NCBI GenBank assembly: GCA_900197615.1
Contig: FZLR01000001.1
Location: 1 to 64,000, forward strand
From: Rhodospirillaceae bacterium Spongia-Bin9
GTDB taxonomy: Bacteria > Pseudomonadota > Alphaproteobacteria > Bin65
Reading direction: 5' to 3'
Length of the DNA: 64,000 nt
Made by a program: the position numbers and the translations under genes. Under the pieces are notes generated by a model. The model did no database searches and was not told the origin of the DNA. It saw only the letters and a list, made by a program, of their open reading frames with translations. Shown here in pieces: positions 1-64,000 of this stretch. The stretch's first letter is position 1, and each line of letters opens with the position of its first letter.

Positions 1-821
1 AAACCCGCCCGGGGCGCGGGCGCCCCGCCGACAGGCCCTGAAAACGGGCTCGCATTAATGCCGAGAGTGGCGCCGGCCGCCGCCGCCGCGAATAGCTCGA
101 CCATCAGCCCGACTCCGAATCCCTTGTAGCCGCCGCTCGGCAGCATCGTGCCCTTGAGCGCAACCTCGGGATCGGTCGTCGGTTTGCCGTCGCCATCCAG
201 CGCCCACCCTTCCGGGATCGCTTCGCCGCGGCGGGCAAACTGCATAATCTCGCTACGCGCGACGATGCTGGCGCTCTGATCGATCAGGACATACGCCTCG
301 CCCTGCCCATCCGGCGCCGCCACGGCGAACGGGTTCGTCCCGACGACCTTTCGGGCACCGCCGGCTGGCGCGATGGAGGCCGGTGCGTTGGTGAACCCGA
401 TCGCGAGCAGGCCCTGTTGTGCGAGCCTGAACGGGTGCCAGCCCAGAACGCCGCAATTGTAGGAATTGCGGATGGCGAGGCAGGCAATGCCCTGCTCCTT
501 CGCCAGGGGAACCAGCCGGTCGAAACCGGCATCGATCGCCGGATGGGCGAATCCGTTCCCGGCATCGGCGACCAGCGCAGCGGGTTTGGGCTGCGAGACG
601 ACCGGCACCGCATCTCCGTCTACCTTGCCGCACCGGACATGCTCGCAATAAATCGGCACATAGGGCAATCCATGCGAAGCGACGCCGTCGGCGTGGGCCG
701 CGGCCGAGGACCGGGCGACCGAGCGGGCATTGGTCTCGTTCGCGCCGGCATTCCCGAGCGCGCGAAAGGCGAGGTCTTCGATCTCGCTCAGCGTCATTGC
801 AACGGTCTTGGCAGCTGCCAT
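1..821 (-). CDS. Ldh-family (malate/L-lactate dehydrogenase-like) oxidoreductase, 3' end outside window
   Basis: The first 273 codons are present; the C-terminus runs off the left edge. The sequence is typical of the Ldh/YlbC/ComC NAD(P)-dependent 2-hydroxyacid dehydrogenase family: an N-terminal helical region, the DGVASHG motif whose His (residue 50) is the expected catalytic base, and a later GGYKGFG motif. The family includes sulfolactate, ureidoglycolate and delta-1-pyrroline/piperideine-2-carboxylate reductases, so the substrate cannot be named from sequence. The ATG at 821 has an AGGAG Shine-Dalgarno 6 nt upstream; an internal ATG (residue 9) is less well placed. It is the last visible gene of a minus-strand run behind a DUF3726 gene, 20 nt apart. 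Family assignment is firm, substrate unknown. Confidence 0.85.
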   Translation of the reverse strand, partial: MAAAKTVAMTLSEIEDLAFRALGNAGANETNARSVARSSAAAHADGVASHGLPYVPIYCEHVRCGKVDGDAVPVVSQPKPAALVADAGNGFAHPAIDAGFDRLVPLAKEQGIACLAIRNSYNCGVLGWHPFRLAQQGLLAIGFTNAPASIAPAGGARKVVGTNPFAVAAPDGQGEAYVLIDQSASIVARSEIMQFARRGEAIPEGWALDGDGKPTTDPEVALKGTMLPSGGYKGFGVGLMVELFAAAAAGATLGINASPFSGPVGGAPAPRAG

Positions 822-841
822 CCCTGTCTCCTGTCGAGAAA

Positions 842-1513
842 TCAGTCGGTTTCGACCAAATCGCCGCCGCCGGCGCCGCGCGCCCGCGATTCGGCGCTTT
901 CCGGCACATAGGTCCGGCACGCCCAGCGATTGAGCCGGGCAAACACCTCGTTTTCGATCGGGATACTGCCGTCCAGTTGCGACAGCGATTGCGGCAATTC
1001 TCCGATTTGCGCCCGCTCGATCCGCACGGACCCGGCCAGTGTCAAATCCTCAATCGCGCGGCAGGATTCGGCGATGGAGTCCGGTCCAATCCCGACAGCA
1101 GGCGTTTCAATCCCGAGCGACACGATCAGCCTCACGCCGTAAACCTGTGCGACGCCGGCCAGAAACGGCATGGTCAACAGCGGCCATCGGACCGCGGCAA
1201 GCACGAGCGCACCGTCGCCGGCGAAGGCAAGCGGTTGGCCGGCCCGATCCGCTACCGTCACTCCGGCCAGCAGACCGTCGATCTCTCCCGCTTCCGAGCG
1301 CCAGATCGAACCGGAGGGGACGGGAAAGCAGCACCGCCAATCCTGTTTGGAAAGACCTTCGAGCGTGCCGTGTAAAGCAGACAAGCCGGCCAGGCCCCGC
1401 GCCTCCAGCCAGCGCGCCGCCCGGCCGGCTTCGTCCGCCAGACCCCAGGGCAACCCGGCGCCGCGCGCCGCCTTTGTCGCCAATGCCTGAATTTCGTTGA
1501 GGGAACAGAGCAC
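842..1513 (-). CDS. DUF3726-type conserved protein, 223 aa
   Basis: The protein begins with a SLNEIQAL...GAGLPWGLADEAG segment and continues as a mixed alpha/beta protein without signal peptide or membrane segments. I recognise this N-terminus as the DUF3726 family; no biochemical function is established for it as far as I know. The start is a GTG at 1513, just 4 nt after the stop of the upstream 572-aa gene; longer upstream frames would run into that gene. It lies 20 nt before the Ldh-family gene, so the two are very likely co-transcribed and may act as partners. The family name is from recall; a role as an accessory to the neighbouring dehydrogenase is inference. Confidence 0.72.
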   Translation of the reverse strand: MLCSLNEIQALATKAARGAGLPWGLADEAGRAARWLEARGLAGLSALHGTLEGLSKQDWRCCFPVPSGSIWRSEAGEIDGLLAGVTVADRAGQPLAFAGDGALVLAAVRWPLLTMPFLAGVAQVYGVRLIVSLGIETPAVGIGPDSIAESCRAIEDLTLAGSVRIERAQIGELPQSLSQLDGSIPIENEVFARLNRWACRTYVPESAESRARGAGGGDLVETD

Positions 1514-1517
1514 CGGC

Positions 1518-3236
1518 TTACGGGGCGGGCTGCGGAAAGATCCAGTCGTCCGGCGGCTGGGCGTCCAGTTCGTCCGGATAAGGTGCATGGCAGAACATGT
1601 TGATGCGCAGCCACCGGTCCGATTTCGGGTCGAAATGCGTGGCGCCGAAAAAGGCGAGCTTGCAGCGCAGCAGATTGAGCGGCAGCAGGTCCGCGCCGAT
1701 CAGGTTATCGCGAATCTGGCCATAGCGCCCGAGGTCCGGATCGTAGAGGCGCCGGACTGCATGGCGGTGTTCCGGGTGGCGAAGCAGAAAATCGGCGAGA
1801 GATTGCTCCAATGGTGCACGCTGCAGATCCGCGTGGCAGGCGGCGATATCCCTGCCGGTCGCCAGCGGCAACTCCAGGTCCGCACCCGGCTCCTCCCACC
1901 GTTCGCCCAGCCGGGGCTCCAGCTTGTTGGCCGAAACGTACCAGAACCGGGCCTGGGCATCGCGGGTTCGATAGTCGGGCTCCAGCGCCCACCCGAACCG
2001 ATCCTCGATCCGTCGGAGGATCTCACCGACAGTGCCCGGCACACCGGCCGGCGCCATCTCCGCGTCGTCGATCGCCATCCGGTCCGCCAGATCGTCGACC
2101 AGATCGCCATGGGGTTCGATCAGCAACGAAACGGCCAGCTCCTGTCCTTCGAGCGACAGATTCTCTGCCGCCCAGTCGTTTATTTTGGCCCAGGGTGCGG
2201 CGGTATCCGGACCGAGACCGGCGGCAAACGCCTCGAGCCGATCCAGGTCGGCGGCCAGCCCTGCTATTTTTTCCGCCTGCAACGGGTCGGGAACGGCCCA
2301 GCCGGCGACTTCCGCTCTCGCCCGGTCGATCCATTCCCGGAAGACCGCCCGGCTTTCTTCGGGCGCCTCCGGCAGGGCGCAAACCCGGGCAAGCGCCAAC
2401 TCCCGGCATTCGATCCAACGGGCGAACAGGGCCGGATGATTGACGATGAACGGCCCGAGGCCGAGACCGGTCGAATTGCCGATGCCGAGCCGGCGCCGAA
2501 GTGCCGGGTCGAGCGGTACTGCGGTGTCGCCGCCGCCGGCCCGGGCCATGCAATCGACAAGATCGGCGACGAACTGGCGGATCATCCAGACCGTCAGCAT
2601 TTCCATACGGAACGGCCCGCCGAAGCCGGCCCGGCCGGCATAGCGCTGCCGGTCCGCGATACCGAACTTGCCGTTGCCGTAAACTGCGGTCGTCCGCATG
2701 ACGTAACCGACATCGTCGAGCCGCGCCGCGTCCGGCTGCCGCCCCGCCGCCAGGCATCCCACAACATGATCGAACAGCCGTGCACTCTTGTTGGTGCGCG
2801 ACAGGATCAGGTCGGTGTGCCGGTAGCGCCCGGCCTCCTGCTTCGGCGTATTGGCGCGCAGGCGCTCGATCTCGCCGTCGTCCGGGATGCCGTCGTACAG
2901 GACGTAGGTGGCGTCCCAGGCCTCGGCGATCACCCGGTCGGTGCGCATCGACGGATCGAGATCGTGGGCGAAACAGACCAGCGAATAGGTCCGGTCCGGC
3001 CCTCTGGCCGCATAGACCGCCGTACCGACACCGTCCTCGCCGATCTCCCAGCGGTCGTAGCCGAAGCGAAAGCCCGCGGCTGCAACGTGCCGCATCGTCG
3101 CCCTCAGGAAACTCAGCCGCGTCTGGTGGAATGCGCCAAGCCTGTCCAGGCGCATGACCCGTTCCGGCGGTCGCATGCGAAGGCTGACTCCCGTACGGAC
3201 GTCTTCGACCGGACCGAATTCTCCGAGACCGTCCAA
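1518..3236 (-). CDS. Uncharacterised conserved-type protein, 572 aa
   Basis: A long cytosolic-looking protein with no signal peptide, no transmembrane segments and no catalytic motif I can name. Segments such as TNKSARLFDHVVGCLAAGR, YGNGKFGIADR and GNSTGLGLGPFIVNHP look conserved-family-like rather than random. The frame starts with TTG at 3236, one base after the upstream dipeptidase stop (TGA at 3238-3240); a GTG and an ATG 13 and 20 codons further in are alternatives, so the N-terminus is uncertain. It ends 4 nt before the DUF3726 start. Context (dehydrogenase, DUF3726, dipeptidase homologue, FAD enzyme) points to a catabolic enzyme or an assembly factor, but I do not assign a function. 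Confidence 0.8.
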   Translation of the reverse strand: MDGLGEFGPVEDVRTGVSLRMRPPERVMRLDRLGAFHQTRLSFLRATMRHVAAAGFRFGYDRWEIGEDGVGTAVYAARGPDRTYSLVCFAHDLDPSMRTDRVIAEAWDATYVLYDGIPDDGEIERLRANTPKQEAGRYRHTDLILSRTNKSARLFDHVVGCLAAGRQPDAARLDDVGYVMRTTAVYGNGKFGIADRQRYAGRAGFGGPFRMEMLTVWMIRQFVADLVDCMARAGGGDTAVPLDPALRRRLGIGNSTGLGLGPFIVNHPALFARWIECRELALARVCALPEAPEESRAVFREWIDRARAEVAGWAVPDPLQAEKIAGLAADLDRLEAFAAGLGPDTAAPWAKINDWAAENLSLEGQELAVSLLIEPHGDLVDDLADRMAIDDAEMAPAGVPGTVGEILRRIEDRFGWALEPDYRTRDAQARFWYVSANKLEPRLGERWEEPGADLELPLATGRDIAACHADLQRAPLEQSLADFLLRHPEHRHAVRRLYDPDLGRYGQIRDNLIGADLLPLNLLRCKLAFFGATHFDPKSDRWLRINMFCHAPYPDELDAQPPDDWIFPQPAP

Positions 3237-3237
3237 G

Positions 3238-4215
3238 TCAGGCCTGCCGCGGCCCGAAGGCGCCTTTCATAAACCGCAACCAGTTGTTTCCCATGATCCC
3301 TGCGGTTTCCGCCGCGGAAAAGCCCGTCTCGCGCAGCGCCCGGGCGATGCCGGGGAAATCCTCATTGGAGCGGAACCAGTCCGGCATTTCGGGAAACCGC
3401 ACGTCCTTCACGCTTTCCGGCGGCGGCGTATTCCCGTCTTCCCGGACTCCGCTGCGCATCCACCGGACGATCGAATCCGGCTGATCCTGACACAGGTCGG
3501 ACCCGATGCCGATACGGTCCGCGCCCATCAGGTCGGCCGTGCGCGCGGCCATGTCGCAAAAACTCCGGAGGGTCGTCGCCGGCCCGTCCTTCATGTGATG
3601 GGGATAGAGGCTGAATCCGAGCATGCCGCCCGATTCGCCGAGCGCCTTCAGGACGTCGGCCGATTTGTTGCGCCCGGTATCGCGCCACGACCGGGGATTG
3701 GCGTGGGATACGACGATGGGCCGGTCCGACCGCTCGATCGCTTCGAGCGTCGAGCGCTCGGCCGAATGGGACATGTCGACGACCATGCCGACCCGGTTCA
3801 TCTCGGCGATCGCTGCCCGCCCCTTCGGCGTGACGCCCTCGTCCATCGCCTCCTCGACCCAGCCGGTCGCCAGCGAGCATTTCGCGTTGTAGGACAGTTG
3901 CATGAAACGGACGCCGCGGTCGTAAAGATCCTCGATGCGCGCCAGATCGTCCTCGACCGGCATGCAGTTTTGCAGGCCGAAATAAATCGCCGTCTTTCCG
4001 GCCGATTGAGCGCGCAGAATATCGTCGGCCGTCCGGCCCGGCACGACATGGTCGCAAAAGCGCTCGAACAGCGCAGTCCATTCGTCCAGCCGGTCCAGCG
4101 TGCCGCGATAGTCTTCGTGATAGACGATAGTCGTGTGTACCGCGTCGACTCCGCCAGCGCGCAACTGGCGAAAAATCCTTTCGGACCATCGGCAGTACTG
4201 CAACCCGTCGATCAC
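3238..4215 (-). CDS. Membrane dipeptidase (M19)-family protein with altered metal site
   Basis: Fold signatures of peptidase M19 are clear: VDMSH (His150), VVSHANPRSW (His171) and IGIGSD (Asp240) match three metal ligands of renal dipeptidase. The N-terminal HxD ligand pair is replaced by LQY (DGLQYC), the bridging Glu of GVEGGH is Gln82 (FGLQN), and the substrate-binding His is Tyr109, so an ordinary binuclear dipeptidase site is unlikely. No signal peptide or lipobox is seen. M19 homologues occur near dimethylglycine dehydrogenase genes in pseudomonads (recalled), which fits the FAD/GcvT gene 105 bp upstream. GTG at 4215 is the only canonical in-frame start here and lacks a good Shine-Dalgarno. 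Family sure, activity doubtful. Confidence 0.85.
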   Translation of the reverse strand: MIDGLQYCRWSERIFRQLRAGGVDAVHTTIVYHEDYRGTLDRLDEWTALFERFCDHVVPGRTADDILRAQSAGKTAIYFGLQNCMPVEDDLARIEDLYDRGVRFMQLSYNAKCSLATGWVEEAMDEGVTPKGRAAIAEMNRVGMVVDMSHSAERSTLEAIERSDRPIVVSHANPRSWRDTGRNKSADVLKALGESGGMLGFSLYPHHMKDGPATTLRSFCDMAARTADLMGADRIGIGSDLCQDQPDSIVRWMRSGVREDGNTPPPESVKDVRFPEMPDWFRSNEDFPGIARALRETGFSAAETAGIMGNNWLRFMKGAFGPRQA

Positions 4216-4320
4216 GACGTCGGAATTCCGGTCGGAAACGATTCCTTCTCTCCCTTTGATGACAGTGTCCCCCGTTCCGGTTCAACCACAAGACACCGGT
4301 CCTGACAAACCGGGGGATTA

Positions 4321-6744
4321 TTAAATCCGCATCTTTTTGCCGTCGGGATCGTAGGGCGAGGCCTGAATAACGCACGCCGACCGTTCTACTCCGACGATAT
4401 GGGTATGAAGCCCGGCACCGGGTTCGGCGAACTCCGGCTCGACCAGGGCGAGCGCCAGGCTCTTGCCGACGACATGGCCGTAACCGCCCGAAGCGATAAA
4501 GCCGACGCGCCGCCCGTCGCGCCAGACCGGCTCGAAACCGGAGGCATCGGCATCGGGCGACTCGACCTCGAGCGTCACCAGCCGCTGCGGCGCGGTGTTC
4601 CTCTCCCGCTCGGCGTGCGCGGCGGCCTTGCCGACGAATTCACCCTTGTCGAAGGCGATCCAGCGGTCGAGGCCGGTCATGCCAGGAGTATATCCCTGGG
4701 TAAACTCGGCCGACCAGATGCCGAAGCTCTTCTCCAGGCGAAGCGAATTGAGGGCGTAGTATCCGTATTCGCGGATGCCGGCCGCCGCCCCGGCTTCGAG
4801 CAGCATCTCGCGCAGGGAGACATGCGCCGCCGCCGGGCAATTGATCTCGTAGCCCAGTTCGCCGGCGACCGAGAGCCGGCCGACCCGGGCCCGGACCAGC
4901 CCGACATCCATGGTGCGGCAGCTCATGAACGGCAGGGCCTCGTGGCTGACGTCTTCATGGGTCAGCGCCGCCAGGACGTCGCGGGATTTCGGGCCGGACA
5001 GGGAAAAGCCCACGGTGGCGTCGGAGATGTCGCGCACCTGCACATCGCCGTCGCGCGCCGGGTCGAGACGGTCGTGGAACCAGCGCATGTGCCATTCGCG
5101 CAAATAGTAGGAACCCATGATCCACCAGACGCCGGCGCCCCAATTGAAGACGGTCAGATCGCCCTTCAAGCGGCCGTCCGGCGCCAGCATCGGAGAGAGC
5201 CGCACCCGGCCAGCCTCGGGCAGGCGGCCGGCCATGGTCCGGTCGAGCCAGGCTTCGGCGCCCCGGCCGGTCACCTCGTAGCGCGAGAAGCCGGTAATAT
5301 CGAGCAGGCCGACGCCTTCGCGCACCGCCCGGCACTCCTCGCCGACAAGGTCGAACGCGTTGGACCGCTTGAGCGTCGGCGTTTCCACGAAACCCGGCGG
5401 CGCGAACACAAGCGGCACCTCCAGGCCCCAGCTCACGCCCCACAGGGCGCCGGCCGCCTTCATGGCATCGTGCGCCGGCGCCTTGTTGAGCGGCCGGCCG
5501 GCGGGCAGCTGCTCGTTCGGATAGGTCATCACGAACCGCCGGGAATAGAACTGCCCGGTCGTCTGGCGGATATACTCGCGGTTCGAGGCGAACGGCCCGT
5601 AGCGCGCGATGTCCATCGACCAGGCGTCAGCCTCGGGCTCGCCGTGGATCATCCATTCGGCGAGCGTCTTGCCGACGCCGCCGCCCTGGAGGAAGCCCGC
5701 CATCACACCGCAGGCCAGCCAGTAGTTCGGCAGCCCGCGGACCGGCCCGACCAGCGGATTGCCGTCCGGCGAAAAGGTGAAGGCGCCGTTCACCCAGTTC
5801 TTGACGCCGACTCTCTGGAGCACGGGATAGCGGGTGAACGCCAGTTCGAGTTCGTTGGCGATCCGGTCGGTATCCTCCTGGATCAGGTCGAAGCCGTAGT
5901 CCCACGGCGCGCCGTCGATATTCCAGTGCTGGTGGTCGAGTTCGTAGATGCCGACCAGCACGCCCTTTTGGTCCTGGCGCAGATAGGTGAAGCCTTCGAG
6001 GTCCACCGTCATCGGCACTTCGAATTCGAGCGCCTCGATCTCCGGGATCGATTCCGTCACCAGATAGTGGTGCGCGAGCGGCGAGAGCGGCAACTCCAGG
6101 CCGACCATCCGGCCGACCTGCTTGGCCCACAGGCCGCCCGCATTGACGACATGCTCGGCGAGAATCGTGCCTTTCTCGGTGACGACTTCCCAGGAACGGT
6201 CCGGACGCTGTTTCAGCTCCAGCACGCGATTGTGCTCGATCACCGTGGCGCCCCGCTTGCGCGCCGCACCGGCATAGGCGTGGACCGTGCCGGTGGTGTC
6301 GACATAACCTTCCCGGTCGGCCCACAGGCCGCCGATCACGCCGTCGACATCCATGATCGGGCAGCGTTCTCCGATCTCGGCCGGCGTCATCAGATGGCAG
6401 TCTTCGATGCCGATGGTCTGGAAGATGCGGTAGGCACTCTGGAGCCATTCCCAGCGCGCCGGCTCCGAAGCGACCGTGATGCCGCCGGTCATGTGGAGCC
6501 CGATATCCTGGCCGGATTCCGGGCCGATCTCGCGTAGCAGGTCGATGGTGTAGGCCTGAAGTGCGGCCATGTTCGGATCGGCGTTGAGCGCATGGATGCC
6601 GCCGGCGGCATGCCAGGACGATCCGGCGGTCAGTACCGAGCGCTCGACCAGCGCAACATCGGTCCAGCCGAACTTCGCCAGGTGGTACAGGACCGAAGCA
6701 CCGACCACGCCGCCGCCGATCACCACAACCCGATATCGGTCCAT
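4321..6744 (-). CDS. FAD-dependent oxidoreductase with GcvT domain (dimethylglycine/sarcosine dehydrogenase-like), 807 aa
   Basis: The N-terminal half is a DAO-type flavoprotein: a Rossmann VVVIGGGVVGASVLYHL motif at residues 6-22, then SSWHAAGG, the region whose His carries covalent FAD in dimethylglycine/sarcosine dehydrogenases. The C-terminal half (from about residue 430) is a GcvT/aminomethyltransferase-like folate domain, with RLEKSFGIW and PGMTGLDR typical of this class. The likely reaction is oxidative N-demethylation of a methylated amino acid with one-carbon transfer to tetrahydrofolate. The ATG at 6744 follows a GGGAGAGGAAAG Shine-Dalgarno. It is probably the first gene of the minus-strand run that continues with the dipeptidase homologue. 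The exact substrate (dimethylglycine, sarcosine, N-methylproline or other) is not decidable. Confidence 0.9.
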   Translation of the reverse strand: MDRYRVVVIGGGVVGASVLYHLAKFGWTDVALVERSVLTAGSSWHAAGGIHALNADPNMAALQAYTIDLLREIGPESGQDIGLHMTGGITVASEPARWEWLQSAYRIFQTIGIEDCHLMTPAEIGERCPIMDVDGVIGGLWADREGYVDTTGTVHAYAGAARKRGATVIEHNRVLELKQRPDRSWEVVTEKGTILAEHVVNAGGLWAKQVGRMVGLELPLSPLAHHYLVTESIPEIEALEFEVPMTVDLEGFTYLRQDQKGVLVGIYELDHQHWNIDGAPWDYGFDLIQEDTDRIANELELAFTRYPVLQRVGVKNWVNGAFTFSPDGNPLVGPVRGLPNYWLACGVMAGFLQGGGVGKTLAEWMIHGEPEADAWSMDIARYGPFASNREYIRQTTGQFYSRRFVMTYPNEQLPAGRPLNKAPAHDAMKAAGALWGVSWGLEVPLVFAPPGFVETPTLKRSNAFDLVGEECRAVREGVGLLDITGFSRYEVTGRGAEAWLDRTMAGRLPEAGRVRLSPMLAPDGRLKGDLTVFNWGAGVWWIMGSYYLREWHMRWFHDRLDPARDGDVQVRDISDATVGFSLSGPKSRDVLAALTHEDVSHEALPFMSCRTMDVGLVRARVGRLSVAGELGYEINCPAAAHVSLREMLLEAGAAAGIREYGYYALNSLRLEKSFGIWSAEFTQGYTPGMTGLDRWIAFDKGEFVGKAAAHAERERNTAPQRLVTLEVESPDADASGFEPVWRDGRRVGFIASGGYGHVVGKSLALALVEPEFAEPGAGLHTHIVGVERSACVIQASPYDPDGKKMRI

Positions 6745-6973
6745 TTCTTTCCTCTCCCACCGCCGCCAACCGAGGTCCGGTGTCGGTGGCCGGCTCACTA
6801 ACGGCAAATCGCTCGGCGATCCAGAGCCGATCCGGCTTCGATCGACCGTCGCCGGCAGAGTCGAGGGCGCGCGGCGATATGACTCGACCGGCTACCGGCT
6901 ATTGCGCCGCAACCCTGGCGCCGGTTTACAGTAGAGTCGCACACTCGGAAAAACCGGAATGAGGAAACTGCAG

Positions 6974-7741
6974 ATGCGTGGCCTTTCGGGAAAGACTGCC
7001 CTGGTGACGGGCGGCGGAGCGGGAATCGGGCGCGCGATCTGCCAGCGGCTCGGAGAGGAAGGGACGACCGTCGGCGTGCTGGATCGCGATGGCCCGGGGG
7101 CCGGCGAGACGGCTGACCTGATCGCCGCGGGCGGCGGCCGGGCCACAGCCTTCGAAGCCGACATCGCGGACTATGACGCCGTCGCCGACGCCGTCTCGTC
7201 ATTCGAAAGCGCAGCCGGCCCGCTCGACATTCTGGTCAACAACGCCGGCATCGATATCGCCATGCCGTTTCTCGACACCGATACCGCCCTGTGGCGCAGG
7301 ATCGTCGAGATCAATCTCTTCGGACCGCTCAACCTGCATCATATCGCGGTCCGCGGCATGGCCGAGCGCCGATCCGGCAAGGTGATCAACATTTCCTCCG
7401 ACGCCGCGCGGGTCGGTTCCTCCGGCGAATCGGTCTACGCCGCGTGCAAGGGCGGCATTGTCTCCTTTTCCAAGACGCTGGCGCGGGAACTGGCCCGGCG
7501 CAACGTGCAGGTGAACTGCGTCTGTCCGGGCCCGACCGACACCGACCTGTTCCGGACTTTCGCCGGCGACGGTGAAGCCGGGCAGAAGCTGGTTGCCGCC
7601 CTGGAGCGCGCCATCCCGATGCGCCGGCTCGGCCAGCCTGCCGACTATCCCGGACTGGTGGCCTTCCTGGCCAGCAGCGACGCCGACTTCATCACCGGCC
7701 AGACAATCAGCGTGTCCGGCGGCCTGACCATGGCGGGATAG
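6974..7741 (+). CDS. SDR-family NAD(P)-dependent oxidoreductase, 255 aa
   Basis: Classical short-chain dehydrogenase: TGGGAGIGRAI cofactor motif near the N-terminus, NNAG, catalytic Ser in INISSD, and the Tyr-x3-Lys pair as YAACK, ending with the usual VSGGLTMAG. Length is normal for a single-domain SDR of the FabG/3-hydroxyacyl or 2-hydroxycyclohexanecarboxyl-CoA type. Two ATGs exist; the one at 6974 has GAGGA 8 nt upstream and is preferred to the ATG at 6959. It is divergent from the FAD/GcvT gene across 229 bp, so the two may share regulation. Substrate unknown. Confidence 0.88.
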   Translation: MRGLSGKTALVTGGGAGIGRAICQRLGEEGTTVGVLDRDGPGAGETADLIAAGGGRATAFEADIADYDAVADAVSSFESAAGPLDILVNNAGIDIAMPFLDTDTALWRRIVEINLFGPLNLHHIAVRGMAERRSGKVINISSDAARVGSSGESVYAACKGGIVSFSKTLARELARRNVQVNCVCPGPTDTDLFRTFAGDGEAGQKLVAALERAIPMRRLGQPADYPGLVAFLASSDADFITGQTISVSGGLTMAG

Positions 7742-7750
7742 GGCGGTTCC

Positions 7751-7786
7751 TGCCGGCCCCGGTTGTTCGGTCCAACCGCGCCGGCA
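7751..7786. terminator. Nested hairpin between convergent genes
   Basis: TGCCGGC (7751-7757) pairs with GCCGGCA (7780-7786), and inside it CGGTTG (7760-7765) pairs with CAACCG (7773-7778) around a 7-nt loop. It sits in the 59-bp gap between the SDR and the M48 gene, which converge. There is no U-tract on either strand, so intrinsic termination is plausible but not shown. Confidence 0.45.
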
Positions 7787-7800
7787 CGGCGGGGGGACGG

Positions 7801-8889
7801 CTATTGGGTCGAATCTTGTCGTTTGGATTTCGCGGCCGGTTTCCTGTCGGATTCCATGTACGGAACCAGCGGCTCTCCCCCGCCCCGCTTCCCGGCGACT
7901 TCCCTGCTCGCAGCTTCCACGGCAAGGAACCGTTTGGCGCTCGACGGGTGGGTCGTGCCCTGCAGGCCGATCGCCGTGGGATGCGCCGCCGCCATCCGGC
8001 GCCAGAAATAGGCGGCCTTCTTCGTGTCGTATCCCGCCCGGGCCGCATAATAGACGCCGACATAATCCGCTTCGGCCTCGAACGCCTGGCTGAAGGCGAG
8101 CACGCCGACCTGCATCATCGGGTCGATGACGTTGACGCCGCTCAGCCCGGTCAAGATCGCGCCGACGATGCCGCCCAGGATCAAATTGCCGGTCTTGGAT
8201 TCGATATGGCCCATCGTGTTGTGGGCCAATTCGTGCCCGATAACGAAGGCCAGCTCGTCGTCCGTATCGGCAAAGCGCATCATGCCCGAAGTCACGATGA
8301 TCCTGCTGCCGTCGGCAAAGGCGTTTACGCTGTCGTCGTTACGCAGGAAAGTCGGATAGTTGCAGATCATGCGGGGCGACACTTCGACGGGGGCCAAAGC
8401 GCCGCCGCGCCGCACTGTCATGTTGAGCGGCTTGCCCTTGTTTTCCGCAATCAGTTCCGCGACCTGGGACCGCCCCGCGCTGCCGGTCCCGATAATCTTG
8501 CCGTTGACGGAAACGATCCGGTCGCCGACCGCCAGCTTCGCCCGGTCGGCCGGGCTGCCCTCGAAGACCGAGATCAGCGTAATCTGGCTGCTGACGCCGT
8601 AGAGACTGGCGTACGCAGCCCTGTATTCGCGCGGCGCGCTGTCCAGATTCATGGTCAGAAAACCGACGCCCGGCGCCTTTTCCTTGCAGAGATCGGCGTT
8701 GGCGGCGCGGACCGCGAAATCGACCCGGCGCAATCGGTTCTGTACCTTCATTCGCTCCAGGATGACGATCTCGCGCTGCTTTCTGGCCTCCTCTGCGGCA
8801 GCCTTGTGCGAAATTTCCGGTACGCGCGACTGCGGCGCACAGGCGGCAAGAGCTACAGCCACGAGCAGGATCGAAGGTGCGTGCTTCAT
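7801..8889 (-). CDS. M48-family metalloprotease lipoprotein with PDZ domain, 362 aa
   Basis: The N-terminus is a lipoprotein signal (hydrophobic stretch ending VALAAC, lipid-modified Cys at residue 17), so the protein is probably anchored to a membrane facing the periplasm. A PDZ-like domain follows (about residues 100-165, VFEGSPADRAKLAVGDRI), then the zinc motif HELAH (219-223) and the third-ligand region EAEADYVG. M48 enzymes of the BepA/LoiP/YcaL group act in outer-membrane protein quality control; a PDZ before the protease core suggests recognition of substrate C-termini. The ATG at 8889 gives a well-formed signal peptide. It stands alone, convergent with the SDR gene. Confidence 0.9.
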   Translation of the reverse strand: MKHAPSILLVAVALAACAPQSRVPEISHKAAAEEARKQREIVILERMKVQNRLRRVDFAVRAANADLCKEKAPGVGFLTMNLDSAPREYRAAYASLYGVSSQITLISVFEGSPADRAKLAVGDRIVSVNGKIIGTGSAGRSQVAELIAENKGKPLNMTVRRGGALAPVEVSPRMICNYPTFLRNDDSVNAFADGSRIIVTSGMMRFADTDDELAFVIGHELAHNTMGHIESKTGNLILGGIVGAILTGLSGVNVIDPMMQVGVLAFSQAFEAEADYVGVYYAARAGYDTKKAAYFWRRMAAAHPTAIGLQGTTHPSSAKRFLAVEAASREVAGKRGGGEPLVPYMESDRKPAAKSKRQDSTQ

Positions 8890-9149
8890 ATCGATGTTCC
8901 CGATTGGTTCGCGACCACCCTACCCACCCGACGCCACACGTCAACCCGCCAGCGCGATCGCGGCGAACCGCACACGACCGATGGTCCCGGATGTGCGGTG
9001 CAGTATCCTTCCGCGCCTGTCGGCGCAGCCGAAAGGATACCGGGTCCGAATTGCCGACCATCGTTGCCGGTCTACACTTAGGAGCCTCACCTCCTGTTTT
9101 GCCCGGCCGGGACGGAACGAAAACAGTTCGGAAGAAGCGAAACAGGCCC

Positions 9150-10013
9150 ATGAAACACCATGGCCACGGGCACAACGAACGCCTTCTGTCGCGCGGGTTT
9201 CTGCTCATCGCCGCCTTCGCACTCGTCGAAGCGGCCGGCGGCTATCTTTCCAATTCCCTGACCCTGATCGCCGATGCCGGACACATGGTGCTGGACGCTT
9301 CGGCGCTAGCCCTGTCGTGGTGGGCCCTGCGCCTGTCCCGGCGCGAGCACGAGCGCCTGAGTTATGGCTATCACCGCTATCAGATTCTGGCTGCATTCAT
9401 CAACGCACTGGCGCTTCTCGCGCTCGTCGGCTGGATCCTGTTCGAGGCCGTCTCGCGTCTCGGCAACCCGGAACCCCTGTTACCCATCCCCGCGCTGGCG
9501 ATCGCCGTGACCGGTCTGGTCGTGAACCTTTTTGTCTACCGGCTGCTTCACGGATCGGACAATCTCAACGTAAGGAGCGCGGCGCTTCATGTGCTCGGCG
9601 ATATTCTGGGCTCCGCTTCGGCGATTGCCGCTGCCGGAATCGTCCTCGTTTTCGATTGGCACTATGCCGACCCGATTCTCGCGATCGTTGTCGCCGCCAT
9701 TCTGGTTCGGGGGGCGTGGCGGGTGCTGCGCGAATCGATCCACATCCTGCTGGAAGGCGTACCGGCCAATCTCGATCCCGAACGAATCCGACAGGCCCTT
9801 GTTGCGAAAGTCGAGGACCTGCTTGACGTCCATCACATCCACATCTGGGCGCTGACCGACGAGAAATTCCTGTTGACGTTGCACGCAACGATCGACGAAG
9901 CAGCCGACGAACAGCTTGCGACGCATCGTATCAAGCAAGTGTTGGTCGGCGATTTCGGCATCGACCATTCGACGATTCAGATCGAGCGCGGTCCCTGTCC
10001 CGACGTGCAATAG
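9150..10013 (+). CDS. Cation diffusion facilitator (CDF) zinc/divalent-metal exporter, 287 aa
   Basis: The N-terminus is His-rich (MKHHGHGHNE), followed by six hydrophobic segments. Metal-site motifs are visible: LIADAGHMVLD in TM2 and HVLGDILGS in TM5 (the HxxxD pattern of zinc CDFs), with a C-terminal cytosolic domain containing HHIHIWALTDE. This matches the ZitB/CzcD branch, which exports Zn2+ using the proton gradient. The start is ATG 9150 so that the His-rich tail leads directly into TM1; upstream in-frame codons overlap the M48 promoter region. It converges with znuA, 39 bp apart, placing an exporter beside the high-affinity uptake genes. Confidence 0.92.
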   Translation: MKHHGHGHNERLLSRGFLLIAAFALVEAAGGYLSNSLTLIADAGHMVLDASALALSWWALRLSRREHERLSYGYHRYQILAAFINALALLALVGWILFEAVSRLGNPEPLLPIPALAIAVTGLVVNLFVYRLLHGSDNLNVRSAALHVLGDILGSASAIAAAGIVLVFDWHYADPILAIVVAAILVRGAWRVLRESIHILLEGVPANLDPERIRQALVAKVEDLLDVHHIHIWALTDEKFLLTLHATIDEAADEQLATHRIKQVLVGDFGIDHSTIQIERGPCPDVQ

Positions 10014-10052
10014 GATATCGTTCCGATTCGACGAGACGCGGCGGGGACGCGG

Positions 10053-11057
10053 CTAATTTCCGGCGGGCGCCAGACAGTTGCGGAAGGACGCCGCCATATC
10101 GCGCAGGAGCGTGAAATAGAGCTCTGGGCCGTCCTCGATCCCAGCGCCCAGCGCATCGATGGTGCCCGTCCGCACCTTGGCGCCTTCGGTGATCGTCCCG
10201 ATGACGCGCGGGTCGAACTGCGGCTCGTCGAAGACGCAAGCCACATCGAGTTCCCTGACCTTGCGCCGGATCTGCCGGATGCGCCTGACCCCCGGCTGCC
10301 GCTGCAGGCTCACCGCGACCGAACCGACGGCTTTCAGGCCGAAGCGATCCTCGAAATAGCGATAGGCGTCGTGGAAGACGATGAAGGGTTTGCCGCGCAC
10401 CGGTGCCAGTTTCGACGCGATTTCGGCTGTCAGGGCGTCCAGCCGCTCCACCAGCGCTGTCAGGTTGGCTGTGTAACGCCTGGCGTTGGCGGGATCGATC
10501 TTGCTCAGCGTATCGGCAATGGCATTCGCCATTGCAAAAGCATTCACCGGATCGAGCCAGATGTGCGTATCGAACGGCTCGTCCCCATGGTCGTCGTCCT
10601 CATCGTCGCCATGCCTGTGCTTGCCGTGCTCGTGTTTCTCGTGGCCGTGATCGTCATCTTCCTCGAACGCGCCCCCTTCGCGCAGCGGCAAACGGATCAG
10701 ACCCCTGATTTCGGCCAGTCGGACGACGCGCGCTTTGCGACCGAGCGCTGCGACAGGACCGGTCAGTGCGGTTTCCATCTTGTCGCCGATGAAAAAGATA
10801 ATGTCCGCATCCCGCAGGGCGGCCGCATCCGACGGACGAAAGGTAAATGTGTGCGGCGACGCGACGCCGCGGACGATCAGGCGCGGTTCGGCCACTCCGG
10901 CCATGACGGCGCTCACCAGGGAGTGTACCGGCTTGATGGAAGCGACGACCTTCGGTGGCGATGCCGCGAAGCTGCTGCCCGCTTGGATACATCCGAGCAG
11001 CAATGCACCTGCAAGCGCTGACAGGCGAAAAGCCGGTGCAGGAAATTGACGACTCAC
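10053..11057 (-). CDS. znuA: Zinc ABC transporter periplasmic binding protein ZnuA
   Basis: Cluster A-I metal-binding protein: signal peptide (hydrophobic core about residues 11-30, cleavage near SFA-ASPP), IKPVHSLVSAVM (first His ligand), a long His/Asp/Glu-rich loop at about residues 130-160 typical of zinc-specific ZnuA, then HIWLDP and VFHDAYRYF with further ligands. It captures Zn2+ in the periplasm for ZnuBC. GTG at 11057 has GGGAGG 7 nt upstream; the GTG at 11090 would only add residues before the signal peptide. It is divergent from znuC-znuB across 220 bp. I could not find a convincing Zur box in that region. Confidence 0.93.
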   Translation of the reverse strand: MSRQFPAPAFRLSALAGALLLGCIQAGSSFAASPPKVVASIKPVHSLVSAVMAGVAEPRLIVRGVASPHTFTFRPSDAAALRDADIIFFIGDKMETALTGPVAALGRKARVVRLAEIRGLIRLPLREGGAFEEDDDHGHEKHEHGKHRHGDDEDDDHGDEPFDTHIWLDPVNAFAMANAIADTLSKIDPANARRYTANLTALVERLDALTAEIASKLAPVRGKPFIVFHDAYRYFEDRFGLKAVGSVAVSLQRQPGVRRIRQIRRKVRELDVACVFDEPQFDPRVIGTITEGAKVRTGTIDALGAGIEDGPELYFTLLRDMAASFRNCLAPAGN

Positions 11058-11126
11058 GGCAAAACCTCCCGAATTTGCACGAAACTGCACTATTGTGTTC
11101 CCGACCGCGTTGCGCTGGCATTATAG

Positions 11127-11142
11127 GCGCCGTGTACGGCGC
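11127..11142. promoter_or_regulatory. 16-bp palindrome between znuA and znuC
   Basis: GCGCCGT and ACGGCGC (7-bp perfect arms, 2-nt spacer) lie in the divergent znuA/znuC intergenic region. It could be an operator or a hairpin at the 5' end of a transcript. It does not resemble the AT-rich Zur boxes known from other bacteria, so the link to zinc control is only positional. Confidence 0.3.
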
Positions 11143-11277
11143 TGCAATTGAAGCGCCCCTTTGCGAATCGCTTGCGATATCGGCTGCCGCCTCAATTCCA
11201 ACAGTAGCCGCCGGGCGGTTTGCGGTTTCTTCGGCCCGGTTCTGCAGCGCAGGGAATCGAAATCGAGAGGCGTAACG

Positions 11278-11988
11278 ATGGGGAATGTTCAGCCGGGCGG
11301 TTCCGATCCACTCGTCCAGGCCCAAGACATCGGCGTACTGCGCAACGAACGATGGATTTTCCGGCACTTCGACCTGAAGGTCGAACGCGGTGAACTGGTT
11401 TTCCTGATCGGCGCGAACGGAGCCGGCAAGTCGACCTGCGCGAAAGCCGTCCTCGGCCTGGTCGGGATCGACGAGGGAACGCTACGGCACGCCCCCTCCA
11501 TGGAAATCGGCTATGTTCCGCAGCGGCTCTCCATAAGCCCGACCATGCCGCTCAGCCTGCGGCGCCTGATAACGCTGACCGATAGTTTCCCGGCCCGCGA
11601 CATCGAAGCCGCCCTTGAGGCGGTCGGTCTCGGCCGGCTGGGCAATCCGGCAGTTGCAACCCTCTCCGGAGGCGAGTTCCAGCGGCTCCTGCTCGCCAGG
11701 GCGTTGCTTCAGAGGCCCGATCTTCTGGTGCTCGACGAACCGGGTCAGGGGATCGACGTCGCCGGCTCGGATGTGCTGCACAACCTGATCGACGATATCC
11801 GGCGCGAACTCGGTTGCGGTGTTCTTCTCATTTCGCACGACATCAAACGGGCGATGGATTTCGGCGACGACGTTTTTGTGCTTGTCCCCCATGAACAGGA
11901 CGATCTCGCCGCCAGCCTTGCAGCCGCCAGCCTTGCAGAAGGAAGCGCGCGCGGGGCCGGACCTTCCGACACAGCCGCCCGGACCTGA
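11278..11988 (+). CDS. znuC: Zinc ABC transporter ATP-binding protein ZnuC
   Basis: ABC ATPase of 236 aa: Walker A GANGAGKST (about residues 43-51), signature LSGGE, Walker B LLVLDEP followed by GQGID, and the switch His in LLISHDIK. The order ATPase-permease directly upstream of znuB and divergent from znuA identifies it as the zinc-importer ATPase. The ATG at 11278 is preceded by GAGAGG. The stop is followed after 3 nt by znuB. The C-terminal tail carries a perfect 15-bp tandem duplication (11908-11937) adding an AASLA repeat. Confidence 0.92.
   Translation: MGNVQPGGSDPLVQAQDIGVLRNERWIFRHFDLKVERGELVFLIGANGAGKSTCAKAVLGLVGIDEGTLRHAPSMEIGYVPQRLSISPTMPLSLRRLITLTDSFPARDIEAALEAVGLGRLGNPAVATLSGGEFQRLLLARALLQRPDLLVLDEPGQGIDVAGSDVLHNLIDDIRRELGCGVLLISHDIKRAMDFGDDVFVLVPHEQDDLAASLAAASLAEGSARGAGPSDTAART
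11908..11937 (+). repeat. 15-bp perfect tandem duplication in the 3' end of znuC
   Basis: The 15-mer GCCGCCAGCCTTGCA occurs twice in direct succession and keeps the frame, duplicating five residues in the disordered-looking tail of ZnuC. It is probably a replication-slippage polymorphism with little effect on the ATPase core. Confidence 0.8.
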
Positions 11989-11991
11989 AAC

Positions 11992-12795
11992 ATGCTGGAC
12001 GATTTCTTCGTACGCGCCCTTGTCGCCGGGATCGGGCTTGCGCTGGTCGCCAGTACGGCCGGGTGCTTTGTCGTGTGGCGCCGCCTGTCCTATTTCGGCG
12101 AAACGATCGCGCACTCCGCGCTGCTCGGCGTTGCCCTCGCCATCCTGCTCGACCTGCATCTCACGATCGGAATATTCACCACCGCCATCGTCGTAGTCGG
12201 GCTGATGTACTTTCTCGAACGACGCGATACCCTGCCGACCGACGCCCTGCTCGGAATGCTCGCCCACGGCGGCATCGCCCTGGGAATCGTAATTCTCTCA
12301 TTTTTCCCGAATATGCGCGTCGATCTCCACGCATTGCTGTTCGGGGACATCCTCGCCGTTACGCGAACCGATCTGGCGGTGATCTGGGTCGGCGGTGCGG
12401 CTGCCCTTGGCGTCTTGTGGTGGAACTGGCGCGCGCTGCTCGCGGCGACGGTCAGCGCCGATCTGGCCGCGGTTGCCAAACTGCGCCCGGAACGGACCCG
12501 CCTGGTGTTCGGCATTCTGGTTGCGGCGATTATCGCCGCCTCCATCAAGATCGTCGGCGTCCTGTTGATCGTCGCGCTGATGGTGATTCCGGCGGCAACG
12601 GCCCGGCGGTTTGCCACCAGCCCCGAAATCATGGCGGCCGGCGCGGCGGCGGTCGGGATTCTGTCTGTCCTGGGCGGTTTGTTCGGTTCGATGTCGTGGG
12701 ACACGCCGTCGGGCCCGTCGATCGTCGTCACCGCGCTCGCGTTGTTCGTCGTAGTCCGGTTTTTCCCGTTCGCACCGGGCGAACGCAAGCGCTGA
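11992..12795 (+). CDS. znuB: Zinc ABC transporter permease ZnuB
   Basis: ABC-3 family membrane protein of 267 aa with about eight hydrophobic segments and the family motif around RRLSYFGETIAHSALLGVAL near the N-terminus. It forms the inner-membrane channel for Zn2+ with ZnuC. It starts 3 nt after znuC, indicating translational coupling. It converges with coaD after an 88-bp gap. Confidence 0.92.
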   Translation: MLDDFFVRALVAGIGLALVASTAGCFVVWRRLSYFGETIAHSALLGVALAILLDLHLTIGIFTTAIVVVGLMYFLERRDTLPTDALLGMLAHGGIALGIVILSFFPNMRVDLHALLFGDILAVTRTDLAVIWVGGAAALGVLWWNWRALLAATVSADLAAVAKLRPERTRLVFGILVAAIIAASIKIVGVLLIVALMVIPAATARRFATSPEIMAAGAAAVGILSVLGGLFGSMSWDTPSGPSIVVTALALFVVVRFFPFAPGERKR

Positions 12796-12852
12796 ACGCT
12801 GCGCAGGAACGAACCCAAGTAAGGCTGCCGCCGCGGTGCCGAACGGAGGCTT

Positions 12853-12871
12853 CCGGCCGCAATCCGGCCGG
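12853..12871. terminator. GC-rich hairpin between znuB and coaD
   Basis: CCGGCCG (12853-12859) pairs with CGGCCGG (12865-12871) around a CAATC loop in the gap between the convergent genes. There is no U-tract, so it is only a candidate bidirectional terminator. Confidence 0.38.
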
Positions 12872-12883
12872 CCGAATCCGCTG

Positions 12884-13381
12884 CTAGGCGAATTTCGCTC
12901 TCAATGCCGTTGCGGTGTTCGGCGGCACGAAACTCGCGATCTCGCCGCCCAGCGAGGCTATTTCCTTGACCAGGCGCGACGCGATGAACTGCTGCTGTTC
13001 CGACGCCATCAGATAGACCATCTCGACATCCGGGTTGAGCCGGGCGTTCATCCCCGCCATCTGGAATTCGTAATCGAAATCGGACACCGCCCGCAGGCCG
13101 CGGATGATCATGACCGCGTCGTTCTCTTCCGCGAAATGCATCAGGAGGCCGCCGAACACCTTGGCCTGCGCCTTGCCGCCGTTCGTGCCGTTGACGATGT
13201 CGAGCTCGTGGTTCACCAGGGTCAGGCGCTCTTCGAGCGTAAACAGGGGGTTCTTGCCGATATTCTCGGCCACGGCGACGACCAGGCGGTCGCAAATCCG
13301 CAATGCGCGCCGAATGATGTCGACATGCCCGTTGGTGACCGGATCGAACGTGCCCGGATAGACCCCGATGCTTTCGGCCAT
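12884..13381 (-). CDS. coaD: Phosphopantetheine adenylyltransferase CoaD
   Basis: 165-aa nucleotidyltransferase with the GTFDPVTNGH motif (T/HxGH family) at residues 9-18, IIRGLRAVSDFDYE in the middle and FIASRLVKEIA near the C-terminus. It catalyses the penultimate step of coenzyme A synthesis (4'-phosphopantetheine plus ATP to dephospho-CoA). The ATG at 13381 follows GGGGAG with 8-nt spacing. It lies 99 bp downstream of gyrA on the same strand. Confidence 0.96.
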   Translation of the reverse strand: MAESIGVYPGTFDPVTNGHVDIIRRALRICDRLVVAVAENIGKNPLFTLEERLTLVNHELDIVNGTNGGKAQAKVFGGLLMHFAEENDAVMIIRGLRAVSDFDYEFQMAGMNARLNPDVEMVYLMASEQQQFIASRLVKEIASLGGEIASFVPPNTATALRAKFA

Positions 13382-13480
13382 GAATGCGCTCCCCTTTCGC
13401 GAACCGGCTGCCGACACGCCTAGGCGGGTGCGGCCCGGAATGCAACGGCCATTCCGGCGCGGCGGGAAGACCGCGCCGCC

Positions 13481-16204
13481 TCAGTCGATGTCGGCTTCGG
13501 CGTGGGCCTCCGTCGCGCCGTTCGCTTCGCGCAGGCGGGACACCGAGACGACCCGCTCGTCGTCGTCGAGCCGGAACAGGTTGACGCCGCGGGTCTTGCG
13601 GCCGACGACGCCGATGCCATCCACCGGCACGCGGATGATCTGCCCGCCATTGGTGACGAGGATCAATTCGTCGTCCATCCGCACCGGAAAGGCGCCGACG
13701 ACCCGGGCTTCCCCGCCGTCGCGATCGAGATCCATATTGACGATGCCGATGCCGCCGCGCCCGGTGATGCGGTATTCGTAGGCCGAGGTCCGTTTGCCCA
13801 TGCCGTCGTCCGAAGCCGTCAGCACGAATTCCTCGGCGGCGTGCAGATGGGACCACGGCGCTTCGACGATCCTGGACGCAAGTTCCGCATCTTCCCGGTT
13901 GGGCGTTTCTCCCTGCTCGATTCGCGAGCCGACCCGTTTATGCGCGTTGGCGATACGGATAAATTCTTCCCGCGTTTCGGTTTCGGCATCGACATGGTTG
14001 AGAATGGAAAGGGAAATAACCCGGTCGCCGGGCGCAAGCCTGATGCCGCGTACGCCGCGGGAATCGCGTCCGCTGAACCGGCGCACCTCGCCGACCTGGA
14101 AGCGGATGGCCTTGCCTACGGCGGTCGCCAGAAGCACGTCGCGGCCGGTATCGCAGGTTTCGACCCCGACGAGCGATTCGCCGTCCTCCAGCTTCATGGC
14201 GATCTTGCCGTTAGCCCTGACGTTGACGAAATCGGCCAGCGAATTGCGCCGGACCGTGCCGCTGCTGGTCGCGAACATGACATCGAGGTCCGGCCATTCC
14301 TCTTCGTCCGGCAGGGGCAGGATGATGGAAATGTTCTCGCCCGGCTGGAGCGGCAGCATGTTCACCATCGCCTTGCCGCGCGCCTGGGGCGTGCCCAGCG
14401 GCAGCCGGTAGACCTTGAGCTTGTAGACCATGCCGGTGGAGGAGAAGAACAGCACCGGCGTGTGGGTGTTCACGACATAGACCTGGTCGACGAAATCCTC
14501 CTCCTTGGTCTTCATTCCGGCGCGGCCCTTGCCGCCGCGCTTCTGCGCCCGGTAGGTCGCCAGCGGCACGCGCTTGATATAGCCGCCGTGGGTGAAGGTC
14601 AGGACCATGTCCTCGCGCTGGATCAGGTCTTCGATATCCTGGTCGAAATCGCCGTCCTCGATCGCCGTGCGGCGCGGGTCGGCGTAGGTTTCCTTCATCT
14701 CCGTCAGTTCGTCGCGCAGGATTTCGAGCACGCGGACGCGCGAGCCGAGAACCTCGAGATGGCCGCGGATCTCGTCGACGATCTGCCGGAGGTCCTCGCC
14801 GATCTTCTCTCGCTCCAGGCCGGTCAGGCGATGCAGCCTGAGGTCCAGGATCGCGCGGGCCTGGGCTTCGGAGAGCCGGTAGGCGCCGTCTTCGCCGACA
14901 AGGCGGCCCGGTTCCGCGATCAGCGCGATCAGGGGCGCTACGTCTTCCGCCGGCCAGGCGCGCTCCATCAGGCCTGTCCGCGCGGCGGCGGCGTCCGGCG
15001 CGTGGCGGATCAGCGCCACCACCTCGTCGATATTGGCGACTGCGACGGCGAGGCCGGCCAGGGTATGGGCCTTGCCGCGCGCTTCCTCGAGCAGGAAGGC
15101 GGTGCGCCGGACGATGATCTCCTCGCGAAAGGCCAGGAAGGCCTTCAGCACGTCGAGCAGCCCCATCTGCTCCGGCCGGCCGCCGTTGAGCGCCAGCATG
15201 TTGACGCCGAAGCTGGACTGAAGCTGGGTGAAGCGGAACAGCTGGTTGAGCACGACCTCGGGATCGGCGTCGCGCTTGACCTCGACCACGAGGCGCACGC
15301 CTTCCCGGTCCGATTCGTCGTTGGCCCCGGCGATGCCCTCGATCTGCTTGGAGCGTGCGAGTTCCCCGATTTTTTCCAGCACCCGTTCCTTGTTCACCTG
15401 ATAGGGCATTTCGGTGAACACGAGGGAATGGCGGCCGTTGCGGCCTTCCTCGACCTTGTGGCGCGCCCGCATGACGACGGCGCCGCGGCCGGTGCGGTAG
15501 GCCTCGTAGATGCCGGCGCGGCCCATGATCAGGGCACCGGTCGGAAAATCCGGTCCGGGCACCAGTTCCATGATGTCTTCGAGCGCGGCGTCCGGTTCCT
15601 CGATCAGCCAGAGGCATGCGTCGACCACCTCGGCCAGATTGTGCGGTGGGATATTGGTTGCCATGCCGACGGCGATGCCGCCGGCGCCGTTGACCAGCAG
15701 GTTCGGATAGCGCGCCGGCAGGACGACCGGCTCCTGGCGCGATTCGTCGTAGTTGTCCTGGAAATCGACCGTGTTCCGGTCGATGTCTTCGAGCAGGGCT
15801 TCCGCCGCCTTGGCGAGCCGCGCCTCGGTGTAGCGCATGGCCGCCGGCGGGTCGCTGTCCATCGAGCCGAAATTGCCCTGGCCGTCGATCAGCGGCAGGC
15901 GCATCGAGAAGGGCTGCGCCATGCGCACCAGCGCGTCGTAAATCGCCTGGTCGCCGTGCGGATGGTATTTGCCCATCACGTCGCCGACGATAAGCGCCGA
16001 TTTACGGTAGGGCTTGTCGCTGGTGTAACCGCCTTGGCGCATTGCATACAGAATGCGCCGGTGGACCGGCTTCAGGCCGTCGCGCACGTCCGGAAGCGCC
16101 CGGGCCACGATCACGCTCATGGCGTAGTCGAGGTAGGAGCGCTTCATCTCCTCTTCGATGGAGATAGGCGCGATATCGCGTTCGGGCGTCGTGGGCTCGG
16201 CCAA
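13481..16204 (-). CDS. gyrA: DNA gyrase subunit A
   Basis: 907-aa type IIA topoisomerase subunit: [12 protein letters not shown]-terminus, [12 protein letters not shown], quinolone-resistance region [11 protein letters not shown] (81-90) and catalytic Tyr125 in [11 protein letters not shown] GyrA-box (QKRGGKG) opens the C-terminal beta-pinwheel, which marks this as GyrA rather than ParC. The position equivalent to E. coli Ser83 is Gln86, while Asp90 (E. coli Asp87) is kept. The start is TTG at 16204, immediately after an in-frame stop; the next Met is residue 20, inside the conserved core, so TTG is the likely start. Transcribed with coaD downstream; a promoter candidate lies at 16338-16366. 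Confidence 0.96.
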
Positions 16205-16337
16205 GGCGGGTCAATCTCTCGGACGGATTCGGAATTGCGGCGGTTTCAGGCGCCGCAAACCGCAGGAAACCGCCGGTCTCGAAGGCGGATTGGACAGGGG
16301 GCGCGGTCAGGCAGGCCGATTGCGCAAAACACCACAA

Positions 16338-16366
16338 AATTTAGCATGTGAGGCACATTGTTACAA
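16338..16366 (-). promoter_or_regulatory. Candidate gyrA promoter
   Basis: On the minus strand TTGTAA (16361-16366) and TAAATT (16338-16343) are separated by 17 bp, each matching four of six consensus bases. It is about 135 bp upstream of the gyrA start in an AT-richer island of a GC-rich sequence. Confidence 0.45.
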
Positions 16367-16449
16367 CTACATGATGTGGTTTTGCGGGGCGCGGAAAGCA
16401 AGGGGCCACAGCGCCGGAAAGCGCCGGATCGCGGCCAATCGACGGACGG

Positions 16450-16899
16450 TCACGCCCGTTTTGCCTGAACGTAGGCGGCAACTTTCGGCGCGAGTTCCGG
16501 CTGCACCGCGATACCGGCATCGGTCGCCTTCCGGGCCGCGGTTTCCTCGTCCCAGTTCTCCCCGATCGTGCATACGCAAAGCGCCATCGCAGCGGCGCGG
16601 GCGCCGGACGCGCAATGGATGAGGATCGGCGCCGGCAATTCCTGCATACGGCGGCTCAGATCGTCGGTCTTCTCGACATCGCCGACCTGGGGCGGCGCCA
16701 GCGGAAAATGCAGCCAGGCCATGCCCGCGGCCTCGACCGCGGCGCCTTCGCTGTCCGGCGGCATCGTCTCGCCGCGCTCGCCGGCCATGCGCAGGCTGAC
16801 GACGGAACCGAAGCCCTGCGCCTCGATGTCGGCGATCTGCCCGGCGCCGGGCGCGCCGTCGGCGACGGCGAAACGGCCGGTGAGGAAGCGAATGGTCAT
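16450..16899 (-). CDS. Beta-lactamase-hydrolase-like (DUF442/TIGR01244) phosphatase-domain protein, 149 aa
   Basis: A small dual-specificity-phosphatase-like protein with an HCASGARA loop (catalytic Cys followed by four residues and Arg, the usual spacing in this family). The family is the N-terminal half of BLH/Blh proteins that accompany sulfide-responsive BigR regulators in rhizobia and Xylella; here there is no fused sulfur dioxygenase domain and no ArsR gene beside it. It may act in persulfide or sulfide metabolism, or as a general phosphatase. The ATG at 16899 has AGGA 9 nt upstream. TGAATAT repeats lie just upstream. Confidence 0.78.
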   Translation of the reverse strand: MTIRFLTGRFAVADGAPGAGQIADIEAQGFGSVVSLRMAGERGETMPPDSEGAAVEAAGMAWLHFPLAPPQVGDVEKTDDLSRRMQELPAPILIHCASGARAAAMALCVCTIGENWDEETAARKATDAGIAVQPELAPKVAAYVQAKRA

Positions 16900-16910
16900 G
16901 GAGGCGATCC

Positions 16911-16933
16911 TGAATATTCGTTTTTTTGAATAT
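16911..16933. promoter_or_regulatory. TGAATAT direct repeat and GAATATTC palindrome upstream of the phosphatase gene
   Basis: TGAATAT occurs at 16911-16917 and again at 16927-16933 (16-bp period), the first copy being part of the 8-bp palindrome GAATATTC, with a T7 run between. The AT-rich character contrasts with the surroundings and lies 12-34 bp upstream of the ATG, where an operator or promoter is expected. The binding protein is unknown. Confidence 0.4.
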
Positions 16934-17116
16934 GATCGAACCGGGCAGCCGTCAACGGTCTTCCGTCCGGCTGACCGGCTCCGCAACCGAAATCGAGACC
17001 CCCGGGCGAGAGCGGCCCGCGAATTCCCCGGATACATCTCCGGAATTTTCGCGGGCCGTGCCGAACGACACCGCAGCGCGGCAGCGGCGATGCGCCGCCT
17101 CCGCCTGCGGTTCCCC

Positions 17117-18436
17117 TTACAGCTTGTATTTGCGGAAGTCGTAGCGCGGCGGCAGCAGCGATTCCATCTCAGCGCGCGGGATCCGCTTGTTGACGACGAA
17201 TTTCCCGTTCTGAACCTGGCTGATATAGCAATCGATCATGCCGCTATGGTCTTGCGCCCGCAGCAGTTTGGCGCCCTGCGGGTGCGCCAGCGAATTTTCC
17301 ATCTTCAGGCCTTCCAGCGCTTCGATCACACCCGGCGTATCCTTTTTCCGCTGCCATCCCGACGCCTCGATCGCCTGTTTGAGCACGAAGAAGTTTTCGT
17401 ACGACTGCCAGGCGTGGCTCTTTGCCATCACCCGGTCGGAGCCGTTTTCCTTCGCGTGCACCGGATCGATATTCATCATTTCGATGAATTTCTTGTGGTA
17501 CTCGTCGTTCTTGTATTCCAGCGGACGCGGGAAGTTTTCCAGGAAGAAAACGTTTTCCGCCGCGCCGTTTATCGCCTCGGGATGGATCGCCTCGATGGTG
17601 CCGCTGACCGAGTACATCTTCATTTTCTCGTCCAGCTTCATCGACTTGGACTGGGTGTAGAACGCCACCGACAGCGCGCCGAAGAAGACGGAGAACAACA
17701 CTTCCGTTTCTTCCGGAATCTTGGCCAGATACGGCACCAGATCCTTCGTGCCGAGCGGAACGGCGATCGGGTCGTTGACCTTGCCGCCCATCGCCTCGAT
17801 CAGCTTGCGGTGCTCCTGATGGTGACTGTGGCCCCAGGCGTAGTCGGGGAAAATCATCGTCCAGTTCTTGCCGAGATTCTTGAACGCCCACGGCGCACCC
17901 GCCGCTGCGAGCGCGTAGGTGTCGGTGCCGGTGCGGAAGCTGTAGCGCGTGCCTTTCGACCCGGTCGCTTCGGTCGCCTCGCCGGCGGAGAAATACGGCG
18001 TCTTCAATTCGCTCGCGATCGGGATCGAGGCGAGCATGATGCCCGAATGCACCGAACCGACGACGAAGCGCGCCTTCGAGCGCTGAATCAGCGAGCGCAG
18101 TTTCCGCGCGCCCGCAGCGGGGTTCGATTCGGTATCGGCCACCGGCACTTCGAGTTTCCGGCCGGCGATACCGCCGCCTTCGTTGATCAGCGTCGCCGCG
18201 GCCTTGGCGCATTTGTCGTGCCAATAGCCCCAGGATGAAAACCCGCCCGTCACTTCGCATTGGTGTCCGATCACGATCGGCCCGCTTTCCTTGGCGAGCA
18301 GATCGCGGGTCAGGGACAGATAGGCGGTCGACGCGACCGCGCCGCCGGCCAGCGCCGTCTGCAGGAAGGAACGGCGCGGCAGTTCCATTCGGACTTCCGG
18401 TTCGATGGGATTGGCTGACTTGTCTTTGCGTTTCAT
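17117..18436 (-). CDS. Branched-chain-type ABC transporter substrate-binding protein, Tat-exported, 439 aa
   Basis: Type I periplasmic binding protein of the LivK/UrtA/AmiC kind: a twin-arginine signal (RRSFLQTALAGGA) about 20 residues in, then PIVIGHQCEVTGGFSSWG and INEGGGIAGRKLEV typical of the ligand-binding fold. It is the last gene of the livH-M-G-F operon, 21 nt after livF. The ATG at 18436 is chosen because AGGGAG lies 8 nt upstream; a GTG three codons earlier is possible. The substrate could be a branched-chain amino acid, amide, urea or an aromatic acid; sequence alone does not decide. Confidence 0.9.
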   Translation of the reverse strand: MKRKDKSANPIEPEVRMELPRRSFLQTALAGGAVASTAYLSLTRDLLAKESGPIVIGHQCEVTGGFSSWGYWHDKCAKAAATLINEGGGIAGRKLEVPVADTESNPAAGARKLRSLIQRSKARFVVGSVHSGIMLASIPIASELKTPYFSAGEATEATGSKGTRYSFRTGTDTYALAAAGAPWAFKNLGKNWTMIFPDYAWGHSHHQEHRKLIEAMGGKVNDPIAVPLGTKDLVPYLAKIPEETEVLFSVFFGALSVAFYTQSKSMKLDEKMKMYSVSGTIEAIHPEAINGAAENVFFLENFPRPLEYKNDEYHKKFIEMMNIDPVHAKENGSDRVMAKSHAWQSYENFFVLKQAIEASGWQRKKDTPGVIEALEGLKMENSLAHPQGAKLLRAQDHSGMIDCYISQVQNGKFVVNKRIPRAEMESLLPPRYDFRKYKL

Positions 18437-18457
18437 TTCTCTCACTCCCTATGGTTG

Positions 18458-19156
18458 CTATGCGGCCATACCGAGATACCGATGAACGACATCGGGCTGG
18501 GTCTTGAGGTCTGCAGCGCTGGATCGGTGCACGATGGCGCCTTTTTCCATCAGGTAGATCGAACTGCAGATCTTGAATGCGGTAACCAGATTCTGCTCCA
18601 CCAGAAGAATGGAGACTCCGGCCCTGTTGATCTTGCGGATTTCGGACCGGATTTCCTTGATCAGGATCGGCATGATGCCTTCGGTCGGTTCATCGAGGAT
18701 GATGAGCTTCGGCTGCATGACGAGGCAGCGCGCGATCGCCAGCTGCTGCTGCTCGCCGCCCGACAATGTGCCGCCCTTCTGATCCATCCGGTCTTTCAGT
18801 TGCGGAAAGCGATCGAAGACCAGGGCGCGCTGTTTCGCCGACGGAACCTGCCGCAGACCGAGGAACAGGTTTTCCTCAACGGTGAGATTGGGAAAAATCC
18901 CCCGGCCCTGCGGGACATAACCGATGCCCTGGGCCGGCACCTTGTGCGCCGCCAGGCCTGTCAGATCGACGCCGTCGAAGGTCGCGCGGCCCGCCGATGC
19001 CCGGACCAGACCCATGATCGCCTTGAGCGTGGTCGTCTTGCCGACGCCGTTGCGGCCCAGCAGGCCGACGATTTCGCCGTCGCCCACCTTGAGCGAAACG
19101 CCCCGGAGCACCTCCACCTTGCCGTAGCTGGCGTGCAGATCGTGCACTTCAAGCAT
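18458..19156 (-). CDS. livF: Branched-chain-type ABC transporter ATP-binding protein LivF
   Basis: 232-aa ABC ATPase: Walker A GRNGVGKTT, YVPQGRGIFPNLTVEENL after the Q-loop (a LivF hallmark), signature LSGGEQQQLAIAR, Walker B LIILDEPTEGI. It pairs with LivG to power the LivHM permease. The start ATG at 19156 overlaps the end of livG by 8 nt, so translation is coupled. Confidence 0.94.
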   Translation of the reverse strand: MLEVHDLHASYGKVEVLRGVSLKVGDGEIVGLLGRNGVGKTTTLKAIMGLVRASAGRATFDGVDLTGLAAHKVPAQGIGYVPQGRGIFPNLTVEENLFLGLRQVPSAKQRALVFDRFPQLKDRMDQKGGTLSGGEQQQLAIARCLVMQPKLIILDEPTEGIMPILIKEIRSEIRKINRAGVSILLVEQNLVTAFKICSSIYLMEKGAIVHRSSAADLKTQPDVVHRYLGMAA

Positions 19157-19934
19157 CGAAGCCGTCCCCCTCCCCGTCCTCGTCGTCGTCATCCTCGTCG
19201 CCGAGATAGGCTTCGCGCACCGCAGCGTTCTCCGCAATATCCTGCGGCGTTCCCCGCGCCAGAACGCCGCCCTGCGCCATGACGGTAATCCATTCGGCGA
19301 GATCGAAGACGACCGGCATGTCGTGCTCGATGATGATGATATCGACCGATTCTGCCAGATGGCGGATCTTCTCGACCGTCGATTCCGTCTCCGCCGGCCC
19401 CATGCCGCAAATCGGCTCGTCCAGCAGCAGGAGCGTCGGCCCGGTCGCCAGCGCGATGCCGATCTCCAGCAGGGCGACATCGCCGTAGGACAGGGTTCCC
19501 GCCGGCGAAGCGCGCAATCCCTCAAGCCCGGTCTGCTCCAGTATCTCATCGACGCGCGCAGCCGTCCGCCCGAAACGGCGCCGGTTCGAGAAGGGATGCA
19601 TCACGCCTTCTCTCGCTTGCGCTGCGATCCACAGATTCTCCGCCACCGTCATGGAATCGAACACGCTCTTGATCTGCAGCGACCGGCTCATGCCGAGACG
19701 GCTGATCCTGTGCGGCGCCATCCCCGAAATATCGGTGCCGCGAAACCGTACCGTCCCGGAATCCGATCTGAGCATCCCGGAAATCGTATTGAACAGGGTC
19801 GTCTTGCCGGCCCCGTTCGGGCCGATGATGGCGTGCAGTACGTTCGCTTCGAAATCGAGTGTGACACGATCCAGCGCCACCAGCCCGCCGAAGCGTTTGG
19901 TCAGGTCGGCAATCTGCAGCATCGGCGCGCTCAC
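19149..19934 (-). CDS. livG: Branched-chain-type ABC transporter ATP-binding protein LivG
   Basis: 261-aa ABC ATPase: Walker A GPNGAGKTT, SRSLQIKSVFDSMTVAENL, a diverged signature LSYGD and Walker B LLLLDEPICGMGP. It carries an unusual acidic C-terminal tail (DEDDDDEDGEGDGFDA), encoded where the reading frame extends over the livF start. GTG at 19934 overlaps the livM stop by 4 nt. Confidence 0.93.
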   Translation of the reverse strand: MSAPMLQIADLTKRFGGLVALDRVTLDFEANVLHAIIGPNGAGKTTLFNTISGMLRSDSGTVRFRGTDISGMAPHRISRLGMSRSLQIKSVFDSMTVAENLWIAAQAREGVMHPFSNRRRFGRTAARVDEILEQTGLEGLRASPAGTLSYGDVALLEIGIALATGPTLLLLDEPICGMGPAETESTVEKIRHLAESVDIIIIEHDMPVVFDLAEWITVMAQGGVLARGTPQDIAENAAVREAYLGDEDDDDEDGEGDGFDA

Positions 19935-20980
19935 GGTCCGGCCTCGCCCTTGACCGGCGCGACTGCGGTCTCAATCGCCTCGCGCGGGCCTTCATCCTTC
20001 TTCGTCCCGTCCGCAGATGGCGAGGCCAGCCGGTCGAGCAGCGCGTTCCACATGCCCATCAGCCCCTTCGGTGCGAAGATCACCGTCAGAATGACGACGA
20101 TACCGACCAGAATGGGGTAATGTTCCCACATATTGGACAGTTCTTCGCGGACGACGATCAGCAGTGCCGCACCGATCGCCGGGCCGAACAGCGTCCCCGC
20201 GCCGCCGACGATGGTCCACACCACGCCTTCGCCCGACACATGGTAGAACATGTAGGTTGCAGAGGCATAACGCCCGAACAGGGCGAACAGGCATCCCGCC
20301 AACCCGGCGAAGCCGCCGGCGACCACGAATGCGATCCAGCGCAGAAAATAGACGTTCAGGCCGATCAGCGACGCGCGGACATCGTTCTCCCGCACCGCCA
20401 TCAGCGCCATACCGAAGGGGCTTCTGACGATCAGGTATTTGACGAAAAAGGCGAACCCGACGACCAGCAGAATGAACAAATACTGCACGGTCTGGTCGGT
20501 GAGGCTGAGCTCGGACTCACCGAGCGTCAGCATGGGCGGCATCGAGAAACTCGTCCCGTCGTCGCCCCCGGTCAGCGGCTTGGCGCTCAACGCTATGAAA
20601 TAGAAGATCAGCGAGAACACGACGGTGATGATCGCGAAATAGTGCCAGGTCAGCCGCACGGCGAGCGCACCTGCGACCGCGGCGGTCGCGACGGCAACGA
20701 CCATGCCGAGCCCCAACGCCGGCCAGAACCCGAGCCCGAGTTTGGCGACGCCGATTGCGACGCCGAACATGCCCATGCCGAAAAACAGCGCCTGCCCGAA
20801 AGACAGTAGCCCGACATAGCCGAACAGCAGGTTTACGCTCGCCGCGAAAAGGGACCAGATCAGGATCTCGGCCAGAATATCGAGCCAGTAATCGAACCCG
20901 ACCGCGGGCAGCAGCCACGGCGCGGCGAGCAGAAGGGCCAGGACCGTCAGCAGGACGCTTCGGTTGATGCGCTCCTTCAC
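19931..20980 (-). CDS. livM: Branched-chain-type ABC transporter permease LivM
   Basis: 349-aa inner-membrane permease with about ten hydrophobic segments; NLLFGYVGLLSFGQALFFGMG is the characteristic LivM/BPD motif. The last ~35 residues are charged and likely cytosolic. GTG at 20980 overlaps the livH stop (GTGA), and its own stop overlaps the livG start. Confidence 0.93.
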   Translation of the reverse strand: MKERINRSVLLTVLALLLAAPWLLPAVGFDYWLDILAEILIWSLFAASVNLLFGYVGLLSFGQALFFGMGMFGVAIGVAKLGLGFWPALGLGMVVAVATAAVAGALAVRLTWHYFAIITVVFSLIFYFIALSAKPLTGGDDGTSFSMPPMLTLGESELSLTDQTVQYLFILLVVGFAFFVKYLIVRSPFGMALMAVRENDVRASLIGLNVYFLRWIAFVVAGGFAGLAGCLFALFGRYASATYMFYHVSGEGVVWTIVGGAGTLFGPAIGAALLIVVREELSNMWEHYPILVGIVVILTVIFAPKGLMGMWNALLDRLASPSADGTKKDEGPREAIETAVAPVKGEAGP

Positions 20981-21834
20981 CGTGTCGCTCCGGCAAAGAT
21001 GCCGTGGGGCCGCGCGATCAGCACGGCGCTCATCAGGCAGAGCGACACGATCCGGGCAACCGTCGGATCGGTGAAGCTGGTCACGATGCCCTCGGTTACC
21101 GCCAGCAGAACGGCCGCTGCCACGGTTCCGGGCAGATTGCCCAGGCCGCCGATGATGACCGCCATGAAGCAGAAGGGCAGAACGTCGACGCCGGTCTGGA
21201 AATCGACGGTGGTGATCGGCGCGGCCACGGCGCCGCCCAGCGCGGCCATCGCGAACCCCAGGGCGAAGGTTACCATGTAGACCGTGCGCGCCGGCACACC
21301 CATGGCGAGCGCGGTGTCCCGGTCGAACCGCACCGCGCGCATCCAGGTCCCCAGTTTCGTGCGATGCAGGAAAGCGAAGAATCCGAAGATGGCGACAATG
21401 GAGACCCCGGCCGCGAAGATCCGGTAGATATCGTATTCGATACCGAACAGCGGGATCGTCCCCTCGATCGGCGGCAGAATACGTTTCGGGGCCGCGCCGA
21501 AACCGGCCCGGACGACTTCCTGGATGATGATCGACAGGCCGAAGGTCGCCACGATGGAGAGCGCCGCGGTGCCGCGAATGGGTTGAATGACCGCACGCTC
21601 GACCAGGGCCCCCATCAGGAATCCCATAAGCGGCACGATCAGGAAGGCGATCCAGTAGTTGCCGGTCGCTTCGAGCACGAACCAGGTGAGGACCGTCCCC
21701 ACCATGAAGAAATCGCCGTGCGCCAGATTGATGATGTCGAGCAATCCGAAGATGATCGACAAACCGAGTGCGATGAGCGCGATAATCAGGCCCCAGACCA
21801 GACCGTTAAACGCAAGGGCGACGACAATATCCAT
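20977..21834 (-). CDS. livH: Branched-chain-type ABC transporter permease LivH
   Basis: 285-aa permease with about eight membrane segments; GLSIIFGLLDIINLAHGDFF near the N-terminus is the LivH signature. First gene of the operon livH-livM-livG-livF-binding protein (21834 down to 17117). The 175-bp gap to the upstream DJ-1/PfpI gene should contain its promoter, but I see no strong -35/-10 pair there. Confidence 0.93.
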   Translation of the reverse strand: MDIVVALAFNGLVWGLIIALIALGLSIIFGLLDIINLAHGDFFMVGTVLTWFVLEATGNYWIAFLIVPLMGFLMGALVERAVIQPIRGTAALSIVATFGLSIIIQEVVRAGFGAAPKRILPPIEGTIPLFGIEYDIYRIFAAGVSIVAIFGFFAFLHRTKLGTWMRAVRFDRDTALAMGVPARTVYMVTFALGFAMAALGGAVAAPITTVDFQTGVDVLPFCFMAVIIGGLGNLPGTVAAAVLLAVTEGIVTSFTDPTVARIVSLCLMSAVLIARPHGIFAGATR

Positions 21835-22009
21835 ATCGAGATGGTTTACCCGTTATACCCGAGGCTGCCTGTTGTACGGCCGGCTACGCCTTGTAAGTCG
21901 CTGCACACCACGCAATTTTTCGTTCAATTGATAAAGCAGGCATCGGTGCGTGCGAGATTGACGATTTCGCGGCCGCAACCCGTTCCGATAACTCGACACC
22001 GCATTTGGA

Positions 22010-22687
22010 TCAGACGGTTTCGGTTGCTGCGCGCACCGCAGCCGCACGCTCGGATTGGCGTGCGCTCGCGGCCGACCGGGCGATCGCCTCGATCTCCGCG
22101 CCCGCCGTTTCCGGGGAGCCCGCTTCGAAGGGCGGCTGAGGGTTGTATTCGATACCGAGCTGGATCGATTTTGCGACTTCGGCGCCGAACAGCTCGCCGG
22201 CAACGGTCAAGGCAAAATCGATTCCCGCGGTAACGCCGCCGCCCGAAATGACGTTGCCGTCCATGACGACCCGGGCGGGATCGGGAATCGCGCCGAAGGC
22301 CGATAACATCTCCCGCGACATCCAGTGACAAGCGGCCCGGCGTCCTTTCAGCAGGCCCGCCGCCCCCAGAACCAGCGATCCGGTGCAGACCGATGTAACG
22401 TAGCGTGCGCCCTGCGCCTGCCCGCGAAGAAAATCGAGTGTCTCCTCGTCGGTCAGCAAGGCATTCATCCCGCCGCCGCCGGGCACGCAAACCAGATCGA
22501 GCTGCGGACAATCCCCGTAGGTGACATCCGGCAGGATGCGCATTCCGCCGCCCGCCACTACCGGATCCAGGGTCTTCGAGATCAGCAGCACCTCTGTATC
22601 GGGAAACTTGGTGAAGACTTCGTGCGGCCCGGTCATGTCGAGCTGCATGATGTCGGGAAAGAGGAGCATGCCGATCCGGAATGCCAT
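22010..22687 (-). CDS. DJ-1/PfpI (GATase1-like) family protein, isonitrile-hydratase-like, 225 aa
   Basis: The fold signature includes LDMTGPHEVF near the N-terminus and the nucleophile elbow TSVCTGSLVLGAAGLLKGRRA, with the reactive Cys in VCTG, followed by HW. This pattern is typical of the isonitrile hydratase/AraC-GATase1 branch; here there is no AraC domain. The C-terminal 40 residues are Ala/Arg-rich and probably disordered. The ATG at 22687 follows GGAAGGG. Upstream of livH on the same strand. Cysteine-dependent hydratase or chaperone-like activity is inferred from family only. Confidence 0.82.
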   Translation of the reverse strand: MAFRIGMLLFPDIMQLDMTGPHEVFTKFPDTEVLLISKTLDPVVAGGGMRILPDVTYGDCPQLDLVCVPGGGGMNALLTDEETLDFLRGQAQGARYVTSVCTGSLVLGAAGLLKGRRAACHWMSREMLSAFGAIPDPARVVMDGNVISGGGVTAGIDFALTVAGELFGAEVAKSIQLGIEYNPQPPFEAGSPETAGAEIEAIARSAASARQSERAAAVRAATETV

Positions 22688-22948
22688 CGCTAACCCTTCC
22701 ATTCTGGTTGACCGGCCGGATGATTCCATGGGTCGGAAACCGTTGCAACGGATCAATCCGCGCTGAAGACGATGCGTCGGGCGATGCTTCAGGCGATGCT
22801 TCCCGGACCGAAGCGGCGACCTGAACGCTTGTCCGGCCCTGCGCCGGACCGGCGCCGATTCGCGACCGCGACGCGCTGGCCGCCCGGTTCACCGACACCG
22901 CCGCCCGCGCCCGGCAGGGGCCATAAAGTTAGGCGAAAATCCGACATT

Positions 22949-22980
22949 GTAGGGGAGGATTTAAATCCCTACGCCCCTAC
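22949..22980. repeat. Dyad: GTAGGGG ... CCCCTAC enclosing GGATTTAAATCC
   Basis: GTAGGGG (22949-22955) is the reverse complement of CCCCTAC (22974-22980), and the enclosed GGATTTAAATCC (22957-22968) is a perfect 12-bp palindrome. The two cannot form one continuous stem, suggesting alternative hairpins or a protein-binding site. It directly precedes the larger inverted-repeat element. Confidence 0.55.
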
Positions 22981-23010
22981 GCCTTTCCCGTCATTGCGAC
23001 GCCGCGCTTC

Positions 23011-23205
23011 CCCCTCCCGTCATTTCGACCGGAGCGGCGCAGCCGCGTAGCAGCCTGCCTTGAGCGCAGTCGAAGGGGAGAAATCTATCAGCTTCGGTAC
23101 TCCGGTCCCGGCACCGCGGAGGAAAGATTTCTTCGCTCCACGGTCCCTTCGACTTCGCTCAGGGCAGGCTCTGCGGACCATTCCGGTCGAAATGACCGGG
23201 AGGGG
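23011..23205. repeat. About 195-bp imperfect inverted-repeat element
   Basis: The outer arms are 23011-23033 and 23182-23205 (23 matching bases with one inserted C; core TCATTTCGACCGGA). An inner pair, 23053-23086 and 23125-23168, again matches in inverse orientation (GCCTGCC, TCGAAGGG, AGAAATCT and their complements) with a 12-nt insertion in the right arm. A GCGGC-GCA-GCCGC hairpin sits in the left arm. Motifs of the type TTCGACTTCGCTCAG are common in intergenic repeat families of many bacteria (recalled). The layout fits a miniature palindromic element or a DNA-uptake-type repeat; no transposase is present. Confidence 0.7.
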
Positions 23206-23472
23206 ACTGCGCTCGGTCCAAAAAACGGATGGGTGTGTGCCCGGCGGACCCAGGGACCGCCCCGTTACGTCAATCGGGCCGCCGGCGCGCTTCGACCTTC
23301 AGCGGCGCGCTCGGGATAAGTCTTTGCAAATCATCGTATTTCTTCGCCCTCACCGGCCTCTTGCCTCTTGAATTCCCGCCGGACATCGTCCACGTTGCCC
23401 GCGATTTTCGATGGCGCTCGTATGCGGTTCGACGACCGGCCTTCCGGCCTGTCGGGACCCCGGGAAGAGGCA

Positions 23473-23877
23473 ATGGGCGATTTACCGACCCCGGACTGGA
23501 TGGAGCGCTACCGGCAGCGGGTCAACGAAGACCCCGAGATGGCCGTCATCGGCGACTGGTTCTCGCTCGACTTCAAACTGTCCTTCGAAGGCAACGCCTG
23601 GCTGCTCTCGGTTCGCGAGGGGCGGATCGAGGACATCGTGCACCGCCCGCGTTTCGACCGGCCGGCACGGTTCACGATCTCCGCGCCGATGCGGGTCTGG
23701 ACGAAGTTCGTCCGGCCGGACCCGGAACCGCTGTACCACGATTTCTTCGCCATGCTGATGCGGGTGCCGGACTTCGAGCTCGACGGCGATTCCCTCGCCG
23801 CGATGCAGAACGCGCGCGCCCTGCACCGCATGATGAACATCCTCAAGACGATGGAGCCGCTCGATGGCCGATCTTGA
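23473..23877 (+). CDS. Small SCP2-like (sterol-carrier/lipid-binding type) protein, 134 aa
   Basis: A compact cytosolic protein with WLLSVREGRIEDI, a central beta region and an ending GDSLAAMQNARALHRMMNIL that resembles the SCP2 sterol-transfer fold; I would not exclude an unrelated family. The gene overlaps the following hydrolase by 14 nt, so the two are almost certainly translated together. The ATG at 23473 has an AGAGG run only 2 nt upstream, so the start is uncertain; in-frame codons further upstream fall in low-complexity sequence. Confidence 0.6.
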   Translation: MGDLPTPDWMERYRQRVNEDPEMAVIGDWFSLDFKLSFEGNAWLLSVREGRIEDIVHRPRFDRPARFTISAPMRVWTKFVRPDPEPLYHDFFAMLMRVPDFELDGDSLAAMQNARALHRMMNILKTMEPLDGRS

Positions 23878-24700
23878 GCCGGTGGTCGGCCGTTATCTCA
23901 ACCTCGACAGCGGCGGGCGCCGCTACCGGATCTATTACGAGGAGGCGGGGAAAGGCAGGCCGCTGATCTGCCTGCATACGGCGGGCGCCGACAGCCGGCA
24001 ATTCCGCCACGTCCTCAACGATGCGGACATCGCCGGCCGCTTTCGCGTGCTCGCCTTCGACCTGCCCTTCCACGGGCGCTCGAACCCGCCCGACGGATGG
24101 TGGCTGGAGAAATACCGCCTCACCACGGACGTCTATCTCGGCCTGATCCGCGATTTCTGGCGCGCGCTCGGGCTCGAACGCCCGGTGGTGATGGGCTGTT
24201 CGATGGGCGGTGCGATCGTGCTCAAGGTCGCCGCCGACCACCAGGACGAGATTACCGGCATCGTCGGGCTCGAAAGCACCGCCTTCGCCGAGGGGCGGGA
24301 CAACGACTTCCTGCACCATCCGGCGATTCACGGCGGCGAGCTCGCGGCCTGCTACACCTACGGCCTCAACGGCCCCGATTCGCCGGAGGCAGGCTGCCGC
24401 GAGAACTGGTGGTACTACAGCCAGTCCGGCCCCGGCGTCTACAAGGGCGACGTCTGGTATTACTGCGAGGACTGGGACGCGCGCGGGGACATCGGGCGGA
24501 TCGACACCAACCGCTGCAAAGTCTCGCTGCTGACCGGCGAATACGACTACTCGGCGACGCCGGAAATGACGCGGGCCGTAGCGGACGCGATCCCCGGTTG
24601 CCGCTTCACCGTCATGAAGGGGATCGGGCACTTCCCGATGATCGAGAATTATGCGCTGTTCCGCGGCTACCTGCTCGAAGAGCTGGCGTCGATGGCCTAG
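23864..24700 (+). CDS. Alpha/beta-fold hydrolase, 278 aa
   Basis: Clear alpha/beta hydrolase: oxyanion-hole region ICLHTAGADSRQF, nucleophile elbow GCSMGG (Ser), acid in GEYDYSAT and catalytic His in GIGHFPMIEN. The cap domain is rich in Trp and Tyr (ENWWYYSQS, WYYCEDW), suggesting an aromatic or amide substrate. It overlaps the SCP2-like gene by 14 nt; the pair probably handles one hydrophobic substrate. No signal peptide. Reaction unknown. Confidence 0.88.
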   Translation: MADLEPVVGRYLNLDSGGRRYRIYYEEAGKGRPLICLHTAGADSRQFRHVLNDADIAGRFRVLAFDLPFHGRSNPPDGWWLEKYRLTTDVYLGLIRDFWRALGLERPVVMGCSMGGAIVLKVAADHQDEITGIVGLESTAFAEGRDNDFLHHPAIHGGELAACYTYGLNGPDSPEAGCRENWWYYSQSGPGVYKGDVWYYCEDWDARGDIGRIDTNRCKVSLLTGEYDYSATPEMTRAVADAIPGCRFTVMKGIGHFPMIENYALFRGYLLEELASMA

Positions 24701-24778
24701 CGGCGGGGAAGCAACGGACGCGAAATTCGGTCGAATGCTGTTCGGCGACCGGGCTCGATCCATTAGAACACAGGTGTA

Positions 24779-25243
24779 TCAACGGGTTGGAATGCGGGTC
24801 GGCGGCGCAGCCCAAGGGTCGACGGTCTCGACCCCGGTGTGGTGGAACTCGCCCGCGTTCCCGGTCACGATGGCGAGCCCCCGCGTGGCTGCGGCCGCCG
24901 CAAGGAATGCATCCGGCACATGGTCGTCGAGCGGCTCGCCGCGGCGGCGCTTCTCCTCCATGATCCGCGCGCATGCCTGCGCATCGGCTAGGGACCACTC
25001 GACGATCCGGTCTTCGAACAGCTCGTCGAGAAGATCCTGGAATCGGTCAGCGAGGTCACGGCGTCGCCGGCCGGGATTGAGTCGGCCGATACCGTCGAGC
25101 ACCTCCCAGACGGTGACGGAAGCAAGGCCGAGTCCCTCGTCGGCAATCGAATCGAGAAATGCGGCGACCTGCGGCTCAGGCCGCGGCCGCATCATTTCGG
25201 AGATTACATTCGTGTCGATCAGCCACGCGAGCGGGCCGGTCAT
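24779..25243 (-). CDS. PIN-domain toxin, VapC/FitB type, 154 aa
   Basis: PIN ribonuclease fold: IDTNVISE with Asp10, Glu47 in VTVWEVLD, Asp111 in DDHVPDAFLAAAA and TGNAGEF at the end, the acidic residues that bind Mg2+. The start ATG overlaps the stop of the preceding ribbon-helix-helix gene by 4 nt. The pair fits the FitAB branch of VapBC modules, where the toxin cleaves RNA unless bound by its antitoxin. Confidence 0.9.
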   Translation of the reverse strand: MTGPLAWLIDTNVISEMMRPRPEPQVAAFLDSIADEGLGLASVTVWEVLDGIGRLNPGRRRRDLADRFQDLLDELFEDRIVEWSLADAQACARIMEEKRRRGEPLDDHVPDAFLAAAAATRGLAIVTGNAGEFHHTGVETVDPWAAPPTRIPTR

Positions 25244-25497
25244 TCCTTCCGCTCACGGGAGAACGACAGCGGCTTGTATCGGCGACGGACAGGAGGCGGA
25301 AGATCGACGCCATGCTGCTCCCCGAAATGCCGGGCGAAAGCCTCCGACGGCCTCGGACGGCGCTCGGCTTTGGTCCGGTTCTCGTGAATCAGGCGGCGGA
25401 CCAGTTCTTCCATCGACACGCCGGTCTGGCGGGCTTCGCGTCGGAGCCAGGACTTGTCCCCTGGATCGATGTCACGGACGGTAATTCTTGTGCTCAT
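25240..25497 (-). CDS. Ribbon-helix-helix antitoxin, FitA/VapB type, 85 aa
   Basis: The N-terminus MSTRITVRDID followed by GVSMEELVRRLIHE has the pattern of FitA-type Arc/MetJ antitoxins; the C-terminal part is basic and likely unfolded until it wraps the toxin. ATG at 25497 follows GGAG by 7 nt. Antitoxin-first order with a 4-nt overlap to the PIN toxin is standard. It should autorepress its promoter. Confidence 0.88.
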   Translation of the reverse strand: MSTRITVRDIDPGDKSWLRREARQTGVSMEELVRRLIHENRTKAERRPRPSEAFARHFGEQHGVDLPPPVRRRYKPLSFSRERKE

Positions 25498-25549
25498 ACC
25501 GGCAGCTCCGGTTCGGTCTGCGGCCTGCTCAGGGCAATCGTGCCAGCAA

Positions 25550-25576
25550 ATTATGCTATCATGGGATGCAGGTCAA
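25550..25576 (-). promoter_or_regulatory. Candidate promoter of the antitoxin-toxin operon
   Basis: On the minus strand TTGACC (25571-25576) and CATAAT (25550-25555) are separated by 15 bp; TAATTT two bases further gives 17-bp spacing. It lies about 55 bp before the antitoxin start in an AT-richer patch. Either -10 choice is tentative. Confidence 0.35.
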
Positions 25577-25718
25577 AGGCTTGTGGCTGCCGTTCCCGTC
25601 GCTCGCCGTTCAGTTTCGACTGTATGTTGATCGGCGTGTGCATTGGACGTCGCATCGCGCGGAAATAATCCAAACCGAGTCAATACCCGGTATATAGCCC
25701 AGCCAATCGCCGCCTGCC

Positions 25719-26897
25719 CTAGTGGCTCAGTTCCTTGATCGCGTCGTCGAGCCCCTGGAGGGTCAGTTCGTACATCCGGTGCTCGAAGGCGTCGCCGATC
25801 ATGCCGATCGACGGCGTGTACTGCCAGTGCCGCTTCGGCACCGGATTGAGCCAGACGCAATGGGTGAAGGTCTGGACGATGCGGTTGAGCCAGACCTCGC
25901 CCGCTTCCTCGTTCCAATATTCCACCGACCCGCCCGGCATGGCGATTTCGTACGGGCTCATGGAGGCGTCGCCGACGAAAATCACCTTGTAGTCGCTGCC
26001 GTAGGTATGGAGCACGTCCCGGGTCTTCATCGGCTCGCTGTTGCGCCGGCGGTTGTCCTCCCAGACGAAGTCGTACAGGCAATTGTGGAAGTAGTAGTAT
26101 TGCAGGTGCTTGAACTCGGTCTTGCAGGCCGAGAACAGTTCCTCGCAGACCTTGACGTGCGGGCTCATCGATCCGCCGACGTCGAAGAAGATCAGCACCT
26201 TCACGGCATTGTGCCGCTCCGGCACCATTCGGATATCGAGCCAGCCCTGTTTGGCGGTCGAATGGATCGTATCGGGCAGGTCGAGCTCGTCGGCCGCGCC
26301 TTCCCGGGCGAAGCGGCGCAGCTTGCGCAGGGCAATCTTGATGTTGCGCGTGCCGAGCTCGACCGAATCGTCGAGGTTGCGGAATTCGCGCTTGTCCCAG
26401 ACCTTGACCGCCGAGAAGTTGCGGTTGCCGTCCTGGCCGATGCGCACCCCTTCCGGATTGTAGCCGTAGGCGCCGTAGGGGCTCTTGCCGGCCGTGCCGA
26501 TCCACTTGTTGCCGCCCTGGTGCCGGCCCTTCTGCTCCTCGAGGCGCTTCTTGAGCTCCTCCATGAGCTTTTCCCAGCCGCCCATGGCCTCGATTTCGGC
26601 CTTCTCCTCCTCGGTCAGGTGGAGCTCGGCCATCTTGCGCAGCCAGTCTTCCGGGATATTGGCCGGCTCGAACAGCTCGGACAGCATCTCCAGCCCCTTG
26701 AAGACATGGCCGAACACCCGGTCGAACTTGTCCAGGTTGCGCTCGTCCTTCACCAGCGCGGAGCGGGACAGATAATAGAAATCGTCGACCTTGTAGTCGG
26801 CCAGCCCCTGCTTCACCGCTTCGAGCAGCAGCAGATACTCCTTCATGCTGACCGGCAGACGGGCCTTGCGAAGTTCGAGGAAGAAGTTGGTGAACAT
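25719..26897 (-). CDS. CoxE-like VWA-domain protein, 392 aa
   Basis: The N-terminal half is helical and charged (LRKARLPVSMKEYLLLLEAV; GGWEKLMEELKKRLEEQKG); the C-terminal half is a von Willebrand A domain with a metal-site motif FFDVGGSMSPH, a DxGxS variant common in CoxE-like proteins. These proteins normally work with a MoxR AAA ATPase to remodel or insert cofactors into enzymes; no MoxR gene is next to it in this window. The ATG at 26897 gives the usual MFTNFFLELR start. It is divergent from an OYE-type gene across 293 bp. Confidence 0.88.
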   Translation of the reverse strand: MFTNFFLELRKARLPVSMKEYLLLLEAVKQGLADYKVDDFYYLSRSALVKDERNLDKFDRVFGHVFKGLEMLSELFEPANIPEDWLRKMAELHLTEEEKAEIEAMGGWEKLMEELKKRLEEQKGRHQGGNKWIGTAGKSPYGAYGYNPEGVRIGQDGNRNFSAVKVWDKREFRNLDDSVELGTRNIKIALRKLRRFAREGAADELDLPDTIHSTAKQGWLDIRMVPERHNAVKVLIFFDVGGSMSPHVKVCEELFSACKTEFKHLQYYYFHNCLYDFVWEDNRRRNSEPMKTRDVLHTYGSDYKVIFVGDASMSPYEIAMPGGSVEYWNEEAGEVWLNRIVQTFTHCVWLNPVPKRHWQYTPSIGMIGDAFEHRMYELTLQGLDDAIKELSH

Positions 26898-27003
26898 AAC
26901 GCTCGCGAGTTCTGTTGGCTCGGGGAAGCGGACCGGCGCTCGACGCCCGGCACTATAGACCGGCCCTGCCGCCGGTGGGTAGATGCACTGTCGCGCCGGC
27001 GAG

Positions 27004-27031
27004 GGGCCGCATTGTCCGGGCCGCATTGTCC
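27004..27031. repeat. 14-bp perfect tandem repeat
   Basis: GGGCCGCATTGTCC occurs twice in succession, followed by a partial third unit, in the intergenic region between the VWA and OYE genes. Likely slippage product; no function apparent. Confidence 0.75.
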
Positions 27032-27091
27032 GGGCCGGCCTGCTGGCGGTTCCGGGCGGGAGGTTCCGGGTTGCTCCCCGAATAGTTTATT

Positions 27092-27106
27092 TCTAAAATA
27101 TTTAGA
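27092..27106. promoter_or_regulatory. Inverted repeat TCTAAA-ATA-TTTAGA
   Basis: A 15-bp inverted repeat with perfect 6-bp arms inside a conspicuous AT-rich patch of the divergent VWA/OYE promoter region, 85 bp before the OYE start. It is shaped like an operator of a dimeric regulator; no regulator gene is adjacent. Confidence 0.4.
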
Positions 27107-27125
27107 CCTAAAGCAATTCCTCCCT

Positions 27126-27161
27126 GCGTTGCTTTCCGCTTCTGACATAAAAAGGCAACGC
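27126..27161 (+). promoter_or_regulatory. Hairpin in the leader of the OYE-type gene
   Basis: GCGTTGC (27126-27132) and GCAACGC (27155-27161) form a 7-bp stem, extended by TTT/AAA after a bulged G, ending 29 bp before the ATG. It could be an mRNA leader hairpin; no U-tract follows. Confidence 0.35.
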
Positions 27162-27190
27162 GGCAGACGGTCGGCCGGGGTAGCGACACG

Positions 27191-28648
<1,458 letters not shown>

Positions 28649-28751
28649 ACGAACAGCCGATCCGGCCCGGAAACGCCGAAAAAGTCTTTGCGCGAAGTCC
28701 GGTCCGCTTTCTACCATCGGGAAACCGGGCAACAGCGACAGGAGGCCCGTC

Positions 28752-29267
28752 ATGCTGCCAATGCCAGTCGGCGACCTGCACGCAATCTCCCGGGAACTCG
28801 CCGAGACCGGCCGGCGGGTGCATGTCCTCTGGCAGGAGCCGGAAACCCTGCTCTTCGTCGCCCGCGGCCGCGAATACCGCAGCGAGTTCCACATCAATCC
28901 GAGTTCCGAGGTCATGTATATGATCGCGGGCGAAATGAACCTCCATTACCGGCACCCGGACGGGACGGAGGAGATCCAGGTTCTGAGAGCGGGCGAAGCG
29001 GTCTATACCGCGCCGCTGATCCCGCATTCGCCGCGCTTCCCGCCCGACGCCTTCCTGCTGGTGCAGGAACGCCAGCGAAAGCCCGGCGAGATCGACCGCT
29101 TCCAGTGGTTCTGCCCGGAATGCGACGGCTTCCTGCACGAAGAGGAGTTCGTCGTGGTCGACTACGCCCTCGATCCGGTCTCGAAAGCCTACAGCAACTT
29201 CTTCGACGTCGAGGCGCACCGCACCTGCGATGCCTGCGGCCATATCATGCCCGCGCCCGACGCATAG
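28752..29267 (+). CDS. 3-hydroxyanthranilate 3,4-dioxygenase
   Basis: A cupin of 171 aa with Fe(II) ligands His47 and Glu53 (FHINPSSEVMYMI) and His92 (LIPHSP), and the rubredoxin-like site of bacterial HAAO made by CPEC (121-124) and CDAC (159-162). It converts 3-hydroxyanthranilate to 2-amino-3-carboxymuconate semialdehyde in tryptophan/2-nitrobenzoate degradation. ATG at 28752 follows a GACAGGAGG-like ribosome site. The RidA gene follows after 18 nt; other kynurenine-pathway genes are not in the window. Confidence 0.92.
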   Translation: MLPMPVGDLHAISRELAETGRRVHVLWQEPETLLFVARGREYRSEFHINPSSEVMYMIAGEMNLHYRHPDGTEEIQVLRAGEAVYTAPLIPHSPRFPPDAFLLVQERQRKPGEIDRFQWFCPECDGFLHEEEFVVVDYALDPVSKAYSNFFDVEAHRTCDACGHIMPAPDA

Positions 29268-29285
29268 AATTCCGGAGGACCCGCC

Positions 29286-29690
29286 ATGCCGAAGCAGATC
29301 GTCACCTCCGCCACCGCGCCGACCACCGGCTTCACCGACCGCAAGACCGCCTCGCCGCTCGCCCAGGGCATCCGCTGGGGCAACATGCTGTTCGTCTCGG
29401 GCCAGGGCCCGCTCGACCCGGCGACGAAACAGGTCGTGTCCGACGACATCCAGGTTCAGACCCGCCAGACGCTGACCAATCTCCAGGGCGTCCTGACGGC
29501 AGCCGGCGCTACCTTCGCCAATGTGGTCAACATGCGGGTCTGCCTGCGCGATACGGCGGACTTCCCGAAATTCAACGAGGCCTTCACCGAATTCATGGCC
29601 GGCGAGAGGGTCACCCGCACCTGCATCGGCGGCACGCCGCACCGCAAGGGCGTGAATGTCGAGATCGACTGTATCGCGATGTTCGACTGA
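29286..29690 (+). CDS. RidA-family imine/enamine deaminase, possibly 2-aminomuconate deaminase
   Basis: 134-aa YjgF/RidA trimer-type protein: GNMLFVSGQGPLDP, RVCLRDTADFPKFNEAF and Arg111 in RVTRTCIGG, the position of the substrate-carboxylate-binding Arg, followed by VNVEIDCIAMF. It lies 18 nt after the HAAO gene. In tryptophan degradation a RidA-type protein acts as 2-aminomuconate deaminase, so a metabolic role downstream of HAAO is a reasonable inference; general reactive-imine hydrolysis is the alternative. GGAGG precedes the ATG. Confidence 0.88.
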   Translation: MPKQIVTSATAPTTGFTDRKTASPLAQGIRWGNMLFVSGQGPLDPATKQVVSDDIQVQTRQTLTNLQGVLTAAGATFANVVNMRVCLRDTADFPKFNEAFTEFMAGERVTRTCIGGTPHRKGVNVEIDCIAMFD

Positions 29691-29719
29691 GGCCGGCCCG
29701 CCCCGTTCGCCGAACCGCC

Positions 29720-30193
29720 CTACCCTTTCTCGCGCATCAGCCGCGCCTTTTCGCGCTGCCAGTCGCGTTGCTTGTCGGTCTCGCGCTTATCGTGCTGGCG
29801 CTTCCCGCGCGCCAGGCCGAGGTCGAGCTTGGCGACGCCGCGCTCGTTGAAGTAGACCGAGAGCGGCACCAGCGTCAGGCCCTTTTCCTGGACCGCCGCG
29901 ATCAGCCGGGCCATTTCCCGCCGGCGCAGCAGCAGCTTCCGCGGCCGACGCGGCTCGTGGTTGTTGTAGCTGCCGGCGTCGTATTCCGGGATGTAGCTGT
30001 TGAACAGGTACAGCTCGCCCCGGTCGTCCCGGGCGTAGGCTTCGGCAATATTGCCCTTGCCCGCGCGCAGGGATTTAACCTCCGTGCCGGTCAGGACGAT
30101 CCCGGCCTCAAGGGAGTCGTCGATGAAATAATTGCGCCGGGCCTTGCGGTTCTGGGCCACGAAGCGGTGGGCATGCCGGTCGTTCTGCGCCAT
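29720..30193 (-). CDS. smpB: SsrA-binding protein SmpB
   Basis: 157 aa with the conserved beta-barrel motifs [41 protein letters not shown] and the Lys/Arg-rich tail ([18 protein letters not shown]) that enters the ribosomal A site. With tmRNA it rescues stalled ribosomes. The ATG at 30193 starts just before the conserved core. The tmRNA gene itself is not seen in this window. Confidence 0.95.
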
Positions 30194-30279
30194 GGCGGAA
30201 AAGTGGCTTCTCCGATCCTTCTTGTCATGGGGTAAATGCGGCCTGCCCGCGTGTCGGATCGAGGCGGGGCGCCCCGTCG

Positions 30280-31071
30280 CTATACCACCGCGTGCCGCGC
30301 GCCGGGCGGCGGCGGGTCGTTGGGGCCGCCGGCGAAACACTGGGCGATCTCCATCCACCGGGTTGCCGCGTCGCCGCGCACCTCGAGGCCGACATCGGCG
30401 ATATTGCGCGTCTGGGTCACGACCTGGCAGAAGTCGGTCGCCGGGCCGGCAACATAGTCGGTGCCGCTTTCCTCATTCCAGGACCAAACTGCGCCGGACG
30501 GTGCGGTCAGCCGGACAAAGGGCTTGACCGCCGGCCGCTCGATTCCGCGGTTGGCAAAGGTAAAGCCGAAGGTGCGCACGCCGAGTTCGGCGATATTGCG
30601 GATGCGGTCCTCGTCCTGCCGCGCCGCGCCGAAGACGTCGAAGACCTCCTGCCCGTGCGACCAGGTTTCCATCTGACGGGCGACGATGCTCATGCGCACG
30701 GTCATCGGCGGCCCGACCCATTTAACCCGCCGTTCCGGGTCCAGGCCCCGCCACAACGGTTCCATATCGGTGCACAGCCCGTGCCACGCGGCGAGCAGCG
30801 CCTGTCCCTTCAGGCCGCCGGACCATTCGTGGGTGTAGGGGAAATGCCGGCTGCCGGCGTCCCGGAACGCCTGCACGAAGGCCTCGAACGCCCCCTCGTC
30901 GGTCACCGAAAGGTTCACGGCGTGGTTCCAGATATGGAGATGGCCCATCACGTCGTTGACCGTCCAGTCCTTGAACAGGGTCGGACGCTCGAAATCGGCG
31001 TCGTCCCGGTCCTGCAGCAGGGCGTGCAGCCCGTCGCACTCGGCCTTGAAATCGGCGGCTTCGGTCAGCAT
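30280..31071 (-). CDS. TIGR03084/DinB-like metal-binding protein, 263 aa
   Basis: A member of the mycothiol-dependent maleylpyruvate isomerase/DinB superfamily: N-terminal four-helix bundle with [20 protein letters not shown] (metal-ligand His) and [15 protein letters not shown] with the other metal-ligand region. I recognise this as the TIGR03084 group. It is the last gene of the atu-like operon, 20 nt after the biotin carboxylase subunit gene. ATG 31071 is preferred (GGGGAGAG about 9 nt upstream) to an ATG at 31092 that overlaps the upstream stop. Reaction unknown; thiol-adduct or isomerase chemistry is suggested by the superfamily. Confidence 0.75.
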
Positions 31072-31091
31072 CGGTCGTTCTCTCCCCTTCA

Positions 31092-33083
31092 TTAACCCTG
31101 TTCTGCGACCGCGATATCGACGAGCGGGTCGCCGGCAGCGACCTGGACGCCGGCCTGTTGCAGAACGCCTGCAACGGCGCCGGCCGCAGGCGCGACGATA
31201 TCGTGCTGCATCTTCATCGCCTCGATGACCAGCAGCCGGTCGCCCCGGACCACGGTATCGCCGGGTTCGACCGCGATCTCAAGAATTTTGCCGTGCATCG
31301 GGGCGACCACCCGTCCGCCGCCCTGTTCGTCCTCCAGCGAAGCGGCCGAGCGGCTCGAACCGAAGCGAAAATCCCGGCCGGCCTCGCCCAGATAGAGCGC
31401 ATCGCCTTCGGCGTGGAACGACAGATGCCGGTGCGCGCCGTCGACCGCGAGGATCGCCCGGCTTTCCTCGAGTGAAACGACATGGACAGACACCGAATTT
31501 CCATCGTCCCGGACTGTGTAGTCGCGCGCGCCAGCGGGCGAGACCGACAGGTCGAAGGCCGCCTCGCCGGAGGTCAGGCCGCATTGGCTCTCCAGCGCCC
31601 CGGCGCTGGCCCAGTTCAGCAGTTCCGGCGAAATGTTCAGGCTGTCCGAAAGGGCATCGTCCCGGCCGGCAAGGTATTTCAGGACGGCCGCCGCCGCGGC
31701 AATGGCGAAATCCGGCCCGGACGGCGCCAGATCCGTTTCGCCGAACTGCTCTTCGATGAAAGCCGTAGTCGCTTCGCCCCGGACGAAAGATTCCTTTTTC
31801 AGACAGTCGATCAGGAAGCGCTTGTTGGTCGTCGGGCCGAACGCCGCCGTTTCCGCCAATGCGCGGATCAGCCGGCGGCGGGCGATCTCCCGCGATTCGC
31901 CATGCGCAATCACTTTGGCAATCATCGGATCGTAGAAGGGAGAGACCGTCTGGCCGCTCTCGACACCGCTGTCGATCCTTACGCCCTCGCCGCCGGCGGG
32001 CCGCCACAGGGTTATGTCCCCGGCGGCCGGCAGGAAATCCTGAGCGGCATCCTCGGCGTAGAGCCGCGCCTCGATGGCGTGGCCGGCCGGGCGGATATTT
32101 GCCTGCGACAGGCCGAGCGGCCGGCCTTCGGCAACCCGGATCTGCAGGGCGACCAGATCGAGCCCGGTGACCGCCTCGGTCACCGGATGTTCGACCTGCA
32201 AGCGCGTGTTCATCTCCAGAAAATGGAAGCTACCGTCTGGATCGAGCAAAAACTCGACGGTACCTGCGCCGCAATAGCCGATGCTTCGGGCCGCCTCGAC
32301 GGCGGCGGTGCCCATGGCGGTGCGCAGATCTTCGGTCATGACCGGGCACGGCGCTTCCTCGATCACCTTCTGGTGCCGGCGCTGCACGGAACAGTCGCGC
32401 TCGCCGAGATGGATCGTCGTCCCGTACCGGTCGGCAAAGACCTGGATTTCGACATGGCGCGGCCGGACGATGGCCTTTTCCAGGATCAGGCTGCCGGAGC
32501 CGAAAGCGCTCTCGGCCTCCGAGCGGGCGGCGACCAGTGCGCCCGGCAGATCGTCCGCTGTGCCGACAAGGCGCATGCCGCGCCCGCCGCCGCCGGCCGC
32601 CGCCTTGACCATGACCGGAAAGCCGATCTCCGTAGCCGCCGAAACGAACGCAGATTCGCTCTGGTCTGCATCGTCATAGCCCGGCACGCAGGGCACGCCG
32701 GCCGCAGCCATCCGGCGACGGGCTTCCGCCTTGTCGCCCATGACCGCGATGGCGTCGGCGTCCGGGCCGATGAAGGTCAGCCCGGCCGCTTCGCAGGCGC
32801 GGGCGAATTCTGCGTTCTCCGACAGGAAGCCGTAGCCGGGATGGACGGCGTCTGCCCCCGTCTCTGCCGCTTCCCGGAGTATATTGTCGATGACGAGATA
32901 ACTTTCGTTCACCGGCGCCGGACCGACCGGGGCGGCAGCGTCTGCCATGCGGACATGGGGCGCGTCTGCATCGGCCTCCGAAAAGACGGCAGCGGTGCGG
33001 TAGCCCAGGGCATGCGCCGTCCGCATGACCCGGACGGCGATTTCGCCCCGGTTGGCGACCAGGATCGTTCCGAAACGGCGCAT
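31092..33083 (-). CDS. atuF: Acyl-CoA carboxylase biotin-carboxylase/BCCP subunit (AtuF/geranyl-CoA carboxylase alpha-like), 663 aa
   Basis: The domain order is complete: biotin carboxylase (ILVANRGEIAVRVMRTA at the N-terminus, ATP-grasp GGGGRGMR, EMNTRLQVEHPVTE), a BT-type linker and a biotinyl domain with EAMKM near the C-terminus. It carboxylates biotin with ATP and bicarbonate for the carboxyltransferase encoded upstream (33935-35554). MCC and propionyl-CoA carboxylase alpha subunits look alike; the geranyl-CoA assignment rests on its neighbours (AtuC-like beta subunit, AtuA, hydratase) and on colinearity with the Pseudomonas atu operon. ATG at 33083 is 5 nt after the hydratase stop. Confidence 0.82.
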   Translation of the reverse strand: MRRFGTILVANRGEIAVRVMRTAHALGYRTAAVFSEADADAPHVRMADAAAPVGPAPVNESYLVIDNILREAAETGADAVHPGYGFLSENAEFARACEAAGLTFIGPDADAIAVMGDKAEARRRMAAAGVPCVPGYDDADQSESAFVSAATEIGFPVMVKAAAGGGGRGMRLVGTADDLPGALVAARSEAESAFGSGSLILEKAIVRPRHVEIQVFADRYGTTIHLGERDCSVQRRHQKVIEEAPCPVMTEDLRTAMGTAAVEAARSIGYCGAGTVEFLLDPDGSFHFLEMNTRLQVEHPVTEAVTGLDLVALQIRVAEGRPLGLSQANIRPAGHAIEARLYAEDAAQDFLPAAGDITLWRPAGGEGVRIDSGVESGQTVSPFYDPMIAKVIAHGESREIARRRLIRALAETAAFGPTTNKRFLIDCLKKESFVRGEATTAFIEEQFGETDLAPSGPDFAIAAAAAVLKYLAGRDDALSDSLNISPELLNWASAGALESQCGLTSGEAAFDLSVSPAGARDYTVRDDGNSVSVHVVSLEESRAILAVDGAHRHLSFHAEGDALYLGEAGRDFRFGSSRSAASLEDEQGGGRVVAPMHGKILEIAVEPGDTVVRGDRLLVIEAMKMQHDIVAPAAGAVAGVLQQAGVQVAAGDPLVDIAVAEQG

Positions 33084-33088
33084 CGTCC

Positions 33089-33892
33089 CTACCCGGCGTC
33101 CGGGCTTTCGGCCCACGACGGCTTGCGCTTGTCGAGGAAGGCGGCGATGCCTTCGCGCGCCTCGTCGCCCAGCATGCAATCGGCAAACCGTTCACCGGCG
33201 AGAGCGATCATCTCGTCGCGCGGCAGCCGAGTCGCCTTGAGGACGATCTCCTTCGTGACCGCGTTGGCGTTCGGGGCGCAGCGCCGGATGCTCTTGCGGA
33301 TATCGGCCTCTATCGCGTCCAGCTCGGCGGCGTCTTCGGCGACGAAATCCGCCAGCCCGAGCCGGCCCGCTTCCCGGCCGTCGAAACGCGCACCGGTGAG
33401 CATGAGCCGGCGCGCCGCCGTTAACCCGATGCGCTGCACCACGAAGGGCGCGATCTGGGCCGGCGGGATGCCGAGCGAAGTTTCCGTGATGGCGAACTTC
33501 GCGTCCGCAGTCACGGCGACGACATCGCCGGTGCAGGCCATGCCGAGGCCGCCGGCGATCGCCGCGCCTTCGATCGACATGACAACGACCTGCGGCATCG
33601 TATTGAGATAAGTAAAGAAATCCCCGGCGCTCGCATTCGCAGCAGCGATCTCGGCGTGAGAGGCGCCGCCCTGGAAATTGCTGCGGAAATTCTTCAGGTC
33701 GCCGCCGGCGCAGAACACGCCGCCCTTACCGCGCAGGGTGATGCCGCGCACCGTGCGGTCGTCGCGCACCGCTTCGAGCGCCGTGCGCATGGCAGCCACC
33801 ATCTCCGCACCGAGCGCGTTGCGCACGGCCGGCCGGTTCATCCACAGGGTCAGCCAGCCCTCGTCGCGCTCGATAATCAACTCATCGGACAT
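33089..33892 (-). CDS. atuE: Enoyl-CoA hydratase-family protein (AtuE/isohexenylglutaconyl-CoA hydratase-like), 267 aa
   Basis: Crotonase fold: oxyanion-hole segments GGVFCAGGDLKNF and IEGAAIAGGLGMACTGDVV, and ITETSLGIPPAQIAPFV where catalytic residues are expected. In the terpene pathway the enzyme hydrates isohexenylglutaconyl-CoA after the carboxylase step; the leucine-pathway analogue is methylglutaconyl-CoA hydratase. Placement between the two carboxylase subunit genes matches the atuC-(D)-E-F order. ATG 33892; ends 5 nt before the next start. Confidence 0.78.
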   Translation of the reverse strand: MSDELIIERDEGWLTLWMNRPAVRNALGAEMVAAMRTALEAVRDDRTVRGITLRGKGGVFCAGGDLKNFRSNFQGGASHAEIAAANASAGDFFTYLNTMPQVVVMSIEGAAIAGGLGMACTGDVVAVTADAKFAITETSLGIPPAQIAPFVVQRIGLTAARRLMLTGARFDGREAGRLGLADFVAEDAAELDAIEADIRKSIRRCAPNANAVTKEIVLKATRLPRDEMIALAGERFADCMLGDEAREGIAAFLDKRKPSWAESPDAG

Positions 33893-33934
33893 CTTCAGAT
33901 TCCCTATCCGGCCGCGGCAGCGGCGTCCTTCCGG

Positions 33935-35554
33935 TCAGATCCGCGCCACGCCGAAGCTGTTGGGCCGCACGGTGCGACGGCGGGCCTCTTCGACCGTCGC
34001 CAGCAGGAAGCCGAGGGTCTGGCGCGTCTCGCGCGGGTCGATCATGCCGTCGTCCTGCAAATGGCCGGAAGTGTAGAAGGCGCTGGACTGGCCGTCGAAA
34101 TGCTTGACCAGCATCGCTTCCTGCGTTCTGAGCTGTTCTTCGTCCACTTTCTGCCCCTTCGAACGAGCGACGCCTTCCGCGACCATCGTCATGGTCTTGG
34201 CGGCCTGGTCGCCGCCCATCACGCCGGTCGTTGCGTTGGGCCAGGAATAGAGGAAATCCGGATCGTAGCCGCGACCGCACATGCCGTAGTTGCCCGCGCC
34301 GAAGCTGGCCCCGGTCATGAAGGTCAGGCGCGGCACCTCGATATTGGTGACCGACTGGATCATCTTCGAGCCGTGCTTGATCATGCCGGCGCGTTCGTAG
34401 TCCCTGCCGACGATGTAGCCCGTGGTGTTCTGCAGGAAGACCATCGGGACGCCGGCCTGATCGCAGAGCTGGAGGAACTGGGTCGCCTTGGCCGCGCCGT
34501 CCGGGTCGATCGGGCCGTTGTTGCCGATCATGCCGCAGGCCTGGCCCATCACCTCGGCCTGGAGGCACACGGTCGAGACGCCGAAGCGCGGCTTGAAATC
34601 GAGAAATTCCGAGCCGTCGACGATGCGGGCGACGACCTCCCGGACCTCGTAGGGCTTGCGGTAATCGACCGGGACGATGCCGGCGATCTCATCCGGGTCG
34701 TAGAGCGGCGCCGGCCCGGCGCAGGCGCCGGGCGCCTCTCCGGCGTTCCATTGCAGGCGCTGGACGACCTCGCGGCACATGTCGAGACCTTCGCCGTCGT
34801 TCTCCGCCAGATATTCGACCAAGCCGGAAACGCTGGCGTGCATCTCGGCGCCACCCAGTTCTTCTTCCGTCGCAATCTCGCCGGTCGCGGCCTTGAGCAG
34901 GGGCGGCCCGGCCAGGAAGGCCCGGCCCCGGCCCTTCACGCCGATGACATAGTCGCTCATGCCCGGCATGTAGGCGCCGCCGGCGGTCGAGGAGCCGTGC
35001 AGGATGGTGATGACCGGCATGCCCGCCTTGGAAAGCCGCGCCTGGTTGGCGAACAGGGTGCCGCCGAGAAGGAAGCCCTCGACCGTGTACTGCATCAGGT
35101 TGGCGCCGGCGCTCTCCACCAGATGGACGAAAGGCAGCTTCTGGGCGAGCGCGATTTCCTGCATGCGCCGGAGCCGGTAGGCGGTCCCCTGGGTCAGCGA
35201 ACCGGCCTGGATGCCACTGTCGTCGACTGCGATGGCACAACGCACGCCGCGGATGAAGCCGATGCCGGCGATCATGTTGCCGCCGGGCAGCGATTTCTCC
35301 TCGTCGGCGGTATCCAGCAGATAGCCCGCCATATTGCCCATGACGAGGAAGGGCAGGCCGGGATCGAGCAGGCGGGCGAGACGCTCTCGCGGGGTCAACT
35401 GGTTGCGCTGCACGAACCGCGGCTTACGGGCTTCGGACCGGATCGCGCCGCGGCCGTTCAGTTCCTGCATCCGGCCGATCAGCGCCAGCATGTCGGCGCG
35501 GTTGGCCTTGAAGCTGTCGCTCGCCCGGTCGACCCTGCTCTCGAAAACCGTCAT
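33935..35554 (-). CDS. atuC: Acyl-CoA carboxylase carboxyltransferase subunit (AtuC/geranyl-CoA carboxylase beta-like), 539 aa
   Basis: A crotonase-superfamily carboxyltransferase with both halves: N-domain LPGGNMIAGIGFIRG, ESAGANLMQ and HGSSTAGGAYMPGMSDY; C-domain GMIGNNGPIDPDGAAKATQFLQLCDQ and TGASFGAGNYGMCGRGYDP, as in methylcrotonyl- and geranyl-CoA carboxylases. At the position I align with the MCC substrate-pocket Phe (LiuB DHFGRIFFNQA) this protein has Gly164 (FLLGGTLFANQA). From recalled structural work, Gly there opens the pocket for the longer geranyl chain. ATG at 35554 overlaps the atuA-like stop by 4 nt. Confidence 0.85.
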   Translation of the reverse strand: MTVFESRVDRASDSFKANRADMLALIGRMQELNGRGAIRSEARKPRFVQRNQLTPRERLARLLDPGLPFLVMGNMAGYLLDTADEEKSLPGGNMIAGIGFIRGVRCAIAVDDSGIQAGSLTQGTAYRLRRMQEIALAQKLPFVHLVESAGANLMQYTVEGFLLGGTLFANQARLSKAGMPVITILHGSSTAGGAYMPGMSDYVIGVKGRGRAFLAGPPLLKAATGEIATEEELGGAEMHASVSGLVEYLAENDGEGLDMCREVVQRLQWNAGEAPGACAGPAPLYDPDEIAGIVPVDYRKPYEVREVVARIVDGSEFLDFKPRFGVSTVCLQAEVMGQACGMIGNNGPIDPDGAAKATQFLQLCDQAGVPMVFLQNTTGYIVGRDYERAGMIKHGSKMIQSVTNIEVPRLTFMTGASFGAGNYGMCGRGYDPDFLYSWPNATTGVMGGDQAAKTMTMVAEGVARSKGQKVDEEQLRTQEAMLVKHFDGQSSAFYTSGHLQDDGMIDPRETRQTLGFLLATVEEARRRTVRPNSFGVARI

Positions 35555-37398
35555 GCGGCGCGTGCCTCTGCATCCGCCGCAGCCCGGTCGGCCAAGGTCT
35601 TCGGCACCGGGATCGGGGTGTCCAGCAATATCTGTGCGTAACCCTTGCCCTGGGAATCGTTGCGCAGGCTGGCGACGCCGCCGCCGCCCAGCACATCGTG
35701 GAGCAGGAAATTGATGGCGTTCGTCCCCGGCATCGGGAAGCGTTCCACCGGATTCGGGGCGCTGCCGTCGAGAAAATGGGCGAAAGTGTCGGCCACCGCC
35801 TCTTCGGTCAGCGCGCGCCAGATCCAGGGCAGATACTCCGCACGCCGGGCGATAATGCCGATATTGGCCTTGTCGCCCTTGTCGCCGCTGCGCCCCCAGG
35901 CAAGGTCTTCGAGACGGACCTCGACCGGATCGCCCGACGCTGCATCGGCGCCGGGATCGTCGGGCGGCGCAGGCCGGACCGGATCGCCGGGCGCTCCTTC
36001 GGTGACGGGTTCGACATAGGGCACGGGTACGCCGTCGACCTCGACGCCCAGGGCAACATCCGTCTTCGGCACAAGGAAGGAGAACAGGCGCACGACCGGC
36101 GATGGCCTCGGCCGGGTGCCGGAAAAGCCCGAAAGCGCCGCCGGGGTCGCCAGGCCGAGGCCCGAGGCCTCGCGCAACAGCAGGCCGACGCCGGCCGATT
36201 CCGGATGCCGGGCCGCCAGCTTGAGCACGACTTCCCGCGCCGCCGCCGACCCGGCCGGCGCGCCGTACTGGCTTTCCGCGCCGATCAATTCTACGCTTGT
36301 CTCGGTGAAATCGCTCAGGTTGCGCCCGCGCAGGGCGGCCCGCGCCCGGGTTATCGCGGCATCGGCGAAGACCCGCGCCTTGCCGGCGGCATTACGGCCG
36401 GTGAATGTGAAATAGCCGCCGGCGCGGAAGCCGTCGGCCCAGGTTGCGCTGACTTTGTAGTCGGCCGGGGCCGGCCGGCCGGACGCGCCGGTTACGCGCA
36501 CCCGATCTTTCCCCAGTTGTTCGATTTCCACACCGGAAAAGTCGCAGCAGACGTCGGGCAGCAGATAGGCCTGGGGATCGCCGATCTCGTAGACCATTTG
36601 CTCGGCGACCGTGCCGACCGTTACCGCGCCGCCCGTATCCTTCGGCTTGCGCAGGGTGAAGCTGCCGTCGGCTTCGATATCGCCGATCGGATAGCCGATA
36701 TTGTGGATGGTGCCGGCGATGTCTTCCCAGTCGGTATGGTTGCCGCCGGTCGCCTGGGGCCCGCACTCCAGGATATGGCCGGCCAGACTACCCGCGGCGA
36801 GCCGGTCCCACTCGCCTGGCTGCCAGCCGAAAGCGTGGATGCAGGCGCCCAGCGTGACCGCACTGTCGACGCAGCGGCCGGTAATGACGATATCGGCGCC
36901 GGCATCGAGCGCCGCGGCGATGGGAAAGGCGCCGATATAGGCGTTGATGCTGGCGAGCTTTTCCGCGGGAGGAAACGGCTCGCCGCTGAACATTTCGACC
37001 GGCGCGGCTTCTGCGAACTTCTCCCGGTCCGCCATCAGGTCGTCGCCGCGCACCACGCCGACCTTGAGGTCGAACCCGGCCTCGGCGATGACAGCGCGGG
37101 CGGCTTCGGCGCAGGCGTCCGGATTCACGCCGCCGGCATTGCTGACGAGGCGCACGCGCTGGGCCGCGATCTCGCGGATATTCGGCTTAAGGACCGCCGA
37201 GATGAAATCGGTCGCGTAGCCCATCGCCGGGTCCTTCGCGCGGGCGCGCGCCAGGATAGACATCGTGATCTCCGCCAGATAGTCGTAGACCAGAAAGTCG
37301 ACCGAGCGGTCGGCGAGCAGCTGCGGCGTCGCCATCGCCGATTCGCCCCAATAACCGCTCGCCCCGCCGATGCGGACGATGTCGGGTACGGATGTCAT
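35551..37398 (-). CDS. atuA: Acyclic terpene utilisation AtuA-family protein (DUF1446), 615 aa
   Basis: The N-terminal ~450 residues match the AtuA/DUF1446 family: VRIGGASGYWGES, NAGGVNPDACAEA, DAGADIVITGRCVDSAVTLG and GHILECGPQATGGNHTDW. The C-terminal ~110 residues (DLAWGRSGDKGDKANIGIIAR ... VERFPMPGTNAINFLLHDVLGGGG) form the second conserved AtuA domain, fused here as in many homologues. The biochemical role is not established; it is required for or associated with citronellol/geraniol degradation in pseudomonads. First gene of a minus-strand operon running to 30280; ATG 37398. Confidence 0.88.
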   Translation of the reverse strand: MTSVPDIVRIGGASGYWGESAMATPQLLADRSVDFLVYDYLAEITMSILARARAKDPAMGYATDFISAVLKPNIREIAAQRVRLVSNAGGVNPDACAEAARAVIAEAGFDLKVGVVRGDDLMADREKFAEAAPVEMFSGEPFPPAEKLASINAYIGAFPIAAALDAGADIVITGRCVDSAVTLGACIHAFGWQPGEWDRLAAGSLAGHILECGPQATGGNHTDWEDIAGTIHNIGYPIGDIEADGSFTLRKPKDTGGAVTVGTVAEQMVYEIGDPQAYLLPDVCCDFSGVEIEQLGKDRVRVTGASGRPAPADYKVSATWADGFRAGGYFTFTGRNAAGKARVFADAAITRARAALRGRNLSDFTETSVELIGAESQYGAPAGSAAAREVVLKLAARHPESAGVGLLLREASGLGLATPAALSGFSGTRPRPSPVVRLFSFLVPKTDVALGVEVDGVPVPYVEPVTEGAPGDPVRPAPPDDPGADAASGDPVEVRLEDLAWGRSGDKGDKANIGIIARRAEYLPWIWRALTEEAVADTFAHFLDGSAPNPVERFPMPGTNAINFLLHDVLGGGGVASLRNDSQGKGYAQILLDTPIPVPKTLADRAAADAEARAA

Positions 37399-37591
37399 CC
37401 TTCTACAATCCCCCGAAGACCGCTGCGCCGGCAAAATCCCCGAAGCGGATGATTTTGAAAAGATATAATTCCGCGACATCCGCGCGGGCGACTACCTGGC
37501 CCGGTTCGCCGTCGCCCCCACCGACCTGTCTCCCTCGTCTGCAATCCGTGCTATTTTCCGGCACGGGAAGGACGGTGCGGAAAGAGGCGCG

Positions 37592-39031
37592 ATGACAGAA
37601 ACGGTCCCGATTCCGATCTGGCTGCTGCTCATAATCGGGGCGCTTGCGGTGCTGGCGGCGCTCGACGATGTCCTGCTGCCCACCGCGCGCTGGTACCTGC
37701 GACGGCGCGTCAACAAGGTGATCGACGAGGTCAACGACCGGCTGAGGCTGGAACTGCCATCCTTCCAGATCACCAAGCGCCGGGTGCTGATCGACCGACT
37801 GATCTACGACCCCGAGGTCATGAAAACCGTCGGCGAGGTCGCCGTCGAACGCGGCGTATCGCGGGACAGCCTGATGGCCGACATTGCCTCGATCGCCCGG
37901 GAAATGGTGCCGGCTTTCAACGCCTATTTCTATTTCAAGCTGGGCTACCGGGTCGCGCGCTGGCTGCTGCGCACCTTCTACCGGGTCCGCCTCGGCTACG
38001 CCCACGAGCTGACGCTCGCCGAGATTCCGCCGGATACCGCCGTCGTCTTCTTTATCAACCATCGCAGCAACGCCGACTACCTTCTCGTCACCTATCTCGC
38101 CTCGGGCAGCGTGGCGCTGTCCTACGGCGCCGGCGAATGGGCGCGCGTCTGGCCCTTTCGCAGCCTGCTGCGCCTGGCAGGCGCCTATATCCTGCGCCGC
38201 AAGACGGACGATCCGCTCTACCGCAAGGTGCTCGAACGTTATGTCCAGATGGCAACGGAGGCCTGCGTGCCTCACGCCATCTTCGCCGAGGGCAAACTCT
38301 CGCGCGACGGCGCGATCAATACCCCGAAGCTCGGCATGCTCAGCTATATCACCAAGACCTTCGACCCGGCCGGGCCGTACGACATTCTGTTCATTCCCGT
38401 CGCCACCAATTTCGACCGGGTGGCCGAGGAACGCACCCTCGTCGCCAATCCCGATACCGATTTCCGCGGCCGGGGCGGCCGGTTCCTGGCGGGCGGTACG
38501 GCCAAGTTCCTGTTCCGGCTGGCCTGGCGCAGAATACAGGGCCGGTCGGCCGGATTCGGCGCCGCCTGCGCCAGTTTCGGCGAACCGCTGTCGCTGAGGG
38601 CCTGGTCGAACGAACGCGGCATCGACCTTTCCCGGCTGGACCGGGAGGGCTTCTTCCCGGCGGTCGAGGAACTCGGCGCAGAACTCACCGACCGGATCAC
38701 CGATGTCGTGCCGGTCCTCGCCGTGCCTCTGGTCTCGCTGATCCTTTCCGAGGCGGATGGGCCATTGGAAACGGAGGAAATAAAAAGTCGCGCAATGCGC
38801 TGGCTCCATGAAGTTCGCACGCTTGGCGCCCATATCGGTCTCAAGCAAGGCAGCGAGGCTGCCGAAATCGACGAGGCGGTGCAGCGGATGCGCAGGCGCA
38901 GATTGATCGCGAAGCAGGGCGACAGCGGGCTGGCCCCGGTCGCGGCCGAACGCGCGCTGCTGACCTACTATGCCGCCTCCATCGTTCAGTTGCGCGCGCA
39001 TCTCCAGCAGAAGCCGTCAGGTCCTGAGTAG
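37592..39031 (+). CDS. PlsB-like glycerol-3-phosphate/lysophosphatidate acyltransferase-family protein, 479 aa
   Basis: One N-terminal membrane segment (about residues 8-24), then an acyltransferase domain with the four motifs: NHRSNAD (His157-x4-Asp162), GAYILRRK, AEGKLSRDG (about 232-240) and LFIPVATNFDRV. This pattern fits PlsB/DHAPAT-type enzymes that acylate glycerol-phosphate-like acceptors at the inner membrane. The extra 80-residue C-terminal helical region is similar to PlsB tails. A perfect TATAAT lies at 37464-37469 on this strand but without a good -35. It is followed after 34 bp by an alpha/beta hydrolase gene, suggesting a lipid-linked pair. Substrate unproven. Confidence 0.82.
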   Translation: MTETVPIPIWLLLIIGALAVLAALDDVLLPTARWYLRRRVNKVIDEVNDRLRLELPSFQITKRRVLIDRLIYDPEVMKTVGEVAVERGVSRDSLMADIASIAREMVPAFNAYFYFKLGYRVARWLLRTFYRVRLGYAHELTLAEIPPDTAVVFFINHRSNADYLLVTYLASGSVALSYGAGEWARVWPFRSLLRLAGAYILRRKTDDPLYRKVLERYVQMATEACVPHAIFAEGKLSRDGAINTPKLGMLSYITKTFDPAGPYDILFIPVATNFDRVAEERTLVANPDTDFRGRGGRFLAGGTAKFLFRLAWRRIQGRSAGFGAACASFGEPLSLRAWSNERGIDLSRLDREGFFPAVEELGAELTDRITDVVPVLAVPLVSLILSEADGPLETEEIKSRAMRWLHEVRTLGAHIGLKQGSEAAEIDEAVQRMRRRRLIAKQGDSGLAPVAAERALLTYYAASIVQLRAHLQQKPSGPE

Positions 39032-39065
39032 CAACGCACCGCGGCGCCTGCCGGCGCCCGAGTTG

Positions 39066-40424
39066 ATGCGCGCCTGCCTGCGCTCGCCCGTCGGAACTCT
39101 GATCGGGCGGCCCTGGTTCGACCGCGCCGCCATGCATCTGTTGACCCGGTGGTTCTTTCCGCTGTCGCGGCTCTGGGCGGCGGCGCGCTCGGCCGAAGGA
39201 TCGCTCGAGCGGTTTCTGGCGGAAATGCCCGACGCGCCGGCGTTGCACAGCCGGCCCCTGCTCGAGAACCGGCTGCGCCGGTTCGAAAGCATCCGCGCCA
39301 GGGCCCACGACAGCGAACAGGCTTGGGAAGAGGCCTTCTTCGGCGACAGCGATGTTGCGCCGGACGGTCTTGCCGAGATCGAGCGGGCGCGGCTGTTCCG
39401 ACGCAACGGCTACAATGCGCAAAGGCGGCTGTTCGCACCCTGGCGGGCCGTCGGCAGCGCTGCGCCGATCCGCTGGACAATTCCGTCGCCGGACAAGGTC
39501 GCGGCGGATTTCGGGAGCCTGGTCGCCGATCCCGCACAAGCATTTTCCGTGCCCGATCCAATGCCGCCGATTGCAGAATCGCGGCGCTTTCCGGCCGCGC
39601 CGGGACGGCGGGATTTCTGGATCCGGTTCGCCTCCCCGTCCGCCCGAATGAACGATGAAGTCGTCGCCCGGATCTACGAGCCCGAGGGCATTGCCGACCC
39701 GCCGACCCTGATTTTCGGCCACGGCATCTGCGTCGAGTTCGATCACTGGCGCGGCCTGGTCGACGAGATCGAGGCTCTGGTCGCGATGGGCATCCGCGTC
39801 GTCCGGCCGGAGGCGCCGTGGCATGGCCGGCGGGTGCCCGACGGACGCTACGGCGGCGAGATGTTTATCGCCTCGGCGCCGCGCGGCGCGCTCGACCATT
39901 TCACCGCCGCGGCGCGCGAATGGGCCGTGCTGATGGACTGGTGCCGGCGGACGAGCGATGCGCCGGTCGCTATCGGCGGCAGCAGCCTGGGCGCCATGAC
40001 CTCCCAGGTGATCGTCGACAAGGCGCGCTTCTGGCCGGAACGGCTGCGGCCCGACGCCATGCTGCTCATCACCCATACCGGCCGGATCGCGGACGCCGCG
40101 GTGCACGGCTCGATGGCGCAGGCCTGGGGAATCGCCGAGCACACGATGGCGCGGGGCTGGAACAGCGAACTGATCGGGCGCTACATGCCCCTGCTCGACC
40201 CGGTCGGCGACCCCGTGATCCCGCCGGAGAATATTGTCACCGTGCTGGGGAGCCGGGACGACGTGACGCCCTTCGCGAGCGCGCGGCTGATGATCGAAGA
40301 ATGGCGCGTGCCACCGGAAAACCGCTTCATCTGGCGGCGCGGCCATTTCAGCGTGCCCGTCGCCATGCTGCGCAACCGCACCCCGTTGCAGCGGTTCAAG
40401 GCGGTGCTGGACGGGATCGGATAG
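39066..40424 (+). CDS. Alpha/beta-hydrolase, ABHD18-like, 452 aa
   Basis: The C-terminal two thirds form an alpha/beta hydrolase: LIFGHGICVEFDHW (oxyanion region), GGSSLGAMTSQVI (nucleophile Ser), LGSRDDVTPF (acid) and RRGHFSVPV (His). The long N-terminal part (PLSRLWAAARSAEGS, HSRPLLENRLRRFE) resembles ABHD18/DUF2048 proteins, which I recall as poorly characterised lipid-related hydrolases. Coupled to the PlsB-like gene 34 bp upstream. The ATG at 39066 is the first ATG after the upstream stop; no strong Shine-Dalgarno is seen, so the start is approximate. Confidence 0.78.
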   Translation: MRACLRSPVGTLIGRPWFDRAAMHLLTRWFFPLSRLWAAARSAEGSLERFLAEMPDAPALHSRPLLENRLRRFESIRARAHDSEQAWEEAFFGDSDVAPDGLAEIERARLFRRNGYNAQRRLFAPWRAVGSAAPIRWTIPSPDKVAADFGSLVADPAQAFSVPDPMPPIAESRRFPAAPGRRDFWIRFASPSARMNDEVVARIYEPEGIADPPTLIFGHGICVEFDHWRGLVDEIEALVAMGIRVVRPEAPWHGRRVPDGRYGGEMFIASAPRGALDHFTAAAREWAVLMDWCRRTSDAPVAIGGSSLGAMTSQVIVDKARFWPERLRPDAMLLITHTGRIADAAVHGSMAQAWGIAEHTMARGWNSELIGRYMPLLDPVGDPVIPPENIVTVLGSRDDVTPFASARLMIEEWRVPPENRFIWRRGHFSVPVAMLRNRTPLQRFKAVLDGIG

Positions 40425-40512
40425 CCAGCCGCAAAGCGCATGGCGACGGTGCGCAGGCGGCGAAACCCGATCCGCATGGGACAGGATGCGCTTTCCCGCA
40501 CGGCCCGCGCGT

Positions 40513-40538
40513 GATATGGTTGATTAGTCAACGATATG
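40513..40538. promoter_or_regulatory. Inverted repeat GTTGA-TTAG-TCAAC flanked by GATATG repeats
   Basis: A 14-bp inverted repeat (40519-40532) is bracketed by two direct GATATG hexamers (40513-40518 and 40533-40538), 30 bp upstream of the TctC start and just before its AAGGAGG ribosome site. The symmetry suggests an operator controlling the transporter genes; no regulator gene is adjacent. Confidence 0.45.
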
Positions 40539-40567
40539 AGCGAGCAATCGAGAAGGAGGAAGTGAAA

Positions 40568-41530
40568 ATGACGTTCAAGCCTTTGCGCATAATTTCAGCC
40601 GCAGCGGCTGCGACCGCTGCCCTGGCAATCGCAGCCTCGCCCTCGGTCGCCGAGTGGAAACCGAGCGGCCCGATCAACCTGATGATCGCGTTCAGGGCCG
40701 GCGGCGGCGCGGACACCCAGGCGCGCCTCATGGCCGCCTCGCTCGAAAAGGGCAAGGGTTGGAAGATCATCCCGCAGAACGTCACCGGCAAGGGCGGCGC
40801 GGTGATGGCGCGCAAGCTCAAATCCCAGCCCAACGACGGGCTCACCATCGGCATCGCCGTCACGGAAACCTTCGGCTACAACATTCTGGCCTCGAAAAAG
40901 GCCGGCTATTCGGTAAGCGACTTCACCTACATTACAACCACGGCAGGCTCACAGATGGGCATCGTCGCAAAGACGAGCCGCGGCTGGAAGTCGATCCACG
41001 ATCTGGTCGAGGCCGCAAAGGGCGGCGCCAAGATCAAATTCGGCGCCATGAGCCCGAAGCTCGCGGATCTGGCCTACACCGTCGAACAGAAGTTCGGCAT
41101 CAAGCTCAATACCGTCATGTTCAAGGGCGGCCGTGGCGTCCTGAACGCGATCACCGCGGGCGATGTCGATGCCGGCTGGGTCGCGGGCATCCAGGGCAAG
41201 GGCGTCAGGTCGGGCGACCTCGTCAACCTGCTGTCGGGCGAGACCGGGCGGCTCAAAGTTTCGCCGGACGCGCCGACGCTGAACGAGTTGGGCATTCCCT
41301 ACGATGCCGGCGCCAAGTTCGTGATCGTCGCGCCGAAGGGGATCCCGGCCGACGCGCGCAAGGGGCTTGCCGACGCCATCGGCTCGATCCTGAAGGACAA
41401 GTCCACCAAAGCCGCGCAGTTCGTGACCCGCGCCTTCGGCGGTCCGCTCCTGATTTCCGGCGCCGCGCTCGACAAGCTGGTCGCCGACGGCATCGCCAGT
41501 TCCAAACAGCTGATGGAAGCGACCCAGTAG
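40568..41530 (+). CDS. Tripartite tricarboxylate transporter substrate-binding protein (TctC/Bug family), 320 aa
   Basis: Signal peptide (hydrophobic core residues 8-24, cleavage near VAE), then the Bug fold: PINLMIAFRAGGGADTQAR is the diagnostic first ligand loop, with AKGGAKIKFG and GDVDAGWVAG later. It binds a carboxylate ligand in the periplasm for the TctAB permease encoded directly downstream. The ATG at 40568 follows an excellent AAGGAGGAAG site. Ligand unknown; this family is very broad. Confidence 0.9.
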   Translation: MTFKPLRIISAAAAATAALAIAASPSVAEWKPSGPINLMIAFRAGGGADTQARLMAASLEKGKGWKIIPQNVTGKGGAVMARKLKSQPNDGLTIGIAVTETFGYNILASKKAGYSVSDFTYITTTAGSQMGIVAKTSRGWKSIHDLVEAAKGGAKIKFGAMSPKLADLAYTVEQKFGIKLNTVMFKGGRGVLNAITAGDVDAGWVAGIQGKGVRSGDLVNLLSGETGRLKVSPDAPTLNELGIPYDAGAKFVIVAPKGIPADARKGLADAIGSILKDKSTKAAQFVTRAFGGPLLISGAALDKLVADGIASSKQLMEATQ

Positions 41531-41578
41531 GGAATCCAATCGGGTCGCGGCCTGCGCGCTCCGATCCCCGGCACGGCA

Positions 41579-42148
41579 ATGCGTGCCAACCCCTGGTCGC
41601 TGGGCGTAGCGGCAGTCGTTGCCGCCTTCGCCCTGGCGACCCTTGCGTTCTGGATTCCCGCCGACATCGAGAGCGGCGTCGTCGAGACGTTCCGGCGGCG
41701 GACGACCATCGGCGACGCCCTCGCCCCGACCGTCGTCACTGTCTGCATGCTCGCGGTCGCGGGGCTTTTCGCTGCCACGGAGCTGCTGCGCCCGCGCCGG
41801 GAGAGCGCGCCGCCCGACAGGCAGAGCCTCATTTTCGTCGTCCGGGTCGCCGCTGCGATCGCGCTCGGCCTCGCGTTGATGGTCTACACCGGGCCGCTCA
41901 CGGTCGACGCGATTAACGCTGCCGGCGGCGAAATCGGCAGCTATCGCCAGCTGCGCGATACGTTTCCCTACAAGTATCTGGGTTACCTGATCGGCGGCAC
42001 GGTCATGGTCGGCGGTATCGTCGCCGTGGTGGAGCAGCGGTTGACCCGCAGCGCGGCCGCCGCAGCCGTGCTGGCAACGTTCATCCTCATGGCGATGTAC
42101 GACCTGCCCTTCGACGACATCCTTCTGCCGCCCAACGGCGACCAGTAG
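41579..42148 (+). CDS. Tripartite tricarboxylate transporter small permease (TctB-like), 189 aa
   Basis: Four to five hydrophobic segments separated by short charged loops, as in TctB small permease subunits, located between the binding protein and TctA genes. Its stop overlaps the TctA GTG by one base. Sequence conservation in TctB is low, so the call leans on position and topology. Confidence 0.82.
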   Translation: MRANPWSLGVAAVVAAFALATLAFWIPADIESGVVETFRRRTTIGDALAPTVVTVCMLAVAGLFAATELLRPRRESAPPDRQSLIFVVRVAAAIALGLALMVYTGPLTVDAINAAGGEIGSYRQLRDTFPYKYLGYLIGGTVMVGGIVAVVEQRLTRSAAAAAVLATFILMAMYDLPFDDILLPPNGDQ

Positions 42149-43728
42149 TGGGCATTCTCGACCATGTCTGGCTCGGCGTCGTTGCGGTGTTCACCGAGGC
42201 GCCGATCGCGAGCGTGTTCGGGCTGCCGATTTCGATCACCGTCGTCATGGTGGTCCTCGGCTTCCTCGGCGGAATCGTGGTCGGCGCGGCGCCCGGCCTC
42301 GGCGGGCCGTTCGCCATGGCGATCTCGCTACCGATCCTGATCACGATCTTCGGCTTCAACCCGGATGCCCTCCTCCCGGTTCTCGGCTTCATGATCGGGA
42401 TCATGAAGGGCGCGACGGTGGGCGGCGCGGTGCCGGCAATCCTGTTCAACACGCCGGGAACGCCGGATTCCCTGATGACCACGCTGGACGGCTTCCCGAT
42501 GACGAAAAAGGGCGAAGCCGGCAAGGCGCTCCGGGTCGCCCATTTTTCCTCGGCGTCGGGCGATACCTTTTCGGATCTGGTCCTGTTCACCTGCGCACCG
42601 TTCCTTGCGATCGCGGTCGAGGCCTATCTCGATTTCCCGGAAAAGGCGGCGCTGATCGTCCTGTCGCTGGCCTTCATCTCGGCGGTAGTCGGGGATTCGG
42701 TTTGGAAGGGCCTGCTCTCGGCGCTGTTCGGCATGTTCTTCGCCTATATCGGCACCGGAGAAGACAACCATCCCCGCCTTTCGTTCGGCAGCGACGCGCT
42801 GGCCAGCGGCCTGCCGCTGATCGGCGTCGTTCTCGGCGTGCTGATTCTCGGCGAGGTGTTCAAGGCCCTGGAGGACATGTGGCGCGAGAAGCGCGCGACC
42901 GACGCGATCGCCGCACCCCCCGAGAGCGGCGATAACCGGCTCCGACTTCGCGATATCCGGCGCATCGCGCCATTCGTCGGCCTGTCCGCCTTTATCGGCA
43001 CGATGATCGGCGCCCTGCCCGGCATCGGATCGACCCTGGCGGCGACGCTCGGCTATGCGACCGGCCGTAAGCTGCACAAGGGCGACGTGCCGTTCGGCGA
43101 AGGCACGCCCGAAGGAGTAGCAGCGACGGAAGCGGCCAACAGCGCGGTCTCGGGCGCCAACCTCATTCCCGTGCTGTCGCTCGGCATACCGGGCAACGTC
43201 GCTGCCGTGTTCATCATCCTGGCGACCGAGACGATCAGCGGCTTCAATCCCGGACCGGCGGTGTTCCGGCTGGTGCCGGACCAGATCAACAGCGAAATGG
43301 TCATCGCCTTCGGCCTGTTCACCGCGATGGTGTTCGCCAACCTTCTCAACTGGACGATCGGCGGCGTGTTCATGCGCTCGATGGGAGTTATGGTGCGAAT
43401 TCCGAAGCAGCGGCTTCTGCCGATCGTGCTGCTGCTGACGCTGACCGCGATCTACGTCCAGCGGCCGGAAATGCTGGCGATCTACATCGCGCTGTTCTTC
43501 GGCTTCGTCGGATACCTGATGCGGAAGCTCAACTTCTCCGTCCTGCCCTTCGTGATCGGTTTCATCCTCGCCAACAACCTCGAAGAAGCGGTGCGCCAGG
43601 CCTTTTCGGCGACCGGCTCCGATCCGTGGTTCCTGCTGTCGAGCCCGATTTCCATCGCCTTCATGCTACTCGCAGCGCTTGTCGTCGTGTTCTTCTCCCG
43701 GGGCAGCGGCAAGCCCTCCCGGCGCTGA
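42148..43728 (+). CDS. Tripartite tricarboxylate transporter large permease (TctA), 526 aa
   Basis: A TctA-family membrane protein of usual length with GFLGGIVVGAAPGLGGPFAMA, the FNTPGTPDSLMTTLDGFPM repeat and a matching second half (GALPGIGSTLAATLGYATGR; SLGIPGNVAAV). It forms the inner-membrane carrier of the system. GTG start at 42148 overlaps the TctB stop. The charged loop at about residues 255-270 separates the two homologous halves. Confidence 0.92.
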   Translation: MGILDHVWLGVVAVFTEAPIASVFGLPISITVVMVVLGFLGGIVVGAAPGLGGPFAMAISLPILITIFGFNPDALLPVLGFMIGIMKGATVGGAVPAILFNTPGTPDSLMTTLDGFPMTKKGEAGKALRVAHFSSASGDTFSDLVLFTCAPFLAIAVEAYLDFPEKAALIVLSLAFISAVVGDSVWKGLLSALFGMFFAYIGTGEDNHPRLSFGSDALASGLPLIGVVLGVLILGEVFKALEDMWREKRATDAIAAPPESGDNRLRLRDIRRIAPFVGLSAFIGTMIGALPGIGSTLAATLGYATGRKLHKGDVPFGEGTPEGVAATEAANSAVSGANLIPVLSLGIPGNVAAVFIILATETISGFNPGPAVFRLVPDQINSEMVIAFGLFTAMVFANLLNWTIGGVFMRSMGVMVRIPKQRLLPIVLLLTLTAIYVQRPEMLAIYIALFFGFVGYLMRKLNFSVLPFVIGFILANNLEEAVRQAFSATGSDPWFLLSSPISIAFMLLAALVVVFFSRGSGKPSRR

Positions 43729-43794
43729 GGCCCTGAACCGGGTGCCGGATGGCCCTTGGCGCCGCATTCTCGGCAACTCCATGCGGCCGGTGCC

Positions 43795-44781
43795 TCAGGG
43801 AACGAGAATGATCTTGGGGGCTGCGGCGCGCCCGGCCCGGATATCGGCAAAGGCCCGGGCGCCTTCGGCAAGCGGCCTGATTTCGGGCCAGTCGAGCGCG
43901 CCGAGTTGGCCGGCGAACATGGCCGACGCCGTGTCGCGGAAATCGGCGGCGTTGTAGGTGTAGGTGCCGATAAAGGTGATTTCCTGCAGCGTCATCCTGC
44001 GGATATCGAGCCCGCCGGCGGCCGAGCCGAGGCCGATATGCAGGATCGCGCCGCCCGGCCGGACAGCCGCCGACGCGAGCGCCCGGGTAGACTCGAAACC
44101 GGCGGCGTCGATGACCAGGTCGACGGCCTCCGGACTGCTCTCCGCCTCCGGATCGAAAACGCGGAATTCGCCGGCGCGGGATACGATGGTGCGGCGCGCC
44201 GGGTTGGTCTCGGCGATGTGGATTTCCGGTGCGCCCCGGGCGCCGAGGACGAGCGCCGCCCCGAGTCCGACCGCGCCGCCGCCGATCACGAGGCAGCGCA
44301 CTTCCCCGACCGGCCGGGCGAGCGCGTGCTGCGCCAGTCGCACGGCATGCCAGCCGCAAGCGAGGGGCTCCGTCAGCGCCGCCTTTTCCGTCGGCACGCC
44401 GTCCGGGATCGGGACCAGGTTGCCCGCCGGCATGGCGAGCATTTCGGCGAACGCGCCCTCGCGCGGCGGCATGGAGATGATCTGGCGCGATCCGCACAGA
44501 TTGTCCCGTCCGCTCCGGCAGTCCTCGCAGGCGCCGCAGGTGACGAGCGGATTGACGGTAACGCGCGCGCCGGCGCCCGGCCCCTCGACCACGGTGCCGG
44601 CAACCTCATGGCCGAGGATCAGCGGCGCGGGACGACGCTCGTCATGGCCGCCCCAGGCGTGCATGTCGGAGCCGCAGATGCCGACATGGGCGACCCGGAT
44701 GAGGGCGTCGCCGCCGAGCTCCGGCGCCGGCGCTTCGCGGTAATCGAGCGTCTCGGGGCCGGTATAGACGAGCGCTTTCAT
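43795..44781 (-). CDS. Zinc-dependent alcohol dehydrogenase (MDR) of the DHPS locus, 328 aa
   Basis: Medium-chain dehydrogenase: catalytic zinc ligands in GICGSDMH and GHEVAG, structural zinc Cys set CGACEDCRSGRDNLC, and nucleotide motif VIGGGAVGLG. Similar to L-idonate/sorbitol dehydrogenases. It overlaps the SDR gene by 4 nt and is the last gene of the TRAP-hpsN operon. In Cupriavidus a pair of extra dehydrogenases (HpsO, HpsP) interconverts DHPS enantiomers; this enzyme and the SDR are the likely counterparts, but I do not assign which is which. Confidence 0.85.
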   Translation of the reverse strand: MKALVYTGPETLDYREAPAPELGGDALIRVAHVGICGSDMHAWGGHDERRPAPLILGHEVAGTVVEGPGAGARVTVNPLVTCGACEDCRSGRDNLCGSRQIISMPPREGAFAEMLAMPAGNLVPIPDGVPTEKAALTEPLACGWHAVRLAQHALARPVGEVRCLVIGGGAVGLGAALVLGARGAPEIHIAETNPARRTIVSRAGEFRVFDPEAESSPEAVDLVIDAAGFESTRALASAAVRPGGAILHIGLGSAAGGLDIRRMTLQEITFIGTYTYNAADFRDTASAMFAGQLGALDWPEIRPLAEGARAFADIRAGRAAAPKIILVP

Positions 44782-45545
44782 TTTGCGGTGTACCCCCCGT
44801 CGACATAGAGAATTTGTCCGGTGACATAGCCGGCCGCATCCGAGCACAGGAAGAGCGCGGGACCGACAAGATCGGCAAGCGCGCCGTTGCGGCCGATGCA
44901 GGTCTGCGCGGCATGTTTCGCCGCCAGCGCCGGATCGTCGAACACCGGTTCGGTCAGTTCCGTCGGAAAAAAACCGGGCGCCAGCGCGTTGACCAGAATC
45001 CCGTCGCGCGACCAGGCTTCGGCCATAGCGCGGGTGAGCTGGGCGATCCCGCCCTTGGAGGCGCCGTAGGCGAGCCCGCCCGGAAAGGCGCGCGCGCTCT
45101 GCAGCGACGCGACGTTGACGATGCGGCCCCAGCCGTTCAGCCGCATCGCGGGAATAAGCGCCCGGGCCAGAAAGAACGGCGCCGCAAGATTAAGGTCTAT
45201 CGTCGTGCGCCAGCCCTCGATCGTCACGTCGTCGGCGGACTGCCGGTTATTAAGGCCGGCGGCATTGACGAGGATGTCGGGAGGTCCGAATGGCGCCGAA
45301 ACGCGGGTGGCGATCGCCGCCGCTACCGCAGGCTTGGAGATATCGGCGGGGACGGCTGCCGTCTCGCCGCCGGCTTCGCTGCGCCAGTCCTCCAGAGCGT
45401 CGGCGCGCCGGGCGACGCCGACGACCTTCGCGCCGGCTTCGGCCAGCGCCGTGGCGATCGCCCGGCCGAGGCCCGAGCTGGCGCCGGTCACGCAGGCGAC
45501 CCGGCCGTCTACGCTGAACAGGCCGGCGCGGAAGAACGCGGCCAT
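44778..45545 (-). CDS. SDR-family dehydrogenase of the DHPS locus, 255 aa
   Basis: Classical SDR: TGASSGLGRAI, NAAG, catalytic Ser in NVASLQ and Tyr/Lys in YGASK, ending ILYVDGGYTAK; closest in style to gluconate 5-dehydrogenases. It sits 4 nt after hpsN and overlaps the zinc dehydrogenase by 4 nt, so all three are co-translated. Likely acts on the secondary hydroxyl of DHPS or its keto form to convert the S to the R enantiomer (inference from known Hps clusters). Confidence 0.86.
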   Translation of the reverse strand: MAAFFRAGLFSVDGRVACVTGASSGLGRAIATALAEAGAKVVGVARRADALEDWRSEAGGETAAVPADISKPAVAAAIATRVSAPFGPPDILVNAAGLNNRQSADDVTIEGWRTTIDLNLAAPFFLARALIPAMRLNGWGRIVNVASLQSARAFPGGLAYGASKGGIAQLTRAMAEAWSRDGILVNALAPGFFPTELTEPVFDDPALAAKHAAQTCIGRNGALADLVGPALFLCSDAAGYVTGQILYVDGGYTAK

Positions 45546-45549
45546 GGCG

Positions 45550-46866
45550 TCAGCCCGATGCCGAAAGGTCGAAAGTCTCGTCCGGGAAGTATTTTTCCAG
45601 CCGGATATCGGCGGTACGGGCGTGGCCCTCCATGCCTTCGAGCCGGGAAATCCGCGCGGTCGCCTCGGCGATCGGTTTCGCCCCGTCCCGGGTCGCGCGC
45701 TGCCAGGTGACCAGCTTCATGTATTTGTGGACCGAGAGGCCGCCGGTATAACGCGCCGCGCCGGAGGTCGGCAGGACATGGTTCGGACCGGAAGACTTGT
45801 CGCCGAACGCAACCGTCGTTTCTTCGCCGAGGAACAGCGAGCCATAGCATTGCAGCCGGCCGAGGAACCAGTCGAGGTCGGCGGCCTGGACATGGAGATG
45901 CTCGGGCGCGTAGTCGTCGGCCACCTGGGCCAGGGTCTCGCGGTCCGGCGCGACCATCACCTCGGCCATGTCGCGCCAGGCGTCGGCCGCGCTCTTGCGG
46001 TTGAGATCCGGCAGCGTTTCGATACAGCGCGGCACCAGTTCCAGCACAGCCTCCGCCAGCGGCCTGTGGGTCGTGGCGAGCCAGACCGGCGAATTGTAGC
46101 CGTGCTCGGCCTGGCCGACCAAATCCCAGGCGACGAGATGCGGATCGGCGGTTTTGTCGGCCAGGATCAGGCTGTCGGTCGGCCCGGCGAACATGTCGAT
46201 GCCGACCCGGCCGAACAGAATGCGCTTGGCTTCCGCGACGAACTGGTTGCCAGGGCCGACCAAGATATCGGCCTTAGGCAGGCCGAACAGACCGAAAGCC
46301 ATCGCGGCGATGCCCTGGACCCCGCCGAGCGCCAGGATCGTGTCGGCGCCGCACAGGTCGGCCGTGTAGACGATCGCCGGTGCGACCCCGATGCCGGGCC
46401 GGGGAGGCGAACAGGCGGCAATGTGGCCGCACCCGGCGACCTTCGCCGTGGTCACCGTCATCAGGGCCGATGCGATGTGGCTGTAACGCCCGCCCGGCGC
46501 ATAGCACCCCGCCGCCTGGCACGGGATCGCCTTCTGCCCCGCGATCAGCCCGGGGGAGATTTCGATCTGCATGTCGCGGATCGTTTCTTTCTGGGCCTCG
46601 GCGAAGCGGCGGACATTGTCCCATGCGAAGCGAATATCGTCTTTTAGCTTCTGCGGCACCTGCTCTGCCGCCGCTTCGATCTCGTCGCGGACCAGCACGA
46701 TGTTGCCGTCATAGCGGTCGAACTCGGTGGCATACCGTTTCGCCGCTTCATCTCCGCCAGCCTCGATCCGGTTCAGGATGTCCTGGACCGTTGCACGAAT
46801 ATCGCTTGCGTCGTCTGTAGATCTCCTGGAGGCCTTTTTAAGATACTCGACGGTCATCGGGATCAT
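45550..46866 (-). CDS. hpsN: (R)-DHPS 3-dehydrogenase HpsN (histidinol-dehydrogenase family)
   Basis: 438-aa HisD-family enzyme keeping the zinc/catalytic segments GQAEHG, APEHLHV, GPNHVLPT and EGHART. There are no other his genes here. Its surroundings (TRAP transporter, two dehydrogenases, suyAB across the divergent promoter) match sulfopropanediol 3-dehydrogenase HpsN, which oxidises DHPS in two NAD+-dependent steps to (R)-sulfolactate. ATG 46866 overlaps the DctM stop (ATGA); an ATG three codons later (46857) is equally possible. A true HisD cannot be excluded by sequence alone but is unlikely in this operon. Confidence 0.87.
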   Translation of the reverse strand: MIPMTVEYLKKASRRSTDDASDIRATVQDILNRIEAGGDEAAKRYATEFDRYDGNIVLVRDEIEAAAEQVPQKLKDDIRFAWDNVRRFAEAQKETIRDMQIEISPGLIAGQKAIPCQAAGCYAPGGRYSHIASALMTVTTAKVAGCGHIAACSPPRPGIGVAPAIVYTADLCGADTILALGGVQGIAAMAFGLFGLPKADILVGPGNQFVAEAKRILFGRVGIDMFAGPTDSLILADKTADPHLVAWDLVGQAEHGYNSPVWLATTHRPLAEAVLELVPRCIETLPDLNRKSAADAWRDMAEVMVAPDRETLAQVADDYAPEHLHVQAADLDWFLGRLQCYGSLFLGEETTVAFGDKSSGPNHVLPTSGAARYTGGLSVHKYMKLVTWQRATRDGAKPIAEATARISRLEGMEGHARTADIRLEKYFPDETFDLSASG

Positions 46867-48197
46867 TGTTTTAGGTTATCCGGCAGCATGGCGGTAGAAA
46901 TCTCGGGCAGGTAGGCGATCGCCAATACCACCAGTAGCATAAAGAAGACGAACGGGACGGCGTGCCCTGCGATCTTGAGTATCGATTCGCCTGTCAGCCC
47001 GGAAACAACGAACAGGTTCAGCCCCAGCGGCGGCGTGATGAATCCGACGCCGAGCGCGCTGATCATCATGACGCAGAACTGAATTTCGTTCATGCCGATT
47101 TCCTGGGCAAGCGGCAACAGGATCGGCGCCAGAATGACAATGTTCGGCGTCGTCTCCATCACGCAGCCGGCCGCGATCAGGATGGCGATCATCAACAGGA
47201 TCAGCATGTAGGGATTTTCGGTCAGCGAGGTGACTGCAAAAACGAACCCTTGCGGCACACCGAGCGCGGCCATGGCCTGGGCCAGCGGCAGGGACATCGC
47301 GATAATCGGCAGGATTACGCCGTTGACCTTGGCCGAGCTCACCAGCATTGCGGGAAAGTCCGAAAGCTTCAGTGTGCCGAGGACAAAGCCCAGGAAAATC
47401 GTGATGACGACCGCTGTGGCGCCGGCTTCGGTCGGCGTCAGCCGCCCTGAAAAAATGCCCCAGAAGATGACCCCGGGAACCAGGAATGCGTACCAGCCGC
47501 TCCTCAGCGCCCGCCAGAGATTGGCTGCCCACTCGCGCGCGGTGATCAGGTTTCCGCCTTCGTAGGCGTGGCGGCGATTGACCACGATGTTGGTGACAAG
47601 GATCGAAACCAGGATCAGGAGACCTGGAATCAGCGCGGCCTGGAACAGGGTCGAAGCCGAAATACCCAGGACCAGCCCGATCACGATATAGGCGATCGAG
47701 GGCGGAATCAGGATACCGGTGCAGGCGCCGGCAGCGACCAGCGCGCAGGCATGAGGGCGCGGATAGCCCGCTTCGACGAGCCGCGCGATGGTCATGCGGC
47801 CGACGGCGGCGGCGCCAGCTGCATCGGAGCCCGATATCGCAGAGAACATCCCGCAGACCAGCACCGTGGCCGAGCCGAAACCGCCGCGCGCCCAGCAGGT
47901 CAGCGCCTCCGCAACATTGAGGAACTTTCGGCTGAGCCCCGTACGCACCAGCACGTCGCCGGTCAGGATGAACAGGGGCACGGCGGTCAGTGCGAAATGG
48001 TCGATCCCGTCGAACAGGCTCTCGCCCAGCAGCGAAAGTGGCAGCACGCCGGATACGACCAGCATCGTCACGGCGCCCGCGCCGACAACGGCCCAGACCG
48101 GAACGCCCAGTGCAATCAAGATGACGAACAGCACGACGGGGCCGTAAAATTCCCAGCCGATCGCAACGCCTTCTTGCTTCATTTGGTTCCAGAGCAT
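46863..48197 (-). CDS. TRAP transporter large permease DctM
   Basis: 444-aa DctM-family protein with about twelve membrane segments; motifs SGSDAAGAAAVGRMTI and ACTGILIPPSIAYIVIG are typical. It forms the Na+-driven carrier with the DctQ subunit encoded 10 bp upstream. ATG 48197 with GAGGG 8 nt upstream starts just before WNQMKQEG; longer in-frame extensions would overlap dctQ. Predicted cargo is DHPS, by operon context. Corresponds to an HpsKLM-type component. Confidence 0.9.
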   Translation of the reverse strand: MLWNQMKQEGVAIGWEFYGPVVLFVILIALGVPVWAVVGAGAVTMLVVSGVLPLSLLGESLFDGIDHFALTAVPLFILTGDVLVRTGLSRKFLNVAEALTCWARGGFGSATVLVCGMFSAISGSDAAGAAAVGRMTIARLVEAGYPRPHACALVAAGACTGILIPPSIAYIVIGLVLGISASTLFQAALIPGLLILVSILVTNIVVNRRHAYEGGNLITAREWAANLWRALRSGWYAFLVPGVIFWGIFSGRLTPTEAGATAVVITIFLGFVLGTLKLSDFPAMLVSSAKVNGVILPIIAMSLPLAQAMAALGVPQGFVFAVTSLTENPYMLILLMIAILIAAGCVMETTPNIVILAPILLPLAQEIGMNEIQFCVMMISALGVGFITPPLGLNLFVVSGLTGESILKIAGHAVPFVFFMLLVVLAIAYLPEISTAMLPDNLKQ

Positions 48198-48207
48198 CGC
48201 GCTACCC

Positions 48208-48714
48208 TCAGTCGAAGAGCCGTTCGCCCTCGTAAGCGGAGCGGCCCGCGGCGAGGTTGGCAATGTCGCGCAGAAGCGACTGGATCAGGCGGAAGATCAT
48301 CAGCGAGAAGCCGAGGGGGACGGCGGCCAGGAACCAGACCATCGATATGCGCAGGCCGTGGCTGACCGAACCGAATTTCCACGACACCGTCACGGTCTCG
48401 AAAGACCACCAGACCGCGAGCAGCGCGATGATCATCATGACGATGTCGCCGAATATGTAGAGGCAGGCCTTAACCCGCGGCCCGACATAGTTGAACAGCA
48501 CATCGATGCGGATATGCGCCCGGTCGCGCACTGCGGCGGCGGCGCCGATCCAGGCCAGATAGATGAAGGCGTAGCGCACGATCTCCTCGCCCCAGATCGA
48601 GGAGTAGGCGAACAATTCGCGGCGCACGACCTCGACCGCCATGGTCGCAACGAGCAGGGTGTAAAAGACCAGCAACGCCCAGCGTTCGGCATTTCGGTTC
48701 AGGATTGCGATCAT
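48208..48714 (-). CDS. TRAP transporter small permease DctQ
   Basis: 168 aa with four membrane segments and the DctQ motif RYAFIYLAWIGAAAAVRDRAHIRID. It lies between the DctP and DctM genes. ATG 48714 is preceded by GGGAGGAG. The 105-bp gap back to dctP is the longest inside this operon. Confidence 0.9.
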   Translation of the reverse strand: MIAILNRNAERWALLVFYTLLVATMAVEVVRRELFAYSSIWGEEIVRYAFIYLAWIGAAAAVRDRAHIRIDVLFNYVGPRVKACLYIFGDIVMMIIALLAVWWSFETVTVSWKFGSVSHGLRISMVWFLAAVPLGFSLMIFRLIQSLLRDIANLAAGRSAYEGERLFD

Positions 48715-48819
48715 GCACTCCTCCCTTTCCGGGTCGGAACCGGCCGATCGGGCGGTATCTCCAACTTACGCGGGCAAGTGGCGCCGGGCACGGAACCCGC
48801 CCCCGGCGCCGAGACGCCT

Positions 48820-49974
48820 TCAGGCGTCGTGGACGTAGTACCGGCCCATGGTTCCGGCGGCCTCGACCAGCTTGTCGAAGGCATCCATGGAACCTGCGAG
48901 ACCGGTCTTGAAGCTGTTCCACTCGGAGCGCTGATACCCGCCGGCGTCCTGCCAGGCTTTCAGTTGGGCCTCACTGAGCGAATGGAATTTGACCCCGGAC
49001 TTGCGCAATTCGGCCATGGCGAAATTACGGGCGGCGGGGACCTTGGCGAGATTCTGCTGCGAAGTGATCTCCGCGGCGAACTCGACTCCCGCCTTCACGT
49101 CTGCAGGCAGGGCGTTGAACCATTCGAGGTTGCACGAATAGACTTGGCTGTCCGGCACCGCCTGGGTGAAGGTGATATGGCTGAGAATGTCCTTGAAGCC
49201 GAAGACGTGAAGCGCGCCGACCGCCGGGTCGAGCGCATCCGCAACACCCTGTTTGATAGCCGAAGGGGTTTCGCCCCAGGCCACGGGCGTCGGGTTGGCG
49301 CCGACCATGCGATAGTACTGCTGCAGCATCTTGGAGCCGGGTACCCGGAACTTGACGCCCTTGAGGTCGGCCGGCGAGAGGACCGCACCGGCGCCGCCCT
49401 TGCGGACGGCAACGACCCGCGGATCGATCACAACATAGTAAAGCGGTTTGAAGCCCCTGGCCTCGACCTTGGGGTGGACGGTCTTCTTCCAGTGATCCGA
49501 GTTCACGAGGTTGACGAAGCGCTGGTTGGCGCCGCACAGATAGGGCAGGTTGATGAGGTCGACGACCGGCGCGAAGGGCGCGAAGTTCGACAGCGAATGC
49601 TGTGCCGCCTGGATCGTGCCGCCCTGAACCTTCTGGGCCAGCGCGCCGCCGGCGCCGAGCTGGCCGCCGGCGGCCAGCTTCACGTAAACCTTGCCGTTGG
49701 TGGCGTTCTGGATGTTCTCTTTGAAGTCGAGCTGCATGATCGGATAGCTGCGATCCGCCGTCAGCACATAGGCCGTACCGATCGTCATGATGTGTTTGGC
49801 CGCCCGCTTGCGCTGGGATTCTTCCCTGGCGGTCTGGGCCGAAGCTTCGCTCGATCCGAGCACACCGGCCGCGGCCGCAACCGCGGCTGCGGTAAATCCG
49901 CCCGTACCCACCAGTTTAACGAAATTCCGCCGTTCGACCGAGGCGATTTCGGCTTTGGTCTTTTCGTCTGTCAT
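48820..49974 (-). CDS. TRAP transporter solute-binding protein DctP, Tat-exported
   Basis: 384 aa with a twin-arginine signal (RRNFVKLVGTGG, then a long Ala-rich hydrophobic stretch ending ASAQTA). Mature domain has DctP-type features: NATNGKVYVKLAAGGQLGAGG, SPADLKGVKFRVPGSKMLQQYYRMVGANPTPVAWGE, the segment containing the carboxylate- or sulfonate-binding Arg. Captures the substrate in the periplasm. GGGAAGAG lies 7 nt before the ATG. Adjacent to the small membrane protein gene. Confidence 0.9.
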   Translation of the reverse strand: MTDEKTKAEIASVERRNFVKLVGTGGFTAAAVAAAAGVLGSSEASAQTAREESQRKRAAKHIMTIGTAYVLTADRSYPIMQLDFKENIQNATNGKVYVKLAAGGQLGAGGALAQKVQGGTIQAAQHSLSNFAPFAPVVDLINLPYLCGANQRFVNLVNSDHWKKTVHPKVEARGFKPLYYVVIDPRVVAVRKGGAGAVLSPADLKGVKFRVPGSKMLQQYYRMVGANPTPVAWGETPSAIKQGVADALDPAVGALHVFGFKDILSHITFTQAVPDSQVYSCNLEWFNALPADVKAGVEFAAEITSQQNLAKVPAARNFAMAELRKSGVKFHSLSEAQLKAWQDAGGYQRSEWNSFKTGLAGSMDAFDKLVEAAGTMGRYYVHDA

Positions 49975-50000
49975 CTTGTCTCTTCCCTTGGGATGTTCGT

Positions 50001-50207
50001 CTATTGGGTGTTGCCGCTGCGTGTTTCGGCCGCCTCCAGCATCAGGACGCCGGTCACAAACAGCAGAGCGGCGGCAAAGAGGGTCAGCATCTCCCCCACG
50101 TCGCTGAACGGCGTGCCGAGGCCCGCAGCGCCCAACGCAACGCTGGCGAAGAAAATGAGAAAGCAGATCAGTGCGCCGACGAGCACGATGCGACCTGTAC
50201 GAATCAC
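50001..50207 (-). CDS. Small two-helix membrane protein at the head of the TRAP operon, 68 aa
   Basis: Two hydrophobic segments (about residues 8-28 and 40-60) linked by a short loop, with no recognisable domain. The GTG start at 50207 has an AGGAG site 8 nt upstream, which supports real translation. It is the first gene after the LacI-operator region, 26 bp before dctP. It could be a transporter accessory or assembly peptide; function unknown. Confidence 0.68.
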   Translation of the reverse strand: MIRTGRIVLVGALICFLIFFASVALGAAGLGTPFSDVGEMLTLFAAALLFVTGVLMLEAAETRSGNTQ

Positions 50208-50285
50208 CTGCGCGTCTCCTTACCTCGATAGCCGGCGATCGGACCGCCGTGCTGTAGACCAGTATCGAGGCAGATTGTCGCTAAT

Positions 50286-50318
50286 GCAAGCGCTTTTATT
50301 TTGTTTTGAAGCGCTTTC
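50286..50318. promoter_or_regulatory. Twin LacI-type operators (AAGCGCTT x2, 21 bp apart)
   Basis: Two identical 8-bp palindromes AAGCGCTT lie at 50288-50295 and 50309-50316, with centres exactly 21 bp apart (two helical turns), in the divergent region between the TRAP operon and the lacI-type gene. The central CG step is typical of LacI-family operators. On the minus strand a weak promoter (TTGCAT, 17 bp, GATACT) would overlap the first palindrome; on the plus strand TTGTTT-17-TAGATA spans the second. Control of both divergent operons by the adjacent LacI protein is the obvious inference. Confidence 0.8.
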
Positions 50319-50362
50319 ATTGCTAGATATGCGAAATTCCGGAAATTGAACCCGATCGGAAG

Positions 50363-51376
50363 ATGAGACCTCGACCCACGCTTGAAGATGTCGCTGGCAT
50401 GGCTGGCGTCTCGACCGCAACGGTCTCGCGTGTGCTCAACGAGCCCGAACGGGTAAGCGCGAAGACTCGCAGCCGGGTCGAAGCCGCGGTAGCCCATTTC
50501 GACTACACGCCTCATTTCGGCGGGCGCGCGCTCGCCTCCAACCGAACCAACACCGTAGGTGCGGTGATCCCGACCATGGAGAATGCGATTTTCGCCCGCG
50601 GCCTTCAGGCGCTGCAGGAAGCGCTGGCCGCGGACGGGGTCACGCTGGTCGTCGCGACTTCGAACTACGATCCGGAGCGCGAAGCGGAGCAGATCCGCGT
50701 CCTGCTCGGCCGCGGCGTCGACGGGCTCGTGCTGATCGGGGAAGCGCGGGATCCGGCGCTATACGCGATGCTCGAACGTCGCGGCATGCCGTTCGTCCTC
50801 GTCTGGTCCTGGCGGCCGGACTGTCCGTGGCCCTGCGTCGGCTTCGACAACAGGGCCGCGGCGCGCGCCATGGCCGAACGGGTGCTCGATCTCGGGCACC
50901 GGCACATCGCCATGATTGCCGGGGTCACCCGGGGCAACGACCGGGCCGCGGCCCGGGTCGAAGGCGTGCGCGACGCGCTGGCGGGGCGCGGCCTGCGGCT
51001 GGACGAATCGAACCTGATCGAAACGCCCTATCATCTGGAAGCCGGTGCGCAGGCCGCGCGGCGGCTCCTGGCGGATTCGCCCCGCCCGACGGCGATCGTG
51101 TGCGGCAACGATGTTCTCGCCGCCGGCGCGCTGACAGAGGTCCGCGGTCTCGGTCTGAAAGCGCCGGCCGATGTCTCCGTGACCGGCTTCGACGATATCG
51201 ACCTTGCCCATGCGCTCGATCCGTCGCTCACCACCGTGCATGTGCCCCATCGGCGGATGGGCCAGGCCGCGGCGAAACTACTGCTTCGGCTGCGCGCGCA
51301 GAAAGGCGAAACGACGAATGTCGTCTTCGAGACGGCGCTGGTGGAACGCGGCTCGCTGGCGCCGCCGGGGAAATGA
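50363..51376 (+). CDS. LacI-family transcriptional regulator of the DHPS locus, 337 aa
   Basis: An N-terminal helix-turn-helix (TLEDVAGMAGVSTATVSRVLN, residues 6-26) and hinge, followed by a type I periplasmic-binding-like sensor domain with AVIPTMENAIFARGLQALQE, GFDNRAAARAMAERVLDLGHRHIAMIAG and TGFDDIDLAHALDPSLTTV. Divergent from the TRAP/hpsN operon and upstream of suyA, with twin palindromic operators between. It probably represses both operons until DHPS, sulfolactate or a related sulfonate binds. Known Hps clusters are controlled by other regulator families as far as I recall. Confidence 0.92.
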   Translation: MRPRPTLEDVAGMAGVSTATVSRVLNEPERVSAKTRSRVEAAVAHFDYTPHFGGRALASNRTNTVGAVIPTMENAIFARGLQALQEALAADGVTLVVATSNYDPEREAEQIRVLLGRGVDGLVLIGEARDPALYAMLERRGMPFVLVWSWRPDCPWPCVGFDNRAAARAMAERVLDLGHRHIAMIAGVTRGNDRAAARVEGVRDALAGRGLRLDESNLIETPYHLEAGAQAARRLLADSPRPTAIVCGNDVLAAGALTEVRGLGLKAPADVSVTGFDDIDLAHALDPSLTTVHVPHRRMGQAAAKLLLRLRAQKGETTNVVFETALVERGSLAPPGK

Positions 51377-51509
51377 CGACCGGGAACGACAAAGACGAAC
51401 TACTGTCGAAGGCTGCCGGCAAACGGGACACGGCGCGCCCATGCCAGGCAAACGCCTTTATGGAACGCGCCGGCCGCGAGGCAAAACCATCGGGTACGGA
51501 GAGGTGAAA

Positions 51510-51791
51510 ATGATCGATTTCGTGGTGCATGATGAGGGCGACAGCGTCGGGGTCGTCGTCGTCGAGGGGGTCGAGGCGGGAGCGGAGCTCACCGGCTGGA
51601 TCATGGATCAGAACGAGGACATCGCCTTCCGGTCGGCGAGCGACATCCCCATCGGCCACAAGCTGGCGATCAAGCCGATGAAGACCGGCGATACCGTCAT
51701 CAAATACGGCGTCGACATCGGACGCGTGGTGGCGGACATCGCGGTCGGCGAGCACGCCCACGTTCACAACATCAAAACGAAGCGCTGGTAG
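51510..51791 (+). CDS. suyA: (2R)-sulfolactate sulfo-lyase subunit alpha
   Basis: A 93-aa SAF/UxaA-N-type protein ([38 protein letters not shown]). In SuyAB this small subunit pairs with the larger iron-dependent subunit to cleave (R)-sulfolactate to pyruvate and sulfite. ATG 51510 follows GGAGAGG. It starts 133 bp after the LacI gene and 11 bp before suyB. The same domain occurs in altronate and galactarate dehydratases, but the small-subunit/large-subunit split and the hpsN context favour SuyA. Confidence 0.9.
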
Positions 51792-51802
51792 GAGGCGACC
51801 TT

Positions 51803-52978
51803 ATGGCAATGGATCTGGCAAATGCGGCGTTCCGGGGCTACCGGCGCGAGAACGGCCGGGTGGGCGTGCGCAACCATGTGATCGTCCTTCCGGTCGACGA
51901 CCTCTCGAACGCGGCGTCCGAAGCGGTTGCGAACAACATCAAGGGGGCTATGGCGATTCCGCACCCCTATGGCCGGCTCCAGTTCGGAGCGGACCTGGAG
52001 TTGCATTTCCGCACCCTGATCGGCGCCGGCGCCAACCCCAACGTCGCCGCGGTGGTGGTTATCGGCATCGAGGAGGGCTGGACGCAGCGCGTGGCGGAAG
52101 GCATCGCGAAGACCGGCAAGCCCGTTACCGGCTACGGCATCGAGATGCACGGCGACCACGAAACCATCATGCGGGCGTCGAAGACCGCGCGCGAGTATGT
52201 TCAGGCGGCCTCGGAGGCCGTGCGCGAAGAAGCGCCGCTCTCCGACCTTTGGGTGTCCACCAAGTGCGGCGAGTCGGACACCACCTCGGGTTGCGGGTCC
52301 AATCCCACCGTCGGCAATGCATTCGACAAGCTCTACCCCCTCGGCGCCACTATGGTCTTCGGCGAGACGACCGAGATCACGGGCGGCGAACATCTGGTCG
52401 CCGAGCGCTGCCGCACGCCGGAAATCCGCGAGCGGTTCATGTACATGTTCGACCGCTACCAGGATGTCGTGGAACGGCACAAGACAAGCGACCTCTCCGA
52501 ATCCCAGCCCACCAAGGGAAATATCGCGGGCGGGCTCACCACCATCGAGGAGAAGGCGCTCGGCAATATCCAGAAAATCGGACGCGAGTGCATGATCGAT
52601 GGCGTCCTCGACAAGGCGGAAACGCCGGACGGACCGGGACTTTGGTTCATGGACTCCTCTTCGGCTGCGGCCGAGATGGTGACCCTGTGCGCGGCGGCCG
52701 GCTTCGTGGTGCATTTCTTCCCGACGGGCCAGGGCAACATCATCGGTAACCCGATCCTGCCGAACATCAAGATCTGCGCGAACCCGCGCACCGTGCGCAC
52801 GATGAGCGAGCATGTCGACGTCGACGTCTCGGGCCTGCTGCGCAAGGAGATGACCCCGGACGAGGCGGGCGAGGCGCTGCTCGAAATGATGGTTCGCACC
52901 GCCAACGGAAGGCTCACGGCGGCGGAGGCCCTCGGCCACCGCGAATTCGTGCTGACCAGGCTCTACGAGAGCGCCTGA
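51803..52978 (+). CDS. suyB: (2R)-sulfolactate sulfo-lyase subunit beta
   Basis: 391-aa UxaA/GarD C-terminal-type lyase: [20 protein letters not shown] holds Cys residues expected to bind the iron centre; [17 protein letters not shown] and [22 protein letters not shown] follow. Together with SuyA it releases sulfite from (R)-sulfolactate, completing DHPS breakdown to pyruvate. An AGGAGG site lies 7 nt before the ATG. It converges with pgk after 16 bp. No sulfite dehydrogenase or exporter gene is in the window. Confidence 0.92.
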
Positions 52979-52994
52979 GTTCGACGGCACCGCG

Positions 52995-54197
52995 CTATCG
53001 CGCAGCCGCCTCAAGTGCTGCGATGCCCGGTAGTGTCCTGCCTTCGATCCACTCCAGGAAAGCACCGCCTGCGGTCGAGACATAGGTAAATTCTTCGGCA
53101 ACGCCGGCAGCGTTCAGGGCGGCGACGGTGTCGCCTCCCCCGGCGACGCTGGTGAGCGCCCCGGCGCCGGTCAGCGCCGCCGCATGCCGCGCGACCGATA
53201 TCGTCGCGTCGGCAAACTGCCGGTATTCGAAGGCGCCGGGCGGCCCGTTCCAGAGCAGTGTTGCCGCGCCGTCCAGAAGTGCGTTGAACCGCTCCCGCGA
53301 GCGCGGCCCGGCATCGAGGATCAGATCGTCCGCCGGACAGGCATCGAGATCGCGGACCGTGGCACGCGCGCCGTGGCTCAGCTCGCTGGCGGTCACGATG
53401 TCGGCCGGCAGGACGATCCGGCAGCCGGCCTCCGCCGCCGCACCGCGAATTTCGTGCACTGTCCCCACATGGTCGGGCTCGCAGAGCGAGCGGCCGACCG
53501 GGATGCCGTCGGCGACGAAGAAAGTGTTCGCCATGCCGCCGCCGACAATCACGGCATCCAGCTTGCGCACCAGATTCTTCAGCACGGCGATCTTGGTCGA
53601 GACCTTGGCGCCGCCGACGATGGCGACCGAGGGCCGGCGCGGCGTCTCCAGGGCGTCGTTCAGCGCCCGCAATTCCTCGGACAGCAGCGGGCCGGCCACA
53701 GCGGGCAGCAGGGCAACGACGGCCGCGGTCGAAGCGTGGGCCCGGTGCGCGCAGGAAAAGGCGTCGTTGACGTAGATATCGCCCAGCTTCGCCAGTTCCG
53801 CCGCGAAGGCCGGGTCATTGCGCGTCTCACCGGGATCGAAGCGCAGATTTTCGCACAGCAGCGCCTCGCCGTCCGACAGTTGCCGCGACAGGGCTTCGGC
53901 GTCCGGTCCCGTGCAGGTCTCGGAGAACCGGACCGGCGCGTCGAGCGCCGTGGCAAGCGCCGGGCGCAGCATTTCGACCGATAACGCCGGGTCGGGCATC
54001 GTCGGTTCCGGCCGGCCGTAGTGGGTCAGAACCACCAGCCGCGCGCCGCGGGCGAGGAGCGGCTTCATACCCGCTGCAAAGCGATCGATCCGGGTCGTAT
54101 CGACGACCCTCCCCTCTTCCGCCGGCACGTTGAGATCGGCCCGGACCAGCAGGCGTTTGCCCGACACGTCCATGTCTTCGATGTGCGGCAGCGTCAT
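52995..54197 (-). CDS. pgk: Phosphoglycerate kinase
   Basis: 400-aa PGK: KRLLVRADLNVP, LTHYGRPEPT (canonical LSHLGRP), VNDAFSCAHRAHAST, IVGGAKVSTKIAVLKNL and the nucleotide motifs NGPPGAFE (usually NGPMGVFE) and GGGDTVAAL. It transfers phosphate between 1,3-bisphosphoglycerate and ADP in glycolysis/gluconeogenesis. ATG 54197 gives MTLPHIEDMDVSGK; an ATG four codons upstream (54209) is possible. No gap or fba gene is adjacent. The small substitutions suggest a divergent but probably active enzyme. Confidence 0.93.
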   Translation of the reverse strand: MTLPHIEDMDVSGKRLLVRADLNVPAEEGRVVDTTRIDRFAAGMKPLLARGARLVVLTHYGRPEPTMPDPALSVEMLRPALATALDAPVRFSETCTGPDAEALSRQLSDGEALLCENLRFDPGETRNDPAFAAELAKLGDIYVNDAFSCAHRAHASTAAVVALLPAVAGPLLSEELRALNDALETPRRPSVAIVGGAKVSTKIAVLKNLVRKLDAVIVGGGMANTFFVADGIPVGRSLCEPDHVGTVHEIRGAAAEAGCRIVLPADIVTASELSHGARATVRDLDACPADDLILDAGPRSRERFNALLDGAATLLWNGPPGAFEYRQFADATISVARHAAALTGAGALTSVAGGGDTVAALNAAGVAEEFTYVSTAGGAFLEWIEGRTLPGIAALEAAAR

Positions 54198-54222
54198 AAC
54201 GCCATGCATGGGATAGACCGCT

Positions 54223-54474
54223 TCAATGCAGATCGTCCCGGGTCCGGCCGCGCTCGGGAACCTGCTCGACGGCGGCGCGGCCTGCACGATTCAATTCACG
54301 GGTCGATTCACGGGTCGATTCACGAGCGCGCTGCCATTCGGTCGCCGCGTCGAACAGGCGGAGGCGCGCCTGCACATCGAGAGCCTCGGCGGGAGCATCG
54401 CCGGCAGGACGACCGCAACGCTCCTCCACCGACACCGGCAGCGCGACCGTCGATTTATCGGTGATATCGGCCAT
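54223..54474 (-). CDS. Hypothetical small protein upstream of pgk, 83 aa
   Basis: A charged, Arg/Glu-rich frame with an internal REST repeat caused by a 12-bp tandem repeat; no recognisable domain. AAGG lies only 2-3 nt before the ATG, so translation support is weak. It is on the same strand as pgk and ends 25 bp upstream of it. It may be a real small protein or a chance frame. Confidence 0.4.
   Translation of the reverse strand: MADITDKSTVALPVSVEERCGRPAGDAPAEALDVQARLRLFDAATEWQRARESTRESTRELNRAGRAAVEQVPERGRTRDDLH
54294..54324. repeat. 12-bp tandem repeat (GGTCGATTCACG)
   Basis: Two perfect copies at 54301-54312 and 54313-54324, preceded by a partial copy (ATTCACG, 54294-54300). Four-codon units keep any frame open. 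It lies within the small hypothetical frame upstream of pgk. Confidence 0.8.
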
Positions 54475-54622
54475 AGCCTTAACTCGGCAAAGAACGGATT
54501 CCCGTCAACATACAAACCTGGACCGGCCTTCCAACCCCTTGAAGCCACAACGCGCGTTCCGTTCCGGAGAGGAAGCGTGTAGGGCAAGGCGGCAGGCCCC
54601 TCTTTCGCCGGAACATCCGCCG

Positions 54623-55765
54623 ATGAAAAACCCTTTCGATACGCCCGAGCGTGCGGCCTATCGCGAGACCCTCGCGAAATTCGTGGCGGCCGAGATCGCG
54701 CCCCATGTCGACGAATGGGACGAAGCCGGCGCGATCCCGTGGGAGGTTCACGAAAAGCTCGGCGCGCTCGGCTTTTTCGGCTTCGGCATCGACGAGAAGT
54801 ACGGTGGGCTGGGCTTCGACGACTGCTTCATGCGCAAGGACGGCGCCGTCGAGCTGTCGAAATGCGGCGCGACCGGCGTCGGCGCGGCGGTCGGCGGGCG
54901 CAACATCTCGACCGCGCCCATCGCGATGCTGGCCTCGGAGGATATCAAGGCGCGCGCGCTGCCGGAGATCCTTTCCGGGCGCAAGGGCTCGTCGCTCTGC
55001 ATCACCGAGCCGGGCGGCGGCTCGGACGTCGCCAACATGCAGACCCGGGCCTGGAAAGACGGCAACCACTATGTCATCAAGGGCAGCAAGACCTTCATCA
55101 CCGGCGGCATGACGAGCGACTATTTCGTCGTCGGCGCGCGCACCGGCGGCGAGGGGCTGGCCGGCATCTCCCTGTTCTTCGTCGAGGCCGATACCGAGAA
55201 TTTCAGCCGCACGCCCCTCGACCGCAAGATGGGCTGGTGGTGCTCCGACCAGGCGACGCTCTATTTCGACGAATGCCGGGTGCCGGCGGAGAACCTGCTG
55301 GGCGAGGAGGACCGCGGCTTCATCGCGATCATGGAGAATTTCAACCTGGAGCGCGTCGGCCTGGTCGCCCAGGCGCTCGGCATGATGCAGGTCTGCTTCG
55401 ACGAATGCGTGGCCTACGCCCGGGAGCGCAAGACCTTCGGCAAGTATCTGATCGAGCACCAGGTGATCCGCCACAAGCTGGCCGACATGTCGGCCCGGAT
55501 CGACGCGGTGGAGGCCCTGCTCAACTGGATCTGCTGGTCGGTCAACGAGGACCGGATGCCGGTCGCCGAGATCTCCAAGGCCAAGTTCCATTCGACCAAG
55601 GCCCTGGAGTTCGTCTGCAGCGAGGCCATGCAGATTTTCGGCGGCGCCGGTTATCTGCGCGGCAACGTCGTCGAGCGCATGTACCGCGAAGTCAAGGTCG
55701 TCGCCATCGGCGGCGGCTCGGAAGAAATCATGCGCGATCTTGCGGTGCGGCAGATGGGGTTGTAG
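54623..55765 (+). CDS. Acyl-CoA dehydrogenase, 380 aa
   Basis: FAD-dependent acyl-CoA dehydrogenase: CITEPGGGSDVANMQTRA (flavin/substrate loop), GSKTFITGGMTSDYFVVGART, RKTFGKYLIEHQVIRHKLADM and FGGAGYLRGNVVERMYREVK. The usual catalytic Glu of MCAD-type enzymes near the C-terminus is absent (AIGGGSEEIMRD); Glu243 in FNLERVGL sits where isovaleryl-CoA and long-chain dehydrogenases carry it. This suggests a branched or long acyl-CoA substrate. The ATG at 54623 starts the family-like KNPFDTPER sequence. Monocistronic between pgk and the HigB-type gene. Confidence 0.92.
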   Translation: MKNPFDTPERAAYRETLAKFVAAEIAPHVDEWDEAGAIPWEVHEKLGALGFFGFGIDEKYGGLGFDDCFMRKDGAVELSKCGATGVGAAVGGRNISTAPIAMLASEDIKARALPEILSGRKGSSLCITEPGGGSDVANMQTRAWKDGNHYVIKGSKTFITGGMTSDYFVVGARTGGEGLAGISLFFVEADTENFSRTPLDRKMGWWCSDQATLYFDECRVPAENLLGEEDRGFIAIMENFNLERVGLVAQALGMMQVCFDECVAYARERKTFGKYLIEHQVIRHKLADMSARIDAVEALLNWICWSVNEDRMPVAEISKAKFHSTKALEFVCSEAMQIFGGAGYLRGNVVERMYREVKVVAIGGGSEEIMRDLAVRQMGL

Positions 55766-55856
55766 CGATGTTCCGAACAGCGCCGAAATGCCGACTCGGG
55801 GCTCGGCGGAAACAAGACACTGCTCAACGACGGGCCGCTATCTATCGTAACACTGG

Positions 55857-55885
55857 TTGATTTTTGTGCGGCAGTGCCGCATATT
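55857..55885 (+). promoter_or_regulatory. Candidate promoter with operator-like inverted repeat for the HigBA pair
   Basis: TTGATT (55857-55862) and CATATT (55880-55885) are separated by 17 bp, and the inverted repeat TGCGGC-AGT-GCCGCA (55867-55881) fills the spacer and touches the -10. This is the expected place for autorepression by the antitoxin. The predicted transcript would start only a few bases before the toxin ATG. Confidence 0.5.
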
Positions 55886-55893
55886 CAGGATCG

Positions 55894-56220
55894 ATGCAGC
55901 TTTACTTTACTCGCACCTATGAGCGTGCCGTTCGGAAGCTGCTCTCGGAAGAATCCCGGAAGGAAATGGAGGCTTCGATTGTGGCAGCGCCGGATGCAGC
56001 ACCGATCATTCGGGGAACCGGCGGCATCAGGAAGATGCGCTGGTCGGGATCCGGTCGCGGCAAGCGCGGCGGCATTCGCACGATCTATTTCTACCATGCA
56101 AGCCCCGGCGCCGTTTACTTGCTTACGGCCTACGCCAAAGCGGATCGTGAAGACCTTTCCCCGGCGGACACCAAGGCCCTCTCGCGCATGGTCGCCGCAA
56201 TTAAGAATTCGATGAGGTGA
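55894..56220 (+). CDS. RelE/HigB-type toxin, 108 aa
   Basis: Short basic protein of the RelE-like mRNA-interferase fold (DUF1044/HigB2 style): FTRTYERAVRKLLSEESRKEME, GTGGIRKMRWSGSGRGKRGGIRTIYFYHASPGAVYLLTAYAKADREDL, the latter typical of RelE-like toxins that receive an HTH antitoxin downstream. The ATG at 55894 has AGGA 3-4 nt upstream. Toxin-first order matches HigBA modules. Confidence 0.87.
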   Translation: MQLYFTRTYERAVRKLLSEESRKEMEASIVAAPDAAPIIRGTGGIRKMRWSGSGRGKRGGIRTIYFYHASPGAVYLLTAYAKADREDLSPADTKALSRMVAAIKNSMR

Positions 56221-56222
56221 CG

Positions 56223-56537
56223 ATGACGACGAAACGAACGGAAATCGGGCGCGAAATCGAAACGGCGCTGGATGAAGTTCTTTCCCATGTGAAGGGCGAG
56301 ACAGTTCTTCCCTGCCGGATTGTCGACGATCCTGCCGCCGAACGAATTCTTGCGCTCCGCAAACGATTGAAACTGAGCCGGCAGAATTTCGCGGATCGTT
56401 TCGGTCTGGATGCACGCGCGTTGCAGGATTGGGAACAGGGCCGCCGCGTTCCGGATCGCGCAGCCCGCGTGCTGCTTACGGTTATCGACAACGACCCGGA
56501 CGCGGTCACGCGGGCGCTCGGCGCGCAAGAATTCTGA
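56223..56537 (+). CDS. XRE-family HTH antitoxin (HigA-like), 104 aa
   Basis: A C-terminal helix-turn-helix (ILALRKRLKLSRQNFADRFGLDARALQDWEQGRRVPDRAARVLLTVI, quoted in pieces: LSRQNFADRFGL and LQDWEQGRR are the two HTH halves) after an N-terminal segment likely to bind the toxin. ATG 56223 has GAGG 6 nt upstream; a GTG two codons earlier overlaps the toxin stop. It neutralises the toxin and represses the operon via the upstream inverted repeat (inference). Confidence 0.87.
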   Translation: MTTKRTEIGREIETALDEVLSHVKGETVLPCRIVDDPAAERILALRKRLKLSRQNFADRFGLDARALQDWEQGRRVPDRAARVLLTVIDNDPDAVTRALGAQEF

Positions 56538-56559
56538 TACGGCCGGAACGCGAACTGCG

Positions 56560-57693
56560 CTACACCCCCGCCCGCTTCCGCTCGCTCGCACTCTTGAGTT
56601 GGCCGCAGGCGGCCATGATGTCCCGGCCGCGCGGGGTGCGCACGGTGCAGGTCAGGCCGCCGTCGAGGCAGATCGTCGTGAAGGCGCGGATACGGTTCCG
56701 GCTCGAACATTCATAGGGTGCGCCGGGCCATGGGTTGAACGGGATCAGGTTGATCTTGGCCGGGATGTCTTTCAGCAGCCGGACCAGTTCGCGCGCGTCG
56801 GCGTCGCTGTCGTTGACGCCCTTCAGCATGACATATTCGAAGGTGATGCGCCGGGCGTTGTTGATGCCGCCGTAGTTCCGGCAGGCGTCGAGCAGGTCCG
56901 CGATCGGGTAGCGGCGGTTGAGCGGCACGATTTCGTCGCGGATGGCGTCGGTCACGGCATGGAGCGAGACGGCGAGGTTAACCCCCAATTCTTCGCCGCA
57001 CCGCTGCATTACCGGCACGACGCCGGCTGTCGACAGGGTGAGCTTGCGGCGCGAGATGGCGATGCCGTCGCCGTCGATCAGGATGCCGGCGGCGCGGGCG
57101 ACGTTGTCGTAATTGTAGAGCGGCTCGCCCATGCCCATCATGACGATGTTGGTGATGTGCCGGTCCTCGTTGGCCGACGGCCAGTCGCCGAGCGCATCCC
57201 GCGCCAGCATGAGCTGCCCGACGATCTCGCCGGCATCCAGATTGCGCACCCAGGGCTGGGTGCCGGTATGGCAGAAGCGGCAGTTCAGCGTGCAGCCGAC
57301 CTGGGAGGAAATGCAGAGCGTGCCGCGATCCTCCTCCGGGATGAACACCATCTCCGCTTCGCTGGCGTCCGGGAAGCGCAACAGCCATTTGCGCGTGCCG
57401 TCGGTCGAGACCTGCGCCTCTGCCGGCACCGGGCGGACCAGCGTGTAGCGTTCGGCAAGCTTCGCGCGCACCGGCCTGGAGATGCTGGTCATCTCTTCGA
57501 AGTCCCGGACGCCGCGGTGATAGATCCAGTGCCAGAGCTGTCTGGCGCGGAAGGGCTTCTCGCCGAGATCGCGCACCACCTCCGCCAGCCGCGCCCTGTC
57601 GGCGCCGACCAGGGTCGGCCGCCCCGCCCCGTCCCCGGCCGGGAAAGGCGGCGGCTCGGGATTCTCCTGCGGTGCGGGCGCAACGATCTCCAT
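56560..57693 (-). CDS. rlmN: Dual-specificity 23S rRNA (A2503)/tRNA (A37) C2-methyltransferase RlmN
   Basis: 377-aa radical-SAM enzyme: [14 protein letters not shown], the cluster motif [11 protein letters not shown] (CxxxCxxC), [13 protein letters not shown] and a C-terminal catalytic Cys region [18 protein letters not shown]. It methylates adenosine at C2 of 23S rRNA and some tRNAs. The N-terminal 25 residues are Pro-rich. ATG 57693, divergent from the pseudouridine synthase gene across 199 bp. Confidence 0.95.
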
Positions 57694-57892
57694 GGACCGG
57701 GAAGTAGCCGTCCGGCGACGCTACGGCAAGGCGGCGCGTTTGGCATCTACTGTGCATTTCTCACCCCGCATACTCCGCGAAAAGCACGCGAAGCAGCAAG
57801 GGAACGTTTCAAACGCTCCCCTACAACACCGGCAGCGAGGAAAATCCGGTCCGGGACTTGCCCCGCCGGACGCCCTGTGAGACCCCTCGGCG

Positions 57893-58963
57893 ATGGTGGA
57901 AACGACCGACGATAGCGGCCCGAAGGGCGAACGCATCGCCAAGCGTCTGGCGCGCGCCGGCCTGTGCTCGCGCCGGGAAGCCGAGCGCTGGATCGCTGCC
58001 GGACGGGTTGCAGTCGATGGCCGCGTGCTCGACTCGCCCGCCTTCGCCGTCCTGCCACATCACCGGATCGTCGTGGATGGCAAACCGTTGCCGGAGCGCG
58101 AACCGACCGCGCTGTGGCGCTATCACAAGCCGGCCGGGCTAATGACGACAAACCGCGACCCTCAGGGCCGGGAAACGATTTTCGAGCGGTTGCCCGCCAG
58201 CCTGCCGCGGGTGATGACCGTGGGCCGGCTCGACCTGACGACGGAAGGCCTGCTGCTGCTGACCAACGACGGCGACCTCGCGCGTTTTCTCGAATTGCCC
58301 TCGACCGGCTGGACCCGGCGCTACCGGGTGCGGGTGAACGGCCGGCCCGACGAGGCGGCGCTGGCGCGGCTGGCCGACGGCGTCGCCATCGACGGCATGC
58401 GCTACGGGCCGGTCCAGGCTCAGCTCGACCGGCAGCAGGGCGCCAATGCATGGCTCACCATAACCATCCGCGAAGGCAAGAACCGCGAAATCCGGAAGGT
58501 CTGCGAGCATCTGGGGCTGACCGTGAACCGGCTGATCCGCACTTCGTACGGGCCGTTCCAGTTGGGCAAGCTGGAGACAGGCGCGGTCGAAAAGGTACCG
58601 GCCCGCGTGTTGCGCGAGCAGGTGGCGCATCGGTCCGACCTTGCTGACATCGGGAACGCGGCAGGACCGGCCCGCAAGCCCCGGCCGAATTCGCCGAAAG
58701 CGTCTCGGGGCAAGACGGATAAGCCTGCCCGGCCTGCTGCCAAATCGCACCCACGTCACGACAATCGCGGCCGGAAGCGTGAAGACGGAGCATCGGCAGA
58801 CGCAACGGCGGAGGCGACAGCGACGGTGCCAGCGAAGAAACGCAGCAGATCCGCCAGTGTGCTGCGCCTCAAACCGGGCGGGAAACAGCGCGCACCTTCC
58901 CGTTCCGGCGGCGGGAAAGACGGCAGACCGGCAAAGAATGCGCATCGTCGGCGGAAGCCTTAA
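57893..58963 (+). CDS. Pseudouridine synthase, RluB type, with long basic C-terminal tail, 356 aa
   Basis: An S4 RNA-binding domain (RIAKRLARAGLCSRREAERWIAAGRV, given by its ends RIAKRLARAG and AERWIAAGRV) precedes a TruA/RsuA-type catalytic domain with GRLDLTTEGLLLLTNDG containing the catalytic Asp, and EGKNREIRKVCEHLGL. This is the RluB/RsuA/RluE group that modifies 23S or 16S rRNA; the overall architecture favours RluB. From about residue 255 the protein is a Lys/Arg/Pro-rich tail. ATG 57893. It overlaps rsmD by 26 nt. Confidence 0.92.
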   Translation: MVETTDDSGPKGERIAKRLARAGLCSRREAERWIAAGRVAVDGRVLDSPAFAVLPHHRIVVDGKPLPEREPTALWRYHKPAGLMTTNRDPQGRETIFERLPASLPRVMTVGRLDLTTEGLLLLTNDGDLARFLELPSTGWTRRYRVRVNGRPDEAALARLADGVAIDGMRYGPVQAQLDRQQGANAWLTITIREGKNREIRKVCEHLGLTVNRLIRTSYGPFQLGKLETGAVEKVPARVLREQVAHRSDLADIGNAAGPARKPRPNSPKASRGKTDKPARPAAKSHPRHDNRGRKREDGASADATAEATATVPAKKRSRSASVLRLKPGGKQRAPSRSGGGKDGRPAKNAHRRRKP

Positions 58964-59510
58964 GGGCCGGCGGCTCGCCGCGCCGCCGGGCGATATCGTG
59001 CGCCCGACCTCCGACCGGGCGCGCGAGGCCCTGTTCAACCGTCTGGTACACGGCGCCTTTTCCGACGACGGCGCCTCCAGCGTCGCCGACGCCGGTGTCC
59101 TCGACGCCTTTTGCGGTTCGGGCGCGTTCGGTCTCGAAGCCCTGTCACGCGGTGCAACGCGAGCCTTTTTCCTCGACAACGACAGGGAGTCCGTGGCCTG
59201 CGTGCGCCGGAACATCGCCGCCCTCGGCGCGAACGGCCGCGCAACGGTCGTGCAGGCCGATGCAACGAAACCGCCGCAAGCCCCCGCCGCCTGCACCCTG
59301 GCGTTTTTCGACGCGCCCTATGCCGCCGAAGACCTGACCGCGGCTGCGCTGAACGCCGTGGCGGCGGCCGGCTGGCTGGCGCCCGGCGCGCTGTGCGTGG
59401 CGGAAACCGCCGCGGCGGGCCGGCTCCCGGCGGCGCCCGACGGTTTCGAGGCCCTGGACCGGCGCAGCTACGGCGCGGCGCGCTTCAGCTTCCTGCGCTA
59501 CGAGCCCTGA
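58938..59510 (+). CDS. rsmD: 16S rRNA (guanine(966)-N2)-methyltransferase RsmD
   Basis: 190-aa Rossmann methyltransferase: MRIVGGSLKGRRL, RPTSDRAREALFNRL and the SAM motif VLDAFCGSGAFGLEALSRGA. Motif IV, normally DPPY, reads DAPY here (FFDAPYAAEDL). It modifies G966 of 16S rRNA. The ATG at 58938 lies 26 nt inside the pseudouridine synthase gene, so translation is coupled; the N-terminus is the family standard. Confidence 0.93.
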   Translation: MRIVGGSLKGRRLAAPPGDIVRPTSDRAREALFNRLVHGAFSDDGASSVADAGVLDAFCGSGAFGLEALSRGATRAFFLDNDRESVACVRRNIAALGANGRATVVQADATKPPQAPAACTLAFFDAPYAAEDLTAAALNAVAAAGWLAPGALCVAETAAAGRLPAAPDGFEALDRRSYGAARFSFLRYEP

Positions 59511-59592
59511 TCCACCGCCGCGGACGGATTTTGCCTTGCACCTCCCCCCATTTCACCGGATGTTGCGGGCCTCTGAAATTGGGAGGAAAACC

Positions 59593-60543
59593 ATGAAGAA
59601 CGTGATTGCCGCCGGCCTTACGGCGCTGGCCGCCCTCGGCATCGCCGCGGCCCCGGTCCAGGCCGCCTATCCGGAACGTCCGGTCCAGTTCGTTATCCCG
59701 TGGCCGCCGGGCGACCTGGAAGACGTCCTGACCCGCCTGATCGCCAAGCAATTTTCCAAGGACTACGGCGTTCCGGCCGCGGTGGTGAACCGTGCCGGCG
59801 GCGGCGGCGTGGTCGGCGCTTCGACGGTCGCGCGCGCCAAGCCCGACGGCTACACCGTCGGCAGCTTCGTGATCGGTCTTCCGACGATCCAGGTCCTGAT
59901 GGGCAATGCGCCGTGGAAGCGCGACTCCTTCGAGCCGGTCGGCATCTTCCTGACTTATCCCTTCATTCTGGCGGCCCGGGGCGACGCGCCCTACAACAAT
60001 ATTGCCGAACTCGCCGCCTACGCGAAGAAGAACAAGGTGAAGCTGGGCCACTTCGGCTATGGCCTGATCCCAACGCGGGCGACCATCCTGGCCGCCAAGC
60101 AGATGGGCTTCAAATTTTCGGCCAACGCCGCCTTCGACGAACTCACCTGCGCGACGCTGAAGGCCAAGGACGCGGACGTCATCAACACGACCGCCCAACT
60201 GGTTCTGCCGTGCCTCAAGAACATCAAGGTTCTGGCCGCGTTCGCGGATAGCCGCATCTCGATCCTGCCAAACGTGGCGACGCTGGCCGAACAGGTGAAA
60301 GGCCGGACGCTGCCCTTGCTGTGGAACGGCTTGTTCGTGCCGAAAGGCACACCGCAGGAGGTGAAGGACAAGATCACCGCTTCCGCGAAGAAGGCGCTCG
60401 CCAGCGACGCCGCGAAAAGGGTCGCGAAAACGACCGGCGCGGTCATCTACTGGAAAAACCAGGCCGAATCGCAGAAGCAAGTCGATCTCGACTTCGAGAA
60501 CGCCCGAAGCATGCTAAAGGAAATGGGCGATCTGAAAGAGTAA
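59593..60543 (+). CDS. Tripartite tricarboxylate transporter substrate-binding protein (TctC/Bug family), second system
   Basis: Signal peptide (core residues 4-20, cleavage near VQA-AYPERP), then the Bug fold beginning YPERPVQFVIPWPPGDLEDVLTR, with ANAAFDELTCATLKAKDADVI and GLFVPKGTPQEVKDKI. In the first ligand loop the usual PGGxxD is PPGDLED, so the carboxylate site may differ. GGGAGGAAAA precedes the ATG. It heads the second TTT cluster after a 49-nt spacer behind the signal region of rsmD; ligand unknown. Confidence 0.9.
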   Translation: MKNVIAAGLTALAALGIAAAPVQAAYPERPVQFVIPWPPGDLEDVLTRLIAKQFSKDYGVPAAVVNRAGGGGVVGASTVARAKPDGYTVGSFVIGLPTIQVLMGNAPWKRDSFEPVGIFLTYPFILAARGDAPYNNIAELAAYAKKNKVKLGHFGYGLIPTRATILAAKQMGFKFSANAAFDELTCATLKAKDADVINTTAQLVLPCLKNIKVLAAFADSRISILPNVATLAEQVKGRTLPLLWNGLFVPKGTPQEVKDKITASAKKALASDAAKRVAKTTGAVIYWKNQAESQKQVDLDFENARSMLKEMGDLKE

Positions 60544-60561
60544 CGCCCGTTGCAGGGCCGG

Positions 60562-60586
60562 CCCCTCGCCGCACTGCCGGCGGGGG
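60562..60586 (+). terminator. Hairpin between the binding-protein gene and the permease genes
   Basis: CCCC-T-CGCCG (60562-60571) pairs with CGGCG-GGGG (60578-60586) around a 6-nt loop, 19 bp after the TctC stop. A hairpin here could stabilise the upstream mRNA or attenuate, giving more binding protein than permease. No U-tract. Confidence 0.45.
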
Positions 60587-60705
60587 GAACGGCCGGGCAA
60601 TCCTTGGCCGTGGGGGCGCCGCACCGTCTGCCGGACGCCGGCGGACAACCGAACGCACTCCCTCGCCAATCCGCCGCTCGGAAGCACAACTTCCTGTAAC
60701 CGGTC

Positions 60706-61260
60706 ATGGCCGCGTTCGAAGAGGAAACCGCCCAGGATAGCGCGCCCGGACGAACGATACTGGCGCTGTCCTTTCTTGTCTTCGGCGCCGGCGGGCTGGC
60801 GCTGATGCCATTCCAGACGCGCACCGCTCCCGGCGACGAGGGCTGGTTCACGCAGCCCTGGCTGATGCCGTTGCTGACCCTCGGCCTGCTTACAGCGGTT
60901 TCTCTGATATATACCGTAAGGCTTTGGCGAGACCGGAATAACGCCATAGCAGCCCTTACCGGCGGTACGCTGGCAGGCGAACTGTGGATGTGGCTGCGGT
61001 CTGCCGAATTTTTCCTCTGGTACGTCGCCTATATCATCGCGCTCGGCGTGGTCGGCTACGGTTTCTCGACCTTCGTTTTCATCGCCGGTCTCGGGTATCG
61101 AATCGGCCTGCGGCAGCCGAAATGGCTGCTGGCGGCACTGGCCGCGTCGATCGCCATGACACTGCTGTTTCGCCTCGGCCTCGAGATCTGGGTGCCGCCG
61201 GCGGACCTGTACGACATCCTGCCGAAAAGCGTCGGCATTTTCCTCCAGCAGTATTTCTAG
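60706..61260 (+). CDS. Tripartite tricarboxylate transporter small permease (TctB-like), second system, 184 aa
   Basis: Four to five hydrophobic segments (AGRT-ILALSFLVFGAGGLAL region; LWYVAYIIALGVVGYG; WLLAALAASIAMTLLF) in TctB-like arrangement between tctC- and tctA-type genes. Ribosome site weak before ATG 60706. Identified by position and topology. Confidence 0.8.
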   Translation: MAAFEEETAQDSAPGRTILALSFLVFGAGGLALMPFQTRTAPGDEGWFTQPWLMPLLTLGLLTAVSLIYTVRLWRDRNNAIAALTGGTLAGELWMWLRSAEFFLWYVAYIIALGVVGYGFSTFVFIAGLGYRIGLRQPKWLLAALAASIAMTLLFRLGLEIWVPPADLYDILPKSVGIFLQQYF

Positions 61261-61277
61261 CGGAAAACGGCAGGCCG

Positions 61278-62777
61278 ATGGACGCAATCCTCGCCGGACT
61301 GAACCAGCTCGGACAGCTGAATGTCCTGATCGCCCTGTTCGCCGGGGCGATCAGCGGCGTTATCATCGGCGCGATCCCGGGGCTGGGCCCGGCGGTCGCC
61401 ATCGCCGTGTTGTTGCCGGCGACCTATACGATGGAGCCGCTGACCGCCCTCACCCTGCTCCTCGGCATCTATTCCGGCGCCTGGTACGGCGGCGCGATCC
61501 CGGCGATCCTGATCAACACGCCGGGCACGCCGGTCAATGTGCTGACGACCTACGACGGCTATCCTATGACGCTGGCCGGCCAGGCCCGGCGGGCGCTGTC
61601 GCTCGCCTACAGCGCCAGCTTCGTCGGCGGCATCGTCAGCGTAATCGTACTGATCATGATGGCCCAGCCGTTGGCGGACATCGCCTCCAACTTCGGCTCG
61701 GCGGAGTTCGCCATGGCGGCGCTGATGGCGATGGTGCTGGTTGTCGTCGCCCATCGCGGCCGGGTGGTGACGGCCGCGATCACCCTCGCTTTCGGCCTGT
61801 TCCTCGCCACCGTAGGGCTGGAAACGGCGTTCAACACCCAGCGCTTCACCTTCGGCCAGGTCTGGCTCCAGGGCGGCATTCCGCTGATCCCGGTGGTCCT
61901 CGGCCTGTTCGCCATGTCGCAGGCTTTCGTGCTGCTGCTGGGGGAGGACGAATCGGGCGAACCGCCGCGCCTGACCGGCCGGTTCTTCCAGGGCCTCGCC
62001 GAAGTCTTCCGCTATCCCAGGACCCTGTTCGCCTCGTCGGGCTTCGGCGTGTTCATGGGCATCCTGCCCGGCGTCGGCGAATTCCTCGCCCAGTTCTTCA
62101 GCTACACGCTGGCGCAGAAAACATCCAAGACACCGGAGTTGTTCGGCAAGGGCGCGCCGGAAGGGCTGATCGCGTCGGAAGCCGCCAACAATGCGGTGCC
62201 GGCCGCGGCGCTGGTGCCCCTGCTGGCGCTGGGTATTCCCGGCGAAGCGCTGACCGCGATGATGCTGTCCGTGTTCATGGTCCACAATGTGATCCCGGGA
62301 CCCGAACTGTTCGCCTCCCGCCCGGAATTCATCTCCGGCCTCTACCTGTCCCTGCTGGCGATGAACGTCGTCATACTGATTTTCCTGCTGTTCGCCACCC
62401 GCATGATCGTGGCGCTGTCGCGCATCAACACCCGGTTCATCGGCGTGGTGATCCTGGCCCTGACGTTGGTCGGCACCTATACCGCGAACTACAACATCAC
62501 CGATCCGTTGATGGCGCTGGTCTTCGGCCTGATCGGCTTCATCCTCAAGCGCCACAACATTCCGATCGTGCCGATCGTGCTCGGCGTCGTGCTCGGCCCG
62601 ATCTTCGAGGCGCGGCTGCGCCAGGCGTTGGGCACGGCCGGCGGCGATATGGCGATTTTCGTCGAACGCCCCTACTCCGCCGGTCTGATCGCCATCATGG
62701 CCGTGGCGGTGATCGCCATCGCTCTGAACAACCGCCGACGCCGGCAGCGCGAAAGAATGGCCGCCGGGCGCGGGTGA
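61278..62777 (+). CDS. Tripartite tricarboxylate transporter large permease (TctA), second system, 499 aa
   Basis: TctA family: [41 protein letters not shown] and, in the second half, [20 protein letters not shown] and [14 protein letters not shown]. Twelve or so membrane segments, charged C-terminus ([11 protein letters not shown]). It lies 17 bp after TctB. Only about a third of the motif residues agree with the first TctA in this window (42148-43728), so the two systems are not a recent duplication. Confidence 0.92.
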
Positions 62778-62788
62778 GCCGTCCGTCC

Positions 62789-62805
62789 CCGGGCCATGCG
62801 CCCGG
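62789..62805 (+). terminator. Hairpin after the second tctA-type gene
   Basis: CCGGGC (62789-62794) and GCCCGG (62800-62805) with a CATGC loop, 11 bp after the stop. A compact GC stem in terminator position but without a U-tract. Confidence 0.42.
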
Positions 62806-62919
62806 CGCAAGGCAGGCGACGCGCCGTTTGACGGCAGCGGGCATTTTGGCCATGTCTTGAACCGAAAGCCGGTCGGTGCGTTGCCAACCGGCCCCGCCGC
62901 ACCTCGACAGGCGCTGCCG

Positions 62920-63687
62920 ATGGCCGTTCCACCCTTCTCGATCGTTGCCGACGATACTTCAGAGGCGCAGGCGGCGCTCGCCGAGCTGAACGCCCGCTAT
63001 GCCTCCGTGCCGGCGGCGCAAGCGGGCTGCGTCGTCGCCCTTGGCGGCGACGGGTTCATGCTGGAAACCCTGCGCTCGACGTTGCGCCGCGATGTCGCCG
63101 TCTACGGTATGAATCGGGGCAGCGTCGGCTTCCTGATGAACGAATACGAGCCGGAGGGCCTGGCAGACCGGCTGGAAGCGGCTCAGCGTGTCGATATCCA
63201 CCCGCTCCTGATGCAGGCACGGACCGTCGACGGCCGCACGGTCGAAGCCGTCGCGATCAACGAGGTGTCGCTGTTGCGCGAGACCCACCAGACCGCCAAG
63301 CTGCGTATTCTTATCGACGATGTCGAGCGGCTGGTCGAACTGGCTTGCGACGGCGCCCTCGTCGCGACACCGGCCGGCAGCACAGCTTATAATCTGTCGG
63401 CGCAAGGGCCGATCGTTCCGATCGGTGCGCGATTGCTGGCGCTCACGCCGATCAGCGCCTTCCGGCCGCGACGCTGGCGCGGCGCCCTGCTGCCTGACAA
63501 GGCAACCGTCACCTTCGAGATACTCGAGCCGGCGAAGCGTCCGGTCAGTGCGGTTGCGGATTCGACCGAAGTCCGCGGCGTCGCGGCGGTCACCGTCCGG
63601 CAAGCCGCCGACATGTCTCTTTCGCTGTTGTTCGATCCCGAACACAATCTCGAAGAGCGCATCCTGCGCGAGCAGTTCCTGCCGTGA
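62920..63687 (+). CDS. nadK: NAD kinase
   Basis: 255-aa alphaproteobacterial-type NAD kinase: [15 protein letters not shown] (GGDG catalytic motif, about residues 42-45), [33 protein letters not shown] and [18 protein letters not shown]. It phosphorylates NAD+ to NADP+. ATG 62920 is the first plausible start; the frame extends upstream only through TTG codons. Its stop overlaps the next gene start (GTGA). Confidence 0.95.
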
Positions 63688-64000
63688 CCGTCCGCGATGC
63701 GGCGGGTCCGGCGACCGCCGCTGCCCTGCCGCGCCGCACCTGGGCATTCCGCCTCGCGGTGACGTTCCTTGTCGGAGCGATCGGCGGCTGGTTGTTCGAT
63801 CTCGCCAACCTACCGCTCGCCTGGATGATCGGTGCCCTGGTGTTCAGTACCGTCGCCTCGGTCGCCGGCCTGCCCATGATCGCGTCGCAGAAGGTGCGCC
63901 AGCCGCTGATCGCCATCATCGGAGTCATGCTGGGCGCCCAGTTTACGCCGGAGATGGCGGCGCAGATCCCGGAATGGTGGGCTTCCGTACTGGCGCTGCT
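63684..64000 (+). CDS. AbrB-family (ammonia monooxygenase-like) membrane protein, 3' end outside window
   Basis: Only the first 105 codons are visible. After a short polar N-terminus there are hydrophobic segments with [22 protein letters not shown] and [18 protein letters not shown], the duplicated AbrB/PF05145 domain pattern of putative transporters or regulators. GTG at 63684 overlaps the nadK stop by 4 nt, so the two are co-translated. Truncated by the right edge. Confidence 0.75.

Follow-up and report, generated by a model that had tools for sequence, protein, structure and literature searches.

The five minus-strand genes at the beginning of the window (the whole 64,000-nucleotide stretch of DNA analysed here) raise the question of which pathway they belong to and which compound this pathway would break down. 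The initial annotation had described them as a possibly undescribed catabolic operon that runs from a GcvT-type flavoprotein to an Ldh dehydrogenase. All five open reading frames are present in that order, and Pfam matches agree with the families named there, the 572-aa protein having no family match (Table 1). With moderate confidence, the locus is considered a lineage-specific variant of the operon for homarine (N-methylpicolinate) catabolism, for which we infer both the substrate and the reaction steps.

Table 1. Features of the locus and of the related genes on other contigs of the same genome
Feature	Location	Strand	Remark
Ldh_2-family NAD(P)-dependent oxidoreductase	1..821	-	Incomplete at the contig edge; final ~70 codons lie on C51
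DUF3726 protein	842..1513	-	PF12525, E=1.7e-18
572-aa protein, no assigned family	1518..3236	-	TTG start as listed
M19-like protein	3238..4215	-	GTG start; PF01244, E=6e-71
DMGDH-like FAD + GcvT flavoprotein	4321..6744	-	PF01266/PF16350/PF01571/PF08669
Upstream region of the operon	6745..6958		Divergent from SDR gene
SDR gene	6959-7741	+	Divergent from FAD gene
SABATH-family methyltransferase	G000:C51:2348-3448 (L243)		Directly after Ldh
LysR divergent from Opu-type betaine ABC transporter	L262 7433-11931 (G000:C93)		Conserved element between

The tight packing claimed for four of the genes was confirmed by reading the gaps from the DNA. Stop-to-start distances are 20 bp between Ldh and DUF3726, 4 bp between DUF3726 and the 572-aa gene, and 1 bp between the 572-aa gene and M19. 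The gap between M19 and the FAD gene is 105 bp; therefore, the FAD gene stands somewhat apart from the tight Ldh-DUF3726-572-M19 block. Ldh is incomplete in the window because position 1 is the first base of contig C134 of the genome (G000; 4.06 Mb in 316 contigs), so that the assembly truncates the gene. Its codons at the window edge (~1-25) do not match those of relatives, and its C-terminus was found at the end of contig C51, where a SABATH methyltransferase gene (Methyltransf_7) directly follows. The Ldh-then-SABATH order on C51 is that of the relatives G185, G279, and G065, which suggests that the full unit is FAD-M19-572-DUF3726-Ldh-SABATH. The gene order recurs in G185, G279, and G357 of the same genus, although Ldh is not detectable in G357, and this repetition indicates that the arrangement is not due to chance. 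G357 is an unclassified alphaproteobacterial MAG and the closest named genome; at its locus (L070, 11557-13470), the SABATH gene comes directly after DUF3726. The SDR gene that diverges from the FAD gene is kept in three relatives and scored 336 bits against the model of BadH (2-hydroxycyclohexanecarboxyl-CoA dehydrogenase), below the cut-off of 431.

Conservation around the 572-aa gene was followed in the best 80 named loci, of which 54 have 7 kb or more of sequence on each side of the gene; these 54 are mostly from Rhodobacterales and hence are not independent. In this 7-kb range on either side, M19 was found in 52/54 loci, DUF3726 in 51, ALDH in 39, LysR in 35, Ldh in 27, and BCCT in 20, whereas the FAD gene was found in just three. 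These counts overturn the earlier division of the operon into a FAD/M19 pair and a separate Ldh-DUF3726-572 set. Homologues of the 572-aa protein occur in 40 of the 289 Alphaproteobacteria genomes sampled. They are also encoded on roseobacter and rhizobial plasmids, and among named organisms they extend to Alpha-, Beta-, and Gammaproteobacteria and to Acidimicrobiales (Actinomycetota). M19, the 572-aa protein, and DUF3726 together are an old module of Alpha-, Beta-, and Gammaproteobacteria and Actinomycetota. ALDH and LysR neighbours also sit on deep branches of the 572-aa tree (FastTree, with many weakly supported forks), so the simplest reading is that the window genus lost them. Betaine-type transporters (BCCT and glycine-betaine ABC/Opu) lie inside or beside the clusters of relatives. 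Literature searches on DUF3726, and on the cluster by its product names, found no description.

Homarine is an abundant marine metabolite. Its operon, homABCDER, reportedly consists of five enzyme genes and a LysR gene. In Ruegeria, Shimia, and Leisingera, the module is arranged as LysR-ALDH-M19-572-DUF3726-Ldh, a cluster that we take to be homABCDER, the gene-by-gene mapping being presumed. Named SAR116 contigs carry ALDH-M19-572-DUF3726, and the occurrence in SAR116 and Rhodobacterales agrees with the reported distribution of homABCDER. The parent cluster probably corresponds to a pathway described recently, and what is new lies in the variant, the fold findings, and the wider module. The term "possibly undescribed" thus fails for the parent cluster, if this is hom, and holds just for the variant of the window genus. 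To our knowledge, the ring-opening chemistry of homarine in bacteria has not been assigned to single enzymes. The locus resembles the homarine operon in its M19, 572-aa, DUF3726, and Ldh genes, which follow the order of the presumed hom gene set; the first three occur together, and Ldh is split between C134 and C51. LysR and betaine-type transport genes are also present in the genome, away from the locus. In contrast, the locus has no ALDH and no local LysR, its M19 is divergent, and it has extra FAD-GcvT and SABATH genes. Because ALDH, a local LysR, and the M19 signatures are absent, we treat the locus as a variant with a probably similar mode of action and not as one of the hom operons.

The 572-aa protein has no match in Pfam, NCBIfam, or PDB sequences. 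Its AlphaFold2 model (pLDDT 88.9, pTM 0.91) has no fold match at E<=0.001 in the PDB or in viral models, and judged against these two sets, the protein is apparently a candidate new fold. Its true start may be further in than the listed TTG. The 572-aa and DUF3726 reading frames often share a few bases, and in Mesorhizobium sp. 131-2-1 they are fused into a single 814-aa gene (L031, 11947-14391). These overlaps and the natural fusion suggest that the two proteins probably form a physical complex.

Ldh matches PF02615 (E=5e-79), and its closest PDB entry is the Ldh_2 enzyme delta1-piperideine-2-carboxylate reductase (1wtj, E=1.5e-41), which reduces a cyclic imine with a six-membered ring. The AlphaFold2 model of DUF3726 (pLDDT 92) matches the same fold family, namely YiaK and type-2 malate/lactate dehydrogenases, with a Foldseek probability of 1.00 (best E=2e-4). 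A single hhalign comparison of DUF3726 with the Ldh profile gave E=1.2e-4, with a probability of 54 over 53 N-terminal columns. DUF3726 is shorter than Ldh, and the catalytic SHG motif (His) of Ldh is absent from it. The model suggests that DUF3726 is probably a non-catalytic relative of Ldh with a shortened Ldh-like fold.

The two-metal site of M19 dipeptidases is incomplete in the M19-like protein, where HxD is replaced (DGLQYCRWS) and the bridging Glu is changed to Gln, while both His are kept. These residues were read from the alignment to 3id7 and 2i5g and from a 100-sequence alignment. HxD and the bridging Glu are missing throughout the module-linked M19 family, not just in the window genus. 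The M19 of the window genus additionally lacks the YNNQSL, CY, and GEGS signatures, which were defined in the present analysis and not taken from the homarine paper. It differs from the family at 32 of the 168 near-invariant columns, so the substrate of the window variant may be another one; the corresponding figures in this genus are 20 of 194 in the 572-aa protein and 6 of 98 in Ldh. It is conceivable, though rather unlikely, that the variant acts on another N-methylated or N-heterocyclic betaine, e.g., a stachydrine- or N-methylproline-like one, M19 having changed with the substrate, ALDH having become dispensable, and the FAD and SABATH genes having been recruited. Such a shift would fit the disappearance of the three M19 signatures in the window genus, as nearly all relatives keep them, and the absence of an operon-type ALDH from the genus genomes searched. 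The best ALDH match in G000, G065, G185, and G279 is 33-37% identical and none exceeds 37%, while cluster copies mostly reach 56-68% identity to the query. The distant IclR triad described below, which has a different ABC transporter, also shows that the module can serve other substrates. However, the 572-aa protein and Ldh preserve nearly all invariant columns, and three genus genomes keep the hom-type LysR and Opu genes at another site, which favors the reading as a variant of the homarine operon.

No LysR gene adjoins the window operon. The hom-type LysR of the window genome is located on contig C93 (57% identity, E=4e-105) and is the sole LysR match at E<1e-30 in this genome. It is nested among the LysRs of Opu-bearing clusters and is as similar to them as they are to each other. 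The Opu-type betaine ABC transporter beside it is 61/66/48% identical to a cluster-linked Opu. A conserved TTCGAATTGCTTGAA element lies between the LysR and Opu genes. With G279 and G357, where the LysR/Opu pair was also found, three of the five genus genomes carry it; the pair was not found in G065 or G185. No LysR-type box was found to be shared by the upstream region of the operon and the C93 LysR/Opu intergenic region. This result, the two genomes in which the pair was not found, and the genomes that lack the FAD gene (G065) or Ldh (G357) at the locus count against the homarine reading.

The SABATH gene also directly follows Ldh in L036, L037, and L038. It is present in 13 of 385 class genomes, and 11 of these 13 also carry the 572-aa gene. 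Outside the genus, the 572-aa gene occurs in 4/5 SABATH genomes compared with 32/280 others (p=0.001, kinship ignored). SABATH neighbourhoods elsewhere have no constant partner gene. In the Ancylobacter tetraedralis cluster (L121), M19 is also without the GEGS loop, and a SABATH gene (49% identity) lies nearby.

The FAD protein has the whole domain order of DMGDH (DAO, FAO_M, GCV_T, and GCV_T_C). It matches rat and human DMGDH at E~1e-157 and keeps the positions of the covalent-FAD His and of the active-site His and Tyr, whose roles are taken from the DMGO literature. Its sequence indicates that it is probably an N-demethylase. This likeness to dimethylglycine dehydrogenase (4pab, 5l46) and oxidase (1pj5) in domain order and active-site residues is limited to the FAD gene, which lies outside the conserved module. 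The gene is present at the locus in four of the five genus genomes and missing at the locus in G065, which also contradicts its proposed pairing with M19. Its orthologues (67-79% identity) are mostly found elsewhere, often beside an MttB-like gene. Outside the genus, the 572-aa gene occurs in 9/14 genomes with a FAD orthologue and in 27/271 others (Fisher p=4e-6, kinship ignored). The FAD gene is a later, lineage-specific addition to the module. A 75%-identity match in L115 was dropped, as it covers just 32 residues at a contig end. The window genome holds approximately ten more genes or fragments like the DMGDH-like flavoprotein, which are many N-demethylase paralogues for one genome.

The homarine operon was published in 2026 (Ferrer-Gonzalez et al. 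2026, Nat Microbiol 11:1531), and Mgd is stated to take part in homarine catabolism (PMC13390433). The idea that the FAD protein is required to replace an absent Mgd was not supported, as the window genome and the three relatives searched have two sets of SoxA/Mgd-type subunits.

The locus is improbable as a dimethylglycine or glycine-betaine catabolic unit, in which the FAD enzyme would carry out the central reaction and M19 would assist it, on the pattern of dgcAB loci. The DMGDH-like FAD protein with its kept active site, the MttB-like genes that often adjoin its orthologues, and the M19-family gene pepD, which precedes dgcAB in Vibrio and Pseudomonas (PMC12093977), are all in line with such a role. 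The link between M19 and dimethylglycine that the initial annotation drew is therefore real, but it concerns a different enzyme system. DgcAB belongs to another enzyme family than the DAO-GcvT enzyme of the window, and the M19 gene of the window has no dgcA, dgcB, or ETF gene beside it. The 572-aa protein, DUF3726, and Ldh are not described at the dgcAB loci (PMC12093977). They have no known role in dimethylglycine breakdown, and most relatives conserve the module without the FAD gene. Dimethylglycine is thus largely refuted as the target of the module and is possible for the FAD gene alone. The idea of a chance neighbourhood of unrelated metabolic genes can be dismissed almost entirely. The FAD and SDR genes do differ between species, but the 1-20 bp gaps, the conservation in 51-52 of 54 loci, and the natural gene fusion argue against it and refute it for M19-572-DUF3726.

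The proposal of a catabolic unit for an N-methylated cyclic amino or imino acid was borne out in part. The betaine transporters near the clusters and the likeness of Ldh to a piperideine reductase support it, but the FAD enzyme is not part of the core. From its sequences, the unit is probably catabolic, with a substrate of this kind. As a variant of the homarine operon, it would act on a zwitterionic N-methyl heterocycle imported by the Opu-type ABC transporter on contig C93, beside the hom-type LysR. Activation and opening of the ring would fall to the probable complex of the 572-aa protein and DUF3726, acting with the M19-like protein, whose two-metal site is not the usual one. An NAD(P)H-linked reaction of Ldh may follow, with a cyclic imine or an oxo/hydroxy acid as the intermediate acted on. 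In the window genus, the DMGDH-like flavoprotein would then demethylate the N-methyl amino acid so formed and pass the methyl group to tetrahydrofolate, giving methylene-tetrahydrofolate. The parent pathway presumably demethylates via N-methylglutamate dehydrogenase, and a route from homarine to N-methylglutamate would demand the loss of one carbon besides the methyl group. The order of these steps is likewise a proposal.

The module extends to a more distant version. Clusters of the type IclR-572-(~235 aa)-M19-ABC are found in Alloyangia, Sinorhizobium, and Aminobacter (L265, L266, and L267), and no description of them was found in the literature, as far as searched. They carry distant homologues of all three triad proteins, including a 572-aa homologue of ~30-33% identity and an M19-like protein without HxD, which largely keeps YNNQSL, CY, and GEGS even at ~30% identity. 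The ~235-aa protein matched DUF3726 in hhalign at E=2.3e-5 (three sequences only), and that of S. meliloti gave a sub-threshold Ldh_2 match (E=0.025). In contrast, their regulator, their ABC transporter, and their downstream enzymes, such as RidA or aminotransferases, are unlike those of hom-type clusters. Because the distant triads share all three components, a 572-aa protein, a small Ldh-like subunit, and a metal-poor M19 apparently make up a re-usable three-part module. A more speculative possibility is that the 572-aa protein, DUF3726 as a pseudo-Ldh, and the metal-poor M19 form an unrecognised three-component enzyme with a new fold. In this reading, the enzyme would be combined with different regulators and transporters to handle different N-heterocycles, and the window genus would have re-targeted it to a new substrate.

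These findings single out three proteins, the 572-aa protein, DUF3726, and the M19-like protein, as the conserved core of a likely homarine-type ring opening. DUF3726 gains a predicted fold relation as a shortened Ldh, and its 572-aa partner stands without a relative of solved fold. Lineages with an apparently re-tuned module are identified, and the comparisons among them point to the residues and genes of interest.
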